Below are positions 1 to 39,609 of a stretch of 39,609 bases of DNA, piece after piece; within the stretch, counting starts at the first letter, position 1; each line of letters opens with the position of its first letter. The position numbers were made by a program, and so were the translations under genes. Below the pieces are notes generated by a model that was not told the origin of the DNA, made no database searches, and saw nothing but the letters and a program-made list of their open reading frames with translations. The stretch spans positions 1-39,609 of the forward strand of contig CAJQLF010000030.1 in assembly GCA_905479115.1 (NCBI GenBank), in the 5' to 3' direction. The stretch comes from an uncultured Flavobacteriales bacterium. Its GTDB lineage: Bacteria; Bacteroidota; Bacteroidia; Flavobacteriales_D; Sanyastnellaceae.

Positions 1-240
1 GAGTTCACCAACGTGAATGAAGCTTTGGCCACGGAGCCGGTGCTGGCTTATTGGAATGGAGATCACGTCGGATTGCTCGCCAATTCCTCCGTCACCGCGT
101 GGGATGCTCAAGGCCGCAAGGTTTGGTGCATCGAAAACGCAGCCAAAGGCTCGCGCATCAATCGAAGTGAATTGCAGGGCGTCATGATGTTGCAAGTCAT
201 GGGAAACCAGGGAAATAGCTCCGTCCTGCGGATTCGGTAA
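1..240 (+). CDS. C-terminal fragment of a T9SS type A cargo protein (5' end outside window)
   Basis: The reading frame is open from base 1 and ends at a TAA at 238-240, so only the last 79 residues are visible. They resemble a type A T9SS sorting domain: a beta-rich stretch with 'WDAQGRKV' (the usual 'D..GR.v' turn), then 'SELQGVMMLQV' matching the common 'L..G.Y.l.v' strand, and a basic end 'SSVLRIR'. Such domains take secreted proteins across the outer membrane of Bacteroidota and are then removed or attached to lipopolysaccharide. The functional domain lies upstream of the window. A T8 tract follows the stop directly (from base 241) but no convincing GC-rich stem precedes it. Confidence 0.6.
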   Translation, partial: EFTNVNEALATEPVLAYWNGDHVGLLANSSVTAWDAQGRKVWCIENAAKGSRINRSELQGVMMLQVMGNQGNSSVLRIR

Positions 241-496
241 TTTTTTTTGCAACGGAACATTTCGTGCACACATCTTGTTTGGGTTCCCAACCCTAACTAT
301 TTGCTATGCAACATTTTTATTCTCCTTTATGGGTTGCCTTGTTCGCTTTTGGCTGAATAATCTCCGCGCCAGATACCTGGTTCACATTCATCCATTGAAT
401 CATTCCGCTCTAAGCTTTGCAAAAGTCAAAAAAAGTTGGTTGCTTCGCGATTCGATCAAAACTCAACCCCTAATTAAAAAAAGCGTGCTTATCGAC
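241..496. other. Intergenic region, no gene seen
   Basis: This is the longest gene-free stretch (256 bases). It starts with a T-rich tract after the upstream stop codon and is otherwise AT-rich. The frame of the downstream lipoprotein stays open back to 275, but that extension (many aromatic and basic residues before the lipoprotein signal) does not look like protein. I see no tRNA, riboswitch or clear TAnnTTTG promoter box. It probably holds the promoter and leader of the lipoprotein gene. Confidence 0.5.
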
Positions 497-1372
497 ATGA
501 AAAATAATCTTTACTCCCTCCTGACATGCGCGCTCATCGGCTCCATGTTCTTAGCAACCGGCTGCCAAAATGCGCCGTCTACAGAAGCCACCAACACTGA
601 CCCCGAAACAATCGGATATGTGGGAAATCGCCCGGGGGCATTCTCTGCTGGCGATGAAAGCGGCACAGAAGTATGGTTGAAATGGGGTGAGTACCTCAGT
701 GAAGAAAACGTAGAAGGCCTCTTGTCGCTCGCGAGTGATTCTATTCTCATTGAAATCGGGGACGGAAACCAAATTTCAGGCAAAGCTGAGCTGGAGCAAA
801 AATTGACAGCTTGGTTTGAAGGAACAGATGTCACGTTCATACCGAATTGGGGAGTGCCTCTGAAGTATATGGAGTCCGATGGCTCAACCGAAGGTGGACA
901 ATGGATCGTCAACGGATATGACCTTATGTCCTTGACGGGTGACACCATGACTACGTGGAATCGACACTCCAATGTCTTCGTGAACAACGGCAAGGTGGAG
1001 TACAATAAGATCTTTACCCACTCCAAAGAAGTCAGCGCTGCCCGATCCTTGACCTTGTCGGTGGACATGAGCGCCTACGGTGAAGAATATACTTCTGTCA
1101 ACGTCTTCGGCGGCTTCAACAACTGGTGCGCTGAGTGCGACCCCATGACTGATGCAGAAGGCAATGGGGTGTACACCGCCACTGTACTCGTCCCGGACGG
1201 AGAAGTGGAATACAAATTCACGGTGAACGGAGACAACGGAAAGCAAGAGGCATTGGAAGCGGGAGCGCCCTGCACCAAAACCACTGGAGAATACACCAAC
1301 CGCCTCGCTAACGTGGAAGCAAGCACAACCCTAGCAACCGCTTGTTTCGGTTCTTGCGGCACCTGTGACTGA
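497..1372 (+). CDS. Lipoprotein: NTF2/SnoaL-like domain fused to a starch-binding-like (E-set/CBM) domain
   Basis: The start at 497 gives a clean lipoprotein signal (MKNNLYSLLTCALIGSMFLATGC, lipid Cys23), unlike the longer frame from 275. Residues about 55-178 look like an NTF2/SnoaL-type cone fold: an early helix (VWLKWGEYLSEENVEGLLSL), strands and a WNRHSNVFVNNGKVEYN ending. Residues about 186-291 form a separate domain with VFGGFNNW, 'DAEGNGVYTATV' and VEYKFTVNG, the pattern of AMPK-beta/CBM48-like glycan-binding modules, plus a Cys-rich end (CFGSCGTCD). Very nearly the same module sits in the GH81 glucanase encoded about 1.6 kb away. This suggests a surface lipoprotein binding a glycan. 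No enzymatic function can be assigned. The gene converges on the terminator at 1415-1443. Confidence 0.75.
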   Translation: MKNNLYSLLTCALIGSMFLATGCQNAPSTEATNTDPETIGYVGNRPGAFSAGDESGTEVWLKWGEYLSEENVEGLLSLASDSILIEIGDGNQISGKAELEQKLTAWFEGTDVTFIPNWGVPLKYMESDGSTEGGQWIVNGYDLMSLTGDTMTTWNRHSNVFVNNGKVEYNKIFTHSKEVSAARSLTLSVDMSAYGEEYTSVNVFGGFNNWCAECDPMTDAEGNGVYTATVLVPDGEVEYKFTVNGDNGKQEALEAGAPCTKTTGEYTNRLANVEASTTLATACFGSCGTCD

Positions 1373-1414
1373 CTTGACCTCCGAAACGGCTAGGGAAGAC
1401 GAAACATAAGACCC

Positions 1415-1443
1415 AAAAAAGGCCGCTTGGAGCGGCCTTTTTC
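1415..1443. terminator. Bidirectional Rho-independent terminator
   Basis: A perfect GGCCGC/GCGGCC stem (1421-1426 and 1432-1437) with a TTGGA loop is preceded by an A6 run and followed by a T5 run, so it can end transcription from both sides. It lies between two convergent genes, the lipoprotein ending at 1372 and the minus-strand lipoprotein ending at 1475. Confidence 0.9.
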
Positions 1444-1474
1444 ATTTTCATGCATTCGTTAGGAAAGCCAAGTA

Positions 1475-2230
1475 TCAGCGCTCTTCATAAGATGAAATCG
1501 TGCTCATGATCACGCCATGGCTTTCTGCGTTGCTCACCATCTCCGGTGTTCCCTGCGCAGCGTTCCAAGCCTCCATGTCCATGATGTCAAATAGGATGTT
1601 CACATCCTGCGGACGCTTGGGGTCGGTCGATTGAAAGATGCGAGCGGTTACCCCCATTTCAGCAAAGTTCTTGACGTTCTCGCTTCCTTCAGCCCAAGCG
1701 GCTGCCCAGCGATCAAAGTCTTCGACTTCATGCAAGATCGAAAGCGTCGTGGTCTTTGGACTCGCAGCTGCAATTAGGCCTCCTGCGTCATAGTAGTTGC
1801 CTTCAGCGACCACTTTTCCATCCTTGAAATTCCAATAGTGGTAGGCCCGCAAATCGATGGCCACTCCAGTTGCACGTGCTGTGCCTTTCCAATTGATATA
1901 TGCTCGCACACTTCCATCCGCTTCCAATGTGAGGGTGTCGACACCCGGTAACCAGACCGCGTCCGAACCGTCAATTCCATCAATGGCCTCGTGGTGCGAA
2001 GCATAAAGTACCGCGGCCTCGTCTCGGGTCATGCTGGCACTGCCGTAATTGGCATCCCATATCACGGCATCTTCATGGTGCAACGATGACCATGTATCGT
2101 AATCTGCGGTTGAATGCGCTGCCAAAACAGCCTGAGCGGTTGCCAAGTTCTTCTTGTAGTCGGCGTTGTTTGCATTTGAGGAACAACCCGCGAGAACGAA
2201 AAGAGGCAAAGAGAAAAGTAAGTACTTCAT
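1475..2230 (-). CDS. Lipoprotein with NTF2/SnoaL-like domain and a C-terminal ferredoxin-like domain
   Basis: The start at 2230 gives a lipoprotein signal (MKYLLFSLPLFVLAGC), so the in-frame start at 2257 is unlikely. After Cys16, residues about 25-160 match the SnoaL/NTF2 pattern: 'AQAVLAAHSTADYDTWSSLHH' helix, 'DAVIWDANYG', and the paired strands 'AYHYWNFKDGKVVAEGNYYDAGG'. The last about 85 residues (LSILHEVEDFDRWAAAWAEG... DVNILFDIMDMEAWNA) resemble a dimeric alpha/beta-barrel-type module such as those in ABM-like or DUF-type stress proteins. The protein is probably periplasmic or surface-exposed and binds a small molecule. It is one of three NTF2-like lipoproteins in the window (also at 497 and 8087), so a lineage-specific family is likely. 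No catalytic residues can be named. Confidence 0.7.
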   Translation of the reverse strand: MKYLLFSLPLFVLAGCSSNANNADYKKNLATAQAVLAAHSTADYDTWSSLHHEDAVIWDANYGSASMTRDEAAVLYASHHEAIDGIDGSDAVWLPGVDTLTLEADGSVRAYINWKGTARATGVAIDLRAYHYWNFKDGKVVAEGNYYDAGGLIAAASPKTTTLSILHEVEDFDRWAAAWAEGSENVKNFAEMGVTARIFQSTDPKRPQDVNILFDIMDMEAWNAAQGTPEMVSNAESHGVIMSTISSYEER

Positions 2231-2340
2231 CAATATTTTTTGATTAATTCCGCGCAAGATACCTCAAGTGGATGAATCATCTCCGCTCATTCAGTCACCT
2301 CTGTGTACCGATAAATCAAAAAGAACATTGCAAGTCAAAA

Positions 2341-2380
2341 AACGAGCGAAAACGAGCGAAAACGAGCGAAAACCGGTGAA
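2341..2380. repeat. 10-bp tandem repeat, three perfect copies plus one degenerate
   Basis: AACGAGCGAA is repeated three times without change (2341-2370) and followed by a degenerate copy, AACCGGTGAA. The array lies in the gap between the NTF2-like lipoprotein gene (start 2230) and the end of the VDYASQA-repeat gene (2457). The last copy runs into the inverted repeat at 2375-2397. Confidence 0.9.
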
Positions 2381-2397
2381 AAACGACATTTTTCACC
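2375..2397. terminator. Perfect 9-bp inverted repeat, candidate terminator or operator
   Basis: GGTGAAAAA and TTTTTCACC form a perfect 9-bp stem around the 5-base loop CGACA. It lies 60 bases past the stop of the minus-strand VDYASQA gene and about 145 bases before the start of the next minus-strand gene. It may end the VDYASQA transcript or bind a dimeric regulator. The stem is AT-rich and has no separate T tail beyond the arm itself, so a terminator role is unproven. Confidence 0.5.
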
Positions 2398-2426
2398 ATA
2401 AAATCACCCGAAATGAATAAAAACCG
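2396..2426. repeat. A-rich flanking repeat, copy 1
   Basis: CCATAAAATCAC followed by AATAAAAACCG recurs, with a different spacer, at 2880-2919 (CCATAAATCAC ... AATAAAAACGG). The two copies bracket the VDYASQA-repeat gene. The similarity is clear by eye, but part of it may reflect the A-rich composition of both gaps. Confidence 0.4.
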
Positions 2427-2456
2427 AACAGAACAAGGCCCACCCTTCTTACCTCG

Positions 2457-2792
2457 TCAATACATCAAATGCTTCTTCTGCTGGCTGCGCCATTCTGCCT
2501 GCGAGGCATAATCCACAAAAAAGATCTTGAGATCGGCCTGTGATGCATAGTCCACGAAGAAGACCTTCTTATCGGCTTGAGATGCATAATCGACCCAAAA
2601 CCATTTGCCCTCATTTCCTTTCGCTTGCGAAGCGTAGTCGACCTTGAATACGCACAGATCTGCCTGTGAAGCGTAATCCACTACAAACAATTGAACGTCC
2701 GCTTGAGAAGCATAATCCACAGCAAACAGCTTCTGCGCATAGGCAGAGCAAGCAGAGACGATGACAAAGGAGAGAAGGAGAATAATTCGCAT
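2457..2792 (-). CDS. Exported six-repeat VDYASQA protein (DUF6150-like)
   Basis: From the start at 2792 the 111-residue product has a signal peptide (MRIILLLSFVIVSACSAYA) and then almost nothing but six copies of the heptad VDYASQA, separated by short spacers of the kind 'DxxxFF'. The spacing is 13 residues except for one 16-residue interval holding GNEGKW. The product ends with a short basic tail. I recall this pattern ('V.Y.SQAD..V') from small Bacteroidota and gammaproteobacterial proteins grouped as DUF6150, whose function is unknown. The repeats are likely a small beta-rich repeat fold outside the cytoplasm. 'SAC' near the signal end could be a weak lipobox, so secretion versus lipidation is undecided. 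The gene stands alone, with repeats on both sides. Confidence 0.75.
   Translation of the reverse strand: MRIILLLSFVIVSACSAYAQKLFAVDYASQADVQLFVVDYASQADLCVFKVDYASQAKGNEGKWFWVDYASQADKKVFFVDYASQADLKIFFVDYASQAEWRSQQKKHLMY
2496..2720 (-). repeat. Six in-frame copies of a VDYASQA-coding unit
   Basis: The 21-bp units lie at 2496-2516, 2535-2555, 2574-2594, 2622-2642, 2661-2681 and 2700-2720. Spacing is 39 bp except one interval of 48 bp. The protein heptad is invariant, but the DNA differs at many synonymous positions (Ala, Ser, Gln, Asp and Tyr codons). The copies are therefore old and held by selection on the protein, not recently duplicated. Confidence 0.9.
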
Positions 2793-2879
2793 AGCGGGAA
2801 GGTAAGCATCTCCTCGCTTTATTGGGTTCGAAATCGTCCGGCCTGTCAAAGGGAAAATGCCTGAAATCGAATAAAATGA

Positions 2880-2919
2880 CCATAAATCACTTAAAAACCT
2901 TCAAAAATTAATAAAAACG
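2880..2919. repeat. A-rich flanking repeat, copy 2
   Basis: CCATAAATCAC and AATAAAAACGG match the copy at 2396-2426. This copy lies upstream of the VDYASQA gene, in the gap to the GH81 gene that ends at 2968, so the two copies are direct repeats on either side of that gene. Confidence 0.4.
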
Positions 2920-2967
2920 GCCCATTTAACCACCAAAATGACGAAAATGCGTTGACGGAGAACGTGC

Positions 2968-5658
2968 TTATTCGCACCCCGACCCAAACACGCCGAGTAA
3001 ATTCAATAAATCCGTCACGGTAACCTGCCCATCGTTGTTGAGGTCACCCAAGCAGTCAGGTTCAGCCGTCCATTCGCAGCTCCCATCGTCCATGGTAGCA
3101 GCCGCATCGAAATTAGGGGCGAGCGGATAGGTGCAGCCCGGAATATCGTCTTCGTCGCAAATGCCGTTGTTGTTGGTGTCGCTCACACAATCCGTTCCGC
3201 CACCGCCGCCGCCTTCACAAGCATCGCAGCTGTTGAAGCACACGGTACCGATTTCTGCGTTGCCACTCGAAGGAACGACAAAATAACGGTTGGTGAATTC
3301 GCCGGTTGTCAGCGTGCATGCTGCGTCCGATGTGGGATCAAATACTTCACCGTGCGCCCAATTCCCATTCACGAATTTGTATTCGATGGGACCCGGCGCC
3401 AAATCCAGCGTAACGGTGTAGACTCCGTCGCCGTCGCTGTCAGCCATCGGGATGCACGTCCCGCACCATCCATCCAAGCTTCCGCCTGTGACAAATACCG
3501 TTCCCTGCAAGGTCTCTTGCGACATATCGACTTCGAAGACTACGCCCTCAACGTCATTGCCGCCGCCACCGCCTGTGTCCGTTCCGTCCAGTGCCTCTTC
3601 AATCCCGGGACGCGTCGCCAGCCAGTACAGCGTGTTGGTCTGCGTGTTGCCATCGTCATATCCCGTGAGAGTTTGGCATTCATTCCATGCCCCAGCCGGA
3701 TCAATTACCGCATGCGCCATGTAGATGAAGCCCCTCCAACCTTGTCCGATACTGGGGTTGTCCAAGGCCGTTTCGAGCACCGGATATTCCTCATCAATCC
3801 ACGCCGGCTCGAGCAAGTCTTCCGTAATGGGTGTGAAGGGCAACATTTGAATGCAATGAATGAACTCGGTATTCGCGCCGAAAAAGGTGCCGTAGTCCAC
3901 CTTGGTACTCCACAGCACACCGACGACCTTATTGGATGCATACGGTTCGTCGTAAATGCCGTCGCCGGAATCCACCTGCCAATATTTCTGTGTCGATCGA
4001 ATCTCCGTAGCCAGCATCAGCCGTCCCAGATCTCGAATGCGGGCATCTTCAATGGCCAAACCATATAGATAAAGGCTGTACCAAGCATTGACCGCTTCGG
4101 ATGAGCTCTCTTGGTTCCGGCCATCGCCAAACTCATACAGGCCCGAAGCCCACGAATGCCCCACAAACCAATCTTTGTTGCGCAAGTACGTGTAGTGCGG
4201 ATCAGATGGGGCTGGATTAGCGAGGTTGCGCACCAAATGCATGACCTCATCGCCCCACTCTGCCTGCCACGCTGGATCGCCCTTGGCCATCGCTGCAGCA
4301 GCGTACAGGAAATATCCGTAGTGAAAATGGTGATCGTTGTACAAGCCTTGACCGAAGCTTCCGCCCGATGAAGAAATTACACCGCCCCACGTCTCATCGT
4401 ACCGCAACGGGTCGCTATTGGTCTCGTTTAACCAAGGATGCAGCGAAGCCGCCAAGGTGGACCGATAGCTCTGCGCCAACGCCGTCTCGTTGAGCTCATC
4501 GGCGATGACCGCCAAGCGCCCGACGGCCGCAAGTTGCTTGCCCCCGAAGTACGTGTCTCCGGCCGTGATGGGCCAGTTGACATCGGCCGCCAGCGCATCT
4601 CGCACGTCTTGTTCCAGCGAAGGAGCGATGCCCTCGGGTGATTCAAATCCAATGGTCGTCAACGGCTCGTACATGTGCCAGGTCGTTGCCGCAACCGGGT
4701 GCATATCGCCCTTGATGGTGGGGTACACAGCCGAGGCATTCACCGACTCTTCCAAAACAGGAACGTGATGAGGCAATGCGCACAGCAATGGAATTCCTGG
4801 GTCGCCTCCGGTCATGCTAACCACTTGCCAATCAAAAATCAATTCTCCCATGTCGCCGGTCGCAGAAGCCGAAACCACTGCCGCCGTTGGACACGCATCC
4901 GCATGCGCATCCAGCAACTCTTCGTTGGCCGCAGCTCCCGTTCCTTCCAAAATCGCAATGCGCATCGAACCCGTCATGGGGGTCGTTGCCGTGAGCGTGT
5001 TGTTCGCAATGATGAAAGTGGTCACTTCGGAGGTATACAGAATCCACGTTTGACCGTTATTCAATGCCAGTTCAAATCGGTCGCCTGTCATCGTCGCATT
5101 GACATTGGTTCCATTGACGCTCAGGAGCGCATGAATGGTGGAAAGTTGAGGAGTGAGGTTGCTGTAAACAGCCGTCAAATAAGGCATTCCTCTTACCACG
5201 GGCGAGAGCATGCTTCCTCCCCCAGCTGCAGTCCATTCTACGCGGACCGACAGGGGGTCATAGTCGATTACTTTGTGCGCGCTGAGGGACTCTTCGGCTC
5301 CTAAGGTCCAGTTGGACACAAACGATGAAATCACATACGTCGAACCGGTTGTTTTGCCCGGCATGCAGCCGCTCAAGCCGTTGGTCGAGCACTTGACGAT
5401 GTAAGGCAGTGCATTCGCAATCCCGGTTCCCGCATTGAGCGTGAAATTCTGCCACCACACATTTGTAGGAAGCGGAGAATCCGTCGCGGCCCAGCGAGAC
5501 GTAGGTGATTGGCTGTTTGCAATGGAGGCAAAAGGAGGAGCGTCCGTGCCCAAAGGCACATCATCGAGCAGAGATACGGGGCTTTGAGCACATGCGAAAG
5601 AACCCAAAATAAGGAACGCGCAAAGGGGGATGGTTCGAGTGAAAAGGTGAGCGATCAT
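2968..5658 (-). CDS. Secreted GH81 endo-1,3-beta-glucanase with CBM-like and dockerin-like C-terminus
   Basis: The 896-residue product has a signal peptide (to about residue 25) and a full-length GH81 catalytic region (about 40-690). Family hallmarks are 'PTNVWWQN', 'ALPYIV', 'VVRGMPYLTAVY', YNDHHFHYGYFLY and GRNQESSSEAVNAWY. Asp442 and the pair Glu517/Glu521 match the catalytic acid and glutamates described for this inverting family. The expected substrate is laminarin- or callose-type beta-1,3-glucan, outside the cell. Residues about 706-815 repeat the CBM-like, Cys-rich module of the lipoprotein at 497. A 'GCT...N.D..A..DDGSC' repeat (about 841-861) and a dockerin/EF-hand-like end (GDLNNDGQVTVTDLLNLLG) follow. 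No ordinary T9SS sorting domain is visible. A palindromic CRP-like site lies just upstream (5671-5686). Confidence 0.92.
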   Translation of the reverse strand: MIAHLFTRTIPLCAFLILGSFACAQSPVSLLDDVPLGTDAPPFASIANSQSPTSRWAATDSPLPTNVWWQNFTLNAGTGIANALPYIVKCSTNGLSGCMPGKTTGSTYVISSFVSNWTLGAEESLSAHKVIDYDPLSVRVEWTAAGGGSMLSPVVRGMPYLTAVYSNLTPQLSTIHALLSVNGTNVNATMTGDRFELALNNGQTWILYTSEVTTFIIANNTLTATTPMTGSMRIAILEGTGAAANEELLDAHADACPTAAVVSASATGDMGELIFDWQVVSMTGGDPGIPLLCALPHHVPVLEESVNASAVYPTIKGDMHPVAATTWHMYEPLTTIGFESPEGIAPSLEQDVRDALAADVNWPITAGDTYFGGKQLAAVGRLAVIADELNETALAQSYRSTLAASLHPWLNETNSDPLRYDETWGGVISSSGGSFGQGLYNDHHFHYGYFLYAAAAMAKGDPAWQAEWGDEVMHLVRNLANPAPSDPHYTYLRNKDWFVGHSWASGLYEFGDGRNQESSSEAVNAWYSLYLYGLAIEDARIRDLGRLMLATEIRSTQKYWQVDSGDGIYDEPYASNKVVGVLWSTKVDYGTFFGANTEFIHCIQMLPFTPITEDLLEPAWIDEEYPVLETALDNPSIGQGWRGFIYMAHAVIDPAGAWNECQTLTGYDDGNTQTNTLYWLATRPGIEEALDGTDTGGGGGNDVEGVVFEVDMSQETLQGTVFVTGGSLDGWCGTCIPMADSDGDGVYTVTLDLAPGPIEYKFVNGNWAHGEVFDPTSDAACTLTTGEFTNRYFVVPSSGNAEIGTVCFNSCDACEGGGGGGTDCVSDTNNNGICDEDDIPGCTYPLAPNFDAAATMDDGSCEWTAEPDCLGDLNNDGQVTVTDLLNLLGVFGSGCE

Positions 5659-5670
5659 CCCGTTAAATTA

Positions 5671-5686
5671 CGTGATTCACATCACG
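5671..5686. promoter_or_regulatory. CRP-like palindrome upstream of the GH81 gene
   Basis: CGTGATTCACATCACG is a perfect inverted repeat (CGTGAT / ATCACG, 4-base centre). It contains GTGA-N6-TCAC, the core of the classical CRP consensus. It lies 13-28 bases before the GH81 start codon. On the coding strand it sits between a possible TTG (-33) and a TAATTTAA (-7-like) element. A Crp/Fnr-family regulator is encoded at 7463-7960. Binding is inferred only from the sequence pattern. Confidence 0.5.
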
Positions 5687-5711
5687 AACACAACTTTTCA
5701 GGTTGATGCCA

Positions 5712-6536
5712 TCACCACTGCATCGGCACCTCCATCAAAAGGAAGCGCGCATTCTCACTCGCGGAGATGGCAATGGACTCCGTGTCCCAAACGCCCAAAC
5801 CGTCGCGGCGATTTAGGGGTCGCCCATCAATTTTGATTGATCCTTCTAACACAAAAGCGTACACCCCCTGGCCTGCACTGTGCAAGCGATAGGATTCGGC
5901 ATGACCTTGGTCCCACGAACCCAAATGAAACCACGCACTTTGGTGCATCTGGACGCCTTGCGCTCCATCGGGACTCACCACGGGAAGGAGGGTATTGCGC
6001 TCCGCGCTGCGGTCGAATGATTCTTGGTCGTAACGCGGCTGCAGGTCGCGCTCGTTCGGGTACACCCAGATTTGCAAAAAGCGCACGGCATCGGAGGCGC
6101 TCTGGTTTTTTTCGGAATGCATCACACCGGTTCCTGCCGACATGATCTGCACATCGCCGCTTCGGATGACCGCCTGATTTCCCATGTTGTCCTGGTGCTC
6201 CAAGTCGCCTTCAAGCGGAATGCTCACGATTTCCATGTTATCGTGCGGGTGAGTACCAAACCCGCCCCCTCCAGCGACGTAATCGTCGTTGAGCACGCGC
6301 AACGCACCAAAATGCATTCGCTCAGGGTTATGCCAATTCGCAAAGCTGAATGAATGATAGGTGTCCAGCCAGCCGTGGTTGGCGTGTCCCCGCGTGTCGG
6401 CAGGATGGTAAACGTATTGGGCCGAAACGGCCGTCGAATCAGAAGTAGAAGCCATAAGGTCAATCGAACTAAACGCCGAGCAAGCGATCCCAAAAAGAAC
6501 CGCTGCACAGCTGAATGGAAAAAATTGATGTCTCAC
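5712..6536 (-). CDS. Pirin family protein, possibly exported
   Basis: This is a pirin/YhhW-type bicupin of 274 residues if translated from the GTG at 6536. The N-terminal cupin has the metal-binding set His96, His98 (THPHDNME), His140 and Glu142 (MHSEKN), spaced as in human pirin and E. coli YhhW, whose relatives bind iron or have quercetinase activity. 'RGHANHGWLDTYHSFSFA' and 'FGALRVLNDD' are family signatures. The first about 28 residues (MRHQFFPFSCAAVLFGIACSAFSS) look like a signal peptide, unusual for pirins. The alternative ATG at 6455 (MASTSDS) would give a normal cytoplasmic protein. The gene follows the CDGSH gene by 9 bases and is probably co-transcribed with it and yceI. Confidence 0.88.
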   Translation of the reverse strand: MRHQFFPFSCAAVLFGIACSAFSSIDLMASTSDSTAVSAQYVYHPADTRGHANHGWLDTYHSFSFANWHNPERMHFGALRVLNDDYVAGGGGFGTHPHDNMEIVSIPLEGDLEHQDNMGNQAVIRSGDVQIMSAGTGVMHSEKNQSASDAVRFLQIWVYPNERDLQPRYDQESFDRSAERNTLLPVVSPDGAQGVQMHQSAWFHLGSWDQGHAESYRLHSAGQGVYAFVLEGSIKIDGRPLNRRDGLGVWDTESIAISASENARFLLMEVPMQW

Positions 6537-6545
6537 CTGAGCGCG

Positions 6546-6785
6546 TTATTGCCCCGCGTGCGATCCGTCGCAATACGGTGCGTTTTTGGTGAGCTTACAC
6601 GTGCAGATCGCCGCCTTTCCCGTGGTTTGAGCTTTGAAAGCTCCCGGCGCGAAAGACGATCCTTGGTGCGCTCCGTTGCACCAAGGCTGGTTCGCGGATT
6701 GACCGCAACTGCACCAGAAATAGGTCTTCCCTTCTTCCAAGTCGACCAGGATGGGGGCTTTGCCCGCTGATTTTGGCTGTTCCAT
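6546..6785 (-). CDS. CDGSH iron-sulfur domain protein
   Basis: This 79-residue cytoplasmic protein carries two CDGSH-type iron-sulfur motifs. The first has Cys25, Cys27, Cys36 and His40 (CSCGQS..PWCNGAH). The second has Cys61, Cys63, Cys72 and His76 (CTCKLT..PYCDGSH). Each set matches the C-X-C-X8-C-X3-H pattern that holds a redox-active [2Fe-2S] cluster with one His ligand. Tandem-motif bacterial members are common and are linked to redox or iron handling, but the exact role here is unknown. It sits 8 bases after yceI and 9 bases before pirin on the same strand, so the three are likely one transcript. Confidence 0.92.
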   Translation of the reverse strand: MEQPKSAGKAPILVDLEEGKTYFWCSCGQSANQPWCNGAHQGSSFAPGAFKAQTTGKAAICTCKLTKNAPYCDGSHAGQ

Positions 6786-6793
6786 GACTTAGA

Positions 6794-7366
6794 TTACAAT
6801 ACAACGACGTGGATGTTCAAGATAAACTCGTCGCTGATCGCGTTATCCCCGAGGTTATCAAAGAAAGAATTGGATCCGTACCGAACGTCAAACTTGGAGC
6901 GGTCCAGCACGAGAATGGCGTCCAAGGCCTGTCCATCGCGCTGCACGTCAAAGGTGACCCGCTCAGTGATGCCTTTGATTGAAACATTGGCCTCAACGGT
7001 AGACGTTTCATTCTTAAAGGAAGACGCCTTGGCGATGACCAACTGAGCCTCTGGGAATTGTTCGACGGCAAAGAAATCGGGTGACTTCAAGTGGCCCATC
7101 AATTTGGCACCGTACTCTTCGCCCAAGTCCGTATTCGTCATCGAAGCCATGTCCATGGTGAATGTGCCCGAGAGAACACCGGTTTTGTTCATTTCGAGTT
7201 CGGCCGACTTGATTTTAATCTCACCTGCATGATCGCCTCCAATGACCTTCCCACCCTCCCACGTCACCGTGCTGAGTTTGAGGTCTACGTCGGTTGATTG
7301 TCCCGCAACCGGGTTACCGATCCACGCCGATGTGACGAGGGTTAAAAGTGCAATTGTCTTGTTCAT
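6794..7366 (-). CDS. YceI family exported protein
   Basis: The product has 190 residues with a signal peptide (MNKTIALLTLVTSAWIGNPVAGQ) and a full YceI domain: 'STVTWEGGKVIGGDHAGEIKIKS', 'GTFTMDMASM', 'LMGHLKSPDFFAVEQFPEAQ', 'NVSIKGITERVTFDV' and 'LDRSKFDVRYGSNSFF'. YceI proteins are periplasmic lipocalin-like barrels that bind polyisoprenoid or amphiphilic lipids and are often induced by base or osmotic stress. It is the first gene of the probable yceI-CDGSH-pirin operon. It lies 96 bases downstream of a Crp/Fnr regulator on the same strand, a plausible controller. Confidence 0.93.
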   Translation of the reverse strand: MNKTIALLTLVTSAWIGNPVAGQSTDVDLKLSTVTWEGGKVIGGDHAGEIKIKSAELEMNKTGVLSGTFTMDMASMTNTDLGEEYGAKLMGHLKSPDFFAVEQFPEAQLVIAKASSFKNETSTVEANVSIKGITERVTFDVQRDGQALDAILVLDRSKFDVRYGSNSFFDNLGDNAISDEFILNIHVVVL

Positions 7367-7462
7367 CGTAAATAAATTATGCTTTTAGATTCCGTCAAAT
7401 CTCTTGCATAAAATGCGGCAGAACATTCACCTAGATTCATTTCTCATGCCAAAGGTTCAAAG

Positions 7463-7960
7463 CTAACGGCCGACGCGCTGTCGGCGGAGCTTACTCAATG
7501 CTTGCGGGGTAACGCCTAAATATGAGGCGATCAGCTTTTGTGAGATGCGGCCGTGGAGTTTGGGGTAGGTCGCCAAGAAAAACTCATAGCGCTCCAACGC
7601 ACTGGTGCTCATCATCATCAAAACCCGTCGCTGCAAAGCGCCCGCTCGGCGAAAAAGTCGACTCATTTCCCTAGCCTGTTCTTTCGACGTCGAGCCCTGT
7701 ATGGATTGAATCTCCTGCAAGCTCAACAATATGACGGTGCTGTCTTCCAACGCTTCAATCGTCAATTTGGTAGCCGCTCCAAATCCTGCAGCTTCCAGGT
7801 CAGCCGTGACCCATCCTTCAGGAGCAAACATGAACGTATGCTCCTTGCCCAATTCATCTACAAAAAACGAACGAAGCAATCCATGCTCAACCTCAAAGGC
7901 ATGGGTCGGGGAAGTTCCCTCTTGCTGCAGTACGGTTCCTTTTTTAATCTGTCGCTTCAT
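7463..7960 (-). CDS. Crp/Fnr family transcriptional regulator
   Basis: This 165-residue protein has an N-terminal cyclic-nucleotide-binding-like beta-roll (KGTVLQQEGTSPTHAFEVEHGLLRSFF... GKEHTFMFAPEGWV), a dimerisation helix (MSRLFRRAGALQRRVLMMM) and a C-terminal helix-turn-helix (about 137-158, ISQKLIASYLGVTPQALSKL). It is shorter than E. coli CRP, as usual for the Bacteroidota group, and has no Fnr-type cysteine cluster, so it probably does not sense oxygen through Fe-S. The ligand is unknown. It is divergent from the lipoprotein at 8087. It lies just upstream of the yceI group, and the palindromes at 5671 and 7977 are possible targets. Confidence 0.9.
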   Translation of the reverse strand: MKRQIKKGTVLQQEGTSPTHAFEVEHGLLRSFFVDELGKEHTFMFAPEGWVTADLEAAGFGAATKLTIEALEDSTVILLSLQEIQSIQGSTSKEQAREMSRLFRRAGALQRRVLMMMSTSALERYEFFLATYPKLHGRISQKLIASYLGVTPQALSKLRRQRVGR

Positions 7961-7967
7961 TTCAGCT

Positions 7968-7997
7968 CAAAAATATGGGAGAACACCTCATTCTCTC
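7968..7997 (-). promoter_or_regulatory. Candidate promoter -7 box with adjacent inverted repeat
   Basis: Reading toward the Crp/Fnr gene, TATTTTTG (7975-7968) fits the Bacteroidota -7 consensus TAnnTTTG. It lies 7 bases before the ATG. Immediately upstream, GAGAA-N7-TTCTC (7979-7995, flanked by GG and TCC) is an inverted repeat that could bind a dimeric regulator, for example the Crp/Fnr protein itself. No good -33 TTTG is found at the usual spacing, so the promoter call is tentative. Confidence 0.35.
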
Positions 7998-8086
7998 CAC
8001 AAAGGACTTCCTGATCCATTTCCTCGCATCCTCATTGGAAAAATCGCCCTAAACTCGTATCCTTGCTCCACTTAAAAACGAACCTC

Positions 8087-8590
8087 ATGTCATTCAAATC
8101 AATTATCGGAATCGTTGTCGTTGGCTTATTTTTTGCCACAGGTTGCCAAGCACCATCAGAAGAGAATACGCTTGCAACGTCCAGTGGATTTTCTCCGGAG
8201 GGCGGACCCGTTTATCTCGGTTCTGAATCCTCTGTTGACCTCGTCAAGGCAATTGACAAGGCTTGGGCAGATATGGACATGGAACAACTTGCTACTTTTT
8301 TCAATGACACGGCCACATTTGACTGGTATGACGGGCTCCAGTACAAAGGGACCGATGCCTTCATCGAGCGCATCATGGCCGATACGCTGGACAACGAATG
8401 GGAATTCCGGTGGGCCTATTCAGTGGATGCCGACACGGAGAAAGCCGGGGACTGGGTGCAGGCTGGATTTGAAGTCGAAAGTTCGAAAGACAGCGTGCTT
8501 GTGGAGAAAGCTTGGTACCATGAATGGTACTACATCGAAGACAACCAGGTGCAGTATTGGTACAACACGAAGGCCGTTCGAGCGAATTGA
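8087..8590 (+). CDS. NTF2/SnoaL-like lipoprotein
   Basis: The start at 8087 gives a lipoprotein signal (MSFKSIIGIVVVGLFFATGC). The mature part of this 167-residue protein has an NTF2/SnoaL-like layout: a leading helix (VKAIDKAWADMDMEQLATFFND), the 'TFDWYDGLQYKGTDAFIERI' segment, and strands ending 'AWYHEWYYIEDNQVQYWYNTKA'. It resembles the N-terminal part of the lipoproteins at 497 and 1475. The protein is presumably anchored in a membrane facing the periplasm or outside. No ligand can be named. It converges on the next gene with only 3 bases between the stops. Confidence 0.75.
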   Translation: MSFKSIIGIVVVGLFFATGCQAPSEENTLATSSGFSPEGGPVYLGSESSVDLVKAIDKAWADMDMEQLATFFNDTATFDWYDGLQYKGTDAFIERIMADTLDNEWEFRWAYSVDADTEKAGDWVQAGFEVESSKDSVLVEKAWYHEWYYIEDNQVQYWYNTKAVRAN

Positions 8591-8593
8591 GTC

Positions 8594-8896
8594 TTAGACC
8601 AATGCCAAGAGGGTAATCCAAAGGATCAACCCAAAACAAATGCTCAATCCGATCAAGCTGTACCAAAGCAGGCGCAAGCGTTCGGTTTCCAGCTTCTCAA
8701 TTTGCTTTAATTCGATTCTCGCCTGATCTCGGAGCGACTCACGCAGGCTGATTCGCCGGGCATCGCGGGCTTTGCGCACGCATTCGTATACCGATGACTT
8801 ACACGCATCAATGCGCTCCTGAATGGGGTCTTGATCAGAAAACAAGGCCCATTTCAAGGCCTCTAAGACATCCTGTATGCGCTGAAAAGCCGACAT
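8594..8896 (-). CDS. Small protein with coiled coil and C-terminal membrane anchor, unknown function
   Basis: I do not recognise this 100-residue protein. Residues about 15-75 are charged and helical (ERIDACKSSVYECVRKARDA... LRDQARIELKQIEKLETERLR), suitable for a coiled coil. Residues about 77-100 form one hydrophobic segment (LLWYSLIGLSICFGLILWITLL) that ends the protein, so it is a tail-anchored inner-membrane protein with the coil in the cytoplasm. It is probably the last gene of the operon with the fatty-acid hydroxylase and the intradiol dioxygenase. Its start codon forms one end of a perfect 10-bp inverted repeat whose other arm holds the stop codon of the upstream gene (8896-8950). Confidence 0.65.
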   Translation of the reverse strand: MSAFQRIQDVLEALKWALFSDQDPIQERIDACKSSVYECVRKARDARRISLRESLRDQARIELKQIEKLETERLRLLWYSLIGLSICFGLILWITLLALV

Positions 8897-8950
8897 AATC
8901 CATTCAACGGATTCTGCGGCTCGAGGGTTACAATCGCCCAGAATGGATTA
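8896..8950 (-). promoter_or_regulatory. Perfect 10-bp inverted repeat spanning stop and start codons
   Basis: On the minus strand, TAATCCATTC (8950-8941) and GAATGGATTA (8905-8896) are exact reverse complements, 35 bases apart. The first arm begins with the TAA stop of the dioxygenase gene. The second arm ends with the A of the ATG of the small membrane protein. In the mRNA this stem would partly hide the start codon and could couple translation of the two genes. Confidence 0.6.
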
Positions 8951-9934
8951 CTTCACCTTGCTGAGGTGACGGGGCATCGTAAATCGACCGTTTGCGGTGA
9001 TCGCCTCCACTTGTATCACATAGGAACCGGCTGCGCAATTGATGCGATCTAATTCCAATGCAATGTCGTGCGAACCCGGCCCAAATGAGCCCATCGATTT
9101 AGAAACTACTTGCACACCCGAAGCACTCCAAAGAGACCAACTAAGTTCAGCTGGTTGCAAAAGTTTGATGAGCAGGTTGGAATCCCATGCCGTTGGATTC
9201 GGATAGGGCTGACCGATTTCCATAACCGCCGCTGTTCGCATTTCCTCGTACCCCACACCAACGGTTCCCTCCCCTTCTACCGTAGCTTCAAACTCGCTCA
9301 CGTATTCTTCGTTGACCGCATCCCATTCGAGCGAGGCCATCTGCAGTTGGTAGCCATCGGCGAAAACACCGTCTTGGCTTGGACTCAATGGGTCGGGACC
9401 TTCCGGATAAAGATCCGCATGATCAACGACTGCCTGGACTACCGCATCGTGCGGCCACGTCCATTGAGACACCGCACTATACTGGGTGCTGACATGCACT
9501 TGAAAATGGACATGTGTGACCCGTCCAGGATACCAGCCGGGAACGATGGTAATGAATTCGCACTCCCCATTTTGGTCGGTGATCTGATAACCTCGGCAAT
9601 ACGTCAACCCCTCCTCGCTGTTGTAGCCCGAATAATTACCATCGCGGTCGCAATGCCAGACGTTCACCCGCACATTGGGCATGGGCTCGCAATTCTCCAA
9701 TCCGATGATCCGAACTTTTTGGCGCAGGCGCACCCCCACCCGGTCTTCACGGATGTCTTGTCGAAAATAGAATTCATTGGACGTGAGATCCAACGGGAAT
9801 GGACCTGGTGTTTCACTGGGAATCAACACACAGTTCGTGTGCACTGTTGATCTCGATTTGGCTTGAGCTGCCCATGGCATCAAAGGAACCAGAGACAGTC
9901 CGCCTAAGGACTTCAAAAAATGCGATCGCTTCAT
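8948..9934 (-). CDS. Secreted intradiol ring-cleavage dioxygenase-like protein with T9SS sorting domain
   Basis: The first about 25 residues (KRSHFLKSLGGLSLVPL) are an export signal resembling the Tat-like leaders of secreted dioxygenases, but with only a single conserved Arg. Residues about 34-230 match the intradiol dioxygenase fold: CVLIPSETPGPF, 'VNVWHCDRDGNYSGY', PGWYPGRVTHVHFQVH. Tyr101, Tyr135, His141 and His143 correspond to the four non-haem Fe(III) ligands of catechol/protocatechuate dioxygenases. Residues about 238-328 (IGQPYPNPTAW... AAGSYVIQVEA) are a type A T9SS sorting domain, so the enzyme works at the surface or outside. The substrate is unknown and could be an aromatic from algal or humic matter. 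It lies 9 bases after the fatty-acid hydroxylase gene. Confidence 0.88.
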   Translation of the reverse strand: MKRSHFLKSLGGLSLVPLMPWAAQAKSRSTVHTNCVLIPSETPGPFPLDLTSNEFYFRQDIREDRVGVRLRQKVRIIGLENCEPMPNVRVNVWHCDRDGNYSGYNSEEGLTYCRGYQITDQNGECEFITIVPGWYPGRVTHVHFQVHVSTQYSAVSQWTWPHDAVVQAVVDHADLYPEGPDPLSPSQDGVFADGYQLQMASLEWDAVNEEYVSEFEATVEGEGTVGVGYEEMRTAAVMEIGQPYPNPTAWDSNLLIKLLQPAELSWSLWSASGVQVVSKSMGSFGPGSHDIALELDRINCAAGSYVIQVEAITANGRFTMPRHLSKVK

Positions 9935-9943
9935 AGCGCCAAG

Positions 9944-10753
9944 TTAGGAAGACTTCCGCCGAAACGGCAGCGTCATTTGGTAGCCCAAATCATCCCCTCG
10001 GTTCGCGTCCGTTACATCCAGACCGTAGCGTATGTCCTTCACTTCTCCGTCCACCATGGTTCCGAAAAGACGGTCCCAAATGCTGAGCATGTTGCCGTAG
10101 TTGCGATCGGTCCAGGGCGCCTCAAAATGGTGATGAAATTTGTGCATTCGCGGCGTCACAAACACCAGTCCAAGTGCGCGTTCAAGACCCCGTGGTAACG
10201 TCACATTTGCATGGGTCATGTACGTGAAAAACACCGTCAAAATCCGGTAAAAAACGTAAAACGCGACAGGCGCGCCTGTGACCACGACAGCCGCCACAGC
10301 AAACACTTCACGGACCACAAAATCAATCGGATGGTGCCGTGTTCCCGTCGTCACATCCACGTGCGTATCGCTGTGGTGCACCATGTGCAAGCGCCATAAA
10401 ACCGGAACGTTGTGCAGACACCAATGCACCCCAAATTGAGCAATGAAGTCGAAAACGACCACGGCTACGAGAAGCTCCACCCATGTCGGTGCTGTCATCC
10501 AATGCAAAACTCCGAGTTGTACCTCCGTTCCCCAAGCAAACACGCCTACCGTGAGCAATCCAAACACCACATTGATCAACATCGTCGTAGATAGAAAGAC
10601 CAAATTTGTCCGGGTGTGCTGCCAACTTCGAAAGCCGCCAGTGAACATCGGCCGGATGCCTTCAATGATGAAATTGAGGGACATGCAGGCCACAATCCAA
10701 CTGAGTTTTTGCCACGAAGGCATGCCTTCAAAAAAAGCCAAAAATGCATGCAT
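9944..10753 (-). CDS. Sterol desaturase / fatty acid hydroxylase family membrane protein
   Basis: This 269-residue integral membrane protein has several hydrophobic segments (about 18-32, 50-75, 90-110, 150-180) and the three histidine clusters of the di-iron fatty acid hydroxylase superfamily: HWCLH (about 112), HMVHHSD (about 124) and HKFHHHFEAP (about 208), followed by the typical 'YGNMLSIWDRLFGT'. Members hydroxylate or desaturate sterols, fatty acids or carotenoids in the membrane. Bacteroidota homologues are often unassigned. It is the first gene of the operon with the secreted dioxygenase and the small membrane protein, and diverges from the gene at 10832. Confidence 0.9.
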   Translation of the reverse strand: MHAFLAFFEGMPSWQKLSWIVACMSLNFIIEGIRPMFTGGFRSWQHTRTNLVFLSTTMLINVVFGLLTVGVFAWGTEVQLGVLHWMTAPTWVELLVAVVVFDFIAQFGVHWCLHNVPVLWRLHMVHHSDTHVDVTTGTRHHPIDFVVREVFAVAAVVVTGAPVAFYVFYRILTVFFTYMTHANVTLPRGLERALGLVFVTPRMHKFHHHFEAPWTDRNYGNMLSIWDRLFGTMVDGEVKDIRYGLDVTDANRGDDLGYQMTLPFRRKSS

Positions 10754-10777
10754 ACCGTTGAGTCTGCGATTAATTCG

Positions 10778-10796
10778 TTTCCAAATTACAAGGAAA
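10778..10796. promoter_or_regulatory. Short inverted repeat in a divergent promoter region
   Basis: TTTCC-N9-GGAAA lies in the 78-base gap between the hydroxylase gene (start 10753, minus) and the secreted protein gene (start 10832, plus). It could be an operator serving both. TAGATTTA at 10801-10808 differs from the TAnnTTTG -7 consensus at one position. Both are weak signals. Confidence 0.25.
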
Positions 10797-10831
10797 TCAC
10801 TAGATTTATGCTTGAATAGACTACCAAATCC

Positions 10832-11980
10832 TTGGAAAAAAAAATATCGGTTTTGAGGCTTTTCTTCATTTCTTCATTCATTTGCTCAATCGGATTCAGT
10901 TGGGGGCAATCTCCCACCACTCCCTGCGAGTGGTTTGATCACAACGGCGATGGGTTCATTGGAGCCAATACTTGGTTGTTCGTCTTAGGTCAATACGGCA
11001 CCGCTGGCGAAATGGATGTCGACAGCTCAGGGGTGGTCGACATACGCGATGTGCTTCAATTCTTACCTTATTATGGTGAACAATGTTCGATTCTACCTGA
11101 CTCCGAACTTCAATGGGCGGACACGACATCCGGACACATCGTCGATGTTTTGCTGGTTGAACATGCGGTTCATGATAGCATGCTTTTCGGTTTCTCAGGC
11201 CAATTACCGGCTGAATCGGTGACCTATTGGCTGTATGCACAGCTCAGTGAATCCACCGACGGAATCTTGGCCATGTACGGAGACGACGAGGCACCGTTGA
11301 CGCTTGAAACCGACGGCGCGTTTTACGGCTTTGGCACAGAAACAGGGGAGGCACTTACCATTGATAACTATCAGCCCCTTTTCAATAGTTTTGCACCGGC
11401 CAATGAGTTCTTGACGTGGTTCACACTCGATGAAGAACCTGGTGACGATTGGAACGCGCCCTCAGCAGGCTTCATTCTAGGTACCACTTCAACCGTCGCT
11501 ACCGACGGCATGTCAGAAGCTGGATTGATTCAAATAAGCGACTCCATTGGAGGTGGATCTTACTTCCAGGCAAATTGCTGTGAAGGAGGGAGCAGCCCAA
11601 TCGGGTCGGACGGGCTCATTTTACTCGGCCAGTTCACGGTAACGGAAACATCCAATTTTAGCGGCACCATTAACCTTCTCGCTGAAACAGCCAATGGCAC
11701 GAGCATCGAGTTCGCCCAAGGCATTTCGTTTTCATCGGATAACCTCGCGGTGTTGGGCTGCATGGATGATGAAGCCGTCAATTACGATGCGATGGCAACG
11801 CACGAGCCACTTGGCGCATGCTCGTATACTGGTGATTTCGATGGAGATGGAGAATTCACCGTCGAGGATTTTTTGCAGTTGCTGAGTACGTTCGGCTGCA
11901 CGGAATGCCCCATGGGCGACCTCAACGAAGACGGCGTCGTCTCGGTTCAGGATATCCTCTTGTTCTTAACCTGGATTTGA
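10832..11980 (+). CDS. Secreted protein with dockerin-like EF-hand pairs at both ends
   Basis: Translation appears to start at a TTG (10832). The in-frame ATG at 10808 is followed by a stop after three codons, and the TTG gives a proper signal peptide (MEKKISVLRLFFISSFICSIGFSWG). The product has 382 residues. Two EF-hand/dockerin-like units follow the signal (FDHNGDGFIGANTWLFVLG and 'DVDSSGVVDIRDVLQFL'). A beta-rich middle (about 95-300) that I cannot assign comes next, then one GCMDDEAVNYDAMATHE repeat. The protein ends with another pair ('GDFDGDGEFTVEDFLQLL', 'GDLNEDGVVSVQDILLFL'). The ends resemble the tail of the GH81 enzyme. It is presumably exported and calcium-binding. No enzyme motif is seen. 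Confidence 0.75.
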   Translation: MEKKISVLRLFFISSFICSIGFSWGQSPTTPCEWFDHNGDGFIGANTWLFVLGQYGTAGEMDVDSSGVVDIRDVLQFLPYYGEQCSILPDSELQWADTTSGHIVDVLLVEHAVHDSMLFGFSGQLPAESVTYWLYAQLSESTDGILAMYGDDEAPLTLETDGAFYGFGTETGEALTIDNYQPLFNSFAPANEFLTWFTLDEEPGDDWNAPSAGFILGTTSTVATDGMSEAGLIQISDSIGGGSYFQANCCEGGSSPIGSDGLILLGQFTVTETSNFSGTINLLAETANGTSIEFAQGISFSSDNLAVLGCMDDEAVNYDAMATHEPLGACSYTGDFDGDGEFTVEDFLQLLSTFGCTECPMGDLNEDGVVSVQDILLFLTWI

Positions 11981-12003
11981 GGTTCGGGCTCTTGGAGCCA
12001 ACC
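11981..12003. terminator. Hairpin between convergent genes
   Basis: GGTT-CG-GGCTC-TTG-GAGCC-AACC forms a bulged stem of 9 pairs filling the 26-base gap between the stop at 11980 and the stop at 12007 on the other strand. It has no T tract, so termination is only suggested by its position. Confidence 0.35.
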
Positions 12004-12006
12004 GCA

Positions 12007-14019
12007 TCAAAACACCCAACTCAACTGAAGCCGCACATTGCGGCCCGGCTCGGGAATGCCCAAGTTTTGGAGCATCGAAAGGGTCGGAATGAACTCCGTG
12101 TCGAGCAGATTTTGAACCGAAACATTCAAAGAGAGCACCTCGTTGAGGGTTGCTCCAGCGGCCAAATGCACCAGCGAAGCATCTCGGTTATGGTTCCAGA
12201 CAGCTTGGGCGAAAATTCCATGGAGCGCTCCCCACTGCCCTTCCTTCCATCCAAGCACCGTTCGCATTGTGGCGGGCGGAATGAGCGGCAGTAAAACGTC
12301 GAGTCGATCTCGGGCATTCACCGCTGAAAAAGCATAGTCCATGTGCACGTGCTTCCAGTGAGGTGCCGCAAAATTTCCCGCAATTTCCACTCCACGGAAC
12401 AGCGCATCCGTGGCCTCCCAAGCATAGACCTCCCATCCTTCGGTAGTGCTGCCTGTCGGAGCGATTTGCACATAATCATCGATGCTGTTTTGATACACCG
12501 ATGCCTCAACGTTACCCCATGCATGTCGCCAATCTACGCGCGTCTCGATGTTCACGCTTTGCTCCTTTTTTAAGAAGGCATCCCCCTGTTCAAATCGAAA
12601 TGCACAATGGTGGATGCCGTTGCTGTACAGTTCTGACAAACCCGGCACTCGTTCGCTGCGTGTGGCGTGCATCCGCAAAACCAATTGCGGCGACAGCTTC
12701 CAATGCGCCCCTGCCGAAACCGCACCCAAGTAATCCACCCGCGATTCGCTGGAGTCCACTCCGTCCAATGTGGTTCCTACAGCTGTCACACGCCGATCCA
12801 ACCGCCCTGAAAACTGCACACCCACGTCCGAAACTTCTCGGTTCCAAACCGTAAAAACGCCGACCTCATCCGCTCCAGAATTGGGAATCAACGGTTCATG
12901 CACAAGGGCCACATCCCCGTCATTATCAAACCGGCTGTCCGTCGAGAACCCCTGCAAACCCAATGTCGTCGACCAGTCGCCCATTGTCTCGCGGTGCGCA
13001 GTCATGTCAAACCGCACCGTTCGCAAGCTGATATCCAGCGCCAATTCTTCTTCCGTGGATTCTCCTTGGGGTCCTGACCCAAACGGTGTTTCGAACTCTT
13101 TTCGATGATTGAGTTGATACGACACCCGAGGCTTCAGGTCCCAATTCTTCCATCGCCAGCGAACCGATGTCGTCATCAAGTGATCACCAGATTGTTGCCA
13201 TCCAGCATGGCCGATCAAACCCGCCGAGTTGTATGCGCTAGAGTATGCTCCTTCAATCACCCCCCAAGGTCGGATGTAACCAAATGTGCCTTGACCAAAG
13301 AATTGCTGATATCCTGAGTTGAACACGCGCTGTCCTGAGGGAAGGCGGTAGTTGTCGTGCTGCTTATAGCCACCTCGAAAAGCATGAAAGGTCGATGTAC
13401 TTCTTTTTTCCGTGGCGCCCGTGATCTGCCACCCGGAGGTTGCAGAGAAACCGCTCAAGCTGATTCGGCTTTCGCGCCCTTGCTCCTGCAAGGGCGCGTT
13501 GGGAATGAAATTGAGCACACCGCCGTACGCATCCGAACCGAAGGCCAAGGTTGCGGGACCACGAATCACTTCCACAGCCCGAACTCCTTCTTCGGGAAGG
13601 TAAATCCCATGGTATTCTCCCCACGCTTGGCTCTCGATGCGAGCTCCGTTGAAAAGGGTCGCTACGCGCATTCCTGATAAACCGCGAATCACCGGGCGCA
13701 TCGTGCCACCCCCACTGGACACCATATTCACTCCGGGCAAGGCCGTCAAGGCCTCAATGCGCGAAGCCGCTGGGATTTGGTCCAGCTTTTGTACTTCAAT
13801 TATCTCCGACGGAACCATGGCAGGACGGGCGACATCGCCCATGGAGGCTCGAATCTCCGCTTCTTCGATCAGCAGAATGCGTTCTTTTAGCGCACTGTAG
13901 ACAGAATCCATCTTCGCCAAGCCAAAATTGGAGTCTTGAGCAATCGTGGGAAAGCACACGAAAAGAACTGCACCAAGAAGTACGGTCCGCGTCAAAAGTC
14001 CCTTTCTCACTGATTTCAC
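12007..14019 (-). CDS. TonB-dependent outer-membrane receptor
   Basis: The product is a 670-residue receptor with a signal peptide ending near 'FPTIAQ'. An N-terminal plug follows (about 65-175): 'ASRIEALTALPGVNMV', 'GGGTMRPVIRGLSGMRVATLFNG' and VEVIRGPATLAFGSDAYGG. The rest is a 22-strand-type barrel with 'NIETRVDW', 'VQNLLDTEFIPT' and a terminal aromatic (QLSWVF). The plug wording is closest to the ZnuD/metal-receptor branch, but the substrate cannot be told. There is no SusC-type N-terminal extension and no SusD neighbour, so a glycan role is less likely. The start codon is GTG at 14019, with a second in-frame GTG at 14010. It lies 63 bases after the ABM-type gene on the same strand. Confidence 0.93.
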   Translation of the reverse strand: MKSVRKGLLTRTVLLGAVLFVCFPTIAQDSNFGLAKMDSVYSALKERILLIEEAEIRASMGDVARPAMVPSEIIEVQKLDQIPAASRIEALTALPGVNMVSSGGGTMRPVIRGLSGMRVATLFNGARIESQAWGEYHGIYLPEEGVRAVEVIRGPATLAFGSDAYGGVLNFIPNAPLQEQGRESRISLSGFSATSGWQITGATEKRSTSTFHAFRGGYKQHDNYRLPSGQRVFNSGYQQFFGQGTFGYIRPWGVIEGAYSSAYNSAGLIGHAGWQQSGDHLMTTSVRWRWKNWDLKPRVSYQLNHRKEFETPFGSGPQGESTEEELALDISLRTVRFDMTAHRETMGDWSTTLGLQGFSTDSRFDNDGDVALVHEPLIPNSGADEVGVFTVWNREVSDVGVQFSGRLDRRVTAVGTTLDGVDSSESRVDYLGAVSAGAHWKLSPQLVLRMHATRSERVPGLSELYSNGIHHCAFRFEQGDAFLKKEQSVNIETRVDWRHAWGNVEASVYQNSIDDYVQIAPTGSTTEGWEVYAWEATDALFRGVEIAGNFAAPHWKHVHMDYAFSAVNARDRLDVLLPLIPPATMRTVLGWKEGQWGALHGIFAQAVWNHNRDASLVHLAAGATLNEVLSLNVSVQNLLDTEFIPTLSMLQNLGIPEPGRNVRLQLSWVF

Positions 14020-14023
14020 GCGG

Positions 14024-14031
14024 CAAAATTA
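14024..14031 (-). promoter_or_regulatory. TAnnTTTG-type box before the TonB receptor gene
   Basis: On the minus strand TAATTTTG matches the Bacteroidota -7 consensus and ends 4 bases before the GTG start at 14019. If used, the transcript would begin at or next to the start codon. No TTTG at -33 with proper spacing is seen, so this may be chance in an AT-rich stretch. Confidence 0.25.
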
Positions 14032-14082
14032 CCGGTATATCCCGAAGGGAACGACGCAATTTTGTCAGGATTTCGTCAAGGT

Positions 14083-14400
14083 TTATGGCCGCTCAACCTG
14101 CCAGCAATCCACCACTACGTCGCCTTCGCCCAGCACCTCAATCCGATCGCACGCCTCCACCATTTGTTGACGTGATTCAGCCACGCTCTCACTGAGTTCA
14201 GCCCCTTCGAGCGCGGCACGCGAAGGCCATAGCGCGTGGGCCCAATACGTGCCATTTTGGCTTTTGTGCAAGCGAGATCCACCACTACCGCTTTCAGATT
14301 GAATCGCCTCCGTAACGGATTTCCATGCAGCTTCAAAGACCGCTTCCGATCCGGATTTTACGTCAAATACATAGAGCACGGCATACTGTTGAGCATTCAT
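14083..14400 (-). CDS. ABM-type (dimeric alpha/beta-barrel) small protein
   Basis: The 105-residue product has the antibiotic-biosynthesis-monooxygenase fold pattern: a first strand 'QYAVLYVFDVKSGSEAVFEAAW', a helix, 'GGSRLHKSQNGTYWAHALWPSRAALEGAE' and a final strand 'DVVVDCWQVERP'. The family holds cofactor-free monooxygenases, haem-degrading IsdG-like enzymes and proteins of unknown role, and the catalytic residues are not clear here. It is cytoplasmic, with no signal peptide. It precedes the TonB receptor gene on the same strand, which would fit uptake and processing of a ligand, but this is inference. The start ATG lies inside a 15-bp tandem repeat, and the frame stays open upstream through one more repeat unit without an obvious start. 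Confidence 0.75.
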   Translation of the reverse strand: MNAQQYAVLYVFDVKSGSEAVFEAAWKSVTEAIQSESGSGGSRLHKSQNGTYWAHALWPSRAALEGAELSESVAESRQQMVEACDRIEVLGEGDVVVDCWQVERP

Positions 14401-14430
14401 AGGTGTAGCATTCTTAGGTGTGGCATTTGA
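14393..14430. repeat. 15-bp tandem repeat, 2.5 copies, overlapping a start codon
   Basis: GCATTCATAGGTGTA (14393-14407) is followed by GCATTCTTAGGTGTG (14408-14422) and the partial GCATTTGA. The unit is five codons long and in phase with the minus-strand ABM gene, whose ATG is at 14400-14398. The second unit has AAG where the first has the ATG. Confidence 0.8.
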
Positions 14431-14460
14431 CCTACAAAACTACCACCATATCTTCACCGC

Positions 14461-15021
14461 ATGGCTCTCACCCCCACCACCTCCCTTCCGTTGGGCTTTC
14501 AAGCTCCAGCTTTTGAATTGCCCGATGCACGCTCCGGGAATATGATGAATAGCATTGACCTGATGGAGGGGGGCCCTACATTGATCGTATTTATGTGCAA
14601 CCACTGCCCATTCGTCGTTCACATCCTAGACGAATTTGTCAATTTCGCTCGAGAATACACGGCCCAAGGCCTCAACATCGTTGCGATTTCCAGCAACGAC
14701 GTCGTGAACTATCCCCAAGACGATGTTCCGCACATGAAGTCCCTCGCGGAAGAAAAGGACTTTTGCTTTCCTTATTTGTACGACGAATCTCAAGAAGTCG
14801 CCCGCGCTTATGACGCTGCATGCACCCCGGATTTTAGTGCATTCGATTCCAAAGGCGTTTGCGTATACCGGGGGCAATTCGACGCTGCTCGCCCGGGGAA
14901 TGATTTGCCGGTGACGGGAAGCGATATGCGAAAAGTGTGCGATGCATTGCTCGCAGGACAGCCTGTTCCTGCGGAAGGACAAGTCCCTTCGATAGGCTGC
15001 AATGTGAAGTGGAAAGAATAA
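14461..15021 (+). CDS. Thioredoxin-like / peroxiredoxin-like (PRX-like1) protein
   Basis: This 186-residue cytoplasmic protein of the AhpC/TSA-like thioredoxin superfamily has 'LPLGFQAPAFELPD' at the N-terminus, then 'TLIVFMCNHCPFVVHI' carrying Cys46 and Cys49 in a CxxC, 'NIVAISSNDVVNYPQDD', 'AACTPDFSAFDSKGVCVYRGQFD' (cis-Pro region) and a 'SIGCNVKW' end. The CNHCPFV form is typical of a widespread group often annotated only as 'thioredoxin family protein'. It probably acts in peroxide or thiol redox control. It diverges from the ABM gene and is followed after 42 bases by a small lipoprotein gene on the same strand. Confidence 0.9.
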   Translation: MALTPTTSLPLGFQAPAFELPDARSGNMMNSIDLMEGGPTLIVFMCNHCPFVVHILDEFVNFAREYTAQGLNIVAISSNDVVNYPQDDVPHMKSLAEEKDFCFPYLYDESQEVARAYDAACTPDFSAFDSKGVCVYRGQFDAARPGNDLPVTGSDMRKVCDALLAGQPVPAEGQVPSIGCNVKWKE

Positions 15022-15063
15022 CCTTGTCCCGTGCGCAGGTTTTTTCTGCCGTATTTTTCGAGC

Positions 15064-15363
15064 ATGAAGTATGCATTGATCCTCTTCGCCTTCTGCGGAA
15101 TGCTATTCACGGGTTGCAGCAATCCATTCGACGCTGATGCTGAGAAAAATTTCACTCAAACCTTTCAGGATGGATTCCTCAAGAGCTGCGGAACGCAGGC
15201 TCGGGTTGGCCTGAAAAAGGCAGAGGCCGACAGGTACTGTCAATGCGCCTTAGAACAAGTGATGTCGAATTGGGACAACGACGAAGAAGCTGGAGCGGCT
15301 CTCGATGGATTGCCCATGCTCGAGGTCCAGCGCCTGTTGGTTACTCCCTGCGCAACAAAATGA
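15064..15363 (+). CDS. Small lipoprotein, unknown function
   Basis: The start at 15064 gives a good lipoprotein signal (MKYALILFAFCGMLFTGC, lipid Cys18) and a 99-residue product. The mature part is helical with conserved-looking cysteines in 'FLKSCGTQ', 'ADRYCQCALEQVM' and 'LVTPCATK', which could form disulfides in the periplasm. I recognise small Bacteroidota proteins with this 'C...YC.C' pattern, but no function is known to me. It follows the peroxiredoxin-like gene closely and may be co-transcribed. The stop is followed by GAGCGG (15362-15367) and CCGCTC (15390-15395), a weak hairpin with a long AT-rich loop. Confidence 0.7.
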   Translation: MKYALILFAFCGMLFTGCSNPFDADAEKNFTQTFQDGFLKSCGTQARVGLKKAEADRYCQCALEQVMSNWDNDEEAGAALDGLPMLEVQRLLVTPCATK

Positions 15364-15439
15364 GCGGAGCATTTTAACAATTTCTTTTACCGCTCTGTGA
15401 ACCTTTTGGTGGTTTGAGGTGTCTTCTTACTGCAAGAAA

Positions 15440-16576
15440 ATGACTCCCATGGATCAAACCAGCCAGGTAGGACGTGTACTCATGTCCTTTTTATTCTCCT
15501 CGTTCTTCCTCTTTTCCACAGCTCAATACGGTGATTTCGGCTTGGAAATCCAACCGGCAGATAGCGCATCTGTGGATGACATTATTTATTACGGCGACTA
15601 CATGGACATGTCCGGTGGTTATAACGTAGGAGACACGGTATCTAACTTTACCGCCTACGATTTCCACGGGAATCCTGTTGAACTTTATGATGAACTTGCA
15701 GGAATCAAACCTGTCATTTTGGTCAGTGGTTCCGTTTCCTGCATTCGCTTTCGCAATGTGTTCGACCCCTATCTTCCAGCTCAAGAAACGTACTCAGCTC
15801 GCGAATTCATTTACGCCAATACCGAAACGTACAATTGGATTTTCGTCTACGGAGTGGAGGCCCACCCAACCGATGGGAACTGCCCCAGCAACTGCCCACA
15901 GACGATCAATACAGACACGGCTGTGGTGCAACCCTCTGTCTACGCCGAGCGCCGCTGGGCAGTGCAAGGTTGGTTGGACTCACCTGAGCACGACTTTCCG
16001 TTCACGATGTACGCCGACAACCCCGATAATGCAGTGTACAACAATTTTTTTCAGCGACCCTTTGGGTTGATTGCATTGAATTGCGACGGCACAGTGGGCA
16101 TCCGAGCGGATTGGGTCACGAATCATTTAGCGGATCCTGACAACGTGCAGGAACTGGTCGAGTTCAGTCTAAATTATGGAGCGTGCGCCATCGATTGGAC
16201 GCCAGAAGAGGAAGAGGAAGACAATGACGGCGATGGTGATGATGATGACAGCGACGAGCCCGTGGATTATGACGGCCCGGATAACGCATTGGAGGGTCAA
16301 GGCTCAAATGAAGTCGTCAACTCCATCGAAACGTTGAGTCCAAGCACTGAAGTGCAGATTTATCCCAATCCAGCACGCGATGTGCTTCAGGTTGAAACAG
16401 AAAGCATGCTGGACCGCTGGATGATAGTAGACCTGCAAGGCCGAAGTATCTTCGACCTCACTCCCACCAGCCGTTCCTTCAAAGTCGACGTGAGCGCACT
16501 TCATCGCGGTCACTACATTTTGATGGGCCAAAAAGACCAAGCGGTGGTCGTAAGTCAGCGTATCATTTTACACTGA
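15440..16576 (+). CDS. Secreted deiodinase-like thioredoxin-fold protein with acidic linker and T9SS sorting domain
   Basis: The signal peptide lies around 'MSFLFSSFFLFSTAQ'. ATGs at 15440, 15449 and 15482 are all possible; 15440 is chosen for its A-rich leader and basic residue before the hydrophobic core. The GTG at 15419 is not needed. The mature part has 'VGDTVSNFTAYDFHGNPVEL' and 'PVILVSGSVSCIRFRNVFD', then 'IFVYGVEAHPTDG'. This is the layout of iodothyronine-deiodinase-like and other redoxin proteins, with a single Cys where deiodinases have selenocysteine. A very acidic linker follows (16204-16290, EEEEEDNDGDGDDDDSDE), then a type A sorting domain (QIYPNPARDVLQVE ... LHRGHYILMG). It acts outside the cell. 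Substrate and reaction are unknown. Confidence 0.78.
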   Translation: MTPMDQTSQVGRVLMSFLFSSFFLFSTAQYGDFGLEIQPADSASVDDIIYYGDYMDMSGGYNVGDTVSNFTAYDFHGNPVELYDELAGIKPVILVSGSVSCIRFRNVFDPYLPAQETYSAREFIYANTETYNWIFVYGVEAHPTDGNCPSNCPQTINTDTAVVQPSVYAERRWAVQGWLDSPEHDFPFTMYADNPDNAVYNNFFQRPFGLIALNCDGTVGIRADWVTNHLADPDNVQELVEFSLNYGACAIDWTPEEEEEDNDGDGDDDDSDEPVDYDGPDNALEGQGSNEVVNSIETLSPSTEVQIYPNPARDVLQVETESMLDRWMIVDLQGRSIFDLTPTSRSFKVDVSALHRGHYILMGQKDQAVVVSQRIILH

Positions 16577-16588
16577 TCTGTTGTTTCC

Positions 16589-17305
16589 TCAGTCGAGGAT
16601 ACGCATGTTCATAATCACGTCTTCTAGGGGACGGTCGCCTCGTGCAGTTTGCACCGATGCAATCGAGTCAATCACGTCCAGTCCTTCAACAACCTGACCG
16701 AACACGGTGTATTCCATATCCAAGTGGGGTGTGCCTCCAAGGACTGAGTACGCCTCCTTCTGAGCATCCGTGTAGCTGAATCCGGGCACCTTTGCACCCA
16801 GTCGGGATTCAAAACTCGCCAATTTATTCGGCGAATACGTAGCTCCTTGTACGATGTAAAACTGGCTCCCTGAAGAACGCTTCTCTGGGTTGACGGTGTC
16901 ACCCTGACGCGCAGCAGACAGCGCTCCTTTTAAATGCACATAACTCGTGTCAATTTCGGCCTCAAGCGTATACCCCGGACCACCAGAGCCCAACCGCGTG
17001 CCGGGAGTTGCTCCTCGGCTATTGGGATCTCCTCCTTGGATCATGAAGCCTTGAATGACGCGGTGGAAGATCAGTCCATCGTAAAAGCCCTCGCGCACCA
17101 ACTTGGCAAAGTTGTCACGGTGCACGGGTGTATCGTCAAAGAGTTCCGCGATCATGATTCCAAAAGACGTGGTGATTTCGACTTGGATGGGTCCTTCGTT
17201 TTTGGCGAATGCCCCTTGCTTTGTCGCCGTCTTTCCATTGGCACAGCCCCAACCAATCAATGCAATAACCCCGCAGGTCACTGCCATTCGAATCCAATTC
17301 TTCAT
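16589..17305 (-). CDS. Cyclophilin-type peptidyl-prolyl isomerase, lipoprotein
   Basis: This 238-residue PPIase has a lipoprotein signal (MKNWIRMAVTCGVIALIGWGC, lipid Cys21). The cyclophilin domain covers about 40-238 with 'GIMIAELFDDTPVHRDNFAKLV', YDGLIFHRVIQGFMIQGGDP (catalytic Arg and Phe-Met region), 'GSGGPGYTLEAE', 'GSQFYIVQGA' and 'YTVFGQVVEGLDVIDSIA'. It should assist folding of exported proteins in the periplasm or at the outer membrane. An insert around 150-185 is usual for the Bacteroidota branch. It is the last gene of a minus-strand series, 45 bases after the histone-deacetylase-family gene, and converges on the gene ending at 16576. Confidence 0.93.
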   Translation of the reverse strand: MKNWIRMAVTCGVIALIGWGCANGKTATKQGAFAKNEGPIQVEITTSFGIMIAELFDDTPVHRDNFAKLVREGFYDGLIFHRVIQGFMIQGGDPNSRGATPGTRLGSGGPGYTLEAEIDTSYVHLKGALSAARQGDTVNPEKRSSGSQFYIVQGATYSPNKLASFESRLGAKVPGFSYTDAQKEAYSVLGGTPHLDMEYTVFGQVVEGLDVIDSIASVQTARGDRPLEDVIMNMRILD

Positions 17306-17350
17306 CGCTCTATCGTTTTAGTCGGTTGAAATTAAGAACCAACGCGCAAT

Positions 17351-18253
17351 TCACCCCCACAAGTGGGCGGCGATGCGAAAAGTATTGCAATGTGCTTCCA
17401 CGATTTGCCAAATATCCGGTGAATATCCCCCTCCCATGGTGCACACGACCGGAACATCATTGGCATGGCACCGTTGGAGGATTTGACGGTCGCGCTCCTT
17501 GCATCCCTCCTCCGACACACTGAGTCGCCCCAATTTATCGCTCTCCAGAATATCGACTCCGCATTGATAAAATACCACATCCGGCTTCACCTCATCCAGC
17601 AGCCGCGGCCAGTGCTCCCCCATGGCCCGCAAATACGCTCCATCATCCGCACCATCGGACAACGCCACATCGACATCGCTTTGTTCCTTGTGCATTGGGT
17701 AATTTCCTGCACCGTGCATGGAAAAGGTCATCACCCGATCGTCGTTGGCGAACATGCTCGCTGTGCCATTGCCTTGATGAACATCCAGGTCCACCACCAG
17801 TGCACGTTGAATGTGTCCTTCATCCAGCAACGCTGTCGCTGCCAAGGCAATGTCATTCAGTAAACAAAATCCCTCGCCCCGGTCCCGATAAGCGTGATGG
17901 GTACCTCCGGCTACGTTCAATGCCACTCCGTGTTCTAATGCATATCGCGCACATTGAACTGTTCCGCCCATGATCATCACCTCCCGGTCCACCAATGCGG
18001 GAGACCACGGAAATCCCGTTCGACGCTCTTCTTGACGCGACAACGTGCCTTGGCATAGTTTATCCCAATAATGCGCATCATGAGCGCTCAATACCTGGCG
18101 GTCGGTAAGCGGGGTTGGTGAAAAAAACTGGGCTTCTTCAACCGTTCCTTCGTGCACCAATTGCTCGGGGATGCACGTGTATTTTTCCATGGGAAACCGA
18201 TGCCCATCCGGCAGCGGATGAGCATATTGGTCGTTCCATGCAATCCGTATCAT
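17351..18253 (-). CDS. Histone deacetylase family (acetylpolyamine/acuC-like) zinc hydrolase
   Basis: This 300-residue cytoplasmic enzyme has the HDAC superfamily signatures: 'LNVAGGTHHAYRDRGEGFC' with the His-His pair, 'ALVVDLDVHQGNGTA' with the Asp and His zinc ligands, 'YQCGVDILESDKLGRLS' with the third Asp ligand, and GGGY with the catalytic Tyr. Bacterial members remove acetyl groups from proteins, polyamines or other amides. The short form resembles the class IV-like branch. Its ATG overlaps the stop of the Kazal-inhibitor gene by 4 bases (ATGA), so the two are translationally coupled despite one product being secreted and the other cytoplasmic. Confidence 0.93.
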   Translation of the reverse strand: MIRIAWNDQYAHPLPDGHRFPMEKYTCIPEQLVHEGTVEEAQFFSPTPLTDRQVLSAHDAHYWDKLCQGTLSRQEERRTGFPWSPALVDREVMIMGGTVQCARYALEHGVALNVAGGTHHAYRDRGEGFCLLNDIALAATALLDEGHIQRALVVDLDVHQGNGTASMFANDDRVMTFSMHGAGNYPMHKEQSDVDVALSDGADDGAYLRAMGEHWPRLLDEVKPDVVFYQCGVDILESDKLGRLSVSEEGCKERDRQILQRCHANDVPVVCTMGGGYSPDIWQIVEAHCNTFRIAAHLWG

Positions 18254-19239
18254 TCCATAATAACCCGCCGACTCACCGCGTGTTCACCCTTTTGACTGAT
18301 GCGAACGATGTACATGCCCTTGGGCAATCCCGCAGGTAACGTCCAGGATTCCCCTGAAACCATGGATGCACGCGCCCATTGTTTTCCACTCAAGGTGCGC
18401 AATTCCAATTCCAACAAAATCCCTGCTGGAATGCCTTGAACGTGCAAGCGTCCTGAAGCGGGGTTCGGATAGAGCTGAACCGTTGCCTCTGGCATAAGGT
18501 CATTTACGGCGACGTTTTCGCACGGTCCCGGCGTCCATTGAGCAATGCCTCCCGTATACCAAGCCATGCACGAATTGGAGTACGTTACGCTATCGCAACC
18601 GCATACCGGATCTTCCACTTCAGGACACCCCATGTCGGGATTGATCCGCGCCTCATCATAACAATCTCCGGCACAAGCACCTTCTGCGTAGTCGCTCACA
18701 AAATCCACGTAGGTCGCCACGCACTCATTGAAATGCGTTAGGCTATCGCAGCCGCACACCGGAACGGGTGTAAACACATCGCAGTCGATGAGTTCATCGG
18801 CAAGGGAAGGGTCGATGCACTCACTCACCTCCACACAATTGGCCTGGCACGCTTCCATACTTTCAAACGAGTACGGGCTATAATCCACACCGTTGACGTC
18901 CCAACCGCAGCCAGATAAGTAGGTGCAACTGCCATTGAACATCACAACACCCATGGCCATATCGCACGCACCAAAATCGATGCCACCCAAGTCGAAACAG
19001 TCCATCGCTGTGCCCGTGCACTCTCCCATCACCCAGGTCGTCACCCCCCCAAAATTAACCGCTTCGCAATCGTTTCCATACGTCTCTCCATCGCATCCGC
19101 ACACAGGATTCCATAAGGCGGGACACATCACGTCGAGGTCAATCAGCGAGGAGTCGATGCACGACTGGGATGTTACAGCTCCGAAAGGCGTTAAGGCCAA
19201 TATCAACAGGAGCAAGCAAGGGGAAAAAGTGAAGTTCAT
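18250..19239 (-). CDS. Secreted Kazal-type protease inhibitor-like protein with T9SS sorting domain
   Basis: The start at 19239 gives a signal peptide (MNFTFSPCLLLLILALTPFGAVTSQ) and a 329-residue product; the upstream start at 19308 adds a charged leader that does not fit. Three Kazal-like units are seen at about 27-74 (NPVCGCDGETYGNDC), 141-189 (VPVCGCDSLTHFNEC) and 193-240 (DPVCGCDSVTYSNSC), each with the C-G-C-D...T..N.C core. Between the first two is another Cys-rich segment with 'SPYSFESMEACQANC'. Residues about 252-329 form a type A T9SS sorting domain (QLYPNPASGRLHV ... LPKGMYIVRIS). It is likely a surface-displayed serine-protease inhibitor that protects against host or competitor proteases. 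Inhibition is not shown by sequence alone. Confidence 0.85.
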   Translation of the reverse strand: MNFTFSPCLLLLILALTPFGAVTSQSCIDSSLIDLDVMCPALWNPVCGCDGETYGNDCEAVNFGGVTTWVMGECTGTAMDCFDLGGIDFGACDMAMGVVMFNGSCTYLSGCGWDVNGVDYSPYSFESMEACQANCVEVSECIDPSLADELIDCDVFTPVPVCGCDSLTHFNECVATYVDFVSDYAEGACAGDCYDEARINPDMGCPEVEDPVCGCDSVTYSNSCMAWYTGGIAQWTPGPCENVAVNDLMPEATVQLYPNPASGRLHVQGIPAGILLELELRTLSGKQWARASMVSGESWTLPAGLPKGMYIVRISQKGEHAVSRRVIME

Positions 19240-19304
19240 TTGGATATGTTTGAAGTGGTCGAATACGTGAACAACTCGTTGCCGTGAAATTTGGTTGATC
19301 ACTT

Positions 19305-20015
19305 TCATCTTTTTGAGTGAGGCAATTTGTTTTCATTCTTTATATCACGGGCCATCTTTTCGATGGCTCTCTGCGTAGCATCCGTTATTTCATTGATGCT
19401 TTCATCTTTGAAATAGAGCGCCTCACCCAGCACCAAGGTACCCCCAAATGGAACAATCATCGTCCTGCCCTTGGGCAAGTTTCGGTACAACCCATCGAGG
19501 TAGACGGGGATCACGGGGATCCCTGGATGACGAGAGGCCAAATGCCCAACGCCACGCTTGAAATCCGCCATCAATCCCGGAACCCCTCTCGTGCCTTCTG
19601 GAAACAAAATCAGGCTATGACCTGCTTGGAGCATCGCATCGAGCAACTTAATAGGATCCACATCACGGCCGTCTTTGGTCCGCGAAATCAGCACTGCATT
19701 GACCAGGTTTTGCATGCTCCATTTGCGAAAACCTGAAGTACCAAAAAAGTCCTGGGCTGCAACGGAATGAGTCAAGTGAATCCGATGGGATGGCACAATG
19801 GTCATCAAAGACATGGCGTCCAAATGGCTGTTGTGGTTTGAAATGTAAATGACCGGTCCGTCAGGATGGGTTTTCGCGCCCCGAACATAGCGGAGTCCGA
19901 TGACCAAGCCAAACACCGTGCGCCAAAACACTTTATAGAGCAGCCAAAGCAGCCAGCGCCTCCCGTTGGGAACATGCGCTTGGAAGAGCTCGGCGTCAAT
20001 GTGGTCTTGGGTCAT
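19305..20015 (-). CDS. PlsC-type lysophospholipid acyltransferase
   Basis: This 236-residue membrane-associated acyltransferase carries the PlsC family motifs: 'YISNHNSHLDAMSL' (NHxxxxD, catalytic His61 and Asp66), 'RKWSMQNLVNAVLISR' (motif II region), LILFPEGTRG (motif III) and 'IPVIPVYLDGL' (motif IV). A hydrophobic N-terminal region (about 21-42) should dock it to the inner membrane. It would acylate a lysophosphatidic acid or a related acceptor. The gene follows the YnbB-like cytidylyltransferase by 9 bases, which suggests it supplies phosphatidic acid to that enzyme in a dedicated lipid module. Confidence 0.92.
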   Translation of the reverse strand: MTQDHIDAELFQAHVPNGRRWLLWLLYKVFWRTVFGLVIGLRYVRGAKTHPDGPVIYISNHNSHLDAMSLMTIVPSHRIHLTHSVAAQDFFGTSGFRKWSMQNLVNAVLISRTKDGRDVDPIKLLDAMLQAGHSLILFPEGTRGVPGLMADFKRGVGHLASRHPGIPVIPVYLDGLYRNLPKGRTMIVPFGGTLVLGEALYFKDESINEITDATQRAIEKMARDIKNENKLPHSKR

Positions 20016-20024
20016 CTTCCAAAG

Positions 20025-20987
20025 TTAACCCGCGCTGGTGACCCCAAAAAAGTAGATGAGGTGAAAAAACGGTGCCGCAGCGGCTGAAAAGCCATCGAGC
20101 CGATCGAGGTAACCTCCATGCCCCGGAATCGCGTTGCCCGAATTCTTAATACCAATGTCTCGCTTCATGCCTGATGCAATAGCGTCTCCCATGAAGCCTG
20201 CTACAGCCACGCAACATCCGGTCAAGGCCGCCTGCCAAGGTTCCAGCGGCGTTAAGAACCTCAAGCTCACTGCGATTAAGGTGGTTGACAGGACTCCACC
20301 AATGAGGCCCTCCCATGTTTTATTGGGGCTGACCCGTGGAAGGACCGCGTGCTGCCCCAGGGTTTTGCCCCAAGCAAATTGGAGCACGTCATTGATGCCC
20401 ACCAAGAAAATTAAGTACAACAGCAGCCCCTGCGGCCCGGCTGTGAATCCCGGGATTTCCGGAAGCTGGAACAACAGCGCCAAATGACTCATGCCATAGA
20501 CCCACGCCACAAGCGAATATGGCATCAACGAAATCGATCGCACGATGCCTTCGGTTTCCCCCCGTGTGACCAGCACAAATGGAATCACCACAAACATGAA
20601 CACCGGAATGAATGCCAAAAACAACGTCGTCATGCCCAAATAAGCCAGGGTGTACTGCACCGGAATAACGGCGTAACAAAGAAGCACCACATTGCGCTCG
20701 CGCGAGTCCAACTTCAACAGGGGATACATCTCCCTGAGCAAGGCAAAACTCAAAAAAGCCAATCCCACATGGGTAATAATCGGATGAGCCACCGTTGTCA
20801 ATATGAAGCACGCGCACATGATCCACCAGCTCCGTGTCCTCACTTGGAGCTCTTTTACCAACTTTCCGGGTTTGAGCCGGTGCCAAATGAACCAAGCCGT
20901 TGAGCTAAAAACAAGGATGCACAAAATGATGAAGATGACCCATTGGATCTCTGCAATCATCTCCCAGGATTCAATTAATTTATTCAT
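20025..20987 (-). CDS. Phosphatidate cytidylyltransferase (CdsA family, YnbB-like)
   Basis: This is a 320-residue membrane protein with about eight hydrophobic segments. The C-terminus carries the CdsA signature as 'SGMKRDIGIKNSGNAIPGHGGYLDRLDG' split across residues about 275-302, and 'VSPNKTWEGLIGG' precedes it. CdsA enzymes make CDP-diacylglycerol from CTP and phosphatidate. The N-terminus with 'VRTRSWWIMCACF' matches, from memory, E. coli YnbB, a second CdsA-like protein encoded next to ynbA, rather than housekeeping CdsA. The start at 20987 overlaps the end of the CDP-alcohol transferase gene by 8 bases (ATGAATAA). Confidence 0.88.
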   Translation of the reverse strand: MNKLIESWEMIAEIQWVIFIILCILVFSSTAWFIWHRLKPGKLVKELQVRTRSWWIMCACFILTTVAHPIITHVGLAFLSFALLREMYPLLKLDSRERNVVLLCYAVIPVQYTLAYLGMTTLFLAFIPVFMFVVIPFVLVTRGETEGIVRSISLMPYSLVAWVYGMSHLALLFQLPEIPGFTAGPQGLLLYLIFLVGINDVLQFAWGKTLGQHAVLPRVSPNKTWEGLIGGVLSTTLIAVSLRFLTPLEPWQAALTGCCVAVAGFMGDAIASGMKRDIGIKNSGNAIPGHGGYLDRLDGFSAAAAPFFHLIYFFGVTSAG

Positions 20988-21588
20988 CAGAAATCGTTTT
21001 TTGAATTCGACGCCAGGTACTCCAACCGAGGCACGCCAACACACCATATACGACGGGCATTAAAACCGCTGTGACGTTGAGGCCTAACCCGAGGCTAATG
21101 CACAAAACGCCCCACACCAGCGTGCGGTCACTTTTTCCCATCGGCCCTTCATACCTGCGCTGGGTCCCAAGTGAACTGCCGAGCACACCCGCGTATTCAT
21201 TAACCACCGACAACCAAAGCAAAGCTCCCACCCACCCCGCATGCATTCCGGGCATCAAGGCCAATGGCCACATGACCAGCGCATCGCTCACGACATCCCC
21301 CAACTCATTCAGTACAGCACCCGACTTGGATGTCATGCCGTGCTCTCTGGCCATCATGCCATCGAGAGCATTCAACATCATCCGCACCAACAACCCCAAC
21401 ACCACCGCCCAACACCACCGTGGATCTGACAGCCCTTGGACAAAGGCTGCGCCAAGCCCTGCGGAAAGAGCAATCGCCATCCAGGTCAACCCATTGGGCG
21501 TTACACCCCATCGCCGAAGTGTCTCCATCGCGGGGGTCAAGAGCCGTTGAAAAGCTGGCTTCAAATCATACGTAGTAGGAACTTTCAT
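20980..21588 (-). CDS. CDP-alcohol phosphatidyltransferase (YnbA-like)
   Basis: The start at 21588 lies one base after the stop of the upstream gene and gives MKVPTTYDLKPAFQRLLTP, which aligns with the start of E. coli YnbA as I remember it; the longer frame from 21639 would overlap that gene by 50 bases. The 202-residue protein has about five membrane segments. The family motif is D-x2-D-G-x2-A-R-x8-G-x3-D-x3-D. Here it reads NALDGMMAR...G...N...D, with Asn73 and Asn94 in place of two of the four metal-binding Asp residues (Asp76, Arg81, Gly90, Asp98 kept; an extra Asp102). YnbA appears to share these changes, so this is probably a subfamily trait. The head-group alcohol is unknown. Confidence 0.85.
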   Translation of the reverse strand: MKVPTTYDLKPAFQRLLTPAMETLRRWGVTPNGLTWMAIALSAGLGAAFVQGLSDPRWCWAVVLGLLVRMMLNALDGMMAREHGMTSKSGAVLNELGDVVSDALVMWPLALMPGMHAGWVGALLWLSVVNEYAGVLGSSLGTQRRYEGPMGKSDRTLVWGVLCISLGLGLNVTAVLMPVVYGVLACLGWSTWRRIQKTISDE

Positions 21589-21589
21589 G

Positions 21590-22402
21590 TTAGCGAACAA
21601 CTTCAGGAATCGGCAGCGATTTATCAAAGGGGTTGTCATTCAACCGCTCGCGCGGCAGGTCTGCAGGAAAAGCACCATGCTCAAAGAAATGCAAGCAAGG
21701 CTCACCCAAAATATCCCACCGGATGTACATCATATCGTGATCTAACGGCAGATGGAACGCATCGGCCGCCAAAGGATCAATTTTCTGCCAATTGTACTCC
21801 AGTGGCCCCATAGCTCGAGCCTCTGACTCCAAAATCCGCATAATTGACGTGGCTCGGTTCTCAACCATTAAACCTCTCAACACATGAGCAGCGGGCGGTT
21901 CGGGCCAATCAACATTGCTCAAATCTCGCAAGACAGGTCCCAATGCCAACACACCAACCATCGGAAATCGGTCCATTACCGCTCGAGGTGCGCGCTCCTG
22001 CGTCGGACTCCGGTCGTAGATCACCTGAGATAAATTAGGCAACCCCCATTCCGCCACATACGTGTGCATGAGATACGCACCGGCGATGTAACAAATGGCC
22101 TTTACCTCGGCGTAATCCTCCAAATGGTATTCCTGAGCAAATTCCCGCAGCGCAGCAGAGCTATCGTCCAGTGATTTGCGCAGCAAAACATCCGGAATTA
22201 AGACGTCCATTCCTTTATCTTCCCAAAACGCCATTTGAGCCTTACAACCTGATTTTGATCCTCCAAAACCGTTGAAAATGACCAAGGCTGTTTTTTCGGA
22301 AATAGGCTTTTCCGCATTGATGTTTACCCAATCTTTTGCGCTCGCGTGAGCCTGCATCCAAAAGATCAATGCAAAAAAGAGAAGTTTGAGGGTTACACGC
22401 AT
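21590..22402 (-). CDS. Exported alpha/beta-hydrolase-like protein lacking a Ser nucleophile
   Basis: The 270-residue product has a signal peptide (MRVTLKLLFFALIFWMQAHASA). The rest has alpha/beta-hydrolase flavour: 'KTALVIFNGFGGSKSGC' (oxyanion-type loop), 'MAFWEDKGMDVLIPD', a nucleophile-elbow position reading 'AICYIAGAYLMHTY' and a late 'LPLDHDMMYIRWD' where a catalytic His could lie. The elbow has Ile where G-x-S-x-G would have Ser (residues 104-108, CYIAG), so it is either inactive, works by another residue, or belongs to a different fold. It heads the lipid module (stop at 21590, next start at 21588), suggesting a periplasmic role linked to the same lipid. Confidence 0.6.
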   Translation of the reverse strand: MRVTLKLLFFALIFWMQAHASAKDWVNINAEKPISEKTALVIFNGFGGSKSGCKAQMAFWEDKGMDVLIPDVLLRKSLDDSSAALREFAQEYHLEDYAEVKAICYIAGAYLMHTYVAEWGLPNLSQVIYDRSPTQERAPRAVMDRFPMVGVLALGPVLRDLSNVDWPEPPAAHVLRGLMVENRATSIMRILESEARAMGPLEYNWQKIDPLAADAFHLPLDHDMMYIRWDILGEPCLHFFEHGAFPADLPRERLNDNPFDKSLPIPEVVR

Positions 22403-22488
22403 GCCCCAAAGTACGGAATTTGATCGGATCGGTATCTCCAGCCAACTTCATGAGCCGAATACAATCAAATTTCTGCTAAGTTTACGTC

Positions 22489-24840
22489 ATGGCCGCAGCT
22501 CATTTCCTTCGCTGGTGTTTCCTCCTGTTCCTTTTCTCGTGCGGCACGGAGCAGGTGTCAGCGCAACTGGACACCTGGCATTGCGTCCCCCCCATGCACA
22601 GCAGAGACAATGGGCAAATCAACGATCACTACCTGTACCTCTCCACTCCCAGTACGGAACCGGTCACCGTTAACATTGTAGACGGTTCGGGAGCGCTATT
22701 TGGGAATTCTCCCTATACCATTCAAAACCAAGACCCGCTGGAAGTATACATCGGCGACGGGCAAACATCCGGCAGTAAACTGATGGTCTCTGGAGCTGAG
22801 CTCAACACTACATTGACCAACCGGGGCCTCATCGTTGAAGCTTCTGCACCCATCTTTTGCAACGCCCGGTATCGGAGCAATTGGCAAGCTGAAGCACTCA
22901 CATCCAAAGGCATCAAAGCGCAAGGTCAAACCTTTCGACTGGGCGGCATGCCCATTACGTACCAAGGAAATTTGAGGTCGTTTGTTTTTGGCATTATGGC
23001 AACGGAAGACGATGTGCAGGTTCAAATTTCCGGCTACGATTCCGATGTCGTGTTTGCTGGAACGCCCACCTTGAATGCTGATATGCTCAGTTTTACCCTC
23101 AACCAGGGAGAATGCCGCGTGTATTCGGCCTATGCCAACTCCAATGCAAATTTGGCCGGGGTTTTAGGGGCTTTGATTCAATCCAGTGGCAATATCGTCG
23201 TCAACGTCGGTAACTGGTGTGGCTCCGTCGGCACAACATCCGGCAACCAGGACATCGGTGCAGACCAAATCGTTCCTGTGGGCTATCTCGGAAGTGACCA
23301 CATTTTGGTAGAAGGCATCGGTGACCCAAGTCAAGAACGCGGGTTTGTGGTGGCTCACCATCCCAATACGGCTGTATTTCTGAACGGAAATACTGCGCCC
23401 GCCGCCACCTTGCAACCGGGTGAGTGGTTCATGACTGAAAACAGCGCCTACACGGGCACGCCGCATGGCAACTTATTCATCCAAACCTCCCAGCCGGCCT
23501 ACGTCTATCAATTTCTGGCCGGTAGCGCGAGCCAATCCACACCCGGTATGAATTTCATCCCTCCCATCTCCTGTGGGATGCCCTACGAAGTGGATGAGAT
23601 ACCCAGCATTCAGACCATAGGAAACACCAATTATACTGGAGGCATTTTTGCCATTACAGAGGAAGGTGCCAACCTCACAATCGACGGGGCTCCCCAGTTT
23701 GGAGCGGTAGCCGTCGATGGATTTCCCGGTTGGGAGACGTACCGCATTTTGAATTTATCAGGAGACATCACTGTAGAATCCACGGGGCCCGTCGCCGTGG
23801 GGCTGTTCGGATCGAGTGCGGATGCCGGTTTTTCGGGGTATTACTCGGGGTTTTCCCTCAACATCAATGCGGCCTTCAATGCACCGTCCGAGGTCTGCTG
23901 GGGCGATGAAGCCTTTGTGGAATTTGTCGGAGATACCGTGGGCGGCGGCTTATTGACTTGGGATTTTGGCGAGCTCAATACCGAAGAGCTCGGCAATGAT
24001 CTGTTCGAAATTGAAACAGCGGCACCTGGCGCCTATACCATTAACCTTTATGTCGAAGGCGATCTGTGCGCAGACAGCAGCGCCCAAACGGTTGAGTTTT
24101 ACCCGCCGTATTCGGGTCAATCCTCGGCCACAGCGTGCGCAGAATTTTCTTGGAACGGAACTGTTTATGAGGAATCTGGGGTCTATAACGATGTACTCAC
24201 AAGTGTCACCGGTTGCGACAGCTTGGTGGAATTGGATTTGGACATCATGTCCCTCCCAGACCCCATGATGTTGGACTACGTGAACGACACGCTGGTGTAT
24301 TGCCCCGCACCCGGCTCGCTGCTCTTTGGATGGCAAGCTGACCCTTTGTACCAAATTCAATGGACCTTTTGGCCGGCAGAAGGATCCGGTTCCATTGCCT
24401 TGCCTGACCCGACGGAAGCCGTTCCGTATTCGGGTCCGGGAGTCTACGTCATCGATTATTTCACCGGGCCACCGTGCAACTTTTCGGCAACAGGAGAAAT
24501 TGACGTCACCATCGAAGATTGCGAAATCATCATTCCCAATGTCTTTTCCCCCAATGGCGATGGCAAGAATGATCGGTTTCGCATCAGCGGACTGCATAAC
24601 CTTGAGGGAGTCCGCATGCAGATTTTTAACCGCTGGGGAACGCTCATTTTCTCCGATCTAGATTTCGGCAGCAGCGCCGGATGGGATCCTCGGCTCGACG
24701 CTTCGGAAGGAACCTATTATTTTATCTTGGACATTCCCGTTGTCAACGAAGAGTTAACCGTTATCAGCACCGAAGGAACGGAAGTGTTGGAAGGTCCGAC
24801 CATGGCGACATACCAAGGCCCCTTCACGTTGGTGCGCTGA
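22489..24840 (+). CDS. Large secreted adhesin-like protein, IgGFc-binding-like domain and CHU_C (type B) C-terminus
   Basis: The 783-residue product has a signal peptide (to about 'SCGTEQVSA'). The N-terminal half has the pattern of the IgGFc-binding-protein N-terminal domain seen in Bacteroidota adhesins: 'APIFCNARYRSNWQAEALTSKG', 'GFVVAHHPNTAVFLNG', 'AYVYQFLAGSASQSTPGMNFIPPI' and 'GGIFAITEEGANLTIDG'. A PKD-like segment follows (about 470-520), then a 'ACAEFSWNGTVYEESGVYNDVLTS..GCDS' repeat. The last about 100 residues are a gliding-motility-associated C-terminal domain (IIPNVFSPNGDGKNDRF, MQIFNRWGTLIF), the type B T9SS signal. It is likely a surface adhesin. It stands alone, divergent from the lipid module. 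Confidence 0.88.
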   Translation: MAAAHFLRWCFLLFLFSCGTEQVSAQLDTWHCVPPMHSRDNGQINDHYLYLSTPSTEPVTVNIVDGSGALFGNSPYTIQNQDPLEVYIGDGQTSGSKLMVSGAELNTTLTNRGLIVEASAPIFCNARYRSNWQAEALTSKGIKAQGQTFRLGGMPITYQGNLRSFVFGIMATEDDVQVQISGYDSDVVFAGTPTLNADMLSFTLNQGECRVYSAYANSNANLAGVLGALIQSSGNIVVNVGNWCGSVGTTSGNQDIGADQIVPVGYLGSDHILVEGIGDPSQERGFVVAHHPNTAVFLNGNTAPAATLQPGEWFMTENSAYTGTPHGNLFIQTSQPAYVYQFLAGSASQSTPGMNFIPPISCGMPYEVDEIPSIQTIGNTNYTGGIFAITEEGANLTIDGAPQFGAVAVDGFPGWETYRILNLSGDITVESTGPVAVGLFGSSADAGFSGYYSGFSLNINAAFNAPSEVCWGDEAFVEFVGDTVGGGLLTWDFGELNTEELGNDLFEIETAAPGAYTINLYVEGDLCADSSAQTVEFYPPYSGQSSATACAEFSWNGTVYEESGVYNDVLTSVTGCDSLVELDLDIMSLPDPMMLDYVNDTLVYCPAPGSLLFGWQADPLYQIQWTFWPAEGSGSIALPDPTEAVPYSGPGVYVIDYFTGPPCNFSATGEIDVTIEDCEIIIPNVFSPNGDGKNDRFRISGLHNLEGVRMQIFNRWGTLIFSDLDFGSSAGWDPRLDASEGTYYFILDIPVVNEELTVISTEGTEVLEGPTMATYQGPFTLVR

Positions 24841-24873
24841 CCGCTCCTACTGCGAGGAAACCAAGGCCAGCGC

Positions 24874-25458
24874 TCAATTTACCGTATACACCCAAAGCGG
24901 GGGAAGATTGAACCAGACACCTTTGACAAGACGGAAAGAAAACGCCCGGAAGTGCGGCTTCATTAAAAATGGAAAGTAGGTAAACCAACGAAATACAGCT
25001 CCCTGCTCCGTTTGAGCGAGCAGCGAAGCGTACAGCTTGTCTTGAACGGTTTTTGGCAACGTAAAGGGCAAGCCTGAAACAACCAAATCAGCCTTCGGCC
25101 AATTTCGCGTTTTCATTTGTTCCTCGAAATCATCAGCACTGCCTTCAATTATTTCAAACCGGTCACCAAAACGACGTTGCAGGGATGGGATATAGTCTGC
25201 ATTCAATTCAATGATGAGGACCTTACAATGGTGCGGTAAATTTGCATACAATTCCCTCGTAAAGGAACCCGTGCCTGGCCCCAGTTCAATGACGTATTCC
25301 ATCTTAGTCCAATCAACCCCTTCGAACATGCTGCGACTTGCTCGGCGGCTGCTCGGTAACACGCTGGCGTTTCGAATCGGATTTCGAATGAAGTTGCAGA
25401 AAAACTTCCAGTTTTGACGCTCATTTCTCCGTTGCACGACCAAATATAGGAACTTCAT
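24874..25458 (-). CDS. SAM-dependent methyltransferase, phospholipid N-methyltransferase (PmtA)-like
   Basis: This is a class I methyltransferase of 194 residues. The SAM site is 'YVIELGPGTGSFTREL', followed by 'VLIIELNADYIPSLQRRFG', 'EIIEGSADDFEE' and 'ADLVVSGLPFTLPKTVQDKL'. The N-terminal 'FCNFIRNPIRNASVLPSSRRASRSM' and the SGLPF motif are those of PmtA-type enzymes that methylate phosphatidylethanolamine, and differ from RsmA/KsgA, which has NxPY and is longer. It acts at the inner face of the cytoplasmic membrane. Its start is only 12 bases from the start of the divergent transporter gene, so at least one promoter must lie within coding DNA, or the start is further in. Confidence 0.78.
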   Translation of the reverse strand: MKFLYLVVQRRNERQNWKFFCNFIRNPIRNASVLPSSRRASRSMFEGVDWTKMEYVIELGPGTGSFTRELYANLPHHCKVLIIELNADYIPSLQRRFGDRFEIIEGSADDFEEQMKTRNWPKADLVVSGLPFTLPKTVQDKLYASLLAQTEQGAVFRWFTYFPFLMKPHFRAFSFRLVKGVWFNLPPLWVYTVN

Positions 25459-25470
25459 ATTTCATACCTT

Positions 25471-26862
25471 ATGCGCATGGTAGAGCGGTTCTTAAACGGT
25501 TACGCAAATGCCTTCCAACGCTGGATGCCCGCTCCACTGTCCATTGCTGTCCTGCTCACTGGCTTGGCGGCACTGCTCGCATTGCGCGATGCGACTGCAA
25601 GCGATGTGCTCGGAGCTTGGACCCAAGGCATGTGGAGTCCGGGATTAATTCGATTTGGATTTCAGGCGATGTTCATGCTGGTTCTCGGACATGTGCTGGC
25701 CTTGGCACCCCCGGTGATGAAAGCGCTCGGGCGCGGTGTTAACTGGGTGGTGAAGGATGCACGGTGGGTAGCCAGCAAGGTTGCACTGTTGTCCATGGGA
25801 TTGGGATGGCTTAATTGGGGATTGGGGCTCATCGGTGGGGCCATCTTGGTGAAGGGGGTGATGGACGAATACCGACGACGCGGCGGAAAAAGCCCTGTTC
25901 ACCTCGGCGTTTTGGGAGCCGCGGGGTACTCCGGTATGCTTATCTGGCATGGAGGATTAAGCGGTTCTGCGCCTCTGAAGGTGGCCGAAAAGGGACACCT
26001 GCAGGAACTGGTGGGCGAGGCCAGTTGGGCCCTCGCCTTGCCGGATTCAATTGGGTTGCGGGAAACGGTATTCAGCAGTTGGAGTTTGGCTCTGACAGCC
26101 ACTGTAGCACTCCTAACGGTCGCGCTTTTTGCTTGGTTGGGACGCACGGTCAAGTCGAATAAGGCCGTCCCCGATGCCCATGCCGTGAACGTGTCGTTGG
26201 ACAAAGAGCAAGCATCCTTGTCATTTGCGGATCGGCTGGACCGAGGCCGCTGGCTGTCGGCCATCACAGGCCTTGCTTGCATCGCCGGTGCTGTTTGGTG
26301 GGCCTCTTCAGGAGCTCCTGCGCAAGAGCTCAAATTCATTACACCTGATTGGATCAACATGGTCTTGCTCGGCGGGGCATTGTTGGCTCATCGATCGGTT
26401 CGGGATTTTCTAAAAGCCCTGGATGAAGCCATTCGAGGTGCCTCTGGCATCTTGGTGCAGTTTCCGCTGTACTTCGGCATCATGGGCATGGTCACGGGTA
26501 CCAGCCTCGGCCCTTGGATTGCCGAAGGACTCGTCGGCGCCACCTCACGGGAGTGGCTGCCTCTCGCGTTGTTTACGTCTTCTGGTGTTTTGAATGTCTT
26601 TGTGCCCAGCGGGGGTGGACAGTGGGCCGTCCAAGGTCCATTGGTTCTCGAAGCATGTCACGCATTGGGGGTGGATTTATCCAAAGGCATTATGGCGATG
26701 GCTTTTGGTGATCAATTGACCAATATGCTGCAACCGTTTTGGGCCCTTCCATTACTGGGAATCACCGGCCTGAAGGCCCGTGATATTCTTCCTTACACCC
26801 TCCTGCTGATGCTGGTCACGGGCACGGCAATGGCCGTTGGTATGGTGATTTGGATGGCGTGA
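25471..26862 (+). CDS. Short-chain fatty acid transporter (AtoE family)
   Basis: This 463-residue inner-membrane protein has about 10-12 hydrophobic segments. It carries the AtoE/TIGR00366-like signatures 'GLGWLNWGLGLIGGAI', 'HGGLSGSAPL', 'FVPSGGGQWAVQGPLV' and 'FGDQLTNMLQPFWALPLLGI'. The family takes up acetoacetate, butyrate and similar short-chain acids. Length is as expected for the family. It diverges from the PmtA-like gene with 12 bases between starts, and is followed by a convergent gene 13 bases after its stop, so it is a single-gene transcript. It would supply carbon from fermentation products in the surroundings. Confidence 0.9.
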   Translation: MRMVERFLNGYANAFQRWMPAPLSIAVLLTGLAALLALRDATASDVLGAWTQGMWSPGLIRFGFQAMFMLVLGHVLALAPPVMKALGRGVNWVVKDARWVASKVALLSMGLGWLNWGLGLIGGAILVKGVMDEYRRRGGKSPVHLGVLGAAGYSGMLIWHGGLSGSAPLKVAEKGHLQELVGEASWALALPDSIGLRETVFSSWSLALTATVALLTVALFAWLGRTVKSNKAVPDAHAVNVSLDKEQASLSFADRLDRGRWLSAITGLACIAGAVWWASSGAPAQELKFITPDWINMVLLGGALLAHRSVRDFLKALDEAIRGASGILVQFPLYFGIMGMVTGTSLGPWIAEGLVGATSREWLPLALFTSSGVLNVFVPSGGGQWAVQGPLVLEACHALGVDLSKGIMAMAFGDQLTNMLQPFWALPLLGITGLKARDILPYTLLLMLVTGTAMAVGMVIWMA

Positions 26863-26875
26863 TTTAGGCCCGGAT

Positions 26876-27763
26876 TCAATCCCACGTGACTGCCTCTCCG
26901 GGCAACCATACGTTGAGTTGCACACCGTTGACACCGATTCGTCCAGCCGAATCTGCATGGGATTCCGCTGCAGAAAACGAGATGACTTGGCCCGTTCCTT
27001 CCACGGACAGTCCACCGGGCTCCACCACCAGCGCCGTTGATTCCCCGATTCCAAATACCGGCAGATTCGGATGGTCATGAAGGGCAGTTAGCGCGCGGTT
27101 GTGCCGGCTGCGTTCAACGAAATGCTGATCGATGATGGCGGATTCCAGCAACCCCAGACCTTCTAGGTAGATCCCGTTATCCACTATCAAACGCCGGTAA
27201 GTCGATTCGTATTCTGGCTCTTGTTGTTGATCTCCTGTGATCATTACCCGGCTCATCATGGCCGCACCCGCACTGCTGCCCGAAACAACGGCTCCTCGTT
27301 GAAACGCCTCCCGAATGGCATCGGCCACTCGCCCTTTCGCGACTGCCATGAACCGCGATTGATCACCACCGCAGAGGTAGAATCCCGCAGCATTCCGAAT
27401 GCTATCGAGCTGAGATTCTGTTACCGTAGCAGATTCCACGTGCATCGGATGCACATTGGTACAACCAAGTGCTTTCAATGGCCGCATGCCATACAACAGG
27501 GACGTATCAGGCTGCGAACTCGCCATGGGCATGACCAATACGAGCGCATCGGGCGAAGGAAGTCTCCGGACCACCCCCTCCATTAACGACAGCGGACGGC
27601 TTCCACCTCCGATGATAAACAGCGTTCCCGTCGCTCCTTCTGTCACGAGGCGTTCATAGCCATTTGCGACAGATGCGGGAGGCGGACTTTGGCAAGACCA
27701 AAGGGCCAAAAAGAACATCCAAGGCAAGATGCGCCTGCAGGTATGATTCGCGATACTAATCAT
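26876..27763 (-). CDS. Cyanophycinase-like (peptidase S51) lipoprotein
   Basis: The 295-residue product has a lipoprotein signal ([13 protein letters not shown], lipid Cys24), so it is extracytoplasmic. The S51/cyanophycinase features are '[14 protein letters not shown]', '[13 protein letters not shown]', the nucleophile elbow [11 protein letters not shown] with Ser164, and '[19 protein letters not shown]' with the expected His and Arg. '[13 protein letters not shown]' closes the domain. Cyanophycinases split the arginine-aspartate storage polymer of cyanobacteria, so a secreted form would allow feeding on it; other S51 members are peptidases for short Asp peptides. Its ATG overlaps the purT stop by 8 bases, an odd pairing. 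Confidence 0.85.
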
Positions 27764-28949
27764 TGACTTTGATGGCCTGAGCTACGGCCTGAGCGCGCTC
27801 AACCAGCGACGCTGGCGGGGTGTCTGTGCTTCCGTGCGCCAATCCAACAGCCAATCGACGATAAGGGCGCAGGGTGGGTTTACCGAACACCCGAAAATCC
27901 GAATCAGGAAAAGTCGCTGCCTCAGAGAGGCCTGATAACCGGGGAGCCGCACCCGATGGGCAGTCGGCAGGCGCCAAAACGACCGCGCTCGCTCCATTCT
28001 GGAGGTGGAGAATTTCGGCAACGGGTAATCCCAGGACTGCCCGTGCATGCAATTCGAATTCCGAAAAGTTTTGGGTGTGCGCCAAAGTCACCATGCCGGT
28101 GTCATGCGGCCGCGGCGATAATTCCGAGAAATAGACCGTGCCGGGCTGATCCCCTGACGCATTCTGAATGAAAAACTCCACCCCCCAAATACCGTTTCCA
28201 CCAAGCGACGCCGTCACTGCTTTCGCCATTTCTTGCGATTCCCTCAACTGCGCGGGTTCCATAGCCGCTGGCTGCCAGCTCTCCTGGTAATCTCCGCGCT
28301 CCTGTCGGTGACCAATCGGAGGACAAAACAGCGTATTGCCATTGGCTTGCGTCAATGTGAGCAAGGTGATTTCGTAATCAAAATGGATGAAGGCCTCGAC
28401 AATCACTTCCGCCAAATCCCCGCGCGAGCCCTCGAGTGCCGCTTCCCAAGCCGGTCGAATATCCGCCTCGGTGCGAATAACCGATTGGCCCTTCCCTGAG
28501 CTGGACATGAGTGGTTTGACAACACAGGGCATGCCCACGGCTTCCACGCCAGCAACCAAGGACTCATGCGACGTAGCGTAGCGATACGGCGCGGTTTTCA
28601 ACCCCAATTCCTGAGCCGCGAGATCGCGGATGGCACGTCGATTCATGGTGAAGTTGGCTGCTCGTGCCGAGGGAACGACCTGGATTCCTTGGGCCTCATA
28701 AGCGTAGAATCGCTCGGTTCGAATTGACTCCACTTCTGGGACAATGATGTCGGGCTCATGGCGCGCAACAACGGCATCCAAGGCGGCACCGTCGAGCATG
28801 TCGATGACCTCAAACCCATCCGCCACCTGCATGGCCGGTGCGTCCGCATACGAATCCACCGCCACGACATGCTGACCCAAGCGCTGGAGGGCAATCACCA
28901 CCTCTTTACCCAATTCGCCCGAGCCGAGCAATAGAATTTTCTTTTGCAT
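27756..28949 (-). CDS. purT: Formate-dependent phosphoribosylglycinamide formyltransferase
   Basis: This is a full-length 397-residue ATP-grasp enzyme. It begins '[23 protein letters not shown]' and contains '[20 protein letters not shown]', '[18 protein letters not shown]', '[16 protein letters not shown]', 'GVEFFI' and '[36 protein letters not shown]', all characteristic of PurT and separating it from PurK and PurD. It makes formyl-GAR from GAR, formate and ATP in purine synthesis, replacing the folate-dependent PurN step. It is cytoplasmic. The last 8 bases overlap the start of the cyanophycinase-like gene. It diverges from the SulP gene across about 100 bases. Confidence 0.96.
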
Positions 28950-29017
28950 TCCGGAAAGGTACTAAGCATACCTGTTGATTGGCACTCTAGAAGCGCAGGA
29001 GGCGTTCATTCACACCC

Positions 29018-29025
29018 TACATTTG
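29018..29025 (+). promoter_or_regulatory. -7 promoter box of the SulP gene
   Basis: TACATTTG is an exact match to the Bacteroidota -7 consensus TAnnTTTG. It lies 27 bases before the ATG at 29053, giving a normal short leader. The -33 region has no clear TTTG at the usual spacing. The position supports 29053 as the start and not the in-frame TTG at 28975. Confidence 0.5.
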
Positions 29026-29052
29026 CGCCTTTTTTCAATTCTCCCTGCCCCC

Positions 29053-30579
29053 ATGCGCCTCGCCCTTTTTGACTTCCGACAAACCGTCGATTACCGCCTC
29101 GAAGTACTCAGTGGATTGACCGTGGCCATGGCCTTAATCCCGGAAGCCGTCGCCTTCGCCTTGATTGCTGGGTTAAGCCCGCTCACCGGCTTGTATGCCG
29201 CCTTTGTTGTAGGATTGGTGGCCAGTGTTTTGGGAGGCCGACCGGGCATGATCAGCGGCGCAACGGGCGCCATCGCCGTGGTCATAGCGTCGCTTGCAGC
29301 AGTGGAAGGTCCGGAGTACATTTTCGCGACCGTCATCCTCGCAGGCGTTTTTCAACTCGCCGCAGGATTCCTGAAGCTCGGAAAGTTGATGCGGCTGGTA
29401 CCACAGCCTGTCATTTTCGGGTTCGTCAATGGCCTCGCCATCATCATCGGTGGCAGCCAATTGAGCCAGTTCAAAACCGAAAGCGGCGAATGGCTGCCCG
29501 CGGGTGAGCTCACCACTTTTGCCGCTCTGACCTTGCTCGCGATGGCCATCATCGCATTTCTGCCCAAATTGACCAAAAAAATTCCCGCCGGACTGACGGC
29601 CATCTTGGTGATTTTCGGCTTGACCGCCGCATTGGGGTTGGACACCAAAACAGTGGGTGATATGGCCTCTATAGCGGGTGGATTCCCACCCTTCCACATT
29701 CCCCTTGTTCCCTTCAACCTGGAAACCCTGTACATCATTGCACCTTACGCTGCCATTGTAGCGGGGGTCGGTTTGATTGAAAGCCTTCTGACACTGGGCA
29801 TTTTGGACGAAATCACGGAAACCCGGGGCCACGGAAACCGGGAGTGCGTCGCCCAAGGTGCGGCCAATATCTTGAGCGGATTGTTCAGCGGCATGGGCGG
29901 ATGTGCCATGATCGGACAAAGCCTCATCAATGTCAGTTCAGGGGCGCGAGCTCGCCTGAGCGGAATTGTGGCCTCCATTATGCTCCTTGTGTTCATCGTA
30001 TTTGGAGCCCCCATCGTCGAGAAGCTCCCGATGGCAGCCCTTACCGGCCTGATGATCATGGTCGCCATTGGAACCTTTGAATGGGCCTCCCTGCGCACTT
30101 TTCGCCGCATGCCATGGACCGACGTCCTTATCATGCTCCTGGTGACTTTGGTGACGGCCATCATGCACAACTTGGCTATGGCCGTGTTGATCGGAGTCAT
30201 CGTTGCAGCTTTGGTCTTTGCATGGGACAACGCAGTCCGCATTCGAGCGCGTAAACACATCGACGAAAGAGGGTGGAAGCATTATGAACTCTACGGGCCT
30301 TTGTTTTTTGGATCCACCACCGTCTTTGCCGATAAATTTGACATTGCCAACGACCCCGAGCACGTCGTCTTGAACTTCCAAGAAAGCCGCGTAGTGGATA
30401 TGTCTGCGATTGAAGCCTTGAACCGATTGACCGCACGGTATAAATCCGCCGGAAAAACGGTCCACATCCGATCGCTGAGTGAAGATTGTCGGGCCATGAT
30501 CGACAAGGCCGATGCCATCATTGAAGTGAACCACTACGGAGAAGACCCAACGTACAAATTGGTACGAAACGTTGAATAG
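29053..30579 (+). CDS. SulP family inorganic anion transporter with STAS domain
   Basis: From the ATG at 29053 the protein has 508 residues. The membrane part (about 10-385) carries SulP signatures: 'LSGLTVAMALIPEAVAFALIAGLSPLTGLYAAFVVGL', 'GMISGATGAIAVV', 'QPVIFGFVNGLAIIIGGSQL', and 'GLIESLLTLGILDEITETRGHGNRECVAQGAANILSGLFSGMGGCAMIGQS'. About 395-500 is a cytoplasmic STAS domain ('YGPLFFGSTTVFADKF', 'VVLNFQESRVVDMSAIEAL'). SulP proteins carry sulfate, bicarbonate or dicarboxylates; the ion here cannot be told. The gene stands alone, divergent from purT, with a good -7 box at 29018. An in-frame TTG at 28975 would add 26 residues with no support. Confidence 0.93.
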   Translation: MRLALFDFRQTVDYRLEVLSGLTVAMALIPEAVAFALIAGLSPLTGLYAAFVVGLVASVLGGRPGMISGATGAIAVVIASLAAVEGPEYIFATVILAGVFQLAAGFLKLGKLMRLVPQPVIFGFVNGLAIIIGGSQLSQFKTESGEWLPAGELTTFAALTLLAMAIIAFLPKLTKKIPAGLTAILVIFGLTAALGLDTKTVGDMASIAGGFPPFHIPLVPFNLETLYIIAPYAAIVAGVGLIESLLTLGILDEITETRGHGNRECVAQGAANILSGLFSGMGGCAMIGQSLINVSSGARARLSGIVASIMLLVFIVFGAPIVEKLPMAALTGLMIMVAIGTFEWASLRTFRRMPWTDVLIMLLVTLVTAIMHNLAMAVLIGVIVAALVFAWDNAVRIRARKHIDERGWKHYELYGPLFFGSTTVFADKFDIANDPEHVVLNFQESRVVDMSAIEALNRLTARYKSAGKTVHIRSLSEDCRAMIDKADAIIEVNHYGEDPTYKLVRNVE

Positions 30580-30677
30580 CAAGCGGCCCAAATCGGTTTA
30601 AAAGGAGCATTATTTGTCTGCATTTTCCGAGGCAACCTTTCCGCGTACTGACATGTTTTGAACTACATTAGTCCATC

Positions 30678-31592
30678 ATGCCGGCCCACCCCATTCACCT
30701 TTTGATTTTTGGAGTCGTCCTCACAACCGCATTCGGTTGCAGGCCAGATGAGTTCGTGTACTCGGATAATCCGGTGCCGCATTACGACGAAATCTCAACA
30801 ATTCTCGTAAAGAATTACGTCAATCGGATGTACATCGACCTCATCGGACGGGAACCGACCGATACTGAAATGGACAGGGACGTTGTCCTCTTGGAGGGAG
30901 ACACCTTGAGCCCCGAAGTGCGTTTGGCCGTGATCAACACCTTGGTTTCTGGCACAGACTCCCTTGATGGCACGACCTACCGAACACTTTACTACGAGAA
31001 ACTTTACACAGATCTCAAGGCACGCTTTCTCGAAGGCGCTTCCGACGCCGTGCTCAATGAACGCTACGGACTCGCTCGCAGCATGGCCGTCAACGACAGC
31101 CTCAACGGCAATTGGGCGGGATATTCCATGAATCAAGCCCGCGCAGAGCGGTTCCTTGCCGTGCTCGAATGCCCAGTCGATATGGAGCTGCAGGAAATCG
31201 ATGTTCGCGAAGCGTGTGCGCGGATGATTTGGAATGGAGTGTACGACCAAATCAACATGAACAGCTTCAACTTCGTCAATGCCACATTTGATGATTTGTA
31301 CCAGCGGTTCCCAACCCAGGCCGAATTTGACGTTTCCTACGACATCATAGAGTACAACCAGCCCAGCCTGTTGTTTGGCATGTCCGCAAACGATAAACCC
31401 AGCTACATCGACGCCATGGTATGGAACCCCGAATGGGATGAAGGCATGGTGCGCTGGCAGTTCCGCAGCTTTCTTGCGCGGGATCCTTCTGACGCTGAGG
31501 TCCTGGAGGCGAATGCTGATTTTCTCTTGAATCTTCAAACGGCCGACATTCAGCGTTACATCCTTCAATCCGATGAATATGCTGGTTTCTAA
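30678..31592 (+). CDS. Lipoprotein with DUF1549-like 'R.PT..E' repeats, unknown function
   Basis: The product is 304 residues with a lipoprotein signal (MPAHPIHLLIFGVVLTTAFGC, lipid Cys21). The mature part is mostly helical. The segment 'VKNYVNRMYIDLIGREPTDTEMD' recalls the start of planctomycete DUF1549 ('RLYLDLTGLPPTPEE'). Two further units share the pattern: 'FDDLYQRFPTQAEF' and 'RSFLARDPSDAEV'. It ends 'YILQSDEYAGF', much like the next protein (LSDEYRYY). I do not know a function. It opens a chain of seven overlapping genes and overlaps the next by 20 bases. With a Tat-exported DUF1501 protein and a cytochrome in the same operon, a periplasmic or surface complex is likely. Confidence 0.75.
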   Translation: MPAHPIHLLIFGVVLTTAFGCRPDEFVYSDNPVPHYDEISTILVKNYVNRMYIDLIGREPTDTEMDRDVVLLEGDTLSPEVRLAVINTLVSGTDSLDGTTYRTLYYEKLYTDLKARFLEGASDAVLNERYGLARSMAVNDSLNGNWAGYSMNQARAERFLAVLECPVDMELQEIDVREACARMIWNGVYDQINMNSFNFVNATFDDLYQRFPTQAEFDVSYDIIEYNQPSLLFGMSANDKPSYIDAMVWNPEWDEGMVRWQFRSFLARDPSDAEVLEANADFLLNLQTADIQRYILQSDEYAGF

Positions 31593-32082
31593 CCCCACTC
31601 GAACATTGTGGATGGCGCTGATCGTGCTCCTGTTGGTGGCGCCTGGCTGTCGGCCTGAGCCGGACGTTTCGTTCGAATTGCAAGGGCTCGAGGTGACACC
31701 GGGCTTTGCTACAAAGGACCGACTCAAGACGAATGAACAGTGGGTCGCCATCGTGCACACGAATTTATTTCAAGCCGGCATGCCCGCGAATGACTTGTAC
31801 AACGCTGCGCGCGTTTTTGAGTCCATCGGGGACCAAAGCATCGCACGGGAAGTCCTCCTCAGCAACTTTTTCAATCAACCGGACCTCGACCTCTTGACCC
31901 GCGAAGAGATGCTGGAGGATTTGGACGCCTTCATCGATGAGACCTATTTGCGGTTTTACACCCGGTTTCCGACGCAAGCGGAACGAACGTTTGTTCGGGA
32001 ATTTGTCCTGAACAACCCGGGTATGACCCCGGAACTGGTTTACATGTCCTTCTCGTTATCTGACGAATACCGTTACTACTGA
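31573..32082 (+). CDS. Lipoprotein paralogue of the preceding gene, unknown function
   Basis: The product has 169 residues with a lipoprotein signal (TLWMALIVLLLVAPGC). The C-terminal 'FIDETYLRFYTRFPTQAERTFVREFVLNN' repeats the 'LY.R.PT.AE' unit of the upstream lipoprotein, and the last residues (FSLSDEYRYY) match that protein's end, so the two are related by partial duplication. The start ATG (31573, with another at 31579) lies inside the end of the upstream gene. The stop TGA shares one base with the start of the DUF1501 gene. The role is unknown; joint action with the neighbouring exported proteins is inferred from coupling. Confidence 0.75.
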   Translation: MNMLVSNPTRTLWMALIVLLLVAPGCRPEPDVSFELQGLEVTPGFATKDRLKTNEQWVAIVHTNLFQAGMPANDLYNAARVFESIGDQSIAREVLLSNFFNQPDLDLLTREEMLEDLDAFIDETYLRFYTRFPTQAERTFVREFVLNNPGMTPELVYMSFSLSDEYRYY

Positions 32083-33425
32083 TGAAAAAGAGCACGACCC
32101 GACGGGAGTTCATCAAAAAGGCTGGCCTCGCCGCAGCGGGCATTTCGTTTGCCCCCTATATTTTGCCGAGCGGCCGACTGTTTGCTCCCACCGGCAATCG
32201 CTCGTCTGAGCACGTGGTCATGGTCGCCTTTGCTGGAGGCGTGCGTCAACAAGAATCGGTTTTAAAACGCTACCTCGATGACAGCCAAGGCGAGCCGTAT
32301 CCCGGCAACATCATGTACAACATGTTCTCGGGTGCAGCCCCTGAAAACAAAATTGTCTACGGGACAGGTACAGGCGGTTTGAACCCCATCCCCGCCATTC
32401 TCTCCAATTCCCTGGAATCGCAAGGAACGGTATTCAAAGAAGTCACCGCATTGAGTGCTGGCCATTTTGGCGGACTCAATAGCTTGGTGCAGGGATCCAC
32501 CACCACCACACAAGGACTGAAGCAGCGGCCTATCAATCCCACCATCTTTGAGTATTTGCGTCGACACGGGGGCTATTCAGCGACGGACACGTGGTTTGTG
32601 GGCAATGGCATCGGCAATTCAACGCCCTTGTTGAACCACAGCGCTCACCCCGATTACGGCGCGGATTATGCAGGCAATTTTTTCGCACCCACCGTGACCT
32701 TCAGCGACATCGGAGCCCAGTTCATGGCCGACGCCAAGATTTACCATCCCGAAAACGAACTCGCTCCCATGTACAAACTGCAAACCTTCCTGGATTTGCA
32801 ATTTCAAGCATTGACATCGGCAGGCGGCTCCATTGGAAATTCCGAAGAGGAGAAGCAAAACATCAAGGCGTTCATGGAAGCGATGTACGCCAAAGTGGCC
32901 GCCGGCACCTTGGACCTGCCGCCAGTCACGGACAACGGCGATCTGTATACCATGGCCTTTGCTGTGGAAGTTCTAAAATGGTTCAAGCCTGCCTTCATGA
33001 TGGTCAATCTCAGCGCTGTCGATTCGTGTCATTCAAACTTTTCAGGTTACTTGGGGAGCCTGCACCGAGCGGACCACGCCGTGGGACATTTGTGGAACAA
33101 AATCCAAACCGACATCCCAGAAATGTCGGGGCAAACCACCTTACTCTGCACCCCGGAATGCGGCAGAAACCTCCAGCCCAATAACATCTTGGACCAAAAC
33201 GAATGGCTCTCTTACGATCACAGCGACGCGAATTCTCTGCGTGTTTGGACGCTCCTCGCGGGACCCTCCATTCCAGCTGGTCTATCCGTGGGCAGCGAGA
33301 ACAATCCGGTAGGCCTCGTCTCCGACACCATGATGACCGTTGCAGATTTGCTGGGCGTACAGCCTGAAGTGCAGGCCGCTGGCATGACGGCTTCAGGGAC
33401 CACAAGTTTGCTCGACCAGCTATGA
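32082..33425 (+). CDS. Tat-exported DUF1501-like protein
   Basis: This 447-residue protein opens with a twin-arginine signal (STTRREFIKKAGLAAAGISFAP, Arg7-Arg8), so it is exported folded. The body resembles DUF1501, a branch of the alkaline-phosphatase/sulfatase superfamily: 'EHVVMVAFAGGVRQQES' at the position of the metal-binding strand, 'SAGHFGGLNSLVQG', 'FMMVNLSAVDSCHSNFSGYLGSLHRADHAVGHLWNKI' and 'TTLLCTPECGRNLQPN' (usual 'TLVVV.SEFGR'), then 'SYDHSDANSLRVWTLLAGP'. In planctomycetes such genes are paired with cytochrome-DUF1549-DUF1553 genes. Phosphatase or sulfatase activity is unproven for the family. It overlaps both neighbours (1 and 4 bases). Confidence 0.82.
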   Translation: MKKSTTRREFIKKAGLAAAGISFAPYILPSGRLFAPTGNRSSEHVVMVAFAGGVRQQESVLKRYLDDSQGEPYPGNIMYNMFSGAAPENKIVYGTGTGGLNPIPAILSNSLESQGTVFKEVTALSAGHFGGLNSLVQGSTTTTQGLKQRPINPTIFEYLRRHGGYSATDTWFVGNGIGNSTPLLNHSAHPDYGADYAGNFFAPTVTFSDIGAQFMADAKIYHPENELAPMYKLQTFLDLQFQALTSAGGSIGNSEEEKQNIKAFMEAMYAKVAAGTLDLPPVTDNGDLYTMAFAVEVLKWFKPAFMMVNLSAVDSCHSNFSGYLGSLHRADHAVGHLWNKIQTDIPEMSGQTTLLCTPECGRNLQPNNILDQNEWLSYDHSDANSLRVWTLLAGPSIPAGLSVGSENNPVGLVSDTMMTVADLLGVQPEVQAAGMTASGTTSLLDQL

Positions 33426-34378
33426 GTTTCTTTGATCCACAGCACCGGTTGTCTCGCACCTTGCTCGCTGTGGTGTGCGGTTTGACATTGCTTCAATGCC
33501 GTCCCGATCCGATGCCCAACCCGTACGACGACATCGATGAAGTGCAGACCGTGATCGATGCTACTGCGCCCATCCCAGAGGGAACGTTTGCATGGCTTCA
33601 CGACCGCATGTTCCAGCCCACGTGTGCCAATTCTGGATGCCATGACGGAACGTTTGAGCCTGATTTCCGAACCATCAACTCGGCGTGGAACACGTTGGTT
33701 TGGCATCCCGTCATTTCCAATGATGCCGCCGGAAGTTTTGAATTTCGAGTGGTGCCCGAGAACGTCGCCGGCAGCTTGCTGATCGAACGGTTAACCACCT
33801 TTATTCCCAATACGTCTGGTATGATGCCCTTGTCGGTTGACCCCGGATCGGATTGGAACGACAACAAAACCGCCTACCTCGAAGCGTTGGAAACGTGGAT
33901 TGAAAATGGCGCCCTGGATGTCAACGGAAATGAACCTGTCATCGGTGACCTCTCTCCTCAAATCACCGGATTTGGAGGCTTCCCTTCGGGCAACCTAACC
34001 GATCCTTATCCCCGCAATCCTGATGCCAATTACCGATTGGAAGTCGAGGCCGGCCTGGTGGATTTATGGTTCGCCATCAACGACGATTCCACACCGCTGG
34101 ATGCGCTCGTTGCCGGATTGCGCATGGCCGCCTCTCCCGACAGCTTGGCCCAGGCCCCAGCGTGGGAAATGGACCAGCCTTTCACGTTTGATGCCGCTAA
34201 TTTCTTTGGCGGAACCAGCACGTACAGTCACCGGGTGACCCTCGATTTGACGGGGTTTCCTTCCGAAAGTACTTGGTACCTTCTGGCCACGGTAGACGAC
34301 GGCACCAATGCCATCGCCATTCCTGGGCCGGGAAGCCAACCTTATTTGGTTCCTCTCTACTCCATTTACATTCCATGA
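33422..34378 (+). CDS. Lipoprotein cytochrome c-like protein with CX4CH haem motif
   Basis: The product is 318 residues with a lipoprotein signal (LLAVVCGLTLLQC, lipid Cys26). 'FAWLHDRMFQPTCANSGCHDG' contains Cys68, Cys73 and His74: a CX4CH variant of the c-type haem site. 'NTSGMMPLSVDPG' supplies Met134/135 as a possible distal ligand, and 'LEALETWIENGA' is the usual last helix of class I cytochromes. This makes a single-haem domain at about 50-165. The C-terminal half (about 185-318) is beta-rich and unassigned. The four-residue spacing is uncommon but known in some bacterial cytochromes. The ATGA overlaps on both sides place it firmly in the seven-gene operon, probably as an electron-transfer or sensing part. 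Confidence 0.78.
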   Translation: MSFFDPQHRLSRTLLAVVCGLTLLQCRPDPMPNPYDDIDEVQTVIDATAPIPEGTFAWLHDRMFQPTCANSGCHDGTFEPDFRTINSAWNTLVWHPVISNDAAGSFEFRVVPENVAGSLLIERLTTFIPNTSGMMPLSVDPGSDWNDNKTAYLEALETWIENGALDVNGNEPVIGDLSPQITGFGGFPSGNLTDPYPRNPDANYRLEVEAGLVDLWFAINDDSTPLDALVAGLRMAASPDSLAQAPAWEMDQPFTFDAANFFGGTSTYSHRVTLDLTGFPSESTWYLLATVDDGTNAIAIPGPGSQPYLVPLYSIYIP

Positions 34379-34833
34379 TCAGCAGGCATTTCAACGGAAT
34401 ATGGATCGCTACCGCCTTGAGCACCATGCTGTTCGCATGCAAGCCAGATGAGCCGAGCCCGGTCGCTCCAGAAATTTCCATCCTGGAAGTCGCGCCCACT
34501 ACGGTGGGAGCCTACGAGCATCCCATTGAAGTAACGTTGCATTACCGCGATGCGCAGGGCGACCTCGGCGAAGCCGATCCCGACTCGGCATCTCTGCGTG
34601 TGCGTGATTCTCGCTTGAATGCAGACGATTGGTATCACGTGCCTCCCTTGACCCCCAATCAAATGGAACTGAGCATCGAAGGAGACTTTTTGGTCCAAAT
34701 CCCACCGCTGTTTCTCTTGGGCAATGGAGACCAAGAAACCACCACCCTGAGCTTTCAATTGTACGACCGTGCAGGCAACGCCTCCAACGAGGTAACCTCC
34801 GAAACCATCCTCATTTTAGACACCTTGCGATGA
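34375..34833 (+). CDS. Small lipoprotein, beta-sandwich-like, unknown function
   Basis: The start at 34375 overlaps the previous stop (ATGA) and gives a lipoprotein signal (IWIATALSTMLFAC, lipid Cys22); the longer frame from 34273 lies inside the previous gene and is not credible. The 152-residue product has a single domain resembling an Ig-like or cadherin-like fold: 'ISILEVAPTTVGAYEHPIEVTLHYRDAQGDLGEADPDS', then 'TLSFQLYDRAGNASNEVTS', with acidic loops that could bind calcium. I know Bacteroidota proteins with this 'YRD..GDLG' pattern, but none has an assigned function. Its stop overlaps the adhesin start by 4 bases. Confidence 0.75.
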   Translation: MISRHFNGIWIATALSTMLFACKPDEPSPVAPEISILEVAPTTVGAYEHPIEVTLHYRDAQGDLGEADPDSASLRVRDSRLNADDWYHVPPLTPNQMELSIEGDFLVQIPPLFLLGNGDQETTTLSFQLYDRAGNASNEVTSETILILDTLR

Positions 34834-37800
34834 AGAGACTGCTGTTGTTCGCGGTGTGCTGCGCAATGGCGACCCCCCGAGGTTGGAGCCAAGTCGAGTA
34901 CGTCATGGATAATTTAGTCGTATCCGACTGCTTCGGGCAACTGGTGGATTCAGGTGAAGGAGAAGAATACAGCTCCAACGAAAACCTCGTCTTTACTGTA
35001 GAACTGGAAAACGACATTCCCATCGTAGTCAATTTCCTCTCGTCGGTGTGCATCGAAGAGGACTTTGATTTCCTGAATATTTGGGACGGCGAGGCCGATT
35101 CGGGCAACCTGCTTGCGAGCGTTACCGGCACGGGATTCGTCCCCCCATCCGTTACCGCCAATTCAGGAACTGTGACGCTGGTCTTTACATCTGACAACAG
35201 CCTGAATCTATGTGGCTTTGAATTGGAATGGATCGGACAAGCTCCGGTTCCTGTTCCTCCTGCCATCACAGTGGCCACCTCCCCGGATTGTGGAGCCACC
35301 GAAATGACATTTTTATTCAGTGAAACCGTGGGGTGCACCGACGTGTCGCTGGATTCATTGGAAGTACTCAGCGGAGACCAGGAAGCATGGGACCTCGCAG
35401 GAGCCTCCCTCAATTGCATCGGAGACAGTGCCCTGGGACTGACGGTGCCCTTCGCAGAGCCCATAACTGGCAATTGCTCCTGGGATCTAATCCTGCCACT
35501 GGGATTGCGCGATGCGTGCGATTCATTGCATGCTTTTGACGTCCCCTTTTTGGCCACCCTCTCGGCCTGTCCCATTCAAGGAACTTGGGCCATCGACGGC
35601 ACTGCGTGTGTGGGTGAGTGTGTGAATGTATTTTGGCAGCCAGCCGGATGTTTGGAGCATGTGACAGAGTGGAGTGCTGGATCAATTGGCACCCCCATCC
35701 CTTCATCAGAACTTCCAGAGGGAGCAGCTACGGGTATCACGGTTTGTTTCCTCGATGCCGATACCGTTTCACTGGAATTGAATGTGGAACAGCCCCTCAA
35801 TGGGTTAAACGAAGTCCTCCTTTTCACCATCGCAGCGCAATCCATCACCTTTAGCAGTCTGTTAGAGGAACCCATCTGCAGCGCGAGCGGAGACGTGGAA
35901 TTGATCATCAGTCCTTCCGGAGGAACGTGGGATGGGCCCACTTATTTCGAAGACGGTACGTGGTGGTTGGATGCGGCGACGGCGGGGATTTCTGCCGTGT
36001 CGAATGGCACCGATCCGCCTGTTCAACCGCTGACTTACACAACCGCAGAGGGCTGCACCCTCGATACCGTCGCCTCTATGCAATACATCGAAGCAGGATT
36101 GGACTTGAGCACCTGCTTGGGCGGTGATCCCATCGCGCTCTCGGGCGCCTCCAACCTGCCCGCAACATGGTTTGGATACAGCACTCCAGCTGGCCAATTC
36201 ACTCCTGATTCGATTGGTGTTTTTGAATTAATCTATGCCTCAGGCGGGTGCGCTGATACCCTCGAGGTGGAAGTGGTGCCCGACCAGCCACCCATCAACC
36301 TGGGAAACATCTGCCAAACGGCGGGTTGGCAGGAATTCCCAGAGATGGATGCCATTGGGTACTGGACGGGGCCGGGAGCAAACGATGAAGGGTTTGAGCC
36401 AGAATCCGTCACACCTGGTTACGCCATCTGGCTGTATCAATTGGTGGGATGCAATCAACTGGCGGAAGCCAACATCCTCGCCATTGACATCGGAATGGAA
36501 TCGTTCACCAGTTGCCCCGAACAAGCTCCTTTCTTCCCCGCTCCAGACGCTGCTCCAGCGGGCGGCAATTGGTCGGGGGTTGGCATCGCTTCCAACGGGT
36601 GGTTCAATCCTGGAAACGCCCCCGAAGGATGGGGACAACAACTCATCTATACCGCTCCCAACGGCTGCCCTGACACATTGATTGCGCACAACATTACCAC
36701 GGACGTTGCATCCGTGTTTGAAACCTGTAACAGCGCTCCTTCCGTGGACTTGCATGACGCGAGCATCTCTGCTGTTCCGTGGTGTGGAACTTGGAGCGGC
36801 GATTGGCCCGGTGCGGGAATTACACCTGTAGTCGGCGGTGCTGGATCGAGCCTAGGTTTAAGTGTGAGCTCCTGGTGCGATTGGAACCTGCACCCCGATG
36901 AACTTGCACCGGGGCTGTACACATTGACATTCACCGCCAACACCTGTTCGGACGCGCTGCAACTGGAGGTTTTTCCCTCAGAACTCAACCTGGATCCGGT
37001 GCTTGTCTGCAGTGATGCCGATCCACTAAACTTGGCCGATGAGGATTGGCCCTTGGGTGGATGGTGGAACGGAAGTGGTGTGAACGGAGCGACCGGTGTG
37101 CTCACACCCAACGCCGCTTCCTCGGGCTGGCAAGACGTCAGCTGGACGGCTCCTGGCGGATGTGTGGATTATGTCCAAGTCAATGTTGAGGCTTGGCAAC
37201 AAGCTGCCTTTAATGGCCTCGAACCCATTTGGTGCTACCAAGAACAAGCCTGGGACCCCAACCTCTTTCCCGCAACGGGCACGTCATGGACCTTGGATGA
37301 CGAACCGATGACTGACCTGTGGATTGCCAGCATTGACACGGGATTGCATTCGTTGACGATCCAGTGGAATGGAGCCGCTTGTTCATCTCAAGACACGGTC
37401 ACCTTCACCATGCTCCCGCCGTTACAGGTTTCGCTGAGCGTCAGCGACTCGACGTTATGTCCTGGTACAGCCACCACTGCAGGAGCAGAAGTTTCCGGCG
37501 GGCGGTTACCGGATGTCTTGCCAACGTGGTCGTGGTCCCATGGCGGATTTGAAATCGCGACCACAACATACGTCAGTGATTCAAGCGGATACTTGATCGT
37601 AACCGCTATGGATGGATGCTCCGATCCGGCGTACGATTCGGTCTGGGTCGAGGCCATTCCCGCTGCCACATTTGCCCTTGATTTTGGGGATACGCTGTGC
37701 TTTGGAGATCCCTCGAGCGTTTTGTTTACATCAAGCACACCAGGATATGGATTGTGGTGGGATGGACAGCAAGTTGACGCTGACTACGTGAATGCTGACA

Positions 37801-38471
37801 CCAGCCAGTGGATCCTCAATGGAAGTGCCGGCAATCAAATCCCTTGGCTATTGAGCCATACCGAACATGGATGCACGACTGGATCAGAAGCCATTCCACC
37901 GGCCTACAGCCCGGTAAGCGCTGGATTTTCGGTCAATCCCGGTGTGGAATGCATTGCCTGGGATTTTCTGCCCTTGCAGCTCATTGATTACAGCCAATTT
38001 GCGACTTCGGGATGGTGGACCATCACCGAATCGGCTCCCAACGGAACAGAAACAGCCATTTGGAGTGCACCGTATACAGGAAACTCCACCCCTACCTGGA
38101 CACCGGACCAACCCGGGGAATACACAGCCCTGCTTCAAATCGAAAACGAAGGCGGGTGTACCGCAACGGATTCAGCTAACGTGTGCATTCATGCCCCGGT
38201 CAACTGGTTCCTAGCCGATCAATTTTCACCGAATGGTGACCTTTTGAATGATGTCCTAGTGGTGCGTTCTGAGCCCTTGGATGCATTCGAAATGATGGTA
38301 TTCAACCGATGGGGAGAATTGGTTTGGCAAACAGTGGACCCGACGGATGGGTGGGATGGCCAATGGCGCAATCGGCCAGCTCCCTCCGCTGTTTATGCCG
38401 TGCGCCTCAGCATGGACTTTCAGGATGGAACACGGATCAAAACAACGCAACATGTCACGTTGGTTCGGTAA
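34830..38471 (+). CDS. Giant T9SS type B adhesin: CUB-like domain, Ig-like repeats, CHU_C
   Basis: From the ATG at 34830 (overlapping the upstream TGA) the protein has 1213 residues and a signal peptide (MKRLLLFAVCCAMATPRGWS). Residues about 24-137 are CUB-like ('SDCFGQLVDSGEG', 'FDFLNIWDGEADSGNLLASVTG', 'VTLVFTSDNS'). About 330-1130 hold degenerate 80-110-residue units of the form 'GG.W.G.G....G.F.P......W....Y....GC.D', seen for instance around 'PAGGNWSGVGIASNGWFNP' and 'PLGGWWNGSGVNGATGVLTP'. The last about 85 residues are a gliding-motility-associated C-terminal domain (FSPNGDLLNDVLVV, MMVFNRWGELVWQ). It should be exported by T9SS and displayed on the surface. A PorP/SprF-like gene follows directly, a pairing typical of type B cargo. 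Confidence 0.9.
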   Translation: MKRLLLFAVCCAMATPRGWSQVEYVMDNLVVSDCFGQLVDSGEGEEYSSNENLVFTVELENDIPIVVNFLSSVCIEEDFDFLNIWDGEADSGNLLASVTGTGFVPPSVTANSGTVTLVFTSDNSLNLCGFELEWIGQAPVPVPPAITVATSPDCGATEMTFLFSETVGCTDVSLDSLEVLSGDQEAWDLAGASLNCIGDSALGLTVPFAEPITGNCSWDLILPLGLRDACDSLHAFDVPFLATLSACPIQGTWAIDGTACVGECVNVFWQPAGCLEHVTEWSAGSIGTPIPSSELPEGAATGITVCFLDADTVSLELNVEQPLNGLNEVLLFTIAAQSITFSSLLEEPICSASGDVELIISPSGGTWDGPTYFEDGTWWLDAATAGISAVSNGTDPPVQPLTYTTAEGCTLDTVASMQYIEAGLDLSTCLGGDPIALSGASNLPATWFGYSTPAGQFTPDSIGVFELIYASGGCADTLEVEVVPDQPPINLGNICQTAGWQEFPEMDAIGYWTGPGANDEGFEPESVTPGYAIWLYQLVGCNQLAEANILAIDIGMESFTSCPEQAPFFPAPDAAPAGGNWSGVGIASNGWFNPGNAPEGWGQQLIYTAPNGCPDTLIAHNITTDVASVFETCNSAPSVDLHDASISAVPWCGTWSGDWPGAGITPVVGGAGSSLGLSVSSWCDWNLHPDELAPGLYTLTFTANTCSDALQLEVFPSELNLDPVLVCSDADPLNLADEDWPLGGWWNGSGVNGATGVLTPNAASSGWQDVSWTAPGGCVDYVQVNVEAWQQAAFNGLEPIWCYQEQAWDPNLFPATGTSWTLDDEPMTDLWIASIDTGLHSLTIQWNGAACSSQDTVTFTMLPPLQVSLSVSDSTLCPGTATTAGAEVSGGRLPDVLPTWSWSHGGFEIATTTYVSDSSGYLIVTAMDGCSDPAYDSVWVEAIPAATFALDFGDTLCFGDPSSVLFTSSTPGYGLWWDGQQVDADYVNADTSQWILNGSAGNQIPWLLSHTEHGCTTGSEAIPPAYSPVSAGFSVNPGVECIAWDFLPLQLIDYSQFATSGWWTITESAPNGTETAIWSAPYTGNSTPTWTPDQPGEYTALLQIENEGGCTATDSANVCIHAPVNWFLADQFSPNGDLLNDVLVVRSEPLDAFEMMVFNRWGELVWQTVDPTDGWDGQWRNRPAPSAVYAVRLSMDFQDGTRIKTTQHVTLVR

Positions 38472-39453
38472 CATTCATCACGGAGCTGCTGCGGTTGTGG
38501 TCGCTCTCGCATGCTCCACGAGCATGCAAGGGCAAGATGCGTTATCGTGTTTAATCCCGGCACGTTGGGCAACTGGACAAGCAATTTCTGCCCCAAGCAG
38601 CCAAGGATTTCAGCGGTCCCTCGTTCCAAAGCTGACGGTCGACTTGTCCCACCGAAACATCGAGTTGGGCTTGGTCAATACGCCCTTCCAGACGTCGCGT
38701 TTGCATGTGAATTACGCCATACCGGAACGATCTGGTAATGGTGAAGTAGGCTGGATGGGACAAATCGAAGACGATAGAGAAGGCGAGTCTTTGCAGCGTC
38801 TTCGCATCGTGGCGGGGGCCTATAAAAAAGTCAAACTGGACAGAAACCGCTACTTCTCCGCAGCGCTGCAGCTGGGTTATGGCCGGCGGGCTTGGCGAAA
38901 TTCGGGACTGTGGGACAGCCAGTTCCTCCAGAATCCCGTTGCACCCGAGTTGGCCGAGTCGGGCGAATCTTCCGCCATTGGAGCGACCAACTACCTTGAA
39001 ACCGGCATTGAACTCGGCTTTCAAAGTCTTCAATTCACTGCTGTTTACCGCGCCCTGCACGCTCCGGTTGACCAAGGCTTTTTTAGATACACCGAGGATC
39101 CTTATGCACTTCGGCATACCGTTTTGCTCAGCCGCCATCAGGAAATCCTTGGCGCGAGCTTTCCCATGCGCAATTTGAGCTGGTTGGAGATGGAGCGGCA
39201 AGCCGGTGCTCAACTGCTGTCACTTGGCACGATGTTCACCGTGTCTGTGGGGGAAGACTCTCAATTCACCGACCTCAAATCGGCCACCCGCATCGGGCTG
39301 GGTGCTGTTTACCGGAGTACCGGGCAAATTGCACCCGTCTTATCGTGCCAATTTGAACGAAGATGGACCTGTTGGGTTGCCCCAGAAATGGCGGTCGGGA
39401 TCAACTCCATCCGATCAGGTTGGAACGCCGGCATGCGCGTGCAACTGAACTGA
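38452..39453 (+). CDS. PorP/SprF-like outer-membrane protein
   Basis: The best start is the ATG at 38452, inside the last 20 bases of the adhesin gene, giving a signal sequence (HHGAAAVVVALACSTSMQGQ) and a 333-residue product; frames from 38347 lie within the adhesin. The mature protein starts 'DALSCLIPARWATGQAI', and is rich in alternating aromatic and polar strands ('RYFSAALQLGYGRRAWRN', 'LETGIELGFQSLQFTAVYRAL', 'GWNAGMRVQLN'), consistent with an outer-membrane barrel of the PorP/SprF family. That family partners specifically with type B (CHU_C) cargo and helps hold it on the surface. Motifs are diverged, so the call rests partly on position after the CHU_C gene. Confidence 0.65.
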   Translation: MSRWFGNIHHGAAAVVVALACSTSMQGQDALSCLIPARWATGQAISAPSSQGFQRSLVPKLTVDLSHRNIELGLVNTPFQTSRLHVNYAIPERSGNGEVGWMGQIEDDREGESLQRLRIVAGAYKKVKLDRNRYFSAALQLGYGRRAWRNSGLWDSQFLQNPVAPELAESGESSAIGATNYLETGIELGFQSLQFTAVYRALHAPVDQGFFRYTEDPYALRHTVLLSRHQEILGASFPMRNLSWLEMERQAGAQLLSLGTMFTVSVGEDSQFTDLKSATRIGLGAVYRSTGQIAPVLSCQFERRWTCWVAPEMAVGINSIRSGWNAGMRVQLN

Positions 39454-39469
39454 TTTGATTTATTCGAGG

Positions 39470-39609
39470 TCACTTCTGATTCACAGGACGAATGGCCGAA
39501 CGGGATGTTTCGTGCGCTTCGATGTCCTCCCTGTCCATGCGCTGCTTGCGGAATTGACCCGAATGATACAGCGGTGTCTGGTTGCTGTAAAATGGACTGA
39601 AGACATTGC
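39470..39609 (-). CDS. C-terminal end of a minus-strand gene (5' part outside window)
   Basis: On the minus strand the frame is open from the window edge to a TGA at 39472-39470, giving 45 residues (NVFSPFYSNQTPLYHSGQFR ... RPVNQK) with natural codon use. The basic, polar sequence looks like a protein tail. The other two frames either stop close by or give unlikely composition. It converges on the PorP/SprF-like gene with 16 bases between stops. The family cannot be assigned from this fragment. Confidence 0.45.
   Translation of the reverse strand, partial: NVFSPFYSNQTPLYHSGQFRKQRMDREDIEAHETSRSAIRPVNQK

Follow-up and report, generated by a model that had tools for sequence, protein, structure and literature searches.

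Does a compact run of lipid genes in an uncultured Flavobacteriales bacterium serve a lipid of its own, and what does the altered transferase at its centre do? CDP-alcohol phosphotransferases make many phospholipid head groups, and their site with two metals and four aspartates is regarded as the family's hallmark. In the window (the whole 39,609-nucleotide stretch of DNA analysed), four minus-strand genes follow one another in the order hydrolase-like, ynbA-like, ynbB-like and plsC-like. A first-pass annotation had described them as coupled, and the junctions read from the sequence are exactly as it claimed. A 1-base gap separates the end of the hydW stop codon TAA (21590) from the YnbA ATG (21588); the YnbB ATG at 20987 and the end of the YnbA stop at 20980 give an 8-base overlap; and the YnbB stop ends at 20025, 9 bases from the PlsC ATG at 20015. 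Mechanical open reading frame starts for YnbA (21639) and YnbB (21047) lie upstream of the likely real ones. Outside the core, the longest reading frame of the Kazal-domain protein has a 4-base overlap with the PlsC stop; a Kazal-domain gene also adjoins plsC in locus L016, and a histone-deacetylase-like gene is also found in loci L016 and L019.

Table 1. Positions in the window of the four core genes and their two downstream neighbours.
Feature	Position	Strand	Length and family
HydW (our name)	21590..22402	-	270 aa; no Pfam match; predicted fold
YnbA-like CDP-alcohol phosphotransferase-fold protein	20980..21588	-	202 aa; PF01066
YnbB-like CDP-diacylglycerol synthase paralogue	20025..20987	-	320 aa; PF01148
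PlsC-type acyltransferase	19305..20015	-	236 aa; PF01553
Kazal-domain protein, downstream neighbour outside core	18250..19308	-	PF00050/PF07648
Histone-deacetylase-like gene, downstream neighbour outside core	17351..18253	-	PF00850, 206.6 bits

The four-gene set is a real operon-like unit beyond chance, since the identical order recurs in distant phyla and YnbA diverges slowly at the protein level (dN 0.10 against its closest fetched relative, L163, with a near-saturated dS of about 2). Selection on YnbA is purifying. The synteny survey that the first-pass annotation had proposed recovers the ynbA-ynbB-plsC core across distant phyla: of 80 fetched public loci, 78 have ynbB no more than 6.5 kb from ynbA and 60 have it within 150 bases, plsC is present in 61, and a patatin plus SDR pair occurs in 13 but never together with plsC. 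Counts of DSP and PAP2 genes in these loci may be low because the neighbour-gene seeds were few. Small cluster genes in two loci (L026 and L058) had no match in a Pfam search. The Pseudanabaena plasmid ABRG53d shares the core order, there annotated as CDP-alcohol phosphatidyltransferase, phosphatidate cytidylyltransferase and lysophospholipid acyltransferase; it differs from the window in its terminal methyltransferase gene, the lack of HydW and its plasmid setting.

The ynbA-ynbB core is already known from E. coli K-12 as part of ynbABCD (b1408-b1411), without a known product. There ynbA precedes ynbB with a 1-base overlap, compared with 8 bases in the window, and both proteins share 33% identity with their window counterparts. 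The flanking genes differ. E. coli ynbC encodes an alpha/beta hydrolase joined to Methyltransf_20 and ynbD a PAP2-like plus dual-specificity phosphatase protein absent from the window operon, which has plsC and hydW in their place; Methyltransf_20, the methyltransferase half of YnbC, was not found in the window genome. Alignment, gene order and site comparison bear out the first-pass reading of the two middle genes as true relatives of YnbA and YnbB.

The module is accessory to the genome's other lipid genes. The first-pass annotation had called for a check for other cdsA, pssA and plsC genes, treating the module as housekeeping if it held the only cdsA and plsC copies, and we reject that reading because CdsA-, PssA- and PlsC-family genes lie elsewhere in the genome. 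Profile searches find a second CdsA-family gene (PF01148), four further PlsC-family genes, one of which (L006) passes the TIGR00530 cut-off at 115.3, and a PssA-like transferase, so labelled for its best NCBIfam model, pssA, at 65.4 bits against a cut-off of 107. This PssA-like protein and YnbA are the only two PF01066 proteins found in the genome, and two or more such proteins occur in each of the 14 genomes with YnbA that were tested. YnbA could conceivably substitute for the missing PgsA, making phosphatidylglycerol phosphate for bulk anionic lipid, and the genome does encode PLD-domain proteins, including one of 527 aa (C25) with two PF13091 matches, a feature of cardiolipin synthases. Comparison with other genomes makes this very unlikely. 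One genome of the same family (G045) and one of the same class (G007) hold a single PssA-like PF01066 protein (100.5 and 102.7; cut-off 107) and no YnbA, so that neither PgsA nor YnbA is indispensable, while G100 (group f22) has PgsA (114.8, cut-off 109.1) alongside YnbA and E. coli is annotated with both.

YnbA is patchily distributed. When its profile was run against 198 Bacteroidota genomes, 51 matched at E 1e-5; six of these score 263-271 bits and the rest, at most 51 bits, are taken as other CDP-alcohol phosphotransferases, leaving 192 genomes without a match of YnbA strength. A 99% complete genome from the window's own genus (G527) also has no YnbA. The E. coli strain DGF-298 is viable with ynbABCD listed as deleted in a PMC10652928 table. 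Any benefit of YnbA is thus conditional. A phage origin was considered and set aside, as none of 50,697 phage records matched E. coli YnbA by tblastn.

The two enzymes around YnbA carry the marks of their families. Window PlsC matches the acyltransferase profile PF01553 (74.2 bits, cut-off 23) and its translation contains NHNSHLD and FPEG motifs; its substrate is not fixed, because it scores 57.1 against TIGR00530 (cut-off 102.95), a model that L006 passes. Window YnbB matches PF01148 at 179 bits (cut-off 24) and has the GHGGxxDRxD signature of CDP-diacylglycerol synthases. KN replaces KD in its KR....KD signature, as in L016-L020; 76 other YnbBs have KD, three fragments lack the motif, and the pattern used on 20 loci from relatives was open at this position. 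The CdsA equivalog NF008635 (cut-off 385) cannot separate CdsA from YnbB here, because window YnbB (100.6 bits), the genome's other CdsA-family protein (107.3) and E. coli YnbB (109.9) all fall under it. The two families share the C-terminal CDS domain with its GHGGxxDRxD block, whereas their N-terminal halves are described as non-homologous in PMC6362211 and PMC7018664, where E. coli YnbB is also reported as unable to replace CdsA. The first-pass statement that the product lipid is not established holds for YnbA, on which our literature search found no biochemistry, but needs qualifying for YnbB: the E. coli protein makes CDP-diacylglycerol in vitro (PMC7018664) and its overproduction increases the glycolipid MPIase (PMC6362211).

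The central question is whether YnbA can act as a transferase. It falls in the PF01066 fold family (37.2 bits, cut-off 22), and the best Foldseek matches of its predicted model are solved CDP-alcohol phosphotransferases, the closest being phosphatidylinositol phosphate (PIP) synthases. The family signature, DxxDGxxAR(x7-8)GxxxDxxxD, contains four aspartates (PMC9385802), of which D1 and D3 are the two that bridge the metals in a solved relative (PMC8633023). Window YnbA resembles MtPgsA1 and RsPIPS in fold (TM up to 0.77 for the predicted model), DGxxAR, D2 (D76) and D4 (D98), but has N73 and N94 where they have aspartates at D1 and D3 (D68, D89); an HMMER alignment of the YnbA profile to MtPgsA1 also puts Asn in both columns. 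Aligned E. coli YnbA has the same N/N site and shares the RM..NA.DG and GPxGKSDR blocks. Homology, this site, the GPxGKSDR block and linkage to ynbB place the window protein in the family of E. coli YnbA (b1408). Judged by alignment and predicted model, YnbA has a CDP-alcohol phosphotransferase fold with a broken catalytic signature. The first-pass claim of a complete route to head-group transfer is not supported in that form: it assumes a normal transferase, but two of the four aspartates that bind metal are missing from YnbA, and the hydrolase-like protein has no serine nucleophile.

The N/N site is constant across the family. All 80 fetched public loci have it and so depart from the four-aspartate signature, a count partly built in at D1 but not at D3, because one of the two peptide patterns used in that scan demands Asn at D1. 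Profile searches of the 198 Bacteroidota and 299 Pseudomonadota genomes make no such demand, although their profile derives from N/N rows. In the Pseudomonadota, where at most 10 candidates were scored per genome, 32 genomes match at E 1e-20. The 30 loci fetched leave out two matches (76-78 bits); all 28 matches above 198 bits are N/N. A strong match (L156) has an internal stop, and two weaker ones read Ala/Asn (L157, 163 bits) and Asn/Asn (L158, 82 bits) at D1/D3. Nineteen of the 20 loci from relatives are N/N, the twentieth being an unscored fragment. Twelve Bacteroidota genomes supplied 30 PF01066 loci, of which 24 are D/D, five are YnbA with N/N and one (L118) is unscored; one YnbA match (G143) yielded no locus. 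In a tree with long branches, YnbA groups with its two nearest neighbours at 98/92 support, and since L157 falls within the group, the table of groups requires two changes for YnbA. We found no printed mention of the N/N site in open-licence papers; those listed for ynbC and ynbD mostly concerned Yarrowia, and many of those for ynbA concerned Candida.

This constancy could mean that YnbA has no transferase activity, because Ser or Asn at the corresponding positions reduces or abolishes activity in MjPSS, with D62N not rescued by Mg2+, according to section 9 of PMC8633023. YnbA would then be a pseudo-transferase that binds CDP-diacylglycerol without turnover and partners or regulates YnbB, in keeping with the close spacing of the two genes in 60 of 80 loci, though they lie further apart in the remainder. 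We consider this unlikely, given that a dead site would be expected to relax. Instead, none of the 52 aligned rows varies at D2, at D4 or in the GPxGKSDR block; the 30 invariant columns fall at R69-D102 (12), at E131-R155 (11) and in the N-terminal part (7).

We lean, by a little, towards an accessory ynbA-ynbB-plsC lipid operon in which YnbA is active but re-wired and contributes to a minor envelope lipid. PlsC would acylate lysophosphatidate, YnbB would convert phosphatidate to CDP-diacylglycerol reserved for this branch, and YnbA would pass the phosphatidyl group on to a dedicated acceptor, so that the module may make a special phospholipid. With D1 and D3 as Asn but D2, the proposed base D4 and DGxxA kept, the site might hold one metal, perhaps aided by the invariant Arg69; one metal is proposed because two lost negative charges match the loss of one divalent ion. 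A bolder version, which we entertain only as a tentative possibility, would make YnbA a distinct branch in at least eight phyla plus E. coli, with one metal, the bridging carboxylates replaced by the invariant Arg plus a conserved Asn-Glu pair, an already anionic (phosphate) acceptor and an undescribed class of minor lipid as product. The gene settings under this version are PlsC alone or with HydW, patatin plus SDR, and hydrolase plus methyltransferase plus phosphatase.

Two other acceptors have to be weighed against this re-wired transferase. The phosphatidyl acceptor of YnbA might be a sugar 1-phosphate, for example GlcNAc-1-phosphate, which would yield an MPIase-type diacylglycerol-pyrophosphate glycolipid; CdsA and YnbB would then only supply YnbA with CDP-diacylglycerol. 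The MPIase rise on YnbB overproduction fits this, as does the dependence on GlcNAc-phosphate of the E. coli membrane assay that forms GlcNAc-PP-DAG from PA, CTP and GlcNAc-phosphate (PMC6362211 and PMC10881803); a phosphate nucleophile, needing no general base, could also tolerate an altered metal site. MPIase is nevertheless almost unaltered in a ynbB knockout and is reported as essential (PMC6362211), while DGF-298 lives without ynbABCD. YnbA is on this evidence at most a side route to MPIase in E. coli, and we regard the reading as rather improbable.

The second acceptor is an inositol phosphate, with YnbA making phosphatidylinositol phosphate as its closest structural relatives do. Beyond the predicted folds, the best NCBIfam models for window YnbA are of inositol type, archaetidylinositol phosphate synthase (72.8 bits, cut-off 180) and PIP synthase (48, cut-off 170), and the same two lead for E. 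coli YnbA (75.1 and 47.3). Every one of these scores lies far under its cut-off, which leaves window YnbA outside both synthase families, and a profile search for inositol-1-phosphate synthase (PF01658) found none in the window genome or in the E. coli control, which carries YnbA. Genome comparisons, NCBIfam scores and the absence of PF01658 thus disfavour both PgsA replacement and phosphatidylinositol synthesis, and we hold the latter to be the least probable reading of all.

HydW, probably exported to judge from its sequence, adds a departure of its own. The first-pass annotation called it an exported hydrolase-like protein; the fold stands as a prediction, and the expected nucleophile does not. 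The AlphaFold2 model (pLDDT 92.5, N-terminal helix 2-18) aligns with alpha/beta hydrolases at Z 13.4-14.9 over 182-220 residues among the 50 matches listed. Serine hydrolases carry their nucleophile in a GxSxG motif, but in a weak match to 5jd6 (E 0.008) HydW Ile106 aligns to the Ser of GNSLG, and Ile106 is invariant in all 18 aligned members, as are R131, S132, Q135, E136, R137, H222 and D223. That alignment is open at the position; a motif scan of the 20 loci gave 17 matches with a pattern that itself demands Ile and is no open test. Assignment to a named hydrolase family was tried and dropped: a Pfam search of the 18 members put no family above cut-off and gave six matches at chance level (E 0.04-0.15), each in a single member; two were to hydrolase families. 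HydW may bind or handle lipid without a serine nucleophile.

What is new here, as read from the alignments, is the N/N site of YnbA-type CDP-alcohol phosphotransferases and its retention across phyla. The effect of YnbB on MPIase is the sole biochemical lead that we found to ynbABCD. A branch with this site in many phyla, E. coli included, would represent either a second catalytic solution or a class of pseudo-transferases tied to a CDP-diacylglycerol synthase, and either answer would open the function of ynbABCD.

Our genome of origin (2.27 Mb in 69 contigs, 99.53% complete) bears out the first-pass annotation's reading of the four-gene run on the window, contig C30, as an accessory lipid module. 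Further CdsA-family, PssA-like and PlsC-family genes occur elsewhere: a second CdsA-family gene (216 aa) on contig C8; a PssA-like transferase on C26 that has all four metal-site aspartates and whose best NCBIfam model is pssA, at a score below cut-off; and four additional PlsC-family genes, with L006 above the PlsC cut-off. The four-gene set is accessory. Sequence read-out also gave the tight junctions described for it: the first two genes lie 1 base apart, the second and third overlap by 8 bases, and 9 bases separate the third from the fourth. The annotation's chemistry, a complete path from lysophosphatidate through CDP-diacylglycerol to head-group transfer, proved too simple. Genes two to four match PF01066, PF01148 and PF01553, and a Pfam search with the first product, which we call HydW, gave no match. 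A PF01066 search found no PgsA-type gene in this genome; across several phyla, all 14 YnbA-bearing genomes tested hold two to seven PF01066 proteins.

YnbA is steady within the window's genus and patchy beyond it, as relative counts indicate. In a set of 60 relatives, 22 genomes belong to the genus and 17 of them (own genome counted) carry it, as do 1 of 15 from the family's other genera and 2 of 23 from the order's other families; of the five genus genomes without it, four are 63–87% complete and one (G527) is 99% complete. A phylum-wide Bacteroidota sample yielded 6 of 198 genomes at 263–271 bits, the next-best score being 51. The closest fetched loci come from metagenome assemblies of Bacteroidetes and Flavobacteriales. 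A scan with one genome per species gave at least 587 relatives, of which 80 loci were retained; by our reading of record titles, these span Bacteroidota, Pseudomonadota, Cyanobacteriota, Bacillota, Planctomycetota, Acidobacteriota, Gemmatimonadota, Verrucomicrobiota and Campylobacterota. YnbA-like matches also lie on 130 plasmid records, every one below 60% identity (93 Rhizobium; 35 typed conjugative).

Neighbours were scored at the 80 loci, using seeds from the window, E. coli, Pseudanabaena, Moraxella and Fusobacterium. In 78, ynbB lies no more than 6.5 kb from ynbA; the exceptions are L061, which stops at a contig end, and L051, which has none in the 7 kb to either side. plsC is present in 61, and a patatin plus an SDR gene jointly in 13, never with plsC. 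YnbC is represented by its methyltransferase type (30 loci) and its hydrolase half (27), alongside PAP2 (26), HydW (17) and DSP (14). The window's gene order recurs in 14 Bacteroidota loci, and three loci (L026, L027, L030) read plsC, small membrane gene, hydW. HydW occurs in 2 of 198 Bacteroidota genomes and adjoins ynbA in both. The 115-aa membrane protein resembles, by eye, a small SMR/EamA-type transporter and could be a flippase for the module product; its L026 copy has no Pfam match, nor does the L058 copy of the ~150-aa Pseudomonas protein. The small methyltransferase encoded upstream of the run might be a phospholipid N-methyltransferase.

Coordinates of the module and associated features
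Feature	Location	Remark
hydW-ynbA-ynbB-plsC run	window 22402 to 19305	four genes, minus strand
115-aa membrane-protein gene	L026:9196-9543; L027:7396-7743; L030:9196-9543	between plsC and hydW; Balneola and Saprospiraceae assemblies
~150-aa protein gene	L058:10937-11392; L073:10687-11148; L088:10778-11233	between ynbD-like gene and plsC; Pseudomonas
Fused frame	L015:5998-7296	Moraxella; single reading frame holds ynbA and start of hydrolase gene
Kazal-domain and histone-deacetylase-like genes following plsC	window 17351-19308	longest ORFs overlap by 4 bases; pair kept in L016, deacetylase gene nearby in L019
Small methyltransferase gene	window 24874-25458	same strand, upstream past one opposite-strand gene; Methyltransf_25/RrnaAD-like, below cut-offs
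527-aa open frame	G000:C25:9531-10691	own genome; two PLD domains
Remoter YnbA relative	L158:1468-2787	Pseudomonadota sample; Asn at D1 and D3 (NLLDG...LYNEF); acceptor block differs (GPMAKQHR)
YnbA relative	L157:1450-2118	Ala at D1, Asn at D3; tree places it within normal YnbA

HydW is predicted with confidence to adopt an alpha/beta-hydrolase fold (pLDDT 92.5; fold matches at Z 13.4–14.9). All 18 HydW sequences carry Ile106 at the nucleophile position, which aligns, on a weak sequence match, with the serine of GNSLG in a solved hydrolase; His222-Asp223 and most of the DRSPxQERA block are retained. HydW would be a hydrolase relative that binds lipid or else a hydrolase using a different nucleophile.

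YnbB in the window keeps an intact GHGGxxDRxD block and carries KN versus KD in 76 others; KN is common to L016–L020 and appears in 17 pattern matches among 20 loci from relatives. E. coli YnbB is reported to make CDP-DAG in vitro and not to replace CdsA; its overproduction raises MPIase, and its knockout is nearly silent (PMC6362211, PMC7018664). ynbB was one of five genes of interest in a transposon screen of cells with phosphoglyceride-linked ECA only, the synthesis of which reportedly does not need it (PMC8609368). E. coli ynbA rose 3-fold in an acid-protective peptide study that cites BglJ-RcsB as its activator (PMC12871917), and a membrane-active peptide also raised it (PMC12811501). EcoCyc withdrew an older cholinephosphotransferase annotation of ynbA (PMC3781023), and ynbABCD is among the listed deletions of genome-reduced E. 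coli DGF-298 (PMC10652928).

CDP-alcohol phosphotransferases have four metal-site aspartate positions, D1–D4. MtPgsA1 holds two metals with D68, D71, D89 and D93 (PMC6506517), whereas a HMMER alignment of the YnbA profile to MtPgsA1 places Asn at the first and third positions and Asp at the second and fourth (window N73, D76, N94, D98). This double Asn occurs in E. coli YnbA, unlike E. coli PgsA, which has Asp at both. It also occurs in 80 of 80 fetched loci, a count partly built in at D1 by a search pattern requiring Asn there but not at D3; in all 28 matches that scored over 198 bits when 299 Pseudomonadota genomes were searched with a profile built on such rows that does not itself require Asn; and in 19 scored loci from relatives, own copy included. 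Among 30 PF01066 loci in 12 Bacteroidota genomes, 24 have Asp at both positions, the five YnbA genes have Asn, and one was unscored. In the tree, YnbA falls into one clade with its two nearest neighbours (support 98/92, long branches), distinct from the PgsA and PssA types. Structurally, its predicted model (pLDDT 88.6) most resembles PIP synthases, at TM values of up to 0.77. The L158 relative perhaps represents a sister family, and the L157 gene perhaps a decaying copy.

The main rival reading makes YnbA a pseudo-transferase. In MjPSS, Asp41 (D1) and Asp62 (D3) contact both metals, Asp44 (D2) calcium and Asp66 (D4) magnesium; every metal-site Ser or Asn change tested lowered activity, and Mg2+ partly rescued some, not D62N (PMC8633023). 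Across 52 aligned YnbA rows, 30 columns are invariant, including R69, M70, N73, A74, D76, G77, A80, G90, N94, E95, D98, D102, E131 and the GPxGKSDR block, and the window copy differs from genus loci by dN 0.10–0.36, with dS at least 1.9 or too high to compute. This pattern would not be expected of a decaying or unused site. We infer that a one-metal transferase would be the most economical active version of YnbA, because the two charges lost at D1 and D3 would equal that of one divalent ion, and the residues lost would be those joining both metals, while those kept would be the nucleotide-side ligand and proposed base. Searches of open-licence papers yielded no printed mention of this double Asp-to-Asn site, the aspect of the module worth following.
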